Source of the DNA: Pseudomonadota bacterium
Lineage (GTDB): Bacteria > Bdellovibrionota_B > Oligoflexia > Oligoflexales > CAIYRB01
Assembly (NCBI GenBank): GCA_026390435.1
Contig: JAPLFY010000098.1
Coordinates: 1-51,817, forward strand
Direction: 5' to 3'
DNA length: 51,817 nt
Shown piece after piece: positions 1-51,817 of this stretch. The notes under the pieces are model-generated. The model saw nothing but the letters and a program-made list of their open reading frames with translations. It was not told where the DNA came from and made no database searches. Each line of letters opens with the position of its first letter. The stretch's first letter is position 1. The position numbers and the translations under genes were made by a program.

Positions 1-253
1 GTGAATTCATATTCTGGTCCAAGGCTATCTCCCGTGAAGGCGACGTTTGATAAAATGAGCTTGGTCCGCCTTGGGATAGTCGTCATGTCGCTTTGCCTCA
101 CTTAGCCCCGATTAGTCGAACATTCGGGAGGATCACTTGTAGGGTTCTTCATGCAGAACGTCATCGAGAAACATCTGCACGTATTCAATAAGTTCGATCG
201 TTTCCGACTTAATTGCGCGTTAAAGAAGTGCTCGACGTCATCGTCGAACTCGC

Positions 254-338
254 AGCTCTCATTTTGAGAGCTAAATATATGGTAACATCTCTCGATTTTA
301 GAGATAATTAACCTAAAACATCTCTCGTTTTTAGACAT
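254..338. promoter_or_regulatory. Three evenly spaced inverted repeats, probable operator array
   Basis: Three imperfect copies of a palindromic element lie upstream of the ATPase gene at 432. Copy 1 (254-272) has perfect 8-bp arms AGCTCTCA/TGAGAGCT around TTT. Copy 2 (287-305) has arms ATCTCT/AGAGAT. Copy 3 (320-338) has arms ATCTCT/AGACAT. Their centres, near 263, 296 and 329, are exactly 33 bp apart, about three helical turns. The array ends about 95 bp before the ATPase start, which suits an operator or other protein-binding array. A 78-codon minus-strand frame (102-338) crosses it and therefore encodes an 11-residue repeat (SKNERC, SKIERC, SQNESC), but has no other sign of being a gene. 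I see nothing else definite in 1-431. Confidence 0.5.
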
Positions 339-431
339 GCCGGGTTGACAACACCCCTCTAAAATAGATAGAGTCTATTGTGCCAGCCTAAACTTATGAC
401 AATTATTGTAGATGGTTAGATCGAGAGTCCT

Positions 432-1865
432 ATGCGAAGAAAAGTAGATCCTGTCCTCGAGCGATGGGCGCAGGAGCCAGATCAGCAGCGAAAGCCTCTC
501 CTCATTAGGGGCGTACGCCAATGTGGAAAATCCTATGCCGTCACAAAATTTCTCGCGAAAGAATTTCCCAGCAATTCTTACGTCATCAATTTTGAAGCGA
601 ACACTGATTTTGTCGACCTATTTGAAAAATCCCACAGCTTACAGAACCTTTTAGTTTCGCTGTCTGGGTACCTGCAGGTTGACTTTGTCAATCAAAAGAA
701 ATTTGCCATTTTTTTAGATGAAATTCAAAAAAGTCCGCGAGCCCTGCACTATTTAAGATTCTTTAAAGAAGAAACACCCCACATTCACCTCGTTGCTGCG
801 GGCAGCTACCTTGAGTACAGCTTAAAGGATGTCAGCACTGCTGTTGGAAGGACAACGTCCTATTTTATGGGGCCCATGGATTTCGAAGAGTTCCTTTGGG
901 CAAAGCAAATGGACTACGCGGTAACGAATCACCTTGCGCCGTTCGGTGAAATAACTGCCAACACGAACTACGCAAAGTTCATTAAAAATTACGCACCAAA
1001 AATCTCACAGACCTTGCATCAACGGATGATGGACGAGGTTTACGCCTATGAATGGGTTGGCGGCATGCCTGCTGCGGTTAATAGGCATTTAAACACTCCT
1101 GTTTTGGCTGAGGTGAGACGAGAACAAAATGATTTGATTGAGGGCTTTAGAGATGATTTTGCAAAATACGCAAACCTGGGCACAATCGGCTCAAGGGATT
1201 TAACAAATATAAACTTTATCTTTTCGAACATCGTACAGATTGCTCAGAAAGTAAAATATTCTACTATAAACCGGGATGACCGAGGATCTAATGTCCAAAG
1301 GGCAATAAGTCTATTGACCGATATTAGGCTCTTCTATCTGATATCTTCGACGTCAGCAGTAACACCACCGCTATCATCTGGCGCAGACGCCACTGATAGA
1401 AAGCTTTTTGTTTGCGACGTCGGTCTATTTAACGCCTTTTTGAATACCACTCTGCCACGTACGATTAATAGTGACATTCACTACAGCCACTCGGGACTGT
1501 TGGCCGAGCTATTCGTGATATTAGGTCTCATATCGCGCGTGGATCCCTGGCGTAGGGATCATGATGTTCATTTTTGGCGTAGATCTCATTCTGGAGGCGC
1601 TGAAATTGACGCACTGGTTGTAATCGGTGACACATTGTGTCCAATTGAAGTAAAAAGAAACAGAATGCGGACCTGCAAAAGCCTTCTATCCTACCTCGAA
1701 AAAGTTGACGCCGCAAAAAGTGGCGGGCAGTTTAGCGGCATGCAGGTACTGCCGATTGTCGTGCAAGGTGAGGCTAGAACGGCTGATTCTGTTGTTGAAA
1801 TGGCCGGCCCAGATAGCAGGATTTGCTTTGTGCCACCCTACCTGACGCCATTTCTTCGAGTATAA
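432..1865 (+). CDS. AAA-family ATPase with C-terminal DUF4143 nuclease-like domain
   Basis: This 477-residue protein has the standard layout of the AAA_14/DUF4143 family. A Walker A loop lies at about residues 27-34 (GVRQCGKS), Walker B at 91-97 (FAIFLDE), and an AAGS segment follows at the sensor-like position. The C-terminal part holds a PD-(D/E)xK-like set: E391 and D393 in EIDAL, then E406 and K408 in IEVK. Proteins of this family are widespread, often in multiple copies, and their cellular role is poorly known; ATP binding is well supported, nuclease activity is only suggested by the fold. The gene stands alone behind the triple inverted-repeat array, within an area of transposase debris. 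The ribosome-binding site is weak (GAGAG about 5 bases before ATG). It appears full length and intact. Confidence 0.88.
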   Translation: MRRKVDPVLERWAQEPDQQRKPLLIRGVRQCGKSYAVTKFLAKEFPSNSYVINFEANTDFVDLFEKSHSLQNLLVSLSGYLQVDFVNQKKFAIFLDEIQKSPRALHYLRFFKEETPHIHLVAAGSYLEYSLKDVSTAVGRTTSYFMGPMDFEEFLWAKQMDYAVTNHLAPFGEITANTNYAKFIKNYAPKISQTLHQRMMDEVYAYEWVGGMPAAVNRHLNTPVLAEVRREQNDLIEGFRDDFAKYANLGTIGSRDLTNINFIFSNIVQIAQKVKYSTINRDDRGSNVQRAISLLTDIRLFYLISSTSAVTPPLSSGADATDRKLFVCDVGLFNAFLNTTLPRTINSDIHYSHSGLLAELFVILGLISRVDPWRRDHDVHFWRRSHSGGAEIDALVVIGDTLCPIEVKRNRMRTCKSLLSYLEKVDAAKSGGQFSGMQVLPIVVQGEARTADSVVEMAGPDSRICFVPPYLTPFLRV

Positions 1866-1967
1866 GAGACAAGTGCGCTTTTCCCTTTCGGTTCGACCAT
1901 GTATGGGCACGGACCTAGTCTTCAATAATTATGGTGCTACGGCCTAGTGACCTAGTGACCGCAATTA

Positions 1968-1987
1968 GCCGCCGCCTAAGCGGCGGC
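1968..1987. repeat. GC-rich perfect hairpin beside the IS66 remnant
   Basis: Arms GCCGCCGC and GCGGCGGC surround the loop CTAA. It lies about 35 bp beyond the stop of the IS66 transposase fragment and next to a short tandem duplication of CTAGTGAC (about 1944-1960). It may be part of the old insertion-sequence end or a transcription terminator without a T-run. Confidence 0.4.
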
Positions 1988-2020
1988 GATGTAGCCACGG
2001 CAGTGTTCAGCAATAGTTTA

Positions 2021-2236
2021 CTATTGAAGAGCATCGGATGGCTTGGATTGCTGCGCCAGGAGTCGCTCTTTGTAGGCCCAAGGAAAATGTTTTTCGGGAT
2101 GCTTCGCCAGATCGACGTGGTTGGCAAGGCAGTCGGTGAGCCACGCGACAGGCTCGACTCCGTTGGCATGGGCGGTGGCCACAAACGACATGGCTTGGTC
2201 GCCGACTTGAGCACCATTTTCGGTATGATAATTGAA
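2021..2236 (-). pseudogene. IS66-family transposase (TnpC) C-terminal fragment
   Basis: Reading the minus strand from about 2236 to the TAG at 2021-2023 gives roughly 70 codons. They contain YHTENGAQVGDQAMSF, ANGVEPVAWLTDCL and HFPWAYKERL. This is the characteristic end of IS66-type TnpC transposases: a TE.GA..GD segment, then ANGV.P..YL, then a final PW.Y. Upstream of the fragment the frame is closed by stop codons within a few residues, so no catalytic DDE core survives. It is an immobile remnant. Longer open frames on both strands over the same bases (for example 1931-2380 plus) are shadows. The rest of the gap between 1866 and 2436 shows no other recognisable gene. Confidence 0.7.
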
Positions 2237-2436
2237 GAGTCAGAAAACTTCGATACACTAAAGTCCGCTCTTCGCGAGTCGTTACAGAGGCGAGGTTTGG
2301 CAACAGAATTTTATCTAGAATGTTGTCTGATTTCGTCGACGTTGACCCAGGCGCAGGGAGACTGTCCAGTAAAGGGTTGAAACGCTATAGCTGAGCCTTG
2401 CTCGATGTTCTTGCCCAGCTGCTGGGACTAGGGTCC

Positions 2437-3642
2437 TCAGTAGAGAAAACCAAACATCCAAAGCGGTAACGTCCGGCCACTCGGCCATTCGACTCCATCT
2501 TTAACGACAAATGCCCGGGACTCATGCGGGAGTTGTTTAGCTGTCTTATTTGGACCACCAATTTCAAAGACGTGATCGCCAACACGAAAGTCGCCATCCT
2601 TGGCCACGGCAATGTCTTTAGGGCTAAAATTTCCGACAAAAAAAGACTCGCGAGCGGCTCCGCGGAATTCACTGGCGATACGAGCATCAACCGCGATGTT
2701 TAATATGTTTGGGTTGCTGACACAGATCTTGTCGGGACGGTTGAGAATGTGCCCGGCTTTGGTTTTGTCAGCGAATAGGGTGCGTATAAGCCCTGCGCTT
2801 TCGAGATAGAAGATGTATTTGTAAATGGTATCCCGAGTGGCGCCAAGTTCACGCGCAAGGGCATTGATATTGGGTGTCATTGGTTTGGACGAAGCGATAT
2901 GAGCGAATAAACGCTTGAGCTTTGCTACACTCGTCGCATCGAGCGACATCACCAGCGCAATGTCTTGGCTGATCACCGTTTCAATCGTTTGTTCTAAGCG
3001 ACTCAGGTAGCTAGTGGGAGCATCTAAGAAATATGGGTAGTAACCTCTTGTTAGATAGTCTTCAAATTCCCGCAATACTGTAGTGTTTCTTTCTGCAAGA
3101 GATTGCACAATGCTCGTTGCCAGAGTCGAAGCCTGCTCAACTAGCTCAGGCACGCTGACGACCCCTCGACTCAGCGCCCATTTAAAGCCGAGGTACTCAC
3201 GGAAACTAAGGGGGCGCAATTCATATACGGCCCGGCGGCGCTGCAGGTCACTGGTGCTACCTCGGCCTGAGGCCGTCGTATCACTGCCCTCCGTAAGGTG
3301 TAGGCTCGAGCTGCCAGAAATCAGTATTTGCTTCGATTTAAAAGCGTCGAGAATGTTTTTGAGTTCCTGCTTCCAGGCCGGATAACGGTGCACCTCATCA
3401 ATGATCAGGCACGCGCCGGCAGTCTCGGCAAAAAATCGGTCGGCAACATGATAGAGGCCTCTGTCGACTAACTGAAAAAAGTCGCCTGAAAGGTAGAGAA
3501 ACTTGCCTGCTAGGCCATATCGCTCGACCGCATGTTGAACAAGTAGAGTGGACTTACCAACACCTCTTTGGCCGATCAGCATGATGGCGGACTCGGTCCA
3601 GTCGATCTGATCTGCAAGGTAGCGGCGCCGCATTGCTGGCAC
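2437..3642 (-). CDS. AAA-family ATPase (AAA_14/DUF4143 type), second copy
   Basis: The product is about 401 residues. Walker A lies at residues 24-32 (GQRGVGKST), Walker B at 79-83 (LIIDE), and an ISGSSS segment follows. A helical middle region leads to the C-terminal motif region FEIGGPNKTAKQ, typical of the variant of this family ending in FE(I/V)GG.NK. It is a different subfamily from the ATPase at 432, with little motif similarity outside the nucleotide-binding core. The open frame begins at GTG 3642; ATG 3633 is an alternative, and neither has a clear ribosome-binding site. The first 67 bases overlap, in another frame, the 3' end of the truncated IS91-type transposase at 3576-4556, so the present start was probably created by a rearrangement. 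The core appears intact. Confidence 0.82.
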   Translation of the reverse strand: MPAMRRRYLADQIDWTESAIMLIGQRGVGKSTLLVQHAVERYGLAGKFLYLSGDFFQLVDRGLYHVADRFFAETAGACLIIDEVHRYPAWKQELKNILDAFKSKQILISGSSSLHLTEGSDTTASGRGSTSDLQRRRAVYELRPLSFREYLGFKWALSRGVVSVPELVEQASTLATSIVQSLAERNTTVLREFEDYLTRGYYPYFLDAPTSYLSRLEQTIETVISQDIALVMSLDATSVAKLKRLFAHIASSKPMTPNINALARELGATRDTIYKYIFYLESAGLIRTLFADKTKAGHILNRPDKICVSNPNILNIAVDARIASEFRGAARESFFVGNFSPKDIAVAKDGDFRVGDHVFEIGGPNKTAKQLPHESRAFVVKDGVEWPSGRTLPLWMFGFLY

Positions 3643-4556
3643 TTGGTTACGTCGATCTTAAACACCTGGGCCAGCATCTTAGACCACTTATAGTTTTTGA
3701 ACTTACCCGCTTTCTCTGCCTCCTCTGTGTCACTGGCAAACTGAAATCCTTTTTTGATGTCGGGCCTGAGTGTGATGTCTTTTCGGTAAGGCGAATTGGG
3801 TGCAAATACCCCAGACCAGCGCACGAGATGACTGCGTGGCGGTGGTATAAGCGCCACGAGTTTCTCTATAAACTCGGAGGGTGTGAAGACGAGATGCGTG
3901 GTGCCGTTTGCCCACGGTGTTTTGAGCGCTAGCTTGACATCGCCATTGGCGAGGATCTCAAGGCGCTCGTTTGATAAGGGTCCTCTGGCAATATATTCGA
4001 TAAGTTTATAGAGCCTGTCTCTGGCATGGGTATTTATCGCAGTATTCGCGTGTAGACTAAAGCCGTTTACCGAGAAACATCTCTTGCCTTTAGCCAGTGG
4101 CACTTCACCCTCATAGCCGAAGCCGCCGCCTATTTTTCGGACGTAATTGCCGGTATTTGGTCCAAATGCGATCTTGCCGCTAATCGACGCTGCTAATGCC
4201 GCAGTAAGTGACTCGTGATCTTGAAAGAGTGGGTCGAGTACGGGATGGAGGACTATATCGCCGTCCTTATCCAAGTAGCCACGTCTGATGCACAGACTTT
4301 GGACGCAGGTAGCAATGCCTTCTACAAGACTTGCGACGTCGTCATCAGTGATCGCTTCTATATTTCTAAATCTCGCAATGTCACCGTATCGCCAGTAACG
4401 CAGAGGGATGGGGAACGACACCACAAACTGCCGGTAAGGCACAAGCGGCAGTACATTTTGCGTCAGATGAGTGGCTGCCTCGGCCATTCTTTTGGCGCAG
4501 CATGAGGGGCTTGGGTTGAATCGTGCTTTACGCCTGCAACGCGTGAACTCATCCAT
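3576..4556 (-). pseudogene. IS91-family (Y2, rolling-circle) transposase, truncated at both ends
   Basis: The frame matches the putative-transposase Y2 family (PF04986 type). An incomplete N-terminal zinc-binding segment ends in SCCAKRMAEAATHL, followed by RQFVVSFPIPLRY, GFSLHANTAI, LYKLIEYIARGPL, LKTPWANGTTHLVF and WSGVFAPNSPYR, then a final Cys pair in FKIDVTKCQQCG. These are the successive landmarks of IS91/IS801-like transposases. The N-terminal Cys cluster is disrupted and shortened. At the 3' end the frame stops just after CQQCG and runs into the ATPase gene, so the usual tail and the origin-type end are missing. The element is therefore probably immobile. The middle is long and uninterrupted, which suggests fairly recent decay. 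No second end or target duplication was found. Confidence 0.75.
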
Positions 4557-4803
4557 TTGCGTGCTAATCCATTATTGGGCCTTAAGCTTCAGCGGGGTGA
4601 TTATCTTTTTTGTCGACCAGCTGCAGGGTCCACCTGTGCATTTTCTGAGTTCCAATGGCGGTACCGATAGCGGGCGACGGGCGACGTGAACCGGGTACAT
4701 AGGAACCTCTGGCCCATCACCGGAGTTTTGGGTGCGGTCGCTGGCTGTTCATCGCTCCTTGCCATCGCTTTAAAAAGCTGCATCACAATAAATTTAAAAA
4801 TTT

Positions 4804-5034
4804 TCACGATGATAGTGACTTCATAACCAGTTTGCGCACGGCGATGATCGCTGCCGCGCTGGCGATGGCTTGCCATGACGAATCCTGCGACAGTGTGAGG
4901 AGACCAGCTGCCGTGAAAAGTTCGAGAGACATGGGCGCAGAGCGTTTAATGCCGAGACCGCGCAGGATCCCCAAGGCGCCGACAATCAGTCCGCCGATCG
5001 CCGGAAATAGTGCTAGGCCAGCGTTAAAAATCAC
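4804..5034 (-). CDS. Small membrane protein coupled to DUF1622 protein
   Basis: A 76-residue hydrophobic protein with two likely membrane segments: a Gly-rich one at about residues 5-28 (ALFPAIGGLIVGALGILRG) and one at about 55-70. It starts at GTG 5034, which overlaps the TGA of the upstream DUF1622 gene in a four-base GTGA junction, so translation is probably coupled. No family is recognised. Its position argues for a joint role with the DUF1622 partner in the membrane; the function of neither is known. About 250 bases follow it before the transposase remnant, in which I see nothing. Confidence 0.6.
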   Translation of the reverse strand: MIFNAGLALFPAIGGLIVGALGILRGLGIKRSAPMSLELFTAAGLLTLSQDSSWQAIASAAAIIAVRKLVMKSLSS

Positions 5035-5393
5035 GATACTGGCGCCTTTTCGTCAGCGACTTCTTTGCGTTCGGCCGCAATTTCGCGGCCAAGGAAGTAG
5101 TTCAGCGCGGTTCTTATGGCGGCAACGGCGGCAAGTTTGCCGATTTCGTCGAATGATGGGGCCACTGCTGTTCGCAATAAATCAGAGGCTAACTGGAACT
5201 CGAGTCCTAGCGCTAAAAATCGGCCTAAATCAAGCCTTACGGTGGTAAAGCTTCCAGCCGTGCGCTGGCGAATCAGGCCCGCGACGAATTTCAGGAAACC
5301 AATTGCGGCGCCAGAAAATATAACCAGGGCTGCTGCAGCCTCGACCAGACGGACCAGGAAGAATACGGCATCGTGCAACCAGAGTTCGCTCAT
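5031..5393 (-). CDS. DUF1622 family membrane protein
   Basis: This 120-residue protein matches the DUF1622 family closely in order and wording: a first membrane segment at about residues 17-40, then a stretch with VRLDLGRFLALGLEFQLASD, a short helix ending in LRTAVAPSFDEIGKLAAVAAIRT, and the closing LNYFLGREI. The family is a small two- or three-helix inner-membrane protein with no assigned biochemical role. The start at 5393 has AGGACG about 6 bases upstream. The gene forms a two-gene unit with the hydrophobic protein at 4804-5034. It reads as intact despite lying in a region of decayed genes. Confidence 0.8.
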   Translation of the reverse strand: MSELWLHDAVFFLVRLVEAAAALVIFSGAAIGFLKFVAGLIRQRTAGSFTTVRLDLGRFLALGLEFQLASDLLRTAVAPSFDEIGKLAAVAAIRTALNYFLGREIAAERKEVADEKAPVS

Positions 5394-5490
5394 AACTACG
5401 TCCTGAAAGTGTTAAATGCCGGGGTCACACCCGCGGCCTCGTCCATTTGTCTCGATTTATCCTGCCCTGATATGATTTCTAATGAAACAA

Positions 5491-6357
5491 TCATTTACTC
5501 AAGGACTGAAGGTTGACTCTAGTGAATGCGTGAGTCTTCCCAGTTGCAGTGGTGATGATCAGTTGGCCATCCTTCAGGATATAGGCCGTCCAATGATCAG
5601 TATCAAATGGATACGATGATAGTGGTGTTTGTTTATTTTTTTTACCGTCGATCGTCCCACAAGCCGCTGTACTAATGGCGAAACTGGAGTCTTCATTTTG
5701 TAAGATTGTCCCTGCGGCTGCGAAGAAAAACTCCATACCAATGAAACTGTTGCAACCGTCGCTATCGGGACCTGATATAGTTCTTTCTGCGATAGCAAAA
5801 TACCCACTTGCGTTAGGCTGACTCCACTCCGTCCCGACTAAACTTGGGACTGTCTTTTCGGTCACAGACCGCTTAACTTCAATCGTTAACTCGCAACCAG
5901 TTTTATTAGCATTCCCTGTCACCGAAACGTTAAGAATGGTCTGCTCGCCATCCTGGATCTTAAAGCTCCGGGACATGCGGCTCGCCAAGATTTTATCTGA
6001 GTCATCCAATATTTTTACAGTTGCAGTGTATGTCCGGCTGCGCAGATTCGGAAATATGAGAGTTTTATCCTTGGAATATTCTTCTGATTGCACAACAGAA
6101 TCAGGTTCGTATTGGGGATCTGAGCTCACAACGTTGATCTTTACCCTTTTTTTAGTCTCACCGAGGCATGACTGACCGGCAACCTCGAATCTAGCCTAGT
6201 TGCCCAGTGACGGGTGATCTGCATTAGGATTGGACTGCTCGTTGTTTTTATTTTCCAATTGGTTCTTTGTATTTGAAACCTTCCCGCAGGCGCATAGGAA
6301 TAAGGCCAGGATCAATGATGAGCAGTAGTAATTAAAAGAAGTCGGCACCCTGTTCAT
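5491..6357 (-). pseudogene. META/HslJ-like lipoprotein gene split by an in-frame amber codon
   Basis: The frame starts at ATG 6357, placed by the strong site GGAGGAG 4 bases upstream. It begins with a lipoprotein signal (MNRVPTS, a hydrophobic run, lipobox LFLC-AC) and an Asn/Gln-rich linker. A TAG stop at 6196-6198 then interrupts it. The same frame is open immediately after the stop for the remaining 235 codons to 5491; I checked that the two halves are in phase. The downstream part has a beta-rich region with ..VKILDD.. and then a segment like the META/HslJ fold (GTEWSQ, then GCNSFIG). Read through, the product would be about 287 residues. It is either a very young pseudogene, a read-through case or a base-calling error. 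The domain assignment is tentative. Confidence 0.6.
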
Positions 6358-6513
6358 GTCTCCTCCGCCGTCGAAGTTATTGCGCGCAAATGTCACGCAA
6401 ATTCCCAGTCTCCTTAGGCATTTTCGATCATCGGCTGTTTGTACAAAAAACTTTAAAGAAAAATCTCATTATGGCGGCATTACTTCAGGCAACTATCCAA
6501 ATATGTTGGGTAG

Positions 6514-6678
6514 ATTACTCGCCTAAAGAACCAAACAATTTTGGTCGAAACGTCAGAAGGGACGATATCGCTCGATAATTCACGGGACGATATCGCTAAA
6601 AATTTTCACGACCTGTTGGCACTAGATTTGCCGCCGAATGGCCCTAAACAGGCAGCTATCGAAGTCATTCCGCTTTAA
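6514..6678 (+). other. 54-codon open frame, possible decayed gene tail
   Basis: Between the lipoprotein pseudogene and the Fur box, one frame runs from just after a TAG at 6511 to TAA at 6676-6678. It has ordinary-looking composition (ILVETSEGTISLDNSRDDI, then LLALDLPPNGPKQAAIEVIP). It has no start codon with a ribosome-binding site and no recognised family; the ending on LPP and a short hydrophobic tail recalls the ends of some transposases, but that is weak. It is followed by a strong terminator-like hairpin, as expected for a real gene end. Confidence 0.25.
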
Positions 6679-6756
6679 AATCTACGGCAAAGCGTATAAC
6701 GCAGTGTTTTCGGTGAGTTGCTGCGAGTGCCTGACCCCATCAGACTCAATTCCGAG

Positions 6757-6784
6757 CCCCGCTGCCGCGCGGCAGCGGGGTTTC
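6757..6784 (+). terminator. Perfect GC-rich palindrome, probable terminator
   Basis: A perfect 24-bp palindrome (6757-6780) with ten-base arms CCCCGCTGCC/GGCAGCGGGG around GCGC is followed by TTTC. The T-run is short. It separates the decayed region from the Fur-box promoter and may insulate the haem-protein gene. Confidence 0.5.
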
Positions 6785-6808
6785 AAGACCAAGTTAAAAA
6801 AATCGTAT

Positions 6809-6823
6809 TGAGAATCATTTTCA
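6809..6823. promoter_or_regulatory. Fur box upstream of the haem-protein gene
   Basis: TGAGAATCATTTTCA matches the 7-1-7 Fur consensus TGATAATnATTATCA at all but two specified positions and is nearly symmetric. It lies 33 bases before the start at 6857, right where a promoter would be, so iron-dependent repression is likely. Fur itself is not in the window. Confidence 0.65.
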
Positions 6824-6856
6824 TTTGCTAGGCTCTTCGAATCAGGAGGACCCCCC

Positions 6857-8101
6857 ATGTTACTGGCTTGCCGTAGCTGTCTATCGCAGATGCTTGTTCA
6901 CCACCGGATTCTCATTAGCTCAGTATTTACCGGAGCTTTCGCCATTTGCGGGGTAGTCCAGGCGGCGCCTGCGAGTGTGGGTCCCGTACGCGCGAAGGAC
7001 CTCGCTGTGGTTTTGCCAGCGGGCGGCAGTCAACGAGTAGCTGCTGAGGACGCCATCTTTCCGGCAGCTTGGTGGGAGCAGATCCATGCGGCCTTTGCTA
7101 AAACCAGCGTTGGCGATGCTGTGGAGCGGGAGAGCCCTCTAGCTAATTGGCGTCTGGTGGCGATGCGCCTTGCACCATGTCAGCCACTGCTGCCTTATCT
7201 CAGTGAACGCAATGACGTGCTATGTCAGCCGGAGCTACGTTTAGTATGGCAACCGGTGGAGCAGCGTTACCGCCGGGACCGTTGGGTATCTTATGCTGAC
7301 GACCGAGCTGTGCATGTCTTGTACCGATTTAATGGCGAGCGTGAGCTAGGAGTAGAGCGCGCAAAGATTTGGCAGGACTTACTTCGCCGCGCGGAATCTT
7401 TGAGTATCACTGAGACCGAAACATATAAAAAGTTGACCCGCACTTTGGTTAAGTCGATCACGGCAGAACTTCAAGATCTGCGCAGCGTGTCACCAGCCAA
7501 AGAATATGACGGAGTGGGTGAGCGACCTGAGTTTGGGAATCAAAGTAGCGCGACTCGTTTTATGGCCAGCCTACACAGCTTTCTTGCGAAACACGCGCGT
7601 CCTGAACTGTTAACGCAGTTGACGGCATTTTCTCTACCAGAGGGTAGGGAGCCACCGATGATTGATGAGTGGGTGTTTGTTGCTTTCGAACCGACGCATT
7701 CAGGCCAAGGCCAAGGCCAAGAAATTCAGCCCCAGTCGTTGACGGTGCGGTCGCGGCGCGATGGCCGAATTCTCGTCGAATACGGAGTTAAGGCGCGTGC
7801 ATCGGTCAGGCGAGATGATGAAGTGTTACAAGACCTGTTTGACCATGCAACTGGCGAAAATAAGTCTGAACTCGACGAAGCTGTGATCTGGACCTTTGGC
7901 GATCGTAAGACCAAAGGTGCGCGAATCGCTGATCCACGGCAGACTCATGTGGCTCACACTAGCTGTGTGTCTTGTCACAAACTAGGCAAGCTTACGTTTG
8001 ATCTACATAACCTGAGTTACTTCGAGGATCGCGGCGTCAGCATATCTCCACGTGTCGAGATGGATGTCAAAAAAGAGCTTGCTTGGATTGCTGCTGATTG
8101 A
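6857..8101 (+). CDS. Secreted single-haem c-type protein, Fur-regulated candidate
   Basis: The 414-residue product starts at ATG 6857 behind a strong AGGAGG. The N-terminus is a signal peptide (hydrophobic core at about residues 18-35, cleavage probably after VQAA). A single haem-attachment motif CVSCH lies at residues 370-374, very near the C-terminus; Met402 is a possible second ligand. The preceding 330 residues are not a cytochrome fold I recognise and contain paired Cys in MRLAPCQPLL and DVLCQPEL. Family knowledge: CxxCH proteins acquire haem in the periplasm via the Ccm system. The Fur box directly upstream suggests the gene is expressed when iron is scarce, which is unusual for a haem protein. 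It could be a sensor or uptake component rather than an electron carrier. The function is unknown. Confidence 0.75.
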   Translation: MLLACRSCLSQMLVHHRILISSVFTGAFAICGVVQAAPASVGPVRAKDLAVVLPAGGSQRVAAEDAIFPAAWWEQIHAAFAKTSVGDAVERESPLANWRLVAMRLAPCQPLLPYLSERNDVLCQPELRLVWQPVEQRYRRDRWVSYADDRAVHVLYRFNGERELGVERAKIWQDLLRRAESLSITETETYKKLTRTLVKSITAELQDLRSVSPAKEYDGVGERPEFGNQSSATRFMASLHSFLAKHARPELLTQLTAFSLPEGREPPMIDEWVFVAFEPTHSGQGQGQEIQPQSLTVRSRRDGRILVEYGVKARASVRRDDEVLQDLFDHATGENKSELDEAVIWTFGDRKTKGARIADPRQTHVAHTSCVSCHKLGKLTFDLHNLSYFEDRGVSISPRVEMDVKKELAWIAAD

Positions 8102-8286
8102 TTTTAGCAAGTCGATAAAATCACAGATATTTTAATATAATTTTCGAATTAATTTATAACTCGCCCCATGCCGGAATTATGCATTTGAATGACATGCATG
8201 ATTCCCCCGTGAGATGATAGAGTTCAGCCAATTCCCGCCCAATTATTCCCCCATTTATTCTTAAGCCCCTGGCCGAGGAGACAATT

Positions 8287-9366
8287 ATGTTTCTATCGAT
8301 GCTTCGCTATTTTGGTCTGCTGATATTTACGTTCTGTTTGAGTCAATGTAGTCATGAGGTGAATCGCACAGACCGCAATCGAAAGCCACAACCTGCTCAA
8401 GATGCGGTGAGCAGTAGCGGCGGTCAGTTCCAAGATCAGCAGTCGCCACAGCAGCAGAGTAGTGATCCGAGAGCGCAACAATCAGAGACCCAGCAACAGC
8501 GACCGAAGCTTAAATTCTGGTCCGATCCCAGTTCAGCTGCGGCGCAGGACGCGGCACGCATGCAACCTTCAAACGGTCCTGATGCTCGGCGAATACGCTA
8601 CATCGCAGAGCAAGGTGGCGCTCGTTGGTATGGTGATTGGAGTGGTAATATTACTCGCTCAGTCGCCGCACAAATGCAGAGTGCTACTCAGCAGAATGCA
8701 GCAGCAGTGATGGTTGCCTATAACATTCCTGGCCGCGACTGCGGCAGCTACTCTGCCGGTGGCGCACCTAATGCGTTTGCGTATAGGGCCTGGATTAACG
8801 ACTTCGCGAAAGCTTTAGGTTCGACTACTGCGATTATCATTCTCGAACCAGACGCTCTGGCGCATGACAACTGCTTGACTGATGAGCGTTACGATCTTAT
8901 TCGTTACGCTATCACGACTCTGAAAGCGAAGCCAAATACGCTGGTTTATATTGATGCCGGCCACTCAGCCTGGATCGAATCCGGGAAAATGGCAGAGCGG
9001 TTGCTACGCGCTAGCGTTGAGCTCGCGGACGGCTTTGCCCTCAACGTCTCTAATTATCAACTCTCTAAAAATTTAATCGACTACGGTCAAGCCATTCGCA
9101 GCCGCGGCGTCAGTAAGAACTTTGTCATCGATACTAGTCGCAATGGTAACGGCCCAACGCCGACCAACGAATGGTGTAATCCAGCTGGTCGTGCTTTAGG
9201 ACAACGCCCAGCCTATCCACCGGACTCCCCAGCCATTGAGGGTCTAGACGGATACCTTTGGGTCAAGGTCCCTGGTGAGTCGGACGGCCCTTGCAACGGC
9301 GGCCCTGGTGCCGGTGGATGGTGGCGGCAAAAAGCGCTAGAGCTCGCCAGAAATGCCGGAATTTAA
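8287..9366 (+). CDS. Glycoside hydrolase family 6 cellulase, lipoprotein
   Basis: A 359-residue GH6 enzyme (beta-1,4-glucanase or cellobiohydrolase). The N-terminus is a lipoprotein signal with lipobox LSQC (Cys21), followed by a Gln/Ser-rich linker to about residue 75. The catalytic domain shows the full GH6 series: YNIPGRDCGSYSAGG (Asp151), IILEPDALA (Asp189, the expected proton donor), DAGHSAW, NVSNY, FVIDTSRNGNGP, WCNPAGRALG and LWVKVPGESDG. There is no carbohydrate-binding module. Lipid anchoring implies action at the outer membrane or in the periplasm. GAGGAG lies 5 bases before the ATG. It is followed 56 bases later by a GH5 gene with its own site, consistent with a shared transcript. 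The 185 bases before it are AT-rich and hold no gene. Confidence 0.93.
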   Translation: MFLSMLRYFGLLIFTFCLSQCSHEVNRTDRNRKPQPAQDAVSSSGGQFQDQQSPQQQSSDPRAQQSETQQQRPKLKFWSDPSSAAAQDAARMQPSNGPDARRIRYIAEQGGARWYGDWSGNITRSVAAQMQSATQQNAAAVMVAYNIPGRDCGSYSAGGAPNAFAYRAWINDFAKALGSTTAIIILEPDALAHDNCLTDERYDLIRYAITTLKAKPNTLVYIDAGHSAWIESGKMAERLLRASVELADGFALNVSNYQLSKNLIDYGQAIRSRGVSKNFVIDTSRNGNGPTPTNEWCNPAGRALGQRPAYPPDSPAIEGLDGYLWVKVPGESDGPCNGGPGAGGWWRQKALELARNAGI

Positions 9367-9422
9367 TAAAGCCGTTATTAGTATCTTTGCTACTGCCGAA
9401 GTGATCTAGGAGGTTTTTATTC

Positions 9423-10736
9423 ATGCAAGTTCGTAAATTGCATTTAGCCTGTACGCTTATTTGGCTCATGGTTAGCTCATCATTCAGTGCCCAGGGCAAG
9501 ACTTCATTGACGCGCATTGAAAGGCGAGCAGGCAACGACTTCGTCAAGGTGGATGGCAAGCATTTTGTCGTCAATCAGCAGCGTTATGCCTATGTCGGCA
9601 CGAATCTTTGGTACGGAGCCAATCTTGGTGCAGACGATGCAACGGGACATCGCGCTCGCTTACTTCGTGAACTAGACCGCTTGCAGATCTTAGGGATTAA
9701 AAATCTTCGCGTGATGGCTGGCACCGAAGGGCCCGATGGTGAGCCTTGGCGCATGTTGCCGGCCATGCAGCCACACCAGGGTGAGTATAATCCTGCAGTA
9801 CTTCGTGGTTTAGATTTTCTTCTTAGCGAGATGGCCAAAAGGTCGATGCGGGCAGTTATGTGTTTGAGTAATTATTGGCATTGGTCTGGTGGCTTTGCTC
9901 AATATTTAAGTTGGAATGGTGCTGGTCCCATTCCCTATCCGCCACCGGCTGAGGGCGGCGATTGGGATAGATATAAAGGTTACGTTGAGCAGTTTTATAC
10001 CAACTATCCTGCAAGGGCGGCGCTGGCGAACCACATCCGCTACATGGTCACTAGGACTAATTCGGTTTCTGGAACACCTTATGTGAATGACCCCACGATT
10101 ATGGCCTGGGAATTAGCCAATGAGCCTGATGCATACGCCAATAAACGAGCTTTTATTGATTGGATTGCTGAGTCCTCTCGCCTTATCAAAAGTCTAGATT
10201 CAAACCATCTCGTGATTTCGGGAAGTGAAGGCGAGACCGCAGCAGAAGTGACGGAAATGACCGATGTTGATTACGCAACCACTCATATCTGGGTGCAAAA
10301 CATCGGCTGGTACGATCCAACTAAGCCAGCGACCTACAAGAACGCGTTAAAGCTCGCCACTTCGAGCCTGAAAAAGTCGCAACAGTTGATCGCCAAGATT
10401 GGTAAGCCCCTCGTTCTTGCAGAGTTTGGTATCGCTCGTGACAACGGGCTTTATGCCCCAGGGACTCCCGATAATTATCGGTCACATTTCTTCAATGCCC
10501 TTCTTGGTCAGGTTTATCTGGCGGCAAAAAATAATGATGAGTTAGCCGGTGTAAATTTCTGGGCCTGGGCTGGGGAAGGGCGACCTCGCAATCCCGGCCA
10601 AGCCTGGGCCGTAGGGGATGATTATACGGGCGATCCGCCGCATGAGCTGCAGGGCTGGTATTCGGTGTATGACAAAGATCGTGACGTACAGCGCGTATTG
10701 CGTCGCTATGCGAGGTTAATGGGTGCATTGTACTAG
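9423..10736 (+). CDS. Glycoside hydrolase family 5, mannanase-like
   Basis: The 437-residue protein has a signal peptide (about residues 1-26, ending near SAQG) and one GH5 TIM-barrel domain. The acid/base Glu234 lies in WELANEPD and the nucleophile Glu334 in VLAEFGI. The early segment FVVNQQRYAYVGTNLWYG and the wording around ANEPD resemble the GH5_7 beta-1,4-mannanase subgroup, which I favour over a cellulase; substrate cannot be settled by eye. AGGAGG lies 9 bases before ATG. It follows the GH6 lipoprotein and precedes a Cys-rich lipoprotein and an MFS transporter, so secretion with polysaccharide breakdown outside the cytoplasm is the likely role. It is intact and of usual family length. 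Confidence 0.88.
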   Translation: MQVRKLHLACTLIWLMVSSSFSAQGKTSLTRIERRAGNDFVKVDGKHFVVNQQRYAYVGTNLWYGANLGADDATGHRARLLRELDRLQILGIKNLRVMAGTEGPDGEPWRMLPAMQPHQGEYNPAVLRGLDFLLSEMAKRSMRAVMCLSNYWHWSGGFAQYLSWNGAGPIPYPPPAEGGDWDRYKGYVEQFYTNYPARAALANHIRYMVTRTNSVSGTPYVNDPTIMAWELANEPDAYANKRAFIDWIAESSRLIKSLDSNHLVISGSEGETAAEVTEMTDVDYATTHIWVQNIGWYDPTKPATYKNALKLATSSLKKSQQLIAKIGKPLVLAEFGIARDNGLYAPGTPDNYRSHFFNALLGQVYLAAKNNDELAGVNFWAWAGEGRPRNPGQAWAVGDDYTGDPPHELQGWYSVYDKDRDVQRVLRRYARLMGALY

Positions 10737-10806
10737 ATTGCGACTTAAGTCATTTGATATCTGAATCTGCTTAGAGACGTTTTCTAAAGTATCGGATACA
10801 GGAGGG

Positions 10807-11766
10807 ATGATGCTCGGCAATAAATTACGCAACAGAAATCTGCGGGGTTTGAGTTTACTCACTGTATTTGCTTTAAGTGTGTCAGCCTGCAAGCAAGTGA
10901 CACCGACGATAGTAAGCCCTAATACTACAGGCGGCGGTAAGACGGCTTTTTCCGCTAGTCCCGTGACTCCTGCGACAGCCCAGCCCACGGCACCGACTCC
11001 GGAATTCTCCTATGTTAACTGCAAGACCGCAACGACGTGTCAGCCGGCCAAGCAGGATGTCATTGGTCTAACAGCAAATAATCAGCTCGCCGGTACGGTT
11101 GGACAGCCTGTCGTGTGGGTCTTTCATGGGCGCGACTTAAATACTCTAAACTCAACTCAGATTGTGCCGAACATCCAGGGCAGTGACCGGCGCGTCACTG
11201 TAATTGCAACAAATTTGCCATCTGGTGCCACTTTAGTGCCGACCCCAAATGTGGCTGAGTTATTTACCCAGGAAAATATTGTTTGGACACCCAGTGTTTC
11301 GGGGACAGGTGTTCTGCAAATTCTCCTTCGAGACTATGACCGCTGTCTAGTCGTCGAGGCAACGCCAGCAACAATTTGTAATGCACTCACGAGCACAATC
11401 TACGATTTTTCTGTAAATGTTCCCTGGCAAGTGGTTGAAGCGCCACCTGCAAGAGTGCCGTCGGCGCGTGAGCCGGCCACGATCCCACAGGCAATTGGTC
11501 AGTTTGCGGGAGGCTTTGTTGGCGGTGTGGTGGGAAGTTTGATTCAGAGACTTATTGGAGGCCCAACCAATTCCGAGCCTAATGGTGGTGTAACTACGTT
11601 TACCTACTCGAATCAAGCTCAAGTATACCCAGACTGCAAAGCAAATGGCGGCTGGGGCTACGGATGTAACTGGAAGTGCGGAACACTCTGGTGCTCGAAA
11701 GATGACCAAGGTTTTGCTGACTCTTCAATTTGTACGGTAACGAAAGCTGGTGGCCCAAGCTGCTGA
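10807..11766 (+). CDS. Cys-rich putative lipoprotein, unknown function
   Basis: The 319-residue protein starts MMLGNKLRNR with an N-terminal signal and lipobox LSVSAC (Cys at about residue 28). A Thr/Pro-rich linker follows, then a beta-rich middle, a glycine-rich segment FAGGFVGGVVGSLI at about residues 228-245 that could insert in or lie on a membrane, and a C-terminal Cys cluster (YPDCKANGGWGYGCNWKC, then LWCS, ICTV and a final SC). The cysteines are likely disulphide-paired outside the cell. AGGAGG precedes the ATG. I recognise no family. Its place after the GH6 and GH5 genes suggests a surface role in the same process, but nothing in the sequence proves that. Confidence 0.7.
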   Translation: MMLGNKLRNRNLRGLSLLTVFALSVSACKQVTPTIVSPNTTGGGKTAFSASPVTPATAQPTAPTPEFSYVNCKTATTCQPAKQDVIGLTANNQLAGTVGQPVVWVFHGRDLNTLNSTQIVPNIQGSDRRVTVIATNLPSGATLVPTPNVAELFTQENIVWTPSVSGTGVLQILLRDYDRCLVVEATPATICNALTSTIYDFSVNVPWQVVEAPPARVPSAREPATIPQAIGQFAGGFVGGVVGSLIQRLIGGPTNSEPNGGVTTFTYSNQAQVYPDCKANGGWGYGCNWKCGTLWCSKDDQGFADSSICTVTKAGGPSC

Positions 11767-11793
11767 GTATGATGAAGGCAAAGAGGTTTTAGT

Positions 11794-13101
11794 TTGAAGT
11801 CAGAGGCTAGCAGTATTAGCAAGAGTCAATGGTGGGTTCTGGTTGTAGCCTGCCTAGGCTGGATGTTTGATACCTTCGATCAGCGCCTGTTTATTCTGGC
11901 TCGCGCTCCGGCCATGGCTAAACTACTTCCTGCTAGTAGTGATGTGATCGCCCAGACGCAGGCAAGCACATGGATGACTGCGATATTTATAGCTGGATGG
12001 GCTACCGGTGGGCTCATCTTTGGGTTTTATGGTGATCGCTTGGGGCGTGTCCGCACTATGGCCATCACGATCACTATTTACTCGCTGTTCACCGGCCTCT
12101 CTGCCACAGCACAGGGTCTCGGAGATTTTGCGCTCTACAGATTTCTGACTGGTCTGGGTATTGGTGGTGAATTTGCTGCTGGCGCGGCTTTGATTGCAGA
12201 GATTTTGCCAGCCAAAGTGAGGCCCTATGCACTCGGTCTGATGCAGGCGACGGCCGTATTGGGTACGCTGTTGGGCACAATTTGTTCACTTTTTATAGAG
12301 GTGACGGCGACCTACGCAGGGGTAGACGGATGGAGACTCCTTTTCGTCATCGGAGCTTTGCCCGCACTAGTTCTGATCCCCTTAAGGATGAATGTGCGAG
12401 AATCTGATGCCTGGCTAGCGACGCGCGAGCAGGCCCGGCGTGGTCATCTCACCCTCGGCGGTTTTCGGGCCTTGTTCAAACTGCCGTGGCGTCGCGCCAG
12501 CCTGGTTGGCATTACTCTCGGGTTTTCCGGACAGCTGGGTATCTGGGCGATTGGCACCTGGAGCCCGGAACTGATGCGCCTCGTGATGGCCAGCGAGGGT
12601 TATCTCAGCGCCGCGGAACGTTCGCGCGTTATCGGTGGTGGATTGATCGTTAAGGATCTCGCTTCGGCATTTGGAATCATGATCTTTACTTGGGCTGCAG
12701 AGCGTTATGGGCGGCGGCCTGCGTTTGCAGTCAGCTTCGTGTCGTCGATCGCTGCTGTGCTGATATGCTTTGGCGGCATGCGCGAAACAGCGCAAATATG
12801 GTGGATGATGCCTCTATTGGGGCTGACGGTATGGTCTGTGCTTGGTGGCTTTTCGCTGTACTTTCCCGAGCTTTTCCCAACCAGTTTGCGGGCCAGTGGT
12901 ATTGGCCTTTGCTATAACGTGGCGCGTTATCTGACGGCGGCGGGCATCCTGGGTATGGGGCAACTGCTGACGCTTTTCGCGGGAGCAGGTTTCGCGCAGC
13001 CTTTGCGCCCTGCAGCTATTTTGCTTTCAACTGGTTATCTTTTGGGGCTGGGAGTACTTTGGTGGGCACCAGAGACGAAGGGAGAGCCACTACCAAGCTA
13101 G
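11794..13101 (+). CDS. MFS transporter
   Basis: The 435-residue protein has about twelve membrane segments and the MFS signature between segments 2 and 3 (FYGDRLGRVRTM), plus the segment-4/5 motif RFLTGLGIGGEFAAGAALIAE. It belongs to the sugar-acid/aromatic-acid branch in wording (AAHS/SP-like), but the substrate is unknown. The start is TTG 11794 behind AGAGG; no ATG candidate lies near the expected N-terminus SQWWVLVVACLGW. It follows two secreted glycoside hydrolases and a lipoprotein and precedes deoC. Import of an oligosaccharide-derived or nucleoside-like compound is a reasonable guess. The length is normal for the family. Confidence 0.9.
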   Translation: MKSEASSISKSQWWVLVVACLGWMFDTFDQRLFILARAPAMAKLLPASSDVIAQTQASTWMTAIFIAGWATGGLIFGFYGDRLGRVRTMAITITIYSLFTGLSATAQGLGDFALYRFLTGLGIGGEFAAGAALIAEILPAKVRPYALGLMQATAVLGTLLGTICSLFIEVTATYAGVDGWRLLFVIGALPALVLIPLRMNVRESDAWLATREQARRGHLTLGGFRALFKLPWRRASLVGITLGFSGQLGIWAIGTWSPELMRLVMASEGYLSAAERSRVIGGGLIVKDLASAFGIMIFTWAAERYGRRPAFAVSFVSSIAAVLICFGGMRETAQIWWMMPLLGLTVWSVLGGFSLYFPELFPTSLRASGIGLCYNVARYLTAAGILGMGQLLTLFAGAGFAQPLRPAAILLSTGYLLGLGVLWWAPETKGEPLPS

Positions 13102-13167
13102 CCACGAATCCTCCGTGGTACGCGGACTGGCTGACGATATGCACCGTTCAATCAGAGAGATTTGTTT

Positions 13168-13884
13168 ATGTTGAGCAAGTTGCCGGAAAATCTGCGAGAC
13201 GTTGACGCCTTTGCCGCGTTATTTGATCATACCTTGCTAAAGGCAGAGGCCACGCCAGCACAAATTCGTGCTCTTTGCCAGGAAGCCGATGAGTTGGGCT
13301 GCAAAACTGTTTGCGTGAATCCGTGCTACGTATCTTTGGCAGCGCGGGAGCTACGCAGTTCAAGAGTTTGGCCCATTACCGTGATTGGATTTCCACTCGG
13401 TGCATCCCGGACTGATATCAAGATCGACGAAGCTCTGCGCGCAGTTGCCGACGGTGCGCGGGAACTCGACATGGTGATTAATGCTGGTTTTTATTTAGGC
13501 GGTGAGGCAACCGCAGTCCGCCATGATATCGCCGCCATAGTGCGCGTTGCTGGTCATGTGCCAGTTAAGGTGATTTTGGAGACGGCATTGCTGTCACCTA
13601 AGCAGATTACCGAGCTCAGTGAATGGTGTGCTGACGCTGGAGCAGCCATGGTTAAAACTAGTACCGGCTTTGGCTCGCGCGGTGCTTCACTTGAAGACAT
13701 TAAAGCCATGCGTGCAGGGTTAAGCCTGCATCCGCAAGTCGGCATTAAGGCCTCTGGCGGAATTCGTACGCTGCAATCAGCCGTCGAGTTTGCTGCTGCT
13801 GGAGTACAGCGGATTGGCTCTAGCGCGACCGTGACGATTTTGAGCGATTTCCGCAAATTACTTGCGGAAACCGCTCTTGATTAA
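13168..13884 (+). CDS. deoC: Deoxyribose-phosphate aldolase
   Basis: DeoC cleaves 2-deoxy-D-ribose 5-phosphate to glyceraldehyde 3-phosphate and acetaldehyde in deoxynucleoside breakdown. The protein (238 residues from ATG 13168) shows DHTLLKAEAT, the early Cys region CVNPCYV, GFPLGA, DMVINAGF, the Schiff-base Lys163 in MVKTSTGFG, and the second conserved Lys194 in GIKASGGIR with the phosphate-binding Gly-Ser near RIGSS. I chose ATG 13168 over the upstream TTG 13162 because AGAGAGA is well placed for it. It follows the MFS gene by 66 bases and may share its transcript. It ends 16 bases before the stop of the convergent VWA gene. Confidence 0.95.
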   Translation: MLSKLPENLRDVDAFAALFDHTLLKAEATPAQIRALCQEADELGCKTVCVNPCYVSLAARELRSSRVWPITVIGFPLGASRTDIKIDEALRAVADGARELDMVINAGFYLGGEATAVRHDIAAIVRVAGHVPVKVILETALLSPKQITELSEWCADAGAAMVKTSTGFGSRGASLEDIKAMRAGLSLHPQVGIKASGGIRTLQSAVEFAAAGVQRIGSSATVTILSDFRKLLAETALD

Positions 13885-13900
13885 TTTTTCTAAATTCTGA

Positions 13901-15295
13901 TTAGTTCTGATTGAACTGGATATCAGCTACAGATGTTAGCGTGTCACCAGTAGACGCTTTAGTTGTGACCGTGAGTTTGTTGAGCTCAGCTTTGCTCAAT
14001 TGGCCAACCAGTTCAAATGGCTCAGTGGTCCAGTAGTAGCGATTCGGCGCGTCTTTACGGGCTTCGATACGGTCAATGTTCACTTTGACTGTGCCGTTTG
14101 CGTTTTTCAGTGTTGCGGTGGTGTCGGCCGCTGTGATGGTGATTGGAGGAGTAGCTAAGGCTGCCGCGGCTTCGACTAGCTCTTGGGCGTTCGCCGTGAC
14201 GCGTACTAGTTTTGGGTTACCAGTAATGGTCTCTAAGTAGCCCTTTGGATTATTTGCTTTGCCCGAGGTGTAGCCGACAAACAGAGCATTGAGGCTGACG
14301 CCAGGTATCTTGCGGAGGTTTTCCGCTGCTTGTAGGCCAGCTTGAGCTGGATTTAAACCGCCAGCCGTTGGCGATCCGTCAGAGATGAAGTAAACAATTT
14401 TTTGGCCTGGGATTGTGGCAATCTGTGTTTCTGCTGTCGTGAAGGCCGCATTATAATTTGTCAAAGCGATGCCGCTATCAGAACCGCAGAACACTTCTGG
14501 TTTTAAGTTGCTCGCGACCGTGTCAATGGATCCTACAGGTATTTGTACTTTTGCTTTGGTTGAGAAACCGACGACGCCTGCCTGCACGTTAGTGCCGCCC
14601 ATCTCTTGGTATTTTTTAACGATGAGCTCTGCTGATTTAAGGCGACCGCAGGTGCCGTTGCCGGTCTTGTCGTTGGGGCCTTCACCGCCAGAGCCTTCCA
14701 TCGATCCCGAATGGTCGATAACGAACAGCACCGTCACGTCACCGGTAATTTTGGTTTGCGGACAGAACTCGCCGGCAAGGCGCACTTTCGAGCCTTTTTT
14801 GGCAAAGAATTCGGAGTTAAAGGTACCTGCATCTGGGCCATCAGCGCGGCATGGCAACCAGAGGACTCCGCTGGAGTCACTGAAGATGTCTCCACCCTGT
14901 ACAGTGCTGCCATCAGAACTGCCGCCAACACCAGGATTGTTGCTAGAATTATTATTCGATCCTTGGTTTGGGTCATCGCCGATGGCTGGTAGCGAACCAT
15001 TTTTAAACAAAGCATCAACTAAGGATTTAATTTGGTTGCCGGCCCAGCCAGACTGATCAATGGCAGGTGATTCAGGGGTGCCATAAGCCTGGTCGTCAAT
15101 GCCGTTAGTACGGGCGTCCGTAAGATCGGTTTTATCTTTCTTCTTGCCGGAGTCTTTGGCGTTTTGTTCGTTGCCCGAGAGCTCTTTGCCGCCAAAACTT
15201 GCTTGATTACAGTTCATTAGGAGCATGCTTGCGAAAAGCGAGTTCGCAATTAGAGACGCTTTGCGCACTTGCTGAGTACGTTTGCCGTGTGACAT
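13901..15295 (-). CDS. VWA-domain lipoprotein
   Basis: The 464-residue protein starts at ATG 15295 behind AGGAAGGA. It has a lipoprotein signal with lipobox LLMNC (Cys at about residue 29) and a low-complexity linker rich in Lys, Asp, Ser and Asn to about residue 130. A von Willebrand A domain follows, with an intact metal-ion-dependent adhesion site DHSGSME (Asp194), a Thr/Asn position near LTNYNAAF and the ISDGSPT turn. The C-terminal 80 residues form a beta-rich domain. Cysteines in CGRLKS and VFCGSD may pair. Family knowledge: such proteins bind metal and a protein partner, often on the surface in adhesion or motility complexes. The partner is unknown here. Confidence 0.85.
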   Translation of the reverse strand: MSHGKRTQQVRKASLIANSLFASMLLMNCNQASFGGKELSGNEQNAKDSGKKKDKTDLTDARTNGIDDQAYGTPESPAIDQSGWAGNQIKSLVDALFKNGSLPAIGDDPNQGSNNNSSNNPGVGGSSDGSTVQGGDIFSDSSGVLWLPCRADGPDAGTFNSEFFAKKGSKVRLAGEFCPQTKITGDVTVLFVIDHSGSMEGSGGEGPNDKTGNGTCGRLKSAELIVKKYQEMGGTNVQAGVVGFSTKAKVQIPVGSIDTVASNLKPEVFCGSDSGIALTNYNAAFTTAETQIATIPGQKIVYFISDGSPTAGGLNPAQAGLQAAENLRKIPGVSLNALFVGYTSGKANNPKGYLETITGNPKLVRVTANAQELVEAAAALATPPITITAADTTATLKNANGTVKVNIDRIEARKDAPNRYYWTTEPFELVGQLSKAELNKLTVTTKASTGDTLTSVADIQFNQN

Positions 15296-15527
15296 GCGTA
15301 GTCCTTCCTGTAAAAAAGTCCGTTCGGATACATTGTTGCAAAATGCGTGCGCAAATCGTCGTTCAGTCGGATCGCGGGCTTAGAAACTTAGTTAGAGACG
15401 ATTGTCTAAGCCTTAGCCACTTTCCTGTGTTGAAAGTGTAGGCGTATTATGTGTATCCCCTTGGGGGGGCAGCACTTCGTGAGGATGCTGAATCCCTTTA
15501 TTTGAGCGCACACCTTGGAGGCGAGTC

Positions 15528-15941
15528 ATGAGCATTGCTGCGAGCCAAAACGAAGCCAACGGCGACAGCCACAATTTACTCTTTGGATATTTACTGTGGT
15601 TGCTTGGGTTTACGGGAGCCCACCGCTTTTATTACGGTAAGCCCGTGACTGGTACCATTTGGTTTTTTACCCTTGGACTTTGCGGAGTTGGTTGGTTGAT
15701 TGATGCTTTTTTGATACCCGGGATGGAGCGCCAAGCACAGCGCCGGTATCCGGAGGGGCGCCTTAACTACTCGCTCGCTTGGCTGCTTTTAACGTATCTG
15801 GGGGCCTTTGGTATCCACAGGTTTTATATGGGTAAAATCTGGACCGGCTTACTGTATCTGTGCACCGGTGGTTTGTTTCTCTTCGGTATTGTTTACGATT
15901 TTTGGACCTTAAACGAGCAAGTGGCCGAGTTGAATGGATAA
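15528..15941 (+). CDS. TM2-domain protein, two repeats
   Basis: The 137-residue membrane protein carries two copies of the TM2 unit. The first (about residues 16-60) has LLWLLGFTGAHRFYYGKPVTG, and the second (about 85-130) has LLTYLGAFGIHRFYMGKIWTG followed by LFGIVYDFWTL. Each is a pair of short membrane helices with the family's G.HRFY.G signature. GGAGGCGAG lies 4 bases before the ATG. The family is common in bacteria and has no assigned role. It is flanked by convergent and divergent genes and looks monocistronic. The roughly 230 bases upstream contain only a weak hairpin. Confidence 0.85.
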   Translation: MSIAASQNEANGDSHNLLFGYLLWLLGFTGAHRFYYGKPVTGTIWFFTLGLCGVGWLIDAFLIPGMERQAQRRYPEGRLNYSLAWLLLTYLGAFGIHRFYMGKIWTGLLYLCTGGLFLFGIVYDFWTLNEQVAELNG

Positions 15942-15968
15942 TCGGCTATAGCAGTCTTAAGTGCTCAA

Positions 15969-17312
15969 TTATCCGTTAAGGCCCGAGAGCAGAGCCTTCT
16001 TAAGGCGCTTCTCGATATCTCGGCTGGCGGGTCCTAATACGGCAATCGCGGCATTTTCTGCTCGCAAGGTGCGGCGACAAAGCTCTGCCGCTTTGTCCGC
16101 TGTTACAGCCTTGAGGCGTTCGCGTTCTGTGACTAAAGAGAGACGGCGGTCTGACAGTTGAGCCCACGGTAAGCGTGAGCCAATGGCCTCTGGCACAGTA
16201 GGCGCCAGTTCTAAATCTACAATACTGCGGACGATCGACCGATTAAGTTCTTCCGCTGTAGGGCCGTGCTCGGCTAAGCGCTTCAATTCTGAAGTGAGTT
16301 CACGCAGGAATTCATCGAGCTGATCTTGGGCGCACGACGCGCCAATATCTAGAGTGCCAGACTCAAGTCCTAAAGTGGCATGGGCATGAATATCATAAAC
16401 CAAGCCGAGCTCCTCACGCAGTCTGCGGCCTAGTCGTGAACAAAAGCCATCCGCTAGAATCCGGCTGATCAGTTCAATGCCCTGCGCATCTTCTGACCAT
16501 TCGGATCCACAAACAAAGCTCAGCTTTATTTCGTATTCATTATCGCTGTGTTCGACCCACTTTACTGCTGGTCCCTTGAATGCCGGAAGCTCGTGGTAAC
16601 TTACCCTCGGCAGTGCACTGTGATCCGCCCGCAAAGGAGAAAAGTATTTGATCAGTGAGCTTAGTAAATCTGCATCGCCACCAACGGCGCAGACAGCCAT
16701 GTTGTGCGGTACATAGAACGCATCCCGATAACGCCGCAGATCAGATTGGCTGATTTTTGCAATGGAATCACGAGTGCCGAGAATTGGTTGTGCTATCGAG
16801 GTGCTCGGCCAAATGAGCGTTGCAATATGATAATCGAGATCGGTGCAGTGGCCGTGGTCATTGGTCTCGCCGTCGAGCTCACGCAAGATAATTTGGCGTT
16901 CGATTTCGATATCTGTAAGTTGCGGATAGTCTAGGAAATCGACGAAAAGTTCGATCACCTCGGTGGCAGTGTGGCGAATACCGGAGTACCAGTACTCGGT
17001 GTGTTCTTGACCTGTGGCTGCATTCCAGTCGCCTCCGAGCCACTCGAAGGCCTCGGCTAGCTGTGCATAGTTTGGGTAGAGTCTCGAACCTCGGAACATC
17101 ATGTGCTCGAGAAAATGCGAGACCCCTACTGGATGCGGAGCACTCTCGAGGCGCGTTCCAGCCTTGAGAGTGACACCCAGGAAAAACTGATCATCATTGG
17201 GCCTAGGCACATGCATTAAGGTCAGGCCGCTTGGCAGCGTATGGTGCTGCCAGCTCGCGTCAAATTGCTCCAGACGCAGGGTATGCATGTCACTGGGTCG
17301 CTTGCTTATCAT
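15969..17312 (-). CDS. M16-family zinc metallopeptidase (insulinase-like)
   Basis: The 447-residue protein carries the inverted zinc motif HFLEH (His66, Glu69, His70) and, 75 residues later, Glu145 in ILRELDGE as the third ligand. The second half is the usual inactive M16 C-domain with the R/Y-type segment GFCSRLGRRLREELGLVYDIHA. It has no signal peptide, so it probably acts in the cytoplasm, as do processing-peptidase-like bacterial members. ATG 17312 has AGAGG just upstream and starts 6 bases after the stop of the polyprenyl synthetase gene, with which it forms an operon. The family length is about 420-460, so it is complete. Confidence 0.92.
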   Translation of the reverse strand: MISKRPSDMHTLRLEQFDASWQHHTLPSGLTLMHVPRPNDDQFFLGVTLKAGTRLESAPHPVGVSHFLEHMMFRGSRLYPNYAQLAEAFEWLGGDWNAATGQEHTEYWYSGIRHTATEVIELFVDFLDYPQLTDIEIERQIILRELDGETNDHGHCTDLDYHIATLIWPSTSIAQPILGTRDSIAKISQSDLRRYRDAFYVPHNMAVCAVGGDADLLSSLIKYFSPLRADHSALPRVSYHELPAFKGPAVKWVEHSDNEYEIKLSFVCGSEWSEDAQGIELISRILADGFCSRLGRRLREELGLVYDIHAHATLGLESGTLDIGASCAQDQLDEFLRELTSELKRLAEHGPTAEELNRSIVRSIVDLELAPTVPEAIGSRLPWAQLSDRRLSLVTERERLKAVTADKAAELCRRTLRAENAAIAVLGPASRDIEKRLKKALLSGLNG

Positions 17313-17318
17313 AATCCT

Positions 17319-18314
17319 CTAATTGAACCGGAAGAGTAACTTATTCGCTAAGTTCTCCATGCAGTCTCGGGCTGGGCTGTGGGGAAAGCTGTGCAGTGCC
17401 GCCATAGCCTTCATGGTGTATTGATGAGCGCGATCTACGGTCAGTGCCGCAGTGTCGTACTTGTCGATGAACGTCGCGATCTTGGTCACGGTATCAGCAT
17501 GTACCGAAGTATTAATAAGGGAGCTGATCTCCGTCCACTCAGAGGCAGTGGCCAAACCTTTTAGCATGATGACCGGCAAGGTTACTTTGCCCTCGAGCAA
17601 GTCGGAGTGCGTCTCTTTACCAACAATCGCGGCGGACCCAGTATAATCCAACGCATCATCGATAAGCTGAAAAGCCATTCCAACATTGTGACCGAATTGC
17701 ATCAATGCGTCGCTTTGCGCCTTTGGTGCACCGGAAAGCAGTCCAGCTGCCTGACACGAGGCTTCGAGAAGTACCGCCGTTTTGTACTCGAGGATGGTTA
17801 GGTAGGTTAGCTCGCTTATGTCGGGATTAAATACATTTTCAAGTTGCAGTAGCTCGCCATCGCTCATCAACCGGATCGCGCGAGCGAAGGTGCGAACGAT
17901 GTCCATGTTGCCGGTGGCGGCCATCATTTCACTAGCTGTCGAGTAAATTAGGTCCCCAACTAGCACGCTTGCGGCACTGCCATAGATGCTATTGGCAGTA
18001 GGGCGGTTGCGGCGAAGTGAACTATTGTCGACTACGTCGTCGTGCAGCAGACTCGCTGTGTGAACGAACTCAGTCACAGCTGCGATCGGGTAAAGATGTT
18101 CGCCGTAATATTTAATCAGTCTGCAGGCCATGAAGAACATCGCGGGCCGGATGCGTTTCCCACCGGCACCCAACACATGCTCTGCCACCGCGCGCCCAGT
18201 TGCCGTTTCCGTCGGCAAGTAATTGAGCAGTCGCTGATTTAGCTCAGCTAAGTCAGGAAGCACAGGGGCAAGTGCCTGCTCAATCAGTGATTTGGCAAGA
18301 GAATCCGGGGGCAT
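17319..18314 (-). CDS. Polyprenyl diphosphate synthase
   Basis: This enzyme builds a long isoprenoid chain for quinones (octaprenyl type, IspB-like) or other lipids. The protein (331 residues from ATG 18314) shows GGKRIRPA, the first Asp-rich motif LLHDDVVDNSSLRRNRP, TANSIYGSAASVLVGDL, the EYKTAVLLEASC segment and the second Asp-rich motif FQLIDDALDY. The open frame reaches 18389, but the added 25 residues are not family-like, so I start at the internal Met before PPDSLAK; no strong ribosome-binding site is visible for either. It lies 6 bases upstream of the M16 peptidase. Chain length cannot be read from sequence alone. Confidence 0.85.
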   Translation of the reverse strand: MPPDSLAKSLIEQALAPVLPDLAELNQRLLNYLPTETATGRAVAEHVLGAGGKRIRPAMFFMACRLIKYYGEHLYPIAAVTEFVHTASLLHDDVVDNSSLRRNRPTANSIYGSAASVLVGDLIYSTASEMMAATGNMDIVRTFARAIRLMSDGELLQLENVFNPDISELTYLTILEYKTAVLLEASCQAAGLLSGAPKAQSDALMQFGHNVGMAFQLIDDALDYTGSAAIVGKETHSDLLEGKVTLPVIMLKGLATASEWTEISSLINTSVHADTVTKIATFIDKYDTAALTVDRAHQYTMKAMAALHSFPHSPARDCMENLANKLLFRFN

Positions 18315-18532
18315 CGATGGGACTAAAACCTGCAGAAGGCACCTCCAAGACGACAGCAACTCCCGAACATTACACAGTATATATACCACGACCAGGCATG
18401 ATTTGCGGCAATCAGGATTTCCTGGTACATTCCGGCGCCGCTCATGGCCTTGTGGTCCGGGGCTTTGCCCGCTGCTATAGACAAGGCTTTGACGTTAAAC
18501 GTGCTTGGTAGAAATACATAGAGGAGTGCGCC

Positions 18533-20377
18533 ATGGCAAGCCGATTGTCGGAAGAGACACTGTCTGGTGACCTAGCTGGCATCATGGATGCCGGTCATCA
18601 GGGACTGGTTATTGAATCCGAACGTCGCATGCCGATGTTGCAGCCAGCCACCATTGACCTTGACGCACTGTTGCTCGCAGAAGACCCAGAGGCCGCCGTT
18701 CAGGCGGTACCTACACAACAAATATTCCAGGCGCTCCTTGCCAAGGGGCCTGAGGACTGCATCGAGCTGCTGCCTCTTCTCTCCGAAGACCAGGTGGTCC
18801 GTTTACTCGATTACGACGCCTGGCGGCAGGATGCGTTGGAGCCGCGCCGAGCGGTACGCTGGCTGTCTCTGTTCAAAGAAGTCAGTGACGAGGAGTTCTA
18901 TCGTCGCTTTCGTGACCTCGATGAAGAGTATCAATTAGCACTACTAGGTCCAATGATTGATCTAGTCGATGAAGATCAGTACGAAAAACTTGGGACCCAA
19001 GATCAAGATGCACTGTACAGGTTGCCATGCGGTACCCTTTATTATCGCATCAAGACTGAAGATCCCGTGCTCGTGGAGTTTGTCACCAGCTTAGTCGAGG
19101 CGACTATGGCCAGTGACATTTCCTACGCCTATGCAATGTTGGCGCATGCCGCCTTTATGCCGCCGCATGAGTCGGAGGCCCAAATCAGCCAATTCCGTCG
19201 GGCTAGACTGACCGAGGACGGTTTTGTTAGCTATCAAGAAAGTCTTGCTGCTTTCCGACCGATCGAGCTTAAGCCTCTTGAACAGCGCTGGTTATTGCAA
19301 CAGGTATCGGCCGTACCCGGTGTGGATGCTCTCGTCCAGAAGCAGGCCGGAGAAGCGCTTTTCTTAGAGCAGGTGTTGAAGCGGACGGCTCAGAGCGACC
19401 AAGATGGCAACATCGACTTGTGGCAGAGGTTGTTGTTTTTGGCGAACTCTCTATGTGCGGCGGCACTGGTTGAGCCAGATGACCTAAATGGCGTGCGGTT
19501 GCTAATGAACCATGCCCAGGCATTAGTAAGTCTGGGTCTTGAGCATCTCGCCAGCGGCGATGTGACCCTAGCGGCAATGGTTTTGAAGCAAGAACATCCG
19601 CAGACGCTGTTTCGAGTTGGCCTGACTCTGGTGCGCAAGCTGGCCGACGCAATGCTTGAGCAGTGCGAGAAGCATGGCTTGCCTGGTGTCGATGACATGC
19701 GCCGTCATCTGCGTCTTGATAAATGTGGTGCCTTGCTTTTGCTTATGGATAAAAAGCTGCTGCCTATTTTGGGCTTTGCTAGAGTCGAGACTCTAAAGGG
19801 CGCTTGTAATAGGTTGCCTGTCCGGCCGCTACAGTTCCGTGTCGATGGACGTGGTGCCTCCGGTGTGGTCTTTACTCCTGTGAATAGTATGGCCTCGCTG
19901 ATGACTCTTGCTAGTCAACTGGATGCGATTGCCGGTCTACTGGCAGTGGCATCGCTGGGTGATGAAGATCAACAAGCGGCTACCACAGCCCTAGACCAGA
20001 GGCTGATGACGGCGTTGGCTCGAGTGCTGACTGGTGGCCAGTTCCGTAGTGAGCCTCTTAGCTTAAGCGAGTTTGAGCGTCTAGTTTCTTTGCCGGCGGA
20101 GTCCGCTCAGGGATTCGCCAGTGATGTTCTGGCTAGTATTGAAGGGAGCCTGCGTCTGGCTCTGGCTCCCGGTGCTAGCGCCGGATGGTCGGTAAGTCGT
20201 GCCGCCGGTTTAATGGTCTCCGACCCAGTCCACGGCACTTTGGCCGATATTGCCGATTTACTGCTGCAGCTTGGTACCGCCTGCACTTATGCGAAAGATT
20301 TACCATCGCTCGCGGCGCAGAGGTCGGCCATGGCAAGTTTGATCAACATAGTTAGTAGTGAGGAGATGCAATCATGA
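18533..20377 (+). CDS. DUF6178 family protein
   Basis: The 614-residue, helix-rich, cytoplasmic protein contains acidic, leucine-rich motifs in the style of DUF6178 from Deltaproteobacteria: LLPLLSEDQVVRLLDYDAW, ARRAV-type linkers, WLSLFKEVSDEEFYRRFRDL and LALLGPMIDLVD. Its function is unknown. GAGGAG lies 6 bases before ATG 18533. Its TGA overlaps the next ATG by four bases, so the two are translated together. It is divergent from the polyprenyl synthetase gene; a TTGACG box at about 18489 could belong to its promoter. Confidence 0.65.
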   Translation: MASRLSEETLSGDLAGIMDAGHQGLVIESERRMPMLQPATIDLDALLLAEDPEAAVQAVPTQQIFQALLAKGPEDCIELLPLLSEDQVVRLLDYDAWRQDALEPRRAVRWLSLFKEVSDEEFYRRFRDLDEEYQLALLGPMIDLVDEDQYEKLGTQDQDALYRLPCGTLYYRIKTEDPVLVEFVTSLVEATMASDISYAYAMLAHAAFMPPHESEAQISQFRRARLTEDGFVSYQESLAAFRPIELKPLEQRWLLQQVSAVPGVDALVQKQAGEALFLEQVLKRTAQSDQDGNIDLWQRLLFLANSLCAAALVEPDDLNGVRLLMNHAQALVSLGLEHLASGDVTLAAMVLKQEHPQTLFRVGLTLVRKLADAMLEQCEKHGLPGVDDMRRHLRLDKCGALLLLMDKKLLPILGFARVETLKGACNRLPVRPLQFRVDGRGASGVVFTPVNSMASLMTLASQLDAIAGLLAVASLGDEDQQAATTALDQRLMTALARVLTGGQFRSEPLSLSEFERLVSLPAESAQGFASDVLASIEGSLRLALAPGASAGWSVSRAAGLMVSDPVHGTLADIADLLLQLGTACTYAKDLPSLAAQRSAMASLINIVSSEEMQS

Positions 20378-20814
20378 CTTTGGCAAAGCAACCGAATTTC
20401 CTTACCGTTGAGGACTGTGCCGAGATCTCGCAGCTTATGGACCGTAAATTTGCGGGTCTTCTGAAGCAGCGATACTTCGAGGCAGCCGTTAACAAAGACA
20501 GCCAAGGCGTTTACGCGAAAGTTGCCCTCAGGAATCAGTCAGGCTCGTTCTACTATCCGGTCGAGGCCAGAGTGGCCCACATGAACCACGATTTTGACGA
20601 GCGTGCTGCCGCTTTTTTTCTAATCGACTACATCACAGAGTATTTTGCTGAATACTTTCGTGCAGACGGCGATGTCTTTTTGCCGATCGATTGGAATGAA
20701 TACGAGTGGGGCGGAGTGTCGCTTCAGCTCAAGGGGCAGCTGCTAAATCTCGAGGTTGAGCGTCTTGCTGATGCCCTGCTTGCTGGCGACTCTGCTGGCG
20801 ACCAGTTGCGCTGA
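20374..20814 (+). CDS. Unknown protein coupled to the DUF6178 gene
   Basis: A 146-residue acidic protein of no recognised family. It starts at ATG 20374 inside the stop of the DUF6178 gene (ATGA), with AGGAG about 8 bases upstream. Visible features are FLTVEDCAEISQLMD, a basic middle and the aromatic stretch ITEYFAEYFRADGDVFLPIDWNEYEWGG, which reads like a small alpha/beta domain. Coupled translation suggests stable pairing with the DUF6178 protein. It has no signal or membrane segment. Confidence 0.7.
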   Translation: MTLAKQPNFLTVEDCAEISQLMDRKFAGLLKQRYFEAAVNKDSQGVYAKVALRNQSGSFYYPVEARVAHMNHDFDERAAAFFLIDYITEYFAEYFRADGDVFLPIDWNEYEWGGVSLQLKGQLLNLEVERLADALLAGDSAGDQLR

Positions 20815-20815
20815 A

Positions 20816-21820
20816 TTATTCAGCGTTGAGTTTAATCAGGCTGGGCTCTAGTTCTACCGGTTCCGCGCCATTATGAACGCCGACGCGATTTCGCCCGGAT
20901 TTTTTAGCGAAATAAAGGGCCGCATCAGCGCGCGCCACCGCTTCCGTCGGGGTCTCTTTGCCGATAGTAATCTGCGAGACTCCGCTGGAAATCGTCACTG
21001 GGATAATCGTACCGTTGAAGTCAAATCTGAAGTTTTCGATCGCTAAACGAATCTTTTCAGATGCTGTAGCTGCTCCAACTAACTCAGTGCTGGGTAGAAT
21101 CGCGAGAAACTCTTCACCGCCATAGCGAGATACAATATCTGTCCTGCGAAAACCATTTTTCAACAGTCTGCCGACGTTGCTGAGGACATAATCACCAGCT
21201 TGGTGACCATAAACGTCATTGATTTTCTTGAAGAAATCGATGTCCAGCATGACGACTGACATGGTGCGCTGGGGCGCGTCAGCTGGTAGGGTCTGCAGCG
21301 CAGCGACCTGAGAGCTCAGATATTCACTGAAGTATGCTCGGTTAAATAGTCCAGTGAGATTATCTGTGATCGACTGAGTCGCCTTGTCTTTATACTTATC
21401 TTGTAGGTTAGTCTCGGCAGTCACATCACGGAGCAGCATAAAGGCTCCGATGTTATTACCGTTGCTGGAAAATGGATAAACCCCAATGATAAGGTTTAGC
21501 GAATGGCTGTTGATGATCGCCGTCGCCGTCACTTCATCAAAGCGAGTAGGGCCCGCAGCATTGAGTAGCTCGCTGATAGCTAATGGTTTGCCAGCGATAG
21601 TGAGCACCAGCATATCGGTCAGCGTATTAGACTTCAAAATCTGTTTAGTCTTAAGACCTGTCACTTGCGATAAGAGGGCATTACATTTTAATATTTTGCC
21701 ATCCATATCCACGACAGCGTAGGCGTCCAACAAGCACTTAGAGAAGTGCTCGTATGGTTTGAACGCATCTAGCACTTCATTTGCTACTGGAAGTTCAAGA
21801 TTTAATGCTGCCTCTGCCAT
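20816..21820 (-). CDS. Diguanylate cyclase with PAS domain
   Basis: The protein (334 residues from ATG 21820) has a PAS-type sensor domain at about residues 30-135 (YAVVDMDGKILKCN, LSQVTGLKT) and a GGDEF domain at about 160-315. The active site is intact (SRYGGEEFLAIL), with an inhibition site RRTD five residues before GGEEF, so product feedback is expected. The second conserved block is VTISSGVSQI, and ARADAALYFAKKSGRNRV ends the domain. It makes c-di-GMP in the cytoplasm; PAS ligand unknown. A longer frame starts at 21898 but would overlap the STAS gene and adds non-domain residues. It is 59 bases downstream of the STAS gene, so they may share a transcript. Confidence 0.9.
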   Translation of the reverse strand: MAEAALNLELPVANEVLDAFKPYEHFSKCLLDAYAVVDMDGKILKCNALLSQVTGLKTKQILKSNTLTDMLVLTIAGKPLAISELLNAAGPTRFDEVTATAIINSHSLNLIIGVYPFSSNGNNIGAFMLLRDVTAETNLQDKYKDKATQSITDNLTGLFNRAYFSEYLSSQVAALQTLPADAPQRTMSVVMLDIDFFKKINDVYGHQAGDYVLSNVGRLLKNGFRRTDIVSRYGGEEFLAILPSTELVGAATASEKIRLAIENFRFDFNGTIIPVTISSGVSQITIGKETPTEAVARADAALYFAKKSGRNRVGVHNGAEPVELEPSLIKLNAE

Positions 21821-21879
21821 TTGTGTCTCACGTGAAGTTCTAAATAAATGTTCAGTCCTTGGAATCAGTCTGGCTGTCT

Positions 21880-22359
21880 TTATGCTGCATCCAACCACGC
21901 AAAAAACTCATCTTCCACCTCTTCCATCTCCATGATCGTGCCGCATTTCTCGCACTTTTGAGGTGGGATTTCAGCCGTTCCCGACGAGGGTAAATTCCGA
22001 CCTTCTTCGAATAATACCCAGGTTTGGTGGTCGCATTTGCCGCAAGCGTAGGATGCATAGACCGAACGTACCTGGGCCGACCCGCGGAAGTTGGGGATCA
22101 TGTTAATCTGACTTACGATTTCCGGAGTGCACTCTTCGAAGATCAACTTACGGCCCTTCTCTGCCTCGCGTATGAAGTTTATCCAGGCGCGCACACCACA
22201 GCTGTTCACGGACTCCACTTTGCGGAAGTTGATGATGACATTCGTGCCTAGCGCGGTGATCATTGGCTTCAGATGTACTTCGGAGTCCTCATTGATCGGA
22301 CCCACGTATACTAGCTGATCCCACTGACCTTTTTTTTCTACGTTGAGTGTAATACCCAT
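21880..22359 (-). CDS. STAS-like domain plus zinc ribbon protein
   Basis: The 159-residue protein combines an N-terminal STAS-like fold (VIINFRKVESVNSCGVRAWI is the strand-helix with the Ser where anti-sigma antagonists are phosphorylated) and a C-terminal Cys4 module (CGKC and, after about 37 residues, CEKCG) likely to bind zinc. The last residues are acidic. Family knowledge suggests partner binding through the STAS part; the pairing with a zinc ribbon is less usual. ATG 22359 lies directly after the T-run of a hairpin in which its own ribosome-binding site (GAGGG) is base-paired, so expression may depend on opening it. It lies between speA and the diguanylate cyclase, all on the minus strand. 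Confidence 0.75.
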   Translation of the reverse strand: MGITLNVEKKGQWDQLVYVGPINEDSEVHLKPMITALGTNVIINFRKVESVNSCGVRAWINFIREAEKGRKLIFEECTPEIVSQINMIPNFRGSAQVRSVYASYACGKCDHQTWVLFEEGRNLPSSGTAEIPPQKCEKCGTIMEMEEVEDEFFAWLDAA

Positions 22360-22360
22360 G

Positions 22361-22398
22361 AAAAAACCCTCACGATGGCTAAAAGCCGGTCCTGAGGG
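22361..22398 (-). terminator. Hairpin with T-run burying the STAS gene ribosome-binding site
   Basis: Read on the minus strand, CCCTCA (22398-22393) pairs with TGAGGG (22372-22367), with an inner GGC/GCC stem and loop TTTTA. Six Ts follow, directly before the ATG at 22359. It looks like an intrinsic terminator for speA. The right arm, GAGGG, is also the only good ribosome-binding site of the next gene, so the same structure could lower that gene's translation. Confidence 0.55.
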
Positions 22399-22467
22399 CT
22401 CATCGGTCAGTCCGTGATGGACTTGAGCTATAGATTCAAGAATTCAGTAACCCACTGACTTGACTAA

Positions 22468-24378
22468 CTAACGATCGATTAGGTAGGGGTACGAGCGCAT
22501 AAACTTGGTTAGTCTTTCCAGTCCCAATGTCGCCTGTTCAGCCGATACAATGCCGTTGGTCACTGCCCGATCGAATTGCAGTTCGTAGCATCCCACCATC
22601 TCTTTCAAGTCGTAGTTGCGGGATTCCAGTAGCTCGTCAATCGGATCACCTTTGGTCACCTTAGTTAGCTCCCAGTCACCATCGGCATTGATGTAAATCT
22701 CTGCCTCGTGGATAGCTCCGAACAGATTGTGTTCGTTTGCCAGACTTTCCTGGTAAGCGCCAACTAGGAAGAAGCCGATGTAATAGGGCTGGTTGTTTGG
22801 CACGTGTAAGTCGAGTGCCGTCTTGACATCGGCCCGGTCGACGAATGTATCCAAACAGCCGTCTGAGTCACAGGTGATGTCCACAATAGTTGCTTTGTGC
22901 GATGGTTTCTCATCGTGGCGACTAAGAGGCATCACTGGGAAAAGCTGGTCGATAGCCCAAGAATCTGGAATCGACTGGAACATGGAGAAGTTGGCTAGGT
23001 ACTTACTGACCAGTGCCTTTTGGAGGTCTTCGAATTCTTCTAGTTGATGACGCTGGAAGCTAGAAAAGTAGAGAGCTCTTCTGCACACACGGCGGAACAA
23101 ATCTTCGGCGTAAGCCCGATCCTGCATGTTCAGGTAGCCGAGGTTGAAAAGGGTAAATAGCTCTTCCTGATATTCAATCGCATCATGGTAGAATTCGACG
23201 TAATTCTTACGATTAATATTATCAAGTATGTACTTGAGCTCTTTGATACTCTTGTGAACTTCGCCCTGAGTATACTCTGGCAAGTCCGCTTCGATCGGCA
23301 GTAACTCTTCGCCTTGAACTTCGCGGATGTCGGTGACTACCACAGAGTGATAGGCAGCAATAACACGGCCGCTTTCCGTAACGATGGTCGGGTAAGGCAC
23401 GCCCTCATTGGCGCAGACGTCGCCGAGTACGTAAACTGCGTCGTTGGCAAATTCCTGCATCGTGTAGTTGGCACTGGAGAGGAACGATGTCTTACTACCG
23501 TCGTAGTCGACACCGACGCCGCCGCCGATATTCAGGAATTGTGGGGTGTAGCCCATCTTCACGACTTTGGCATAGACTCGTGACGCTTCTTTGATGGCGT
23601 TTTTGAAGCGCTTAATCTCAGTAATTTGTGAGCCGATGTGGAAGTGAAGCATGGCCAAGCGGTCTTGAAAGTTGGCCTCTTCTAGCATCGACAGACAGTT
23701 GAGAACTTCGGTCGTGGTCAGGCCAAATTTAGAGGAGTCACCGGAACTCTTCTCCCACTTGCCGGCACCTTTGCTGTAGAGACGAACGCGCAGGCCAACT
23801 AGCGGCACTACGGGCTGATCCTTAGCTAGTTCAAGGAAGGTGGCTAGCTCGTCTGGACCCTCGACGACCACAATAACGCGCTTACCCATGGCTGCTCCGA
23901 GGAACGCCATGTCGATAAACTCACGGTCTTTAAAGCCGTTACAAATGAGCAGAGAATTTGGCGTTAGCGGGTAGCTTAGAGCGGCCACGAACTCAGTCTT
24001 GCTGCCGACCTCGAGGCCGTAGTCCAGTCGCTGACCACAAGCAACGACAGCGTCAATGAACTCACGGCGCTGGTTTACTTTGAAAGGAAACACGCCGACG
24101 TGTTTGCCCTTAAAGTTGAACTCACTAATAGCCTGTCTGAAGGCAGAGTGCATGCGCTCCAATTGGCATTCGATGATCTGCGGAAAGCGCAGAATCAGCG
24201 GGGTGTGAATCCCTTGATGTTTTAGCTTGGCGATCACCTCTGGCAGTGACACGCTAAGGTGTTCTTCGCCCGTGGGGTGGCTGACGACGTGACCTTCGTC
24301 ATTGATGCCGAAATAGCCGGCGCCCCAATCGTCGATGCCGTAAAGTTCGCGTGCCTCTTGGATCTGACGGATATTCAT
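22468..24378 (-). CDS. speA: Biosynthetic arginine decarboxylase
   Basis: SpeA converts arginine to agmatine, the first step of one putrescine/spermidine route. The 636-residue protein has the expected PLP Lys100 in VGVFPFKVNQRREF, the Gly-rich GLEVGSKTE, the LHFHIGSQI block, LNIGGGVGVDYDG, the ESGRVIAAYHSV segment and the late CDSDGCLDTFVD region with the catalytic Cys. It is full length. A weak ribosome-binding site precedes ATG 24378, as for many biosynthetic genes. The next minus-strand gene is the STAS protein, beyond the terminator-like hairpin at 22361-22398; the divergent neighbour is rsmD. The 168-base spacer has two small 6-bp inverted repeats (about 24458-24475 and 24482-24506). 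Confidence 0.96.
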   Translation of the reverse strand: MNIRQIQEARELYGIDDWGAGYFGINDEGHVVSHPTGEEHLSVSLPEVIAKLKHQGIHTPLILRFPQIIECQLERMHSAFRQAISEFNFKGKHVGVFPFKVNQRREFIDAVVACGQRLDYGLEVGSKTEFVAALSYPLTPNSLLICNGFKDREFIDMAFLGAAMGKRVIVVVEGPDELATFLELAKDQPVVPLVGLRVRLYSKGAGKWEKSSGDSSKFGLTTTEVLNCLSMLEEANFQDRLAMLHFHIGSQITEIKRFKNAIKEASRVYAKVVKMGYTPQFLNIGGGVGVDYDGSKTSFLSSANYTMQEFANDAVYVLGDVCANEGVPYPTIVTESGRVIAAYHSVVVTDIREVQGEELLPIEADLPEYTQGEVHKSIKELKYILDNINRKNYVEFYHDAIEYQEELFTLFNLGYLNMQDRAYAEDLFRRVCRRALYFSSFQRHQLEEFEDLQKALVSKYLANFSMFQSIPDSWAIDQLFPVMPLSRHDEKPSHKATIVDITCDSDGCLDTFVDRADVKTALDLHVPNNQPYYIGFFLVGAYQESLANEHNLFGAIHEAEIYINADGDWELTKVTKGDPIDELLESRNYDLKEMVGCYELQFDRAVTNGIVSAEQATLGLERLTKFMRSYPYLIDR

Positions 24379-24546
24379 AGGCTGGTGACTCGTACAAAAA
24401 GGATGACCGGGACGGCGTAAAATGGCGGCATTGACCGCAATTTACAAGTACAAAATAGCATTAGCTATTAATGCACCGTCTCCTATCTAAACTAGCTATG
24501 ATAGGTCAAGCGATTCTAGGGTCTTAAGTGAAAAAATGGAAGACTT

Positions 24547-25134
24547 ATGCAGATCTCATCCGGATGGGCAAAAGGAGCTCGGCTCGCAACGCCGCAAGGT
24601 GACACCACAAGGCCAACGGCAGCTAAGGTGCGTGCCGCAGCTCTTAACATCCTCATGCCTTTGCTCCATGAGGCTTCATTCCTTGATCTTTTTGCTGGCA
24701 GCGGAGCCATGGGCCTAGAGGCCGTGAGTCGCGGTGCCCGCTCAGCGACTTTCGTCGACCAAGCGCCCGGTGCGATCAAAGCACTGCGGGCCAACATTTC
24801 AGAGGTATTGCGGCGAGCAACCGCGCAAAACTTGTTATTGCCGGAGCTGCGGGTCCACTCCGGCCCCCTGCCGTTGGCGTTAGGGCGTTTGTCAGCGCCG
24901 TCGTCAGGTCCTTTCGATCTAGTTTTTGTCGATCCTCCCTATCGTGATGTCCCGCTGTTAGCAGCCGACATTCTGACTGGTTTAGTCAATTTGGTCGCAC
25001 CGTCGGCGACCGTGCTCTTTGAGAGTGCGGTGGAGGCTGAGGCATCAATTAACACTGCGGCGCAGGACGCGTGGGTCGTCGTCAAGCAGCGCGCTTATGG
25101 AGAAACCCTGCTGACCATGCTAGAAAAGACTTAA
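24547..25134 (+). CDS. rsmD: 16S rRNA (guanine-966-N2)-methyltransferase
   Basis: RsmD methylates G966 of 16S rRNA in the small subunit. The 195-residue protein has the family N-terminus (SGWAKGARLATPQGDTTRPT then AAKVRAAALNIL), the SAM-binding motif DLFAGSGAMGLEA (about residues 47-59) and the catalytic DPPY at 129-132. GGAAG lies 4 bases before ATG 24547. coaD follows 73 bases later; the two are commonly adjacent in bacteria, and together they fit a small operon with the FecR-TPR gene. Confidence 0.93.
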   Translation: MQISSGWAKGARLATPQGDTTRPTAAKVRAAALNILMPLLHEASFLDLFAGSGAMGLEAVSRGARSATFVDQAPGAIKALRANISEVLRRATAQNLLLPELRVHSGPLPLALGRLSAPSSGPFDLVFVDPPYRDVPLLAADILTGLVNLVAPSATVLFESAVEAEASINTAAQDAWVVVKQRAYGETLLTMLEKT

Positions 25135-25207
25135 AGGTCTAAGGACGCAAGTGATTTTGTCGCTGTGAAGGAGCCCAGGGGGGCTGCTCACGGGCCAGGA
25201 GGGACTA

Positions 25208-25759
25208 GTGGAGCGGATAGCTAAGGGCAGGGTCATAGGTAACAAACAGCGGAGCCCAGCTAAGCTGAGGGTAGGTATTTTTGCAGGTAGTTTTGATCCG
25301 CCTACCTTTGGGCATCAAGATCTTATAAAGCGTGCCAGTTCGCTCTTGGACGAGCTCGTGGTCGCCGTCGGTGCTGCCGATGGTAAATCACCGCTCTTTA
25401 CTACTGCCGAGCGTGTCGCGATGACCCTGGCATTGTGTAGTGAATACAAAAACGTTCGGGTGATCAGTTTTGATGGCTTGACCGTCGACTGCGCTCTGGC
25501 GGAAGGAGCAACTACGATCATTCGCGGTGTCCGGTCAGCTATCGATTATGATTATGAGATGCGCATGGCTCTGATGAACCAGGCCATGAAACCGCAGTTG
25601 CAGACTATATTTTTGCCCACTCGCGCAGACCTTAGTCATATTTCCTCGTCCTTAGCTAAAGAAATTGCCCGTCATGGTGGTGACTCCGGCCTGTTGGTGC
25701 CGTCGCTGGTGGAGCGCGAGCTGAAAAAAAAGTTCAGTAAGATTAGTCAGAAAAGATGA
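25208..25759 (+). CDS. coaD: Phosphopantetheine adenylyltransferase
   Basis: CoaD transfers AMP to 4'-phosphopantetheine, the penultimate step of CoA synthesis. The nucleotidyltransferase motif GSFDPPTFGH lies at residues 27-36, TIIRGVRSAIDYDYE in the middle, and ISSSLAKEIARHGG near the end (the usual ISSTxVRE block). The start is GTG 25208, chosen because AGGAGGG is 6 bases upstream; about 20 residues precede the usual N-terminus, so a slightly later start is possible. Its TGA overlaps the following ATG (25756) by four bases, giving translational coupling with the large FecR-TPR protein. Confidence 0.94.
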   Translation: MERIAKGRVIGNKQRSPAKLRVGIFAGSFDPPTFGHQDLIKRASSLLDELVVAVGAADGKSPLFTTAERVAMTLALCSEYKNVRVISFDGLTVDCALAEGATTIIRGVRSAIDYDYEMRMALMNQAMKPQLQTIFLPTRADLSHISSSLAKEIARHGGDSGLLVPSLVERELKKKFSKISQKR

Positions 25760-28158
25760 TTATGCTGCTTTTGAGAAGGCTAATTGTGGTGATTTCACTG
25801 TTGCTGCAGTGGGGCAGTTCGGCATTAGCGGAATCCTCAGAGGCTCCCGTACTTCGGTCACATTCGGATTCTGACCTATCGGTATATCAAGGTGACTCTT
25901 TGACGCTCGAGGTGCAGGCTGGTGGCCAAGAGATCAAATATACCTGGTCGAAAGGTGATGCCTTCTTTTGCTTGGCAGCTGCTTGTGACATTGACACGAG
26001 AAATTGGCCTCTCGGCCGACATAGTGTGGTTGTAACAGTTGGCAACGCCATTGGTTCGCGCAGCCTTGAGATAAACATCCGCATAGTGCGGCCTCCGCTT
26101 GACCATCGTCCAGCTAGCGTTAGGCCTCGGCTAGTCGCAGCCAGGGGATTAAAAAGCCTCACGGCGGAAGACTGGATCTTGAAGCCGCTTTACGGTCATG
26201 GGGTCCGGGATCTTAAAGGTGATGCTCGGGATATCAGTAAGTTGCCAGATTTGCTGACGTGGGATGTGTCACTGCAGACTGCCGCGCAATCAGCCCTCGA
26301 ATTTGGCCGCCGCGGCACGGCAGCCTATGTGCTGGCAGCAGACAGCAGGATTCAGCTATCAACTGACACAGATTCTACGCGAATTATCCTGCTCACGCAG
26401 GGTGGGTTAAGGGCCCGCAACCTTGGAGTGGGTAAATCTAGTTGGGCGATCAAAGTCGGGGACCAGAGCCGAATAGAGACTGATTCCGACGGCGACATAT
26501 TGGTGCAGGTCACAGCTGAGGACGCCGCAAGACTGACAGTTTTGCGCGGTAGGGCAAAACTATTCCAGGCAGCCAAATCAGAAGGAGGCGAAACATCAAG
26601 ACCGGTTGAGGTTGAGCAGGGCTATAGCTTGTCCTTTAATCCCAAGTCGGTGTCAAGCACGATGCCGGAGCTGGCCAACTTCAGCGAGATCCAACCGCTA
26701 GTTGTAGCGACAAGTGCACAGTATCTACCGGAGAATCTTCTTAAGTGGCCAGAAAAGGGCGCTTTTTATCTCGGCGTCCCGGCGCTGAAAACGGCTGCCG
26801 CAGCGACGGACCAGGCGCGAACATTTAATCACGATCGAGATTTCGTTAGCGCCATAGAGAGCCTAGCTCCTCATTGGAGTCAGGTCAGAAATACTGTCGA
26901 AGGCAACACAGTCCTCGCCGAAGCATATGTTGGGCTTTTCATGTTTGATCGCGCAACAATACTCTTAGGTGACGCGATTCAATTGGACCCATCTGCTGCC
27001 ACTCCATATTTTGTGTTAGGCAGTATAAAATTAAACCAAAAAAACTGGCGTCAGGCAGCGCGCGCTTTAGAAGCTGCAGCGAAACGCAACTATCCTGATC
27101 AGAAAATCCTAAATTATCGACTCGGAGTAGCTCAGTATCATAGGAACATCCGTGACCGCGCTAAATCGGCCTTCACGAAGGTGCATTGGAATGGAGACGA
27201 TGACGAGATCTCTAGATCGGCCCGCGACTATCTCCAAAGACTCAATGATGACAATTGGTACGAGGCGACGACCTCCCTAGGTCTATTTTATGACTCCAGT
27301 ATTTTGCGTGTGAGTAGTTTGAAGCTAGCTTTACCCAATGGTGATGTGCGTAGCAATTATGGCTCCGGCTATCACGGTGACTTGCGCCTGAGCTTTTGGC
27401 CATATCGTGGTGACAGTGCTACGGCTCAATTCACGGTGGAAGCCGACATCACTGATTATATAAAACCGACCAATAGTGACTTGGCCGTGATGAAACAGCG
27501 CATCGGTTTTGACACCGGTCTTGGATTCGGTGGTACTCGCGACGATCGCATTATGATCGCGGGACTCGGTGCTTTTGCTGAGGCTGAGACTTTAGGTGGG
27601 CAGAAAAATCTGACCAAAACTGGTACTAGTTTAAGCCTGTGGTCGCCGAAGCTGTCTGATTTGCGGACAGTCATGGAAAGATCCCAAGCGATTGATGCAG
27701 CGCCAGGTCGCGAAAGATTCGTTGAGCCCATACGTTGGGAGCTAGCTGGACCTGGGGATTATTCAGTAGTGCTGCCATATTATGATGTCAGTGCTGGATT
27801 CCAGGCTAGCCCTAATTTGAGTTTTAAACTGGGTGCTCGTGTCGGCGAAGGTAATTACCGTGCTGCATCCATGTATAACCAAAATTTTCGCGATAGCGGC
27901 TTTCGATTAGATAGTATTTACGAGCCAGGTCCGCGCGGTAATATGAATTTCGGTTTTGTATATAATGCGAGGAACTTTCCGAATTCATCTGATCAGCGGC
28001 GCGACTCTTCAATTAAACTGAAAATAAACTGGCGCTGGTGGATCACCGATTCTGTGGCACAAACGATCGAAGGTAGCTATGAGGCCCAGACTTCCAGTAG
28101 AGCATTAAATAATTTCAAGCGTAAGTATTTGTCCTATAAGCTTACCATGGATATTTAA
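25756..28158 (+). CDS. FecR-domain/TPR/outer-membrane beta-barrel protein
   Basis: The 800-residue protein is exported (signal to about residue 24, ending ALA) and has several regions. A small beta-sandwich with a Cys pair (FFCLAAACDID) lies at about 40-110. A FecR-like domain lies at about 175-280 (TAAYVLAADSRIQLSTDTDS, RIETDSDGDILVQV, RLTVLRGRAKLF). Two or three TPRs follow at about 350-470 (AEAYVGLFMFDRATILLGDA, ALEAAAKRNYPDQKIL). A beta-strand-rich C-terminal half, from about 490, ends in YLSYKLTMDI, as outer-membrane barrels do with an aromatic or hydrophobic last residue. FecR domains sense cell-surface signals or bind polymers; similar FecR-TPR-barrel proteins occur in this group with unknown role. 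It overlaps coaD by ATGA. Confidence 0.7.
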   Translation: MIMLLLRRLIVVISLLLQWGSSALAESSEAPVLRSHSDSDLSVYQGDSLTLEVQAGGQEIKYTWSKGDAFFCLAAACDIDTRNWPLGRHSVVVTVGNAIGSRSLEINIRIVRPPLDHRPASVRPRLVAARGLKSLTAEDWILKPLYGHGVRDLKGDARDISKLPDLLTWDVSLQTAAQSALEFGRRGTAAYVLAADSRIQLSTDTDSTRIILLTQGGLRARNLGVGKSSWAIKVGDQSRIETDSDGDILVQVTAEDAARLTVLRGRAKLFQAAKSEGGETSRPVEVEQGYSLSFNPKSVSSTMPELANFSEIQPLVVATSAQYLPENLLKWPEKGAFYLGVPALKTAAAATDQARTFNHDRDFVSAIESLAPHWSQVRNTVEGNTVLAEAYVGLFMFDRATILLGDAIQLDPSAATPYFVLGSIKLNQKNWRQAARALEAAAKRNYPDQKILNYRLGVAQYHRNIRDRAKSAFTKVHWNGDDDEISRSARDYLQRLNDDNWYEATTSLGLFYDSSILRVSSLKLALPNGDVRSNYGSGYHGDLRLSFWPYRGDSATAQFTVEADITDYIKPTNSDLAVMKQRIGFDTGLGFGGTRDDRIMIAGLGAFAEAETLGGQKNLTKTGTSLSLWSPKLSDLRTVMERSQAIDAAPGRERFVEPIRWELAGPGDYSVVLPYYDVSAGFQASPNLSFKLGARVGEGNYRAASMYNQNFRDSGFRLDSIYEPGPRGNMNFGFVYNARNFPNSSDQRRDSSIKLKINWRWWITDSVAQTIEGSYEAQTSSRALNNFKRKYLSYKLTMDI

Positions 28159-28166
28159 AGCACGAA

Positions 28167-28940
28167 TTAGAAGTCCCAGGCTGTCGCTAATCCAACGTAA
28201 GTTGATGTCATCACATCAGCTTTGGCCGTATTATCGACGGTAATCGTGTAAGAGTTATAACGAAAGCCACATAGTGCACTAAGGACATTGCGCGTCAATG
28301 CGAAGCGTCCACCGATATTAAATTCCATTCGAGGACCTATGCTAGACACTCGTTGTGAGGCCGTCACAGTTGCTGTATCTGCGTCAGCAGCAGCTGCTTT
28401 TTGCCGACCAGCCGCAGACAAGACATAGATAAAATTGCTTTCCAAGAGACTTACGCGTCCTAACGGTATACTGAGACCGGCGCTGACGCCGTAACCATTC
28501 GTCACCACATCAATGTACTCAACAGCCGCTAGTGAGTCGTCAGGCTTGCCGTCGCCGTCGCTATCAGGTGGCGCACTCACCGTGTAACTACTGCTAGAGA
28601 TCACTGCACCTAAGCGTGCGACCCCGAGGCGATAAAGGAAATGTAAGTCTTGCCAGTTTTGAGCCAGCTTGCTGCTGTTTAGAGCGAAGTTGAAAGTGGA
28701 GCTGGAACGCTCGAGCTTCATACCTAGGGATTTGTCGTGGCCAGCCCAAACCCCTAAGCCATAAGACACCGAAGTTGAGGTGTCGTTGCTCGATAACAAA
28801 GCACTTTTATAGGTGGAATAGCCACCAATCAGTTCAAAATAGCTAGTCGGCGCATAAGTATCGCCCTCGTTACCCAATGCTGCTGAGGCCCATAAAAGCA
28901 TGCAGCTTGAAATTGCGAAGCTTTTAAAATGTGCTTTCAT
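28167..28940 (-). CDS. Outer-membrane beta-barrel protein
   Basis: The 257-residue protein has a signal peptide (about residues 1-23, ending AALG) and alternating short strands consistent with a small barrel of the OmpW/OmpA-like type, with a terminal aromatic (..LATAWDF). A calcium-type loop DSDGDGKPDD lies at about residues 126-135, as in thrombospondin type-3 repeats. Function unknown; it could be a porin or structural protein. It is convergent with the FecR-TPR gene, with 8 bases between the stops. An upstream region of about 160 bases has no gene and no strong promoter signal. Confidence 0.65.
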   Translation of the reverse strand: MKAHFKSFAISSCMLLWASAALGNEGDTYAPTSYFELIGGYSTYKSALLSSNDTSTSVSYGLGVWAGHDKSLGMKLERSSSTFNFALNSSKLAQNWQDLHFLYRLGVARLGAVISSSSYTVSAPPDSDGDGKPDDSLAAVEYIDVVTNGYGVSAGLSIPLGRVSLLESNFIYVLSAAGRQKAAAADADTATVTASQRVSSIGPRMEFNIGGRFALTRNVLSALCGFRYNSYTITVDNTAKADVMTSTYVGLATAWDF

Positions 28941-29106
28941 ATTTGATCTGCCTTTTCTCAGTGCCCCCCGCGGACATAGGGCAGATCGGTTGGACCTTAG
29001 TGCTTCTTGAGCAATATTGCGTCGTCACTGCGGTTGGTCTGATTGCAAAAACCACCGAAAATCATGGCCCTTCCCGGCGGCTAGGTGGACAATGAGTGCT
29101 TTGGTT

Positions 29107-29550
29107 TTAATCTCCTGAGCCATAGGTTACGCGCGGCTTGGCCGCGCATAGTGGTGGTGCCCCCGCCATATTAGAGAAGGCCATCAGCTCCAATTGCTTG
29201 GCGCCAACGGCCCGGTTTATTATTGGTATTTCAGCTGCCGAGTGAATGCCGCCACTGATCACAAATGTTGGGCTTTGTTCGAGCAGTAACCAGGGCTCCG
29301 GAGTCAGCCGACATGCTGTGTTGCCTGGTAGCCTCTGTATTAGTTGTACCTTGCTGCCTCGTGATGGGAATTTTGCCGAAGTGCGCTGGATGGAATGTGC
29401 GGGTAAGGAAAGAGTTAGGGATTGTGGCGGTAAGCGAAGTGGTGGTGGCCCATCACGCCAGGATAGGTGAGCAAGAGCCACTCCCAATAATAAGCAGGCT
29501 AAATGAGACGCCATAGGAGGCCAATCATTTAGGCTCAGGTTCAGTCGCAT
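29107..29550 (-). CDS. Small membrane-anchored protein, third of an overlapping set
   Basis: A 147-residue protein with one N-terminal membrane helix (MASHLACLLLGVALAHL, about residues 13-29) and an extracytoplasmic remainder rich in Pro, Ser and Leu. It has paired Cys (TACRL and PLCAAK). It is the last of three genes that overlap by a few bases (10 with the previous gene), so they form one unit. AGG lies just before ATG 29550. No family is recognised; a minor pseudopilin or secretion accessory is possible. Confidence 0.5.
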   Translation of the reverse strand: MRLNLSLNDWPPMASHLACLLLGVALAHLSWRDGPPPLRLPPQSLTLSLPAHSIQRTSAKFPSRGSKVQLIQRLPGNTACRLTPEPWLLLEQSPTFVISGGIHSAAEIPIINRAVGAKQLELMAFSNMAGAPPLCAAKPRVTYGSGD

Positions 29551-29903
29551 AAGATACCTTTGAGCTTCATGTTAGGTCGTTTGATTTGGTGGATAATGGC
29601 ACAAACAATGGGTGACGATTTCGAACGCGGTAGGCCCGGTGCTGCGTGATCCCAGCGTGCCGGCAAACACAGCGTAGTGACTGCGTTGTTTGAACCTGGT
29701 GTCGAGCTTAGCTGGGTTGGTCCGTGGTGGATGAGTTGCTCCAGCGATATTCGGCAGAATAAATTGGAGTCTTCCGTGGAATCAAAAAGTGCAATAGCGT
29801 GGGTGCTTGCCCGGATAAGCCCAGCCTGCGCTGTACAAATTGCCATCATACTCAAAGCTGCAGTAAGTATGAGCAGAGCCAAAGAGGTATTACCTTGCTG
29901 CAT
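29541..29903 (-). CDS. Small pilin-like protein, second of an overlapping set
   Basis: A 120-residue protein with a strongly hydrophobic N-terminal helix right after a short charged start (MQQGNTSLALLILTAALSMM), the shape of a TadE-like or pseudopilin-like protein although no classical prepilin-peptidase site is visible. Cysteines in NLFCRI, TTLCLP, IVCAI and the last ILCD suggest an extracytoplasmic disulphide-bonded domain. It overlaps the gene before by 14 bases and the gene after by 10. Function unknown. Confidence 0.5.
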   Translation of the reverse strand: MQQGNTSLALLILTAALSMMAICTAQAGLIRASTHAIALFDSTEDSNLFCRISLEQLIHHGPTQLSSTPGSNNAVTTLCLPARWDHAAPGLPRSKSSPIVCAIIHQIKRPNMKLKGILCD

Positions 29904-30327
29904 CGAGGCTTTCGCTTTGTAGGTCTATGATCCTGGTGCGCCAATTCGGCCAGTGCTTTGGTTGGCCGGGATGATGCTCTTTATGAAGGACGGCTGCAAT
30001 TGTGGCATTCTCTGTTGTTTGACAGGTCGCAGGATCTAACAGAAAAGAAGACGGATAGATTGAAGTGAGCTGATCACTGAGAGTCTCGGCAGCAATTCTT
30101 GCGATCTCAGAGAGATCTGAGTTTAGGTCGCCAATGAAATCGGCTGCCTCGGAAAGATTAGCCGTGTTGGCTAAAACCTCGCCACAAAGCCGCGTCTCAT
30201 ACTCCTGGCGCCACTGCTGGGCAAAATCATCAGATAATTTGGTACAACGTTTAAATGCCGTTAGTGCCCTCGCAATCGGAATGCTACCGAGCACTAAAAA
30301 AAGGATAATTTGGATGTTTGATGACAT
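29890..30327 (-). CDS. Small membrane-anchored protein, first of an overlapping set
   Basis: From ATG 30327 the product is about 145 residues: one N-terminal helix (IQIILFLVLGSIPIARAL) and a helical, acidic domain with three Cys (RCTKL, RLCGEV, ATCQTT). The longer frame to 30414 would read through the palindrome at 30360-30385 and lose the membrane-leading start, so I prefer 30327, though its ribosome-binding site (GAGGTG) is too distant. It starts the three-gene unit that ends at 29107. No family recognised. Confidence 0.5.
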   Translation of the reverse strand: MSSNIQIILFLVLGSIPIARALTAFKRCTKLSDDFAQQWRQEYETRLCGEVLANTANLSEAADFIGDLNSDLSEIARIAAETLSDQLTSIYPSSFLLDPATCQTTENATIAAVLHKEHHPGQPKHWPNWRTRIIDLQSESLDAAR

Positions 30328-30359
30328 AGTCGAGCTGCGCACCTCACACAGGCGGATAG

Positions 30360-30385
30360 TTTCGGCGCTAAAATTAGCGCCGAAA
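30360..30385. repeat. Perfect 26-bp palindrome between epmA and the small-protein operon
   Basis: Arms of 12 bases (TTTCGGCGCTAA/TTAGCGCCGAAA) surround AA. It lies between the stop of epmA (30428) and the start of the next minus-strand gene (30327). It has no following T-run on either strand, so it is either a weak bidirectional terminator or a protein-binding site. Confidence 0.55.
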
Positions 30386-30427
30386 TCTATGATCTGGGAA
30401 GCGACATGTACCAAGTCCAGCGTGAAG

Positions 30428-31387
30428 TCAGCGGAATGCGAAGGGTGTCACTTCGTTCAAAGATGAGGCCTGACATAGGAGAGCAAGCCACCTGTCAAAA
30501 CCTAGGGCATTTCCTGAGCAAGGTGGAAGTCCCTTGCGCAATGCGTCGTAAAAGTTTCGATCTTCCTCTGGCACCTCATAGCCCAGCTGCACTCTTTTTA
30601 GATTACTTTCGCGGATCCGCTCTTGATTCGTGCCGGCATCCAGTAGCTCTTCAAACCCGTTGCAAAGTTCAACTCGCCCAAAATAAATCTCAAAGCGCTT
30701 GGCACAGCCATCACGCACTATGGCTAGAGCAGCCTGTGATGCTGGATAATCATAAAGCACAGCAGCGCCGAGGCTGGCCAAGCCAGGCTCGATGCGTTCA
30801 ATTAAAATTTTGAAAAAAGCGGTTTCAAAATCGTCATCGTCTCTTAAAGACACGGCTCCAGCCGCTGTGCCTTTGAGGGCTAATTCTGGATCACCATCTA
30901 TCAGAGTGACCCCAGCCCAGCGTTCAAATGCCTCGGCCACGCTGACGCGAGGCAGTCTTTGCGGGATTGATAAGCCGCTACCTAGGGCGCTATGTGTGGC
31001 GTGTAGTAATGCTTCAGTCTGATCAATCAGGCCTGTGAAGCTAAGGCCTGATTCGTACCATTCGAGCATGCCAAACTCTGGCCTATGCCACTCAGCGAGT
31101 TCCCCGCCATTTCTGAAGCACGGGGCGATCTGGAAGATGCGCTCCATACCTGCTCCCATGGCGAGTAGCTGCTTCATATGGAGCTCTGGACTTGAGCGTA
31201 GATAAAGTTGGTGCTGGCTACCGTCGTAGTCGGCCCAATTTGTTTTAAAATAGCGAAGATGGACCTCTGTGCCGGGGCACTTAACTGCAATCGGAGTGTC
31301 TACCTCTAAGTAATCACGTGCACCGAAGAAGTCTCTAATAGCTCGCTTGAGGCGGGCTCTTTGCTGGAGCCCGATGATTGTTTGCAT
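30428..31387 (-). CDS. epmA: Elongation factor P beta-lysine ligase (EpmA/PoxA type)
   Basis: This class II lysyl-tRNA-synthetase-like enzyme lacks the anticodon domain and attaches (R)-beta-lysine to elongation factor P. The 319-residue protein has motif 1 near DYLEVDTPI, motif 2 IAPCFRNGGELAEWHRPEFG, and motif 3 CSGNALGFDRWLALL, with the FGRVELCNGFEEL segment between. The usual length is about 325. Neither efp nor epmB is in the window, so its substrate gene must be elsewhere. It lies 25 bases after the LonB-like gene, so the two may be co-transcribed. Confidence 0.93.
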   Translation of the reverse strand: MQTIIGLQQRARLKRAIRDFFGARDYLEVDTPIAVKCPGTEVHLRYFKTNWADYDGSQHQLYLRSSPELHMKQLLAMGAGMERIFQIAPCFRNGGELAEWHRPEFGMLEWYESGLSFTGLIDQTEALLHATHSALGSGLSIPQRLPRVSVAEAFERWAGVTLIDGDPELALKGTAAGAVSLRDDDDFETAFFKILIERIEPGLASLGAAVLYDYPASQAALAIVRDGCAKRFEIYFGRVELCNGFEELLDAGTNQERIRESNLKRVQLGYEVPEEDRNFYDALRKGLPPCSGNALGFDRWLALLCQASSLNEVTPFAFR

Positions 31388-31396
31388 AATCGCTCA

Positions 31397-31419
31397 CTAG
31401 TCGCCTAGTCGCCTAGTCG
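31397..31419. repeat. Short tandem repeat over the stop of the Lon gene
   Basis: The unit CTAGTCGC recurs nearly three times in 23 bases. On the minus strand it reads GACTAG(GC) and supplies the TAG stop of the Lon-like gene at 31413-31415. It occupies most of the 25-base gap to epmA. Its slippage would not change the coding sequence except at the last residue. Confidence 0.6.
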
Positions 31420-33872
31420 TGGGTCGTAGTCTTTTTTGATTTGCGAATTTTCGTAAGCTTTTCCGTGATCAATGCTAGCGCCGACCCGGCAGGGAACTCT
31501 ACATTTTGCACATGCGAGTATCCCAGCGGTACACCTGTTGCAAGTTCGAAGGCGTCGTTGATGCTGCGAATGGGGAAGATGCGGAACTTGCGTGCGTCAA
31601 TCGCCTCCCTCACCTCACTGTGCAGCATTAAGTTCGGAATGTTCTGCGCTGGCACTAGCACGTCGTAGCACTTGCCCTTGCCTAGTAGCTTAGCCGTTTT
31701 GAAGAAGCCTTCGACCTTTTCGTTAACTCCGCCAATCGGCTGGACGTCGCCGAATTGGTTCAAGCTCCCGGTCATCGCAATATGCTGGTGAACTGGAATC
31801 TCGCTGAGCGAGCTGAGAATTGCGACCAACTCAGCAACGGTGGCGCTATCGCCATCGATAATGCCGTAGGATTGTTCGAAGCAAACGCTAGCAGCGATCC
31901 CGAGGGAATGCTCTTTAGCGAGGACGGCATTAAGAAAGCTGCCCAGGATGAAAATGCCCTTGTCGTGGATCTTGCCAGAAAGTTTACTGGCACGCTCAAT
32001 ATTGAATACACCTTCTTTAGAGGAGGATACTGTACAGGTGATCCGTCCCAATTTACCGAAGGAATAGTCACCCATGTCATATACGGCTAGGCCGTTGACT
32101 TGGCCGATACGGCTGCCATCGACGCTGAGCATGATGTCTTCGTTCCGCACCATGTCTAGGAGCTGCTCCTCGACTAGGCTAAGGCGATGGTGTTTTAGAT
32201 TGAGCGCTTCTTCCACGTGACTGCGTGTCACTTCTTTGGCCTTAAGGCCCCGCGCAATATAGTCGCTCTCGATAGTTAGATCTTTGATTTCAGCGAACTG
32301 CGTTGACAGAAAGCGTTGATCCTCGACTAAGCGCGACCCGTGTTCCACAACGGCAGCGATTCCATCCGAGTTAAACGGCAGTAGGTTTTCTACTTGGGTT
32401 CGCGTTGCGATAAACCCGGCGTAGGCATTTACTGTCTCGGCATTTCGAGGCATGCGATGATCAAAATCAGCCTTGATTTTGAAAATCTTATGGAAGTCCT
32501 CATCGCCACCATGAAGGATGTGGTAGATATCGTTGTTGCCGATAAGGATCACTTTGACGTCGAGCGGAATCGGCACGGGTCTTAGGCCAGAGGTAGGTAA
32601 GAGTGAATATTGTTCACCCATGTCCTCGATGAAGCCCAGACGATTCTTGAGAGCCCGTTTCAGGGTGTCCCAAATGCTCTGAGTTTTGAATATATCCATC
32701 GCATTTAGTACTAAATAGCCACCGTTGGCGCGATGTATGGCTCCGGCTTTGATCATCGTGAAGTCGGTCAGATACATGCCGTGTTCGACGTTCTTTTCGA
32801 TGCGGCCGAAAAGATTATAATAGGTCGGATTAGACTCGATAATTACCGGCGCACCTTGGATATTGGTGTTATCGACGAAAACATTTACCTTATACTTGAC
32901 GAAGCGATCACGCTCTTCAGCCATGAAGTGCGCCGCTTCCTGCTCCTGCTCGCTGTTTTCATCGACAAAATCGAGCAGATTTTCAAGAATATGGGATCTA
33001 ACAGCGGCTAGATGTGCGGCGATCTCGGCGTGATCTTTGTATTCCTCGGCTAGTGGGTCGAGCTCTCTGCCGACTAAATTAAGTCCAAGATCGTTCCGCA
33101 GAGACTCAACAAAGCCAGTGGTCTCTTGCTCTATAGTCCGGACCTTCCGCGCGAAGTCTAATACTTCAGGTTCGAGTTGGGCCCTTCTGTCCTCTATGGA
33201 TTCTCGGTCAGCATCGCCAAGTTTGCCGTATTCTTTTTCGGTAAGAGATCGCCCATCGACTACCGGGATGGTCTCGATCCCCATGCGCGTCGACTTGATG
33301 ACGAAATCCATCGACTTAGCTAGGCGCTCAAGCTCAGCATAGAGCTTGGCTTTCCGTTCATTTGAAGCGGACACATATGCATTCACTGCATTTTCGTAAT
33401 CTTCACTCTGTAGAGCCGATGGCACTAGCTCTCGCAGATGTTTGATTAACGCATCCATTTGCTTCTTGAATTTGCGGCCTCCCCCAGCAGCCATCTTAAC
33501 GGCCTTGGGAGTTTCGGTGTCCTCAAAGTCGTAGACATAAATATAGTCGGCTGGTTTAGCCGAGTCTGCCGACCACTTTTCCAGGAATGAGCGAATGACA
33601 CTGGTCTTGCCAGTGCCCTGAATGCCGGCTACGTAGATGTTGTAGCCCGGCTTGCGAATACCAAGTCCCATATTAATCGCGCCGACGGCCCGATCTTGGG
33701 AAATGATGTCGTGTGACTTGCCAAGATCCGAGGTGTCCTTAAACCTGAACAGACTCGTAGGGCATTTAAGGTATGTCAGGCGCGCTGGTACCGGCTTCGG
33801 TAATTTCCAGCGCGCCACCCTTGCTGCCGTGGGGTGTTTACGCGCCGACGACCGCAACTGCTTTTTAGGCAC
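31413..33872 (-). CDS. LonB-like ATP-dependent protease
   Basis: The 819-residue protein has an AAA ATPase core (Walker A GIQGTGKTS, about residues 83-91), the long coiled insert typical of this LonB/AAA_32 family, a Walker B-type GGYLVLNAMDIF region, and a C-terminal Lon protease domain. The catalytic dyad is present: Ser676 in DGDSATVAEL and Lys719 in GVNEKVEGFF, the 43-residue spacing of Lon proteases. No N-terminal LAN domain is present. It degrades misfolded or specific proteins in the cytoplasm in family members. Translation starts at GTG 33872 with AAGGA 6 bases before. It sits upstream of epmA and 17 bases downstream of the unknown gene at 33890-34582. Confidence 0.92.
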   Translation of the reverse strand: MPKKQLRSSARKHPTAARVARWKLPKPVPARLTYLKCPTSLFRFKDTSDLGKSHDIISQDRAVGAINMGLGIRKPGYNIYVAGIQGTGKTSVIRSFLEKWSADSAKPADYIYVYDFEDTETPKAVKMAAGGGRKFKKQMDALIKHLRELVPSALQSEDYENAVNAYVSASNERKAKLYAELERLAKSMDFVIKSTRMGIETIPVVDGRSLTEKEYGKLGDADRESIEDRRAQLEPEVLDFARKVRTIEQETTGFVESLRNDLGLNLVGRELDPLAEEYKDHAEIAAHLAAVRSHILENLLDFVDENSEQEQEAAHFMAEERDRFVKYKVNVFVDNTNIQGAPVIIESNPTYYNLFGRIEKNVEHGMYLTDFTMIKAGAIHRANGGYLVLNAMDIFKTQSIWDTLKRALKNRLGFIEDMGEQYSLLPTSGLRPVPIPLDVKVILIGNNDIYHILHGGDEDFHKIFKIKADFDHRMPRNAETVNAYAGFIATRTQVENLLPFNSDGIAAVVEHGSRLVEDQRFLSTQFAEIKDLTIESDYIARGLKAKEVTRSHVEEALNLKHHRLSLVEEQLLDMVRNEDIMLSVDGSRIGQVNGLAVYDMGDYSFGKLGRITCTVSSSKEGVFNIERASKLSGKIHDKGIFILGSFLNAVLAKEHSLGIAASVCFEQSYGIIDGDSATVAELVAILSSLSEIPVHQHIAMTGSLNQFGDVQPIGGVNEKVEGFFKTAKLLGKGKCYDVLVPAQNIPNLMLHSEVREAIDARKFRIFPIRSINDAFELATGVPLGYSHVQNVEFPAGSALALITEKLTKIRKSKKTTTHD

Positions 33873-33889
33873 GGGTATTCCTTTTGACG

Positions 33890-34582
33890 TTAATTAACCT
33901 GCAGCTCCCGCACAAGCTCTTCATAGCGCGGCAGTAAATTGTGCTGAGCTGCCTGATTTTTGAGTGTTTCGAGTACATTTTCCAGCAACCTTTTGCCGCG
34001 CTGATTAATGTCGTCTAAGAAGAAGTGTCCGTAAGCATCGATGAAATCGATAGCGTCTTCGGTTGCTTCAGGTGACGACGTGGTGAAGCAAGCGGCGATA
34101 CCTTTGCGCAGCCACTGGCTGAGCTCTTGTAAATTTGCCTCACTCTTAACCCCAAGCCTAAGACACTCACCGAATAATGTAAGCAGTAAATCTTCGGGTA
34201 GGTCGTTCTCGTGACAGCCGACATAGTAACTTAAACTCTTGTATGCAGTACGCCAGTTCTTAGTGGATTGCAGAACCCGTACTTTGTCCATGGTTAGGTC
34301 ATACGCCCTGATCGCTTTTTCGCGGCGTAGCTCAATTCGCTTTTGGCGAGCAGCAAGCTCCCCAGACATGCGTTCTTTGAGCGTTGCCAGGACCTGTGCC
34401 GCTTCGGCATGGGTCAACGTTTCGTGGACCTCAAGTTCCCGATCTAGCGTGTCGGACAGGATGTCGACCACTTGGGGCACCCCCGTGCGGGTGTTGTCGG
34501 CAATCTGAGCCAAAGTCCAACTAGTGGTCTCAGGCCACTTCCCCATGACTCTTTCGAGTTCGCAGATAAAGTCGAGCATCAT
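33890..34582 (-). CDS. Unknown helical protein upstream of the Lon-like gene
   Basis: A 230-residue soluble protein with no recognised family. It starts at ATG 34582, or three bases later, behind GGAAGG. It reads as mostly alpha-helical: ELERVMGKWPETTSW, then a long charged helix with RQKRIELRREKAIRAYDL at about residues 85-105, and a C-terminal block ending in YEELVRELQVN. It precedes the LonB-like gene by 17 bases and so could be part of its operon; a substrate-adaptor role is only a guess. The roughly 240 bases upstream hold two hairpins but no gene I can support. Confidence 0.7.
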   Translation of the reverse strand: MMLDFICELERVMGKWPETTSWTLAQIADNTRTGVPQVVDILSDTLDRELEVHETLTHAEAAQVLATLKERMSGELAARQKRIELRREKAIRAYDLTMDKVRVLQSTKNWRTAYKSLSYYVGCHENDLPEDLLLTLFGECLRLGVKSEANLQELSQWLRKGIAACFTTSSPEATEDAIDFIDAYGHFFLDDINQRGKRLLENVLETLKNQAAQHNLLPRYEELVRELQVN

Positions 34583-34701
34583 CGAGGCCTTCCCCATTCC
34601 ATGGTTGAGACGTCCGAAAAATTGTGCGGGCGTTCGCTAAGGATATCATGGGCAGAAGGCTGGCAGTATGGAAAAACTTAACTAAATGAAATTCTCTGCG
34701 T

Positions 34702-34727
34702 TCAGGCGCCGCTGTAAGCGGGCCTGA
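34702..34727. repeat. Stem-loop in the leader of the gene at 33890-34582
   Basis: Outer arms TCAGGC and GCCTGA flank inner arms CGCT/AGCG, giving a bulged hairpin in the roughly 240-base space between the 34-codon gene and the next minus-strand gene. A second, AT-rich hairpin with 9-base arms TTGATTTTT/AAAAATCAA lies at about 34765-34786 and could terminate the 34-codon gene. Confidence 0.45.
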
Positions 34728-34825
34728 CGCCGAAAATTTATCATAGCGAACAACAGGGCCAATTGATTTTTGTAAAAAAATCAAATTGCCGAGTGCAGCT
34801 ATAGCTGGTTGACCTACTACCGCTA

Positions 34826-34930
34826 TTAGACGGTACGCAATTGACGACGCTTGCGCATCATCCGGCGTTTTTTCCGACCAACTTTACGGCGACCTTTTGG
34901 ATGTTTTCTTCTGTGTCTAGAACCGTGCAA
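34826..34930 (-). CDS. 34-residue very basic protein, bS22/AURKAIP1-COX24-like
   Basis: A short frame reads MHGSRHRRKHP, then KGRRKVGRKKRRMMRKRR and QLRTV. About half of its residues are Lys or Arg. The pattern KxRRK..RKK....RK.R matches the small mS38/bS22-type ribosomal proteins (AURKAIP1/COX24 domain), which bind the small-subunit rRNA. The start is TTG 34930, supported by GGAG 7 bases upstream (34938-34941); upstream in frame a TAA closes it. It is too short for ordinary gene finding. If correct, it would add to ribosome-related genes near by (epmA, rlmN, tlyA, rsmD). Chance basic peptides are possible, so I keep the confidence moderate. Confidence 0.5.
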   Translation of the reverse strand: MHGSRHRRKHPKGRRKVGRKKRRMMRKRRQLRTV

Positions 34931-35197
34931 GTCCGAACTCCGTTACATGAGATATAAGGTTGCCGAAATTAACCAGCTGCAGCCAAAAGTGCAAGCACAA
35001 TCGTTCAGCTAGATCTTCTGGTTGGTGTAATGGGTTTTTTTTCATTTATATCTTTTATTACAATGGCTTGTTCCGGATTAAGGATGTTGCTGGGGGGTGC
35101 GTGACTCAAGCTTGCTGCAGGTTTGCCGAAATGGAGACATCCCCAGAATGGGGTAAGGAGCAACTCGAACCTGAAGGTTGCCGAAAGGGAGTAACTC

Positions 35198-35722
35198 GTG
35201 TCCGCAAACCCGACTTCTGACTTCGAAAGGGCCAGGCGCAGCCTGCGATCCACTGTGATCGAGCCGTTTAAGCAGATTAAGTTCGGACTTTACGTCATTG
35301 GAATTTCGATCGCTTTTGTTGGCGTATGTGCATTCATGTTCGTTTTAGCCTTTAACGAGCAATATAATCATGTCATGGGCATCTTCCACGTCGTCGACCC
35401 GAATCTGCAGTGGGAGCTGGTGACAAATGACGTGTTCTACACTAACGCTGTGCGCGTGGGAGCAATACTCGCCCTCTTCATTGTCGTGATGTTTACCGTC
35501 GTATTCCGCTTAACGCACAGATATTACGGACCGGTAGTCAGTATCGAACGGTTTGTCGATCAGTTAACCCAGGGTGATTATCAGGTGCGCTGTAAAATTC
35601 GCGAAAAAGACGAGCTCCAAAGCCTGGTAGCGAAACTGAACGTTATGGCCGAAGCCATAGAGAAGCGACATGCCACTGTTGTGAATCAGGCCAAAGAAAG
35701 AAGCGGTAAGCACGCAAGTTGA
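35198..35722 (+). CDS. Membrane protein with HAMP-like domain
   Basis: The 174-residue protein has two membrane segments (about residues 31-55 and 87-108) around a 30-residue outer loop (QYNHVMGIFHVVDPN). A HAMP-like linker follows (YYGPVVSIERFVDQLTQGDYQVRCKIREKDELQSLVAKLNVMAEAIEKR), with the GDYQ and DEL signatures. There is no kinase or methyl-accepting domain. Such short HAMP proteins occur in this bacterial group and have no known output. It starts at GTG 35198, chosen by GGGAG 6 bases upstream. The copy of GGTTGCCGAAA at 35176-35186 directly precedes that site. Confidence 0.75.
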   Translation: MSANPTSDFERARRSLRSTVIEPFKQIKFGLYVIGISIAFVGVCAFMFVLAFNEQYNHVMGIFHVVDPNLQWELVTNDVFYTNAVRVGAILALFIVVMFTVVFRLTHRYYGPVVSIERFVDQLTQGDYQVRCKIREKDELQSLVAKLNVMAEAIEKRHATVVNQAKERSGKHAS

Positions 35723-35768
35723 GCAGTAAACAACTCAAGTTGAGCGGCTTATCACGCCTTTTCTGATG

Positions 35769-37064
35769 CTAGCCAATCCGCGCAGGTTGCCCCGTCGTCT
35801 CGAGAACGTTGAACCACGTCTCGCCCTGGGGGTTGATAGACTGCTTAAGGCCCGCCAAGGCAGCCATGGGTACATGCGTCATCAGGCCGTGCCAGTAGCC
35901 TATCAGTAGCCCTGACTTTCCCGCCATCGCTGCATGTACAGCGCTTTGCGCCAGCCGGGCACAATGAAGCTGGTCCGTTGGATTAGCTGGAGCGGAGCGG
36001 ATTAAGTAGCTGGGATCGATATATTTTAAGGTGAAGTCGAGATTGCGTGAGCGAAAGTGCGCGGAAATTTGCTCCTGCAAAAATGTGCCAATGTTGCCAA
36101 GTTTGACGTTGCCGGAGGCGTCTTTTTCCTGCTGCTTGCCAGCGAAGAACTGTTGACCGGCGCCCTCAGCCACGACAATGACGCAGTGACGCCGCAGCGT
36201 GACCCTGTCTTCAATGAGTTGGAGCAGCCCAGTTGGTCCGTTCAGGCTAAAAGGCACCTCTGGAATCAAACAAATATTAGCCTGGCCAGCAGCCAGGCAC
36301 GTAGTCGCAGCGATATAGCCAGCGTTGCGGCCCATTAGCTTTACTAAGCCGATGCCGTGCGGGGCTCCCGTCGCCTCAACATGCGCCGAGTGTACCGACT
36401 GAGTAGCTACTGACACAGCGGTCTCAAACCCGAACGCGCGGCGTACGAAAGGGATGTCGTTATCGATGGTCTTTGGCAGGCCAACCACCGCGATCCGGAG
36501 GCCTCGGCGCTTAATTTCATTCCAGATGGCAGTTGCGCCGCGCATGGTCCCGTCACCGCCAATCGTGAAGAGAACATCGATACCGTGATGGACTAAGCGA
36601 TCCACGATTTCGGTGGCTGTTGGAGAGCCGCGGCTGGTGCCTAGCATAGTGCCGCCCTGCATATGGATGTCGGCTACCACGTCAGGATCTAATCTAACGG
36701 GTGGTTCGCTGGTCGCCGCCAGGCCACCAAAGCCATACTTTATGCCAAGGATATCGCGGCAGTTATAGCGAAACCAAAGCTGCAAGACTAGGCCGCGAAC
36801 CACGGCATTAATGCCCGGGCAAAGGCCACCACAAGTGACAATCGCAGTCCTAGTCTGGGCTGGGTTGAAGTAGATCTTGGCGCGGGGACCAGCTACCTCG
36901 AAGCCCTCTTCGAGCGGTTGTGGTTCACTTTGATCCGCAATCGAGTAGTAAGGATTGTAGGCGATCCGCTCGTCATCCCCGGTGAAGCCGAAGCCTTCGG
37001 CTCGCTCGATGGGTGACGGATGCATTGCCTCGCCTAAATTTTCAATGCTAAAGCGCCCTACCAT
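35769..37064 (-). CDS. ATP-dependent 6-phosphofructokinase
   Basis: The enzyme phosphorylates fructose 6-phosphate in glycolysis. The 431-residue protein has the long N-terminal extension of the non-E. coli PFK branch, GGLCPGIN, GGDGTMRGA (169-177) and PKTIDND (197-203), and the fructose-phosphate block LMGRNAGYIA. Gly at the position after GGD favours ATP, whereas Asp there marks pyrophosphate enzymes; Lys in PKTIDND is shared with the plant and trypanosome type. So it is ATP-linked by sequence rule, but the pattern is mixed and should be assayed. ATG 37064 diverges from rlmN; the intergenic space is about 80 bases. A TAG-type stop at 35769 is near the end of the HAMP gene. Confidence 0.88.
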   Translation of the reverse strand: MVGRFSIENLGEAMHPSPIERAEGFGFTGDDERIAYNPYYSIADQSEPQPLEEGFEVAGPRAKIYFNPAQTRTAIVTCGGLCPGINAVVRGLVLQLWFRYNCRDILGIKYGFGGLAATSEPPVRLDPDVVADIHMQGGTMLGTSRGSPTATEIVDRLVHHGIDVLFTIGGDGTMRGATAIWNEIKRRGLRIAVVGLPKTIDNDIPFVRRAFGFETAVSVATQSVHSAHVEATGAPHGIGLVKLMGRNAGYIAATTCLAAGQANICLIPEVPFSLNGPTGLLQLIEDRVTLRRHCVIVVAEGAGQQFFAGKQQEKDASGNVKLGNIGTFLQEQISAHFRSRNLDFTLKYIDPSYLIRSAPANPTDQLHCARLAQSAVHAAMAGKSGLLIGYWHGLMTHVPMAALAGLKQSINPQGETWFNVLETTGQPARIG

Positions 37065-37142
37065 GTGCTATCAACCCCGCCTGAATCCGTGACTTTACCC
37101 CACCTTCACTTTATAAGTTTAAAAAGATCATTTGGCGAGTCT

Positions 37143-38273
37143 ATGGCGCAGCATTTAAGCGAAATTAAAATAGAAAATGAGCTGTCGCAGGATTTGTTGG
37201 GTCTGACCCGAGCGGGGTTAGCAGACACGGTGCGAAATCTTGGAGCTCCCGAGATCCATGCGAAAACTTTATTTCGCCGCATCTACAAGGATTTGTCGAC
37301 CAACCCTTGGTCCGAGCCGACGCTGCCGCTGCGTTTGGTTGCTGCCATGCGAGATAAATTCGCGGTGCATCTCCCGGAGGTCAAAGTCGCTCACAGATCT
37401 GCCTATGACCAGAGTATGAAGTTTCTGGTTGGGCTTGGTGATGGGCGCGAAGTTGAAGCCGTATTGATGCCGGAGAAGGCAAGGTTAACCCTCTGTTTAT
37501 CGTCTCAGGTCGGTTGCGCTCAGGGCTGTGTTTTCTGCCATACCGGACGCATGGGGCTGGTACGCCAGCTTTCGGTTGCGGAGATTGTTGGGCAGGTCAT
37601 GCTAGCGGAGCACTGGCTACGTGAGCATCCCGAGTGGTTGGAAAGCACGCGATTAGCTCCGGGTACTCGTATTAGCAATATTGTGTTTATGGGGATGGGC
37701 GAGCCTTTGGACAATGTGGAGGCCGTAATCGATGTCCTCAGCATTTTGATCGATCCGTATGGTTTGGCCTTAGGTATGGCGCATATTTCTGTGTCTACTG
37801 CCGGCCATTTGGTTGGGATCGACCGCTTGTACGATGCCCATCCGAAAGCTCGATTGGCACTCAGTGTGCATAGCCCTGATGAATCTAAGCGCTCACGAAT
37901 CATGCCAATTAATCGACGCTGGCCTCTGACTGAGGTGATCGGTCGACTTCGTGAGCGTATTGGGGAGTCTGGGCCGCCCGTTATGATGCAGTACACGATG
38001 ATCGCTGGAGTTAATGACAGTGATGCTGATGCATCCGCTCTTGCTGCGTTGACCGTTGGTTTGAATGCCAAGATTAACCTGATCCCACTTAATAATGTTG
38101 AGCCATCGCGCCTCTCGGCACCGCCTCCAGAGCGTATCCAAGCTTTTCGTAATGTCCTGCATCAGGCTGGAATTCGAGTCATGGTGCGTTATAGCAAGGG
38201 GCAGGATATTGCGGCAGCCTGTGGCCAATTAGTAGCGTTCGCGAAAAAGCCTACCGCAGCTGAATTAGGTTGA
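37143..38273 (+). CDS. rlmN: Dual-specificity 23S rRNA/tRNA adenine-C2 methyltransferase
   Basis: RlmN is a radical-SAM enzyme that methylates A2503 of 23S rRNA and A37 of some tRNAs. The CxxxCxxC cluster is C125, C129 and C132 in VGCAQGCVFC, and Cys118 in LTLCLSS is the conserved position near it; the numbering equals that of the E. coli enzyme, which supports my start at ATG 37143 over the earlier GTG 37065. The later catalytic Cys is in AACGQL near the C-terminus. MGMGEPLDN, SVSTAGH and NLIPLNNVEPS are also as expected. It is convergent with the big lipoprotein, overlapping its end by 23 bases. Confidence 0.95.
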   Translation: MAQHLSEIKIENELSQDLLGLTRAGLADTVRNLGAPEIHAKTLFRRIYKDLSTNPWSEPTLPLRLVAAMRDKFAVHLPEVKVAHRSAYDQSMKFLVGLGDGREVEAVLMPEKARLTLCLSSQVGCAQGCVFCHTGRMGLVRQLSVAEIVGQVMLAEHWLREHPEWLESTRLAPGTRISNIVFMGMGEPLDNVEAVIDVLSILIDPYGLALGMAHISVSTAGHLVGIDRLYDAHPKARLALSVHSPDESKRSRIMPINRRWPLTEVIGRLRERIGESGPPVMMQYTMIAGVNDSDADASALAALTVGLNAKINLIPLNNVEPSRLSAPPPERIQAFRNVLHQAGIRVMVRYSKGQDIAAACGQLVAFAKKPTAAELG

Positions 38274-40650
38274 TCGACGAGTTCTCGTCAGAGGCCCAAA
38301 TCAGGTTGAATCCCCCCGATGCAGTGACGCTAAGCCCACCTTTTGCTAACGATATAGTTGAGTCTTTCGGAGAAATCAGTTGATTGAGTGTGCTGATTCC
38401 GCTCCATCCCGCCTTGTTCGCCTGGCGTTGAATAGCATAGACGTCTACTCTGCCATTGATGCGTTGGATGCCAACAAGCACGGTATTGCCGGTGGTCGAG
38501 TCAGTGGTTAAGTGCAGCTCGTCAAGATCGAGGGTGGAGATCAGCGTCGCCTCGGAAGACATCGTGGCTCGTCTTTCTAAATAGCTAGCGTACACACCGT
38601 CTCGGGCTCGCCAGGCAAATACTGCGTTACCGAGTTGGTCCACTCCTACTTGAATGGTCTGTAAAGGTTTTTGCCCTTCTGGGACTTTGTTATCGGAGGG
38701 TAGTAGGGTGGCGATGGCCAGCGATTGTCCTCGGCTGAACGAGCGGGCTTTAAAGCCCGTGACGCTGTCCCTCCAGACGATAAAGCTCTGCCCAGTCGCT
38801 GGATCCATGGTCCAATTCAGCGAGTCAATTTCGGTGTTCGGTAATGATTCCGCAATTAGATACGTGGTCCAGTTAGTACTAGTACCAACGGCCAAATAAT
38901 CCAGTCTCAAGGTATGTCCGTTGCTGCTTTTGGTGGCTGATAAAACGGCTGTATTACCGAATCTGTCAATCCGAACTAAAGGCTTTATCGAGATGTCGAT
39001 CACTTCCGAGTGAATCGCTTGAGGGGGTCCGATCCAGTTCTTAGGTGAGGTGCCGGATGATTTACCGAAAAACCGCGTATATAGCCTAGCGTCTCCATCC
39101 GAAGATTGTTCAACCCAAATAGCCCTAAAATTTCCGCTAGGGTCGGCAGCAACCGCAGCATGTAAGCTCAGCGTTCCTTGGAGCACAGGCGCGTTTTGCA
39201 AGTTAGGGGGGACATCCAAAGCTGTCCAGGCATCGCTGTCTGGCACTATCATGCTGTCAAAATAACTGCCACTAAGGTAGCTGCGCCCACCTTCGTCTCG
39301 GTCAGGCCATAATATGAGCGCATTCCCCGAGTTGTTTATGGCTGCGGTGATTGATTCCGCAGCTTGAGGCGCGCCGATGCATACGAGTCCTGTCGGTCTT
39401 TCTCCACTGTCAGAATCACTGACAATCCCGGCGAACGTGCCCGTTGAACTTCCGCTGCCTGCCCCTGTGAATAACACTAAAGTGGCGCCATTGGGATTTG
39501 TTGCCGTCAGAAATGGGGTGCTTGGTAACCGTCCTGTATTCGCAATCAATGTAGTCGATTGCTGCCAGCTCATTGGCGATGCGTAAGTCTCCGGACCGGC
39601 TTTACTGGTTTCAGAACCAACTAATGCAGCAGGGGGTGGAGAGGCTGGAGATGCAGGAGACGCTGGCGGCGCTGGAGGTGAGTTGTTGTTACCGAGCGTT
39701 AACGGCTTTGACCAAGGGGAGGTAACTACGCGACCGTTTTCCTCCGTGCAGATCACGCGCGCCAAATAACTGCCTGGCTTTGGTGCTGTCATCGGTACCG
39801 ACCCTGTCGAAGCTACCCCTAATGCAGCGGTAAAAATCGGCCAAGAATTAGCGTCCGCAACCAGTATCACTAAACACTCTTGTAGTGAGACGACTCCGTT
39901 TACGGTGGTGCTAACTTGAAGTTGGCCATTGAGATAGGAAGCGGTAACCTGCTGCCAGCTCACTCCAGGCAGCGTGGCGGCGATTTTGGAAGTTAAAATG
40001 GATTTCTTGGTGGGGAGGTCGATGCTCTCCGTGAGAGGATTAGCTGCAAAGGCACCCTGATATAAGCCAAAATGCTTGGTCTTAAATTGGATTCGGCCGT
40101 CGACAATCACGAGCTCTGTGTTCGGAATAACCCCGATGCGAGACTGGTTGCTCGATGCATCCAGTGCGATGTAAATAATAACAAGTTTACTTAGGTCGTT
40201 CCCATCAATAAGGCTAGTCGAGTCTGTTGTGATAGGCAGCGCTATTGCAAAGGGTGACGTCGCATCCATTGCTGTGGCGGCCGTTACGACCACCGCTCGA
40301 GTGGCTTCGGAAAGTTGATTGCCTGCGTCCAATCCCAAAGCTGATGCCAGGGTGGGCAGTATGATCGATTCCCCTTGCTGGATAGTCACAGAAGTAGAGG
40401 CTGGGAGTGAGCCGCTGGGAAATAGCACAGCGGCTCCGGCAATGGCGCTGCTAGGACTCGCATTGACTTGCTGAGGTCTGTCAGTGGCCACAGCAATCTC
40501 AGCCGTGACGACCCCTCCCACATCCTGTCTGATTGTCGCCAGACTCGGTTTGTTCGGATCGTCAGAGTCGCTTCCGTCTGGCCCACCTGAAATGTCCAGG
40601 CAGGCTGTCACGGAGGACATCCAAATTAACGATGTGAAAAACCACCTCAT
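38251..40650 (-). CDS. Large putative lipoprotein with beta-propeller-like C-terminal half
   Basis: The 799-residue protein starts at ATG 40650 with GGAG 5 bases before (the TTG one codon earlier is not needed). It has a lipoprotein signal and lipobox SSVTAC (Cys at about residue 18). The first 240 residues are beta-rich with a ZU5- or Ig-like look (ATSPFAIALPI). A Pro/Ala linker PPAPPASPASPASPP lies at about residue 330. The C-terminal 450 residues show repeated segments with W or F near an aspartate turn (ILWPDRDEGG, AIWVEQSSDGDARL, FIVWRDS, FAWRARDGVYAS), as in a propeller. No family is recognised. A surface location is probable; ligand unknown. Confidence 0.7.
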   Translation of the reverse strand: MRWFFTSLIWMSSVTACLDISGGPDGSDSDDPNKPSLATIRQDVGGVVTAEIAVATDRPQQVNASPSSAIAGAAVLFPSGSLPASTSVTIQQGESIILPTLASALGLDAGNQLSEATRAVVVTAATAMDATSPFAIALPITTDSTSLIDGNDLSKLVIIYIALDASSNQSRIGVIPNTELVIVDGRIQFKTKHFGLYQGAFAANPLTESIDLPTKKSILTSKIAATLPGVSWQQVTASYLNGQLQVSTTVNGVVSLQECLVILVADANSWPIFTAALGVASTGSVPMTAPKPGSYLARVICTEENGRVVTSPWSKPLTLGNNNSPPAPPASPASPASPPPAALVGSETSKAGPETYASPMSWQQSTTLIANTGRLPSTPFLTATNPNGATLVLFTGAGSGSSTGTFAGIVSDSDSGERPTGLVCIGAPQAAESITAAINNSGNALILWPDRDEGGRSYLSGSYFDSMIVPDSDAWTALDVPPNLQNAPVLQGTLSLHAAVAADPSGNFRAIWVEQSSDGDARLYTRFFGKSSGTSPKNWIGPPQAIHSEVIDISIKPLVRIDRFGNTAVLSATKSSNGHTLRLDYLAVGTSTNWTTYLIAESLPNTEIDSLNWTMDPATGQSFIVWRDSVTGFKARSFSRGQSLAIATLLPSDNKVPEGQKPLQTIQVGVDQLGNAVFAWRARDGVYASYLERRATMSSEATLISTLDLDELHLTTDSTTGNTVLVGIQRINGRVDVYAIQRQANKAGWSGISTLNQLISPKDSTISLAKGGLSVTASGGFNLIWASDENSSINLIQLR

Positions 40651-40743
40651 CAAGGCTCCTTTTTTGGCTTATATATGCCGTCGGAGTGCTTGGTGGGTGG
40701 CTTTAGTTTTTGTTTTTAAATCTGTATTTTCAATTGGTTGCGA

Positions 40744-41466
40744 TCAAAGATAATACTGCATTTTATTGTCGCCCTGGGCGGTTTTCGCGATGTATCGCTC
40801 GAGGCGCCGCTCGGAGTCGCCAAGAAATTCTAAAAAGCGGATACCCACACCGTTCGTTTGATTCAGCGAGCGTAGTGTTCTGACGACTGTACCCTTAATC
40901 CGAATGGGCTTCTTGCTGCCCGGCAGCTCGAATTCGACTTTGATTTCGGTACCATCCGGAATCTCGTGATCGGTTGATAACAACATGCCGGTTTGGGAGA
41001 GGTCCCCGATTGGGCAGATGATGTCGTTAGCATCTAGCTGAAAGTGAGCTTCACCTGGACCTTCGACACGCTCGTTCGTCCGGGTGCGCTGCTCCAGAAG
41101 CTGCTTAAGCTTTTCGATGAAATACTGACGCGGCAAAGGCTGTTCGACGAAAAGGTCTGCCCCAGCCTCAAGCGCGACAGCTCGCACGCGCGCAGAGGTG
41201 CGGACGCTGGTGAGCACGATCGGCAAATTTTGTGAGTCTTCCTGGGCTTTCAAATGCCGCGTTATTAGCGCTCCATCGACGGCAGCAAAGTCGAGATTGA
41301 TGACGATGAGATCGATTTTCTCAGCCTTCATGATCTTCCGAGCTTCTTCATAATTTGCGGCGGCTCTGACAAAGACACCCATTTTGCGGTAGCCTGCACG
41401 GTCAAGGTCTGTAGTGACGTTTTTGTCGTCGATTTGTATCATGCGGATTATTTGTGAGTTACTCAT
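40744..41466 (-). CDS. REC-PilZ regulator with degenerate PilZ
   Basis: From ATG 41466, placed by AGGAGG upstream, the protein is about 240 residues. Residues 1-120 are a receiver domain: IQIDDKN, the phospho-acceptor Asp in LIVINLDFAAVDG, the Thr/Ser block IVLTSVRTS and VEQPLPRQ near the end. Residues 135-235 are PilZ-like (ICPIGDLSQTGMLLSTD, then VRTLRSLNQTNGVGIRFLE). The [DN]xSxxG motif is present (DLSQTG), but the RxxxR arginines that bind c-di-GMP are missing just before it, so the PilZ part may bind protein rather than the nucleotide. It is divergent from tlyA. Confidence 0.85.
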   Translation of the reverse strand: MSNSQIIRMIQIDDKNVTTDLDRAGYRKMGVFVRAAANYEEARKIMKAEKIDLIVINLDFAAVDGALITRHLKAQEDSQNLPIVLTSVRTSARVRAVALEAGADLFVEQPLPRQYFIEKLKQLLEQRTRTNERVEGPGEAHFQLDANDIICPIGDLSQTGMLLSTDHEIPDGTEIKVEFELPGSKKPIRIKGTVVRTLRSLNQTNGVGIRFLEFLGDSERRLERYIAKTAQGDNKMQYYL

Positions 41467-41605
41467 CGTGTTTTTCCTCCTGCCGGATTCCACAGTCACT
41501 TTGATTTCGGCAGTTGGCGGCAGGGGTTTAGAGGGGGCTCTAATAATTCTTTTAACCATTTGTTATTATTGGTATTAAAAAAATATTTTGGGTGGAGTTA
41601 AAGCC

Positions 41606-42355
41606 TTGGCTGAGCGCCCTGTAAAGAAAAAACGCCTGGATCTGATGCTCGTCGAACGCGGTCTGGCTGATACCTTAACCTCGGCTCAAGCTCTCATCAT
41701 GGCTGGCAAAGTTTTGGTGAACGAGCAGCGCGTCGACAAATCTGGCAGGAAGGTCAATGCCGACGACGCGCTCCGAGTAAAAGAAGCATCAAAATTTGTC
41801 AGCCGTGGCGGCGACAAGCTAGCTGCCGCCCTGGTGGACTTGAACCTATCTGATTGCCTTAAAGATTTAGTGGTGCTCGATGTGGGAGCGTCCACAGGCG
41901 GCTTCACCCACTGTTGCTTGGCGCATGGAGCAAAGCAGGTCATTGCCTTGGATGTAGGGAGTAATCAGCTTGCCTGGGAGTTACGGACGGATCCGCGCGT
42001 TACTGTCCTTGAGCAGACCAATATTCGCGATTTTTCTCCCGCGGCACACCCGCCAGTGCAATTTGTCGTGGCCGATGTCAGCTTCAATTCTTTAGCGCGT
42101 TTGGCCCCGGCGCTAAAAAATGCAGCGCCGGGGCCAAATGTTCATTTCTTGCTATTGGTGAAGCCGCAATTTGAACTAGCGCGTGAGCTAATTCCAGATG
42201 GCGGCGTAGTCCTAGATCCCGACCTGCGCGCCGCAGCGGCGGTGCAAGTAGCGACTGCTTTTGCGGCAGTTGGTCTCACTGGTGGAGTGACCATTGACTG
42301 CAGGTTGGCTGGCCGCGCTGGTAATCAAGAACTTTTCTTTTACGCGAAATCCTGA
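41606..42355 (+). CDS. tlyA: TlyA-family rRNA 2'-O-methyltransferase
   Basis: TlyA combines an N-terminal S4 RNA-binding domain (KRLDLMLVERGLADTLTSAQ, then GKVLVNEQRVDKSG) with an FtsJ-like methyltransferase fold (SAM motif LDVGASTGGFTHCCL, and VADVSFNSLARL, LVKPQFELARE). It 2'-O-methylates rRNA and was earlier called a hemolysin. I start at TTG 41606 because GGTGGAG is 8 bases upstream; the earlier TTG 41588 overlaps that site. It faces the unknown gene at 42363-42629 convergently. Confidence 0.92.
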   Translation: MAERPVKKKRLDLMLVERGLADTLTSAQALIMAGKVLVNEQRVDKSGRKVNADDALRVKEASKFVSRGGDKLAAALVDLNLSDCLKDLVVLDVGASTGGFTHCCLAHGAKQVIALDVGSNQLAWELRTDPRVTVLEQTNIRDFSPAAHPPVQFVVADVSFNSLARLAPALKNAAPGPNVHFLLLVKPQFELARELIPDGGVVLDPDLRAAAAVQVATAFAAVGLTGGVTIDCRLAGRAGNQELFFYAKS

Positions 42356-42362
42356 AAAAACT

Positions 42363-42629
42363 TCATTCGGCGTACAAATGAGATTCGTGCCGGATGCAAA
42401 AATAAAAATGTGCCGCGTCCAAGGCATCAACCCAAATTGTATCGTTGAAATAATCGTAGTGCGCGGCGACCTGCCGATGTTCGATTGCGTCTAAGACGGC
42501 ATCGACCTCGAGCTCGTATAATTCGCACATGCCAGCCAGAGCCAAGCGTTGTCCTCGGTACTGCTCGGGATCGTGGCCGAGCTCTGTTAAAGCTTTGGCA
42601 AACGCGTCCTTGCTTACCTGCACAGGCAT
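42363..42629 (-). CDS. Small unknown protein
   Basis: An 88-residue cytoplasmic protein starting at ATG 42629 behind GGAGGACAC. The visible features are QVSKDAFAKALTELGHDPEQY, an acidic helical middle (ELYELEVDAVLDAIEHRQ) and a His/Phe/Tyr-rich end (HFYFCIRHESHLYAE). No family recognised. The longer frame to 42725 would add a hydrophobic, non-conserved-looking stretch and ignores the good site. It ends 8 bases from tlyA. Confidence 0.6.
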   Translation of the reverse strand: MPVQVSKDAFAKALTELGHDPEQYRGQRLALAGMCELYELEVDAVLDAIEHRQVAAHYDYFNDTIWVDALDAAHFYFCIRHESHLYAE

Positions 42630-42850
42630 GTGTCCTCCGATTAAGATTTGGGATGTGTTGTGTTGATTGGTGGGGGGCGAGAAGGCGAAGATGAGAACCG
42701 GACTTAATAAGTTTAGCGCTCTCATCCGCAGATAAACAACGGGAAATCTTTGCAGGGCGTGTCATTGACGGCGTGCGAAAGATGCCGCCCAGTGATCCTG
42801 CCTTAGTGATCTGCCTGGGGCGGATTCAGCAGTCGTAAGCCTTGAGGTGT

Positions 42851-44422
42851 TTAGGGGTGGCTTTGGCTTGGTGAGTCCAGCCAGCCATTCAGACTTTGGT
42901 TCATCGCGTCACGTAAGGCTTTATGTGGATTGAATACGAGTCGTGGGACTTCGACAAAGACCGTGTTGGCAAACGAGCTATTGCCTAGTAGTTCGTACAA
43001 GACGGTCTCATAATAAACGACTTGCTCACCCCGATAAACCTTCTCTGCCATTAACCAGAAGTCCCGGTTTTGCTTTGAATAATAGTCAGCTTCTTGCGGG
43101 ATTTCGACGGCACAGAATCCCGGGTTAAAATGGGTGGCAATTAAGGAGTTTTCTAGGAATTGCTTGCGGTCTGTTCCACTAACATGAGGCAATTCTAAGC
43201 TTATCTTTACCGGCGCACCGCCATTTGGGGCGTCAATAAAGCAGGGCGTGCCACCGACGTCGTTGTGAATGTTTGGCACTTGTCCCATTAAGTTTACTGG
43301 GCGGGCAAATAACTCGCGTAAATAGTCGTCAGTTAGGGGCTTATTCAGTGGAGTATGGAACAGCGATGCCTGGAGGCGCCATAACGCTGCAACCGGGCCA
43401 CTGGAAAGCGTAATCGCAGGCATCGGAGCCGATGCCGGCAAAAATTGCCTCAAGATAGTTTCAGCGCTCGCTGCAGCCACTTCGATTTGCTGTTTTGCTA
43501 GGGCTGCCCTGATCGCACGAACACCTGTCAGAAGCTGGCGATGCAGCGATAAAAAGGCCGCCGTTGCCGCTATCGCTGCGCTGCCAGTACCCATAATATT
43601 ATCGATGTTGCGAATGAACAGGGCATCGCTCGTAGGAAATAATTGCCGTGTAGTAGGGAATAATTTGGCTATGGCACCATGTCCCGCTGGGACCACGGAT
43701 GGCTCGCCATTAGGATCTAGCACTGGGCTTCCATCGCGGTGAAAGCGGATCGTCGACAGCGCAGGGCCTTGCTCCAAAAAGCGTGACTCTAGGGGCGATG
43801 GCTTCTGATGATGAGTATTGGCTGCAGCTAGAGCGCTGGAGAATGCGGCAGTCTTGCCTGGCGGCGTCACAAAAAGCTCACCCGAGAGTCCTCTGAGCTT
43901 TAGATGCTCTAGATGTTTTAACTCTAGAAACGACGTCCCCTCGCGTACGCATGGCATGAGTGCTTTTGGTAGGTGGATCTCTTCGGATAAACGCTCGCAG
44001 TCTTTTGCGCTTAGTGCGTTGGCTTTAGCTGGCGCTGATACCAATGTGGCCAACTGCTGCGGCAATGGCCAAGTAAGGGCTCCCTCGTGAGCGAGCGATT
44101 CCAAGCTCGAAACGATGTCGGGATGATTTTTGTCCTCTAATGCACAGCTAAGGTGATGTAGGGGCTGTGAGTAACGGCTTGCGGCACCTGCAGCCAGTAC
44201 AAAAGCAATGTAGCCCTCTGCCCAGTCGCTTTTTAGATCAGCAGCCGGTGGTAGAGTTAACATGCTGCCATTGTCAAAGCGGCAAGTGTCTATGATTTTG
44301 AATGACGCCTTGCGTTGCTCGCTGATAGCGCGGCTGAGCAATTGCTCATGAGCCTGCAATTCATCCGGTGCAAGCCCTAATCGGGTCAACTGATCAATTA
44401 TTGCTGTCAACGTATTGCTCAT
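42851..44422 (-). CDS. DUF4301 family protein
   Basis: The protein (523 residues from ATG 44422) matches DUF4301, seen chiefly in Bacteroidetes: ESRFLEQGPALSTIRFHRDG, SVVPAGHGAIAKLF, DALFIRNIDNIMG, IHNDVGGTPCFIDAPNG, ATHFNPGF and NTVFVEVPRLVFNPHKALRD. The fold of the family suggests a nucleotidyltransferase-like enzyme, but no reaction is known. The N-terminal 100 residues show FVLAAGAASRYSQPL, recalling LxAGxGtRm of nucleotidyltransferases. The start lies inside the 3' end of the upstream gene (29-base overlap), so the two are coupled. Confidence 0.75.
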   Translation of the reverse strand: MSNTLTAIIDQLTRLGLAPDELQAHEQLLSRAISEQRKASFKIIDTCRFDNGSMLTLPPAADLKSDWAEGYIAFVLAAGAASRYSQPLHHLSCALEDKNHPDIVSSLESLAHEGALTWPLPQQLATLVSAPAKANALSAKDCERLSEEIHLPKALMPCVREGTSFLELKHLEHLKLRGLSGELFVTPPGKTAAFSSALAAANTHHQKPSPLESRFLEQGPALSTIRFHRDGSPVLDPNGEPSVVPAGHGAIAKLFPTTRQLFPTSDALFIRNIDNIMGTGSAAIAATAAFLSLHRQLLTGVRAIRAALAKQQIEVAAASAETILRQFLPASAPMPAITLSSGPVAALWRLQASLFHTPLNKPLTDDYLRELFARPVNLMGQVPNIHNDVGGTPCFIDAPNGGAPVKISLELPHVSGTDRKQFLENSLIATHFNPGFCAVEIPQEADYYSKQNRDFWLMAEKVYRGEQVVYYETVLYELLGNSSFANTVFVEVPRLVFNPHKALRDAMNQSLNGWLDSPSQSHP

Positions 44423-45626
44423 GCCACGATTTTGCCACTTTGTTTGGCTTCTGTCCAATTGCCAAATCAAGCTCACTTAGTATTTCTACTATGGCCTCCT
44501 TGAGGCAAAAAGAGGACTCTGACAGTAGCGTCTTTTGGAGCAATATTCTGGTGGCCTCTTGTCCCTGTAATGCACTCAGGCGGCGACATGCCGTTTTCAG
44601 TCCGAGCGGAGTCAGGGGTCTAATCTCAGTGATTGCGGCTGCGAGTAGATCGGTGTCCTCAATGCGTTGTTGAATTAGACTAGCCTGAAAATAGGCATCA
44701 AGTTTTGGAATTTCAGAACGTAAATCCGACGTGTCACTCGTCCAATTAGCGGCGAACGCGGCCGCGGTCAATTCGCTAGCTAGGGTTAGATTGCGCCAAG
44801 TCCGTTGTCCCTCTGGGGCCATGAGGCCTCGGGCTGCGAGGAGTCTACAAAGCAATGTTGTCGGGCGTTCGCCGTGAAATTCAGGCGCATTGGGTAAAAG
44901 ATTTGCTAGCTCCTTCGTTAGTTCCCTGATGTGCATGACGCGCTGCTGTGAGAGTTTTAACAATAATTCAAATACCCATTCGGTACCGTGTCGGATGAAT
45001 GCATCGCACCAAGGTCCTTCTGAATCGAGTAACAGATAATGTAACCTTCGGCCTTGCAGCGCCCAGGGTGAGTCCTGCAGCTCATCAGCTATCGTGGTCA
45101 CGATTCGCGCAATTTGTGCATCCAATTCAGGGAGATAGCGCGTGCTGTGGTCGGTCTGTGGGGTCATTAGCCCCAGAGCTTCTTTAATGCGAAGCAGCAG
45201 ACTTCGACCAAATCCCAAATCTAGTAGTAGCGATTCTTCGTCTTCGGCAGTTGCCGTCGCTATACAAATACATGTCAAAAATTCATCGCTGCTAGCTGTG
45301 TTGGTCGCTAAGGTTTGACGGCCGACTGCAATAATACCGCTCGCTAAGCTTCTAGCTAGTTCTTGAGGTATGTGGAAAGTTGTGGCGATATGATCGGTCA
45401 AAATTACAGAAAATAGCGGTGTCGCTAACCAAAGGCGATGGCGTGTTACGCAATATAGAAGATCAATTTCTATCGCTTGCATCAGGCCGGGCGCGACGAT
45501 GCCACTCTCGCATAAAGGGGCAACGGCATTGTTGAACCCTAAAGATAGAGCGCTGGTAGTTGCGGTAAACCTAGGATCACCTAAATAAGCCAGATGATGC
45601 CGAAATTTCTCAAAAGTAGCCGTCAT
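44394..45626 (-). CDS. Unknown helical protein coupled to the DUF4301 gene
   Basis: A 410-residue soluble protein with AAGGATAA well placed before ATG 45626. It is almost entirely helical; the last 100 residues look like HEAT-type repeats (AAITEIRPLTPLGLKTACRR, EAIVEILSELDLAIGQ). The middle has an acidic stretch TATAEDEESLLLDLGF. I recognise no family. Its 3' end overlaps the DUF4301 gene by 29 bases, so they are likely one operon and may form a complex. About 236 bases separate it from the giant TPR gene on the other strand, with no gene between. Confidence 0.7.
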   Translation of the reverse strand: MTATFEKFRHHLAYLGDPRFTATTSALSLGFNNAVAPLCESGIVAPGLMQAIEIDLLYCVTRHRLWLATPLFSVILTDHIATTFHIPQELARSLASGIIAVGRQTLATNTASSDEFLTCICIATATAEDEESLLLDLGFGRSLLLRIKEALGLMTPQTDHSTRYLPELDAQIARIVTTIADELQDSPWALQGRRLHYLLLDSEGPWCDAFIRHGTEWVFELLLKLSQQRVMHIRELTKELANLLPNAPEFHGERPTTLLCRLLAARGLMAPEGQRTWRNLTLASELTAAAFAANWTSDTSDLRSEIPKLDAYFQASLIQQRIEDTDLLAAAITEIRPLTPLGLKTACRRLSALQGQEATRILLQKTLLSESSFCLKEAIVEILSELDLAIGQKPNKVAKSWHEQYVDSNN

Positions 45627-45862
45627 GAGCTTATCCTTTTCTATTCACTCCGGGGTGTCCATGTCTTTGGCATGAGTCTGATTATAGCAAGGCATATCGC
45701 GGAACTAGGTAATTCCAGGAAAAGTTTAAGCTGTTTATAAAATGTGCCGATACCTCTAACGACCAGCCACAGCAAGTGGCAGCAGTTTGAGGAGGTGTGA
45801 TTCGCGTTGAGTAAATATCCAATAACGTTCTTGTAATTGACTGAATTTTAGAGGTTTCTTGG

Positions 45863-48800
45863 GTGAGCAAGGAGAGCGAAAAGCCTATTGATGCATTGCT
45901 GACGAAGCTCGGCTTCGTGAGTGAGTCTCGTCAAACGTGGGTCTTGTGGAAACTGCGGAGCGAGTCTTTGGTCGATCCCAAAGAAGTTCCGGAAAGTCTT
46001 CAGAATAAGCCTGCGTCCAGTCGAGTCGTCAATCCGTGGCGTATCCTTGGTAGCGAACTGGCATCTCGTAAGGGTGGGTTGGCAGTTCACAATTTGATGA
46101 TGGACCTCGATAAGACTGCTATTTTACGCAATCTAAGCAATTTGACCAAAAAATACTTCGGAGCCCGTACCACCAGTGACTTCGTTTTTCAGAAAGACGG
46201 ATCCATATGGTGCGTTTTCGAATTCAACCGTGCGCTTCGTCGAGATCAGGGAACTCAAGGCGACGATGTGTCGCGCCAATTATCCAAGCTGGCAAACGGG
46301 GTAGGTGGATTTAAGGTCCGTATCCTCGCCGAAGGCAATGAAGGCCAGTTAGTACTTTCCGATATCTTTGGGTTTGGCTTCCTTCCGTTCGTATTTGTAA
46401 CCGTGCCTCTGAGATTTTTAGCAGAGGCTCTGGGTCTAAGATCTTGGGATGAAATAAGCCGCAAAGAGTGCGTGCCAACCTCGATTCATGAAATGCGGTT
46501 TCCTCTCATGGCGCCCGTATTGGTTCATTTAGGTAGCCTCGGTGCAACACCGGCGATGCTTCGGCAGCTGGAAGCCGAATTATCGCAGTCACGTGGACAG
46601 TTCAGCCCAAACGTTTTCGCTGGCGATCAAGGGTTAAGTGTTCGACTTTTGTCTGATGACGTAGATATACCTGCTGGTTTTTCCGAAGTAACGTTTGTAC
46701 CGGTAGAAGTTTTGGAGTCGAGGGAACGCCTAGAACAATGTCGTGATCTCGACAAGGCGATCACTTCTGGAAAGCTGAATCAAGCCTGGAAGCAGCTAGT
46801 TGACCGATGTGCGACAGAGCGTGACACTCTCTATTTGTGGCGCCGCCTTTCATTACTAGGTTTGGTTGGGTGCGGTGAACTCAATGATGGTGCGATCATC
46901 GTAAGGGCTTTGGAGCTAGAGCCTAATCAGAAGCTGTTCCTCTCTTATTCGATTCACCTAGCTTTGCTAAGTAAAAATCAGTCAGCATCGTTAGAACATT
47001 TGTCGAAACTTGGCGCGATGCTAATGAGCGAGATTCGTGGTGCGGAACATTTGCAATGCTTTGATTTAGTATTGCCAGAATTGCTAGGTGATGTTTGGGC
47101 TGAGGAAAATCACGACAAGGCGGCGGATTGCTACTACAGAGTACTCGAAAAACGTGGCGAAGTACCTCGGGTTCTCAAGAAATTAATAGAATTAGCTCGA
47201 TTAGATAATCGTATCGATGCAGAAATCAGTCTCCTTCACCGTCTGATAGGTGCTGAGAGACGGCGTCTCGAGCTAGCTAAAATTCATTTGAGAATGGCAG
47301 AGCTGCGTCGGCTACAGGGTGTCAGTGGTGACGATGCAATTCAATTAGCGCAGAAGGCTTTGAAACTGGATCGAGGCTTAGTGGCTGCGGCATTGCTAGT
47401 CGCTGACATACTCGTGGAGCGTGAACGCTACGAAGAGGCGATCCAGGTATCAGATAGTTTGCTCAAGGACCGGAACCTAAACCTGAGTGCTGCCGAAAAG
47501 CGTTGTCTAGAAGCAACAATTGGCCGTATTTGGTGTCATCATCTCCATAGGCCAGATTTAGCGGCGACTCGCTATGAAATGGCTATAGGATACGACGTTG
47601 GTGATCTGGAGACATTGCGTGAGCTTGAACACATCTATAGGCAGGGCGCAAATCACTTGTCGCTGGCCCGCATTCTCGAAGCCGAGTTTGCGGTGTTTGA
47701 GCAGAATGGGAAGAGCGAATATTTAAAGCCAATTTTTGATGAACTTGTCAGCCTTTATCGTGGTTCAGTGAGAGAGCCGAAGCGAGCTTTAGAATTGTAC
47801 CTACGCCTCCTTGCCACAAGTACGATTGCAACGCAGGAGCTTGATCTTTTATTTAGTTGGAACGATGTTGATATTGATTGGTCCGACCTCAGTGCAAGGC
47901 TTGTAGCGAAAATTCCAGCAGTTCAGGCTGGGCGCCGCCGTGGGGAATTTCTGTGTCGCTTAGCTGAGGTTTTTAGGGATCGGCTAGGGGATGATGTTGG
48001 CGCTATTCGGCATCTACGCGCTGCAAATCAGGAGGGGTGGATAGATGCGAGTGGCTTTGCGTTTCTCACAGAGTATTTATCACAGCAAAAGGACTACAGA
48101 TCGTTAGTTCAAGCTTTTGAATTGCGTCTGCAGCAGGTATCGGCAGCAGATCAGCAGTTTCTAATTCTCGAGCTCTTGACGACACCTGCTGAGTTGACAG
48201 ATTTACAGCGAGATAATCTGGCGCTTAGGGTTTACGCATTCGATTTCTCTGCTGAGATAGCTTTGAAAAAAAGGTTTCAAGTTTATAACCAAGCAAATCA
48301 GGTCGATGCAATTGGGCGTTTGCTGACTGCAATCGGTGAATTGCAAAAACTGACATCGATGCAGCGGTTGCAGTGGATGCGTGAGGCTATACAAGCACTA
48401 TTCGATTTAGATAATGTCCGTCGTTACGATCTCATGGGCAGTATTTATTCACAAATGTTGCCTTTGGTTGATGATCAAACAATTGTCCTTAATGAAGCTG
48501 TTTCTGCTTTAAAAGAAGCGCCCGATCTAAAATATTTACTTTTCTTCGTCAGGGAGCTTCTGAAGCGTGGGCTGACAGCCGAGCTCGCCGAACGAGATAT
48601 TATAAAATTACTGAGAGGTTTAGACCAGGAGTTGGCCATCTATCATGAGTTGATGTCGTTTAAGGCGACAACGGTACACGTCGCGGTGAGTCATGCGAGA
48701 ACTGCCGCAGCTTTATATGCGAAGAGGCTGAATCAAGAAGTCGCGACCGAAAAAATGGTGGCTAGAGTATGCACACTCGTGGCTTGCACTGCCGATGAAT

Positions 48801-51799
48801 TGCAGGAACTTCGAATACTTGTAGAGCGTACCGGTCATTGGAAGTTGCTGGCGAAGGCGTTGCAGAAGCAGGCAGAATTTGAAGAAAATAGGCAGCAGAA
48901 GTTTGCACTACTAGACCAACTTGGCCAAATCTTCTGGTATAAGATGAAGGATCGTGCGCGAGCGCGACTAGCGTTTAGTGCCTCGGCTCGCTTTAGCGAT
49001 GAACCACATAAAATTCATCATGTGCTCGCCAAGTTAGCCGCGGAGACTAATGATGTGGAGCGCGAAAAACAACATCTTGGCGAGTATTTGCAGGATGTCG
49101 CATCTACAGTAGATATTGAGACGTTGACAAGAAATGCAGAGCGGTTATTGAAAATCGGAGAAGATCCTGTTTCTGTGCAACGGATACTTCAGAAGCATGT
49201 TGATAAGTCTTTTTCAAAAGGCAGATGGCAGCAGGCTGGGCTGCTCGCGGGTGCCTTGATTAATAACGGCCTTGTATCGAGTGAGACCTACAAAGTTACT
49301 CTTAAAGCGGCAATTATTGAGCGTGACGCAGAAAAAGTGGTTGATCAATGGTGGCGCGGTCTTGCTTGTGTAGCAAACAAGTCAAAAATGAAAGCGTACT
49401 TAGCTGAGACTACTATTTTAATCGAACGGGGAGAGATGCGTCATGTACTGCTTGATTGCTACAAGGCTGCCTTAGATCATAATATCGGCGATCGCATTGG
49501 GCCAACGAGTAAGCAAGAATTAATGTTGGTGTATGCGAGTATGTTGTTTGACCAGGATGAAACCAGACGCAAGGCTTTGGCGATATACGCGGAGGTCTAC
49601 GCCGCGGATCCAACTAATAGTCGTACTTGGATGCCGCTTTACTTTCTCTTGCTCGAATTTGGTGCCCCAACGGAACGCTTAACACATTTGCGTGCCATTC
49701 TGCCCAAGCTTCGCCTCGATCAGCGTCCACTGAAATCATTCCCGCTTACTATCGAGTCGATGCAATTAGAATTGCGGAATCTGGAGAAGGAAATTTTGGT
49801 ACATGGGGCCGCGGCGCTCCCTCGTACGCCGGTTAAGTCTACAGAGAAAAGTATCGAAGCTAAGAAGGACGAGTCGTTCCTTCGTTCAGATTCAGATCAT
49901 GCAGTACCGCAAGAAATTTCTGCCCCCGCGATCGATTTTGGATTCGCGGTTTCTGAGGGACTACAGGATGCGGTTTTGACTTCAAAAGAGGAATCAGCGA
50001 ATGCAGATTTAAAGGCCGTTTCTGGCGACTTTGCTGGATTTGTTTTGCCAAATATCGCGCGTAAGTCGAGCTTAGTCGAGCCATCATCGGTCGGGCTTTT
50101 TGCTCCTGTGGCGAAATCCTTCAGTAGTGGAGGAGTGGTAGAATTTAAATTGGACATCGCCGATGAAGTTTCTCCAAGTTCAGGGTCGGTGGATGGTAGT
50201 GATATTCTGCGCCTAGACTTAGAGCCGGCTGGTGGACTAGATCTGTCGGTTGAAGATAAAGCTGACAATCCGTTTGCAGCCGACGTTATAGATCTCGATA
50301 GTGTAGATATTGAAGAAGTTGAGGACTCTTCCGAGTCTTCATTGAACCTAGGCGATGACGAAATCTTGCAGGTCGGTCCGGCCAGCAATGCTCAATTTAA
50401 TGGAGTAACAGGCCCTTCGGCAGACTTTATGGCGTTTAATTTGGGCGCGGATGTACTGAGTGGTCTTGGCCCCAGATCTTTTCCGCCAAACATAGTCGCT
50501 GGATTTTCGTCGGGTTCAGACGAAGAGACGACCACCCAGGCGCTGACCCTTGGCAATATGGTTTTTCCGCCGGCACCGGGTGTCATCATTCCACCTATCC
50601 CACCGATCCTGCCTATTAGGACTGCTTTAGATTCTGGTGAGGGTGCTGACGGAACTATGCTTATGAATCAGAGTACCTCCTTCGACGCAGCTGATGGAAA
50701 TGAGTCCACTGATCGCAATGCTATAGACACTGTCCAGGTCGACAATACTATGCGCGAGGGCTTTGGAGTCAATGTCGATGCGGCTGATGATGCAGCGGAC
50801 TGGCGGGCGGCAGTCATAAAAGGTGATTTCAATGCTGATCTTACTGGCCGACTATTGCAGCAAGCATTTGCAAGTGAAATTGAAAAGCATCTGGCGATAC
50901 AGAGTGTTGCACTTGTGGCCGGGAACTGCGAAAGATTGAGCAATTGGCATTGGAGAGTCTGGCGAAATCCTGATGAGTATGGATATCCCTTGTCGGGTAA
51001 GGAAAGGTTTCCTCAGCGTCTGAATACACCAGGGCTCAATTCCAGTTTACATAAATTGGTGATTGCGATGGCACCTTTACTGGTGCGAATAAACTCATCA
51101 AGATTCTCTCAAACTTATCTTAATAAGAAATTCAATTTGACTGAGTCGATGATTCAGCGGATGAGTAAGCCACTCGACTGGCAGAGTGGCATATTACGCA
51201 CGGTCGGTTTGCACCATTATGCTGAGCGAGTCCGAGTTGCGAAGTATACAGCATTCGATTTGCCTGGTCTTGGTGCAGAAATATTCTATGATGGCCTGCG
51301 GCGGACTCTTTATATTGATAGCACTCACTATCGAAAGACGCCGTCTAGTCATCTATTTCATCGCATAATCGGTCTGATATGGTCTGTTAGGATTCATTAC
51401 TATGTGCCACTGGCACTTGATCCAATAAAGGATTTCTTGCCAGTTATTGGTTCATTACATCAGATTTTTAGTAAACAGGGCTTCTCAAAGCTAAAGATGA
51501 AGCTCAGTGCATCTGATGGCATCAATAAATATCTGCGCGATTTTGATCTTAGGCCGGTTAGAGCTATACATGAAAAAATAGGAATGCCTAGCGAAGAGCA
51601 AGTACTGCAGTTATGGGAGTCGATGCGGGCACACATTTACCGCATGCAGATAGCTGAGACATTGGATGTCATCGGCCTATTCGAGTCAATTCTCGATAAG
51701 GATTTATTGGTGCCGAACCTGCATAAGCATAGTGAAATTTATCAAAGGTCACCGTATGCCAAGGCGTTAATTGAATTCGTGACCAAATTAAATATCTAG
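45863..51799 (+). CDS. Giant TPR-repeat protein, 1978 residues
   Basis: The largest gene in the window starts at GTG 45863 (AGAGG 9 bases before) and ends at 51799. Residues 1-300 form a globular, strand- and helix-mixed head (FVFQKDGSIWCVFEFNRALR). From about 300 to 1380 lie many TPR-like helical pairs (AEKRCLEATIGRIWCHHLHR, ELYLRLLATSTIATQELDLL, ALAIYAEVYAADPTNSRTW). From about 1390 to 1700 comes an acidic, Ser/Gly/Asp-rich disordered linker with a proline run PPIPPILPIR. The last 280 residues are a compact domain with several aromatic blocks (AEIFYDGLRRTLYIDSTHYR, IWSVRIHYYVPLALDP). No signal peptide or membrane segment is seen, so it is probably a cytoplasmic scaffold. I do not recognise the terminal domain. 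Confidence 0.75.
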   Translation: MSKESEKPIDALLTKLGFVSESRQTWVLWKLRSESLVDPKEVPESLQNKPASSRVVNPWRILGSELASRKGGLAVHNLMMDLDKTAILRNLSNLTKKYFGARTTSDFVFQKDGSIWCVFEFNRALRRDQGTQGDDVSRQLSKLANGVGGFKVRILAEGNEGQLVLSDIFGFGFLPFVFVTVPLRFLAEALGLRSWDEISRKECVPTSIHEMRFPLMAPVLVHLGSLGATPAMLRQLEAELSQSRGQFSPNVFAGDQGLSVRLLSDDVDIPAGFSEVTFVPVEVLESRERLEQCRDLDKAITSGKLNQAWKQLVDRCATERDTLYLWRRLSLLGLVGCGELNDGAIIVRALELEPNQKLFLSYSIHLALLSKNQSASLEHLSKLGAMLMSEIRGAEHLQCFDLVLPELLGDVWAEENHDKAADCYYRVLEKRGEVPRVLKKLIELARLDNRIDAEISLLHRLIGAERRRLELAKIHLRMAELRRLQGVSGDDAIQLAQKALKLDRGLVAAALLVADILVERERYEEAIQVSDSLLKDRNLNLSAAEKRCLEATIGRIWCHHLHRPDLAATRYEMAIGYDVGDLETLRELEHIYRQGANHLSLARILEAEFAVFEQNGKSEYLKPIFDELVSLYRGSVREPKRALELYLRLLATSTIATQELDLLFSWNDVDIDWSDLSARLVAKIPAVQAGRRRGEFLCRLAEVFRDRLGDDVGAIRHLRAANQEGWIDASGFAFLTEYLSQQKDYRSLVQAFELRLQQVSAADQQFLILELLTTPAELTDLQRDNLALRVYAFDFSAEIALKKRFQVYNQANQVDAIGRLLTAIGELQKLTSMQRLQWMREAIQALFDLDNVRRYDLMGSIYSQMLPLVDDQTIVLNEAVSALKEAPDLKYLLFFVRELLKRGLTAELAERDIIKLLRGLDQELAIYHELMSFKATTVHVAVSHARTAAALYAKRLNQEVATEKMVARVCTLVACTADELQELRILVERTGHWKLLAKALQKQAEFEENRQQKFALLDQLGQIFWYKMKDRARARLAFSASARFSDEPHKIHHVLAKLAAETNDVEREKQHLGEYLQDVASTVDIETLTRNAERLLKIGEDPVSVQRILQKHVDKSFSKGRWQQAGLLAGALINNGLVSSETYKVTLKAAIIERDAEKVVDQWWRGLACVANKSKMKAYLAETTILIERGEMRHVLLDCYKAALDHNIGDRIGPTSKQELMLVYASMLFDQDETRRKALAIYAEVYAADPTNSRTWMPLYFLLLEFGAPTERLTHLRAILPKLRLDQRPLKSFPLTIESMQLELRNLEKEILVHGAAALPRTPVKSTEKSIEAKKDESFLRSDSDHAVPQEISAPAIDFGFAVSEGLQDAVLTSKEESANADLKAVSGDFAGFVLPNIARKSSLVEPSSVGLFAPVAKSFSSGGVVEFKLDIADEVSPSSGSVDGSDILRLDLEPAGGLDLSVEDKADNPFAADVIDLDSVDIEEVEDSSESSLNLGDDEILQVGPASNAQFNGVTGPSADFMAFNLGADVLSGLGPRSFPPNIVAGFSSGSDEETTTQALTLGNMVFPPAPGVIIPPIPPILPIRTALDSGEGADGTMLMNQSTSFDAADGNESTDRNAIDTVQVDNTMREGFGVNVDAADDAADWRAAVIKGDFNADLTGRLLQQAFASEIEKHLAIQSVALVAGNCERLSNWHWRVWRNPDEYGYPLSGKERFPQRLNTPGLNSSLHKLVIAMAPLLVRINSSRFSQTYLNKKFNLTESMIQRMSKPLDWQSGILRTVGLHHYAERVRVAKYTAFDLPGLGAEIFYDGLRRTLYIDSTHYRKTPSSHLFHRIIGLIWSVRIHYYVPLALDPIKDFLPVIGSLHQIFSKQGFSKLKMKLSASDGINKYLRDFDLRPVRAIHEKIGMPSEEQVLQLWESMRAHIYRMQIAETLDVIGLFESILDKDLLVPNLHKHSEIYQRSPYAKALIEFVTKLNI

Positions 51800-51817
51800 G
51801 TGCATTGCTTAATGGTT

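Follow-up and report, generated by a model that had tools for sequence, protein, structure and literature searches.

An undescribed family of predicted exported single-CxxCH proteins, probably under Fur control in one genus

Why should a cell that is short of iron make a protein that itself carries haem? The question is raised by a window of 51,817 nucleotides, the whole stretch of DNA analysed here, in which a Fur-like site stands shortly before a gene for a predicted exported protein with one haem c attachment motif. The Fur 15-mer consensus is TGATAATCATTATCA, and the site at 6809-6823 on the + strand, TGAGAATCATTTTCA, is of the 7-1-7 type and matches it at 13 of 15 positions, i.e. with two mismatches. 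Its end lies 33 bp from the ATG of an open reading frame of 414 residues (6857-8101, + strand), which is preceded by a ribosome-binding site, AGGAGG, at 6844-6849 on the same strand. The near-consensus Fur site that the earlier note placed directly 5' of a secreted single-CxxCH protein is thus where it was said to be. A promoter scan called no sigma-70 promoter at the box. Given the base composition of the window, the chance of a 13/15 match is about 1.6e-4 per 100 bp. With up to three mismatches allowed, the window holds three matches against 1.04 expected, and 15 of 100 shuffles reach three as well, so that the window scan is insufficient as sole proof. The decisive support for the putative box is comparative, and comes from orthologues within the genus and from bfd.

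The gene is present in all six genomes of the genus, each time with a site of 12-14/15 upstream. When the six upstream regions are aligned, an island, TTGAGAATC[A/G]TT[T/A]TCATTTG, is invariant except at two columns, in surroundings of 61% mean column identity. In the window this island is TTGAGAATCATTTTCATTTG (6808-6827, + strand); it comprises the Fur box and its flank, and possibly overlaps the promoter. Given that the proteins of the window's genome (G000) and of G017 are 93% identical, and that the six genomes represent about three lineages, the evidence from conservation is three-fold and not six-fold. The identical 15-mer recurs at one other place in the window's genome (4.28 Mb in 153 contigs, 95% complete), 5' of a bfd-like gene, identified by eye, that adjoins a bacterioferritin gene identified by Pfam. 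bfd is a classic Fur target. A scan of this genome with at most two mismatches returns nine distinct places against about 6.7 expected from composition, a count which by itself is weak proof. Flanks were inspected for seven of the nine: the plausible targets are the single-CxxCH gene, bfd and a gene of the family DUF6607 (Pfam PF20311), and the other four places lie within or 5' of genes with no evident link to iron. Numbers so close to expectation are what a chance match, at a gene outside Fur control, would produce, but the island is kept in 6/6 orthologues and the 15-mer is the same as that of bfd, which makes coincidence very improbable. The earlier proposal that Fur controls the gene gains from the site conserved across the genus.

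Does the box accompany iron genes in related genomes? We surveyed 16 regions chosen from motif places in five sister genomes, and in eight of them the motif lies 5' of known iron genes or, in one case, overlaps the start of one. These are SufB with an Fe-S assembly gene (G010), an FTR1 permease fused to cytochrome c (G014, and G010, where the motif overlaps the FTR1 start), an IucA/IucC siderophore synthetase (G014 and G015), bfd, seen twice in G014 and identified by eye, and bacterioferritin, bfr (G029). The box is also found 5' of the FTR1-cytochrome c gene in G016, and a 12/15 box 5' of FTR1 in G018. Thus the exported single-CxxCH gene is very likely Fur-repressed, and in the genus it is probably switched together with known iron genes. 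The earlier note had regarded haem proteins as odd targets for Fur, a view contradicted by the FTR1-cytochrome c fusions of this clade and by EfeB-like PA4371, as described in the available part of PMC3143127, a paper on imelysin. FTR1 gave no match in the window's genome or in G017, so that for the gene of the window no partner of the FTR1 kind can be proposed. Membership of an FTR1/Efe iron uptake system was considered for the 414-residue protein and rejected on this ground and because its downstream neighbours are glycosidases: 3' of the gene and on the same strand, 8287-10736 holds a GH6 protein (E 4e-58) and then a GH5-like one, below the cut-off. A separate observation concerns G014:C64, where another protein that looks exported and has one CxxCH (L188, 2024-2878; 284 residues, no Pfam match) starts 75 bp 3' of a 13/15 Fur-like site, TGAGAATCATTCTCA.

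Beyond the genus the picture changes. Ten of the 11 homologues examined there have no site of at least 12/15 in the 450 bp upstream, G010 being the sole exception with 13/15, so that Fur control appears limited to the genus and one relative and is not family-wide. The expectation that homologues would share the site is borne out in the six genus orthologues and fails in most others. Among 17 paralogues checked, a distant one in G029 has TGATAACCGTTATCA 57 bp upstream, and the best upstream match of the remaining 16 is 11/15. The homologues outside the genus, mostly without a site, also stand in other gene settings, as they might if the protein were an ordinary carrier of respiratory electrons whose gene came under Fur within the genus. 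Against this reading stand a box common to iron genes and the tie to DUF6607 presented below, and we hold it to be rather unlikely.

What kind of protein is it? No Pfam family matches the 414 residues up to E 1, and NCBIfam gives no match either; by these two collections the family is undescribed, just as the earlier note had supposed. Residues 1-38 (6857-6970, + strand, as are all features of the protein given here) resemble a signal peptide, judging from a hydrophobic stretch seen by eye, and are variable in the alignment and modelled with pLDDT below 50. The haem c attachment motif CxxCH, residues 370-374 (7964-7978), is invariant in all 16 rows of the homologue alignment, A1, and in all 20 rows of the wider superfamily alignment, A3. 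A seventeenth homologue, at G026:C102:41792-42927, was left out of A1; it has an apparent frameshift at the haem end, with its tail in another frame. Invariant residues of A1 include D48, W98, R104, C108, C123, R128, W131, Q132, D149, H153, W272, C370, C373, H374 and H384, and those kept in A3 are D48, R104, C108, R128, Q132, D149, H153, W272 and the CxxCH. Cys108 and Cys123 (7178-7225), a pair found in 16/16 rows of A1, may form a disulphide, and Trp272 (7670-7672) belongs to the last core strand. His384 (8006-8008) is a candidate second axial ligand and, if so, would serve the subfamily only, being absent from the residues kept in A3.

A search with the single sequence finds matches in 17 of the 58 genomes of the phylum. 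With the alignment, matches are found in 21/58, the additional ones being distant paralogues, and a paralogue profile likewise matches in 21/58, where match numbers count pieces and not genes. The family is part of a larger CxxCH superfamily, spread over 21 of the 58 genomes. In a collection of genome contigs scanned with the single protein, only a near-identical MAG locus (L002) was returned, and no relatives were found in plasmids or in viral contigs. One superfamily member, at L156 1495-3006 (G029:C65), has two CxxCH motifs and an extra N-terminal part. For the 414-residue protein itself, identity as a di-haem peroxidase (CCP_MauG) is not supported, in view of its one CxxCH and the lack of a Pfam match.

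An AF2 model built on A1 (pLDDT 83.5, pTM 0.83) predicts that the N-terminal part and the haem end form one fold, with no separate domain. The earlier note had described an unfamiliar N-terminal part of 330 residues; unfamiliar it is, to Pfam and NCBIfam, but in the predicted model it does not stand apart from the haem end. Foldseek returned nothing at E<=0.001 for this model or for that of a paralogue. In a second structural comparison, the top row for the A1 model is 7ead, a beta-sheet cytochrome c' of Thermus, with Z 4.0, rmsd 4.4, 116 of 135 residues aligned and 17% identity; the next row has Z 3.0, and values of Z below 8 may mean no more than a common arrangement. This raises the possibility of a gas-binding cytochrome with a core of the P460/c'-beta type, a periplasmic NO-binding haem under Fur. 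Fur itself is disabled by iron loss or by NO. The order of parts fits as well, with the strands of the main sheet first and the CxxCH near the C-terminus, as far as the available part of PMC11928373 describes it. Likewise, a profile from which two insertions had been cut out, trimmed with the structural hint in mind, scores 36.5 against seven P460-type proteins of the phylum, compared with 25.0-31.6 in 20 column shuffles. Other results oppose the gas-binding reading. The model of the paralogue (pLDDT 68) does not recover a match of the 7ead type, its rows being other folds with Z up to 3.9. The full profile reaches a probability of 25.6 against the same seven proteins over 31 columns, all in the CxxCH region, and profiles without the haem end show no likeness to them. 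PF16694 matches neither the protein nor, in a profile scan, anything in the window's genome. Compared by sequence with solved structures, A1 gives one unrelated row (E 2.7) and A3 gives cytochrome rows that match at or near the CxxCH; neither finds a P460 chain. We consequently treat the relation to cytochrome P460/c'-beta as a weak hint, a lead and not a membership, and regard a gas-binding role as unlikely, albeit with some chance of being correct.

Are the means of regulation and haem attachment at hand? The window's genome encodes two proteins of the Fur family. One, of 159 residues, comes nearest to the Fur model, with 128 bits against a cut-off of 146, and the other adjoins a ZigA-like zinc chaperone. 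A CcsB-like cytochrome c assembly protein is also encoded, below the cut-off of its model.

The neighbourhood of the gene in sister genomes points to a possible partner. In G014 and G016 the gene is flanked by DUF6607 in divergent orientation, and Fur-like sites, in two groups, occupy the intergenic region that the two genes share. DUF6607 lies elsewhere in the window's genome, and some 250 bp upstream of it are 14/15 sites that overlap each other. All six genomes of the genus possess DUF6607, with the G017 copy truncated where its contig ends; the copies of G015 and G018 have a 12/15 site near the start, inside the longest possible reading frame. By a Pfam scan (12/58 genomes) together with a search of the genus, DUF6607 is found in 14 genomes, and it is commoner where the gene is present, in 10 of 17 genomes versus 4 of 41 without it (Fisher p 2e-4, relatedness not corrected) or, counted by genus, in 5/8 versus 2/22 (p 0.007, likewise uncorrected). 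In G032, G046, G050, G051 and G031 the 90 bp or so 5' of DUF6607 contain Fur-like sites of 12-14/15; a site is found upstream of the DUF6607 region in G026 and one about 1 kb away in G030, and the G010 locus has no Fur-like site. A second DUF6607 region of G026 (L216, G026:C34) carries 15/15 and 14/15 Fur-like sites, each overlapped by a further one. A secreted-looking protein of 315-331 residues with no Pfam match adjoins DUF6607 in the window's genome (L050 8061-9056) and in G017 (L113 7317-8264). A literature search found no paper on DUF6607.

Two plasmid records, both from Bacteroidota, contain DUF6607 (L202, L203). In each, DUF6607 and the gene for a TonB-dependent receptor diverge and HmuY lies nearby, which links DUF6607 to haem or iron uptake in that phylum. 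These surroundings, together with a hemL-like gene seen by eye close to the locus of both G014 and G016, would suit a protein that captures or senses haem for a haem uptake system of the outer membrane; haem sensing or capture is a role that the earlier note had found attractive. The neighbour DUF6607 is the sole pointer to such a role, the CxxCH would hold the protein's own haem covalently, and we know of no haemophore that binds its own haem in this way. Moreover, the window's genome has one TonB receptor above the cut-off, and no Fur-like site of at least 12/15 lies within 3.5 kb of it. Haem capture or sensing is, in our judgement, quite improbable.

The explanation that we prefer is that the product of the gene is an exported c-type cytochrome with one haem, repressed by Fur in iron plenty, which performs a redox step in iron acquisition; we consider the chances of this to be about even, and the protein likely to be a tool of the iron-starvation response. 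As the conserved site suggests, Fur would occupy the promoter while iron is plentiful, and upon iron loss it would be released and the gene expressed. The product would then be exported and take up haem c, and the periplasmic protein may give or take an electron during iron acquisition, for example by reducing ferric or siderophore iron or by acting with DUF6607 in the redox handling of iron or haem. We prefer this explanation because the same 15-mer lies 5' of bfd, the island is kept in 6/6 orthologues, the box is shared with iron genes in sister genomes, DUF6607 is tied to the gene, a Fur-like and a CcsB-like protein are encoded and the CxxCH is invariant. What the letters themselves support is a conserved putative Fur box, its occurrence at known iron genes and the invariant CxxCH. 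Counted against the preferred explanation are the ten siteless homologues outside the genus, the four of seven inspected places without an iron link, the failure to find FTR1 in the window's genome, and the GH6 and GH5-like genes downstream. A broader version, which we regard as doubtful, is an iron-starvation module in which a large, unnamed CxxCH superfamily, with this member and the G029 paralogue under Fur, would join DUF6607 in the periplasmic processing of haem or ferric complexes, by means of a P460/c'-beta-like core. If it were true, a haem c enzyme would serve the winning of iron and not respiration. The probable Fur targets of a little-studied phylum thereby gain an undescribed haem c family, one that is tied to a Pfam family without a known function, DUF6607, that has Fur-like sites in several families of that phylum. 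Both become testable candidates for iron or haem acquisition genes.

How does the protein compare with known systems? With cytochrome P460/c'-beta (PF16694) it shares, in the predicted model, the placing of the CxxCH behind a sheet and close to the C-terminus, and it has the weak structural match to 7ead; unlike that protein of 135 residues, ours has 414 with large insertions, no PF16694 match and, away from the haem end, no support from sequence. In P. aeruginosa, a Fur-regulated operon includes the EfeB-like protein PA4371, which, like our protein, would be a Fur-controlled haem protein tied to iron uptake, but EfeB is likely a di-haem peroxidase, according to the available part of PMC3143127, whereas the 414-residue protein has one CxxCH. 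Within the clade, the FTR1-cytochrome c fusion (Pfam FTR1 and Cytochrom_C) likewise places haem c in the iron regulon, with the motif at or 5' of its gene in G014, G016 and G010; it differs in being a membrane permease with another cytochrome domain, and the search of the window's genome did not find it. Bfd, which functions in the release of iron from storage, is an unrelated protein, and yet its gene carries the identical Fur 15-mer upstream.
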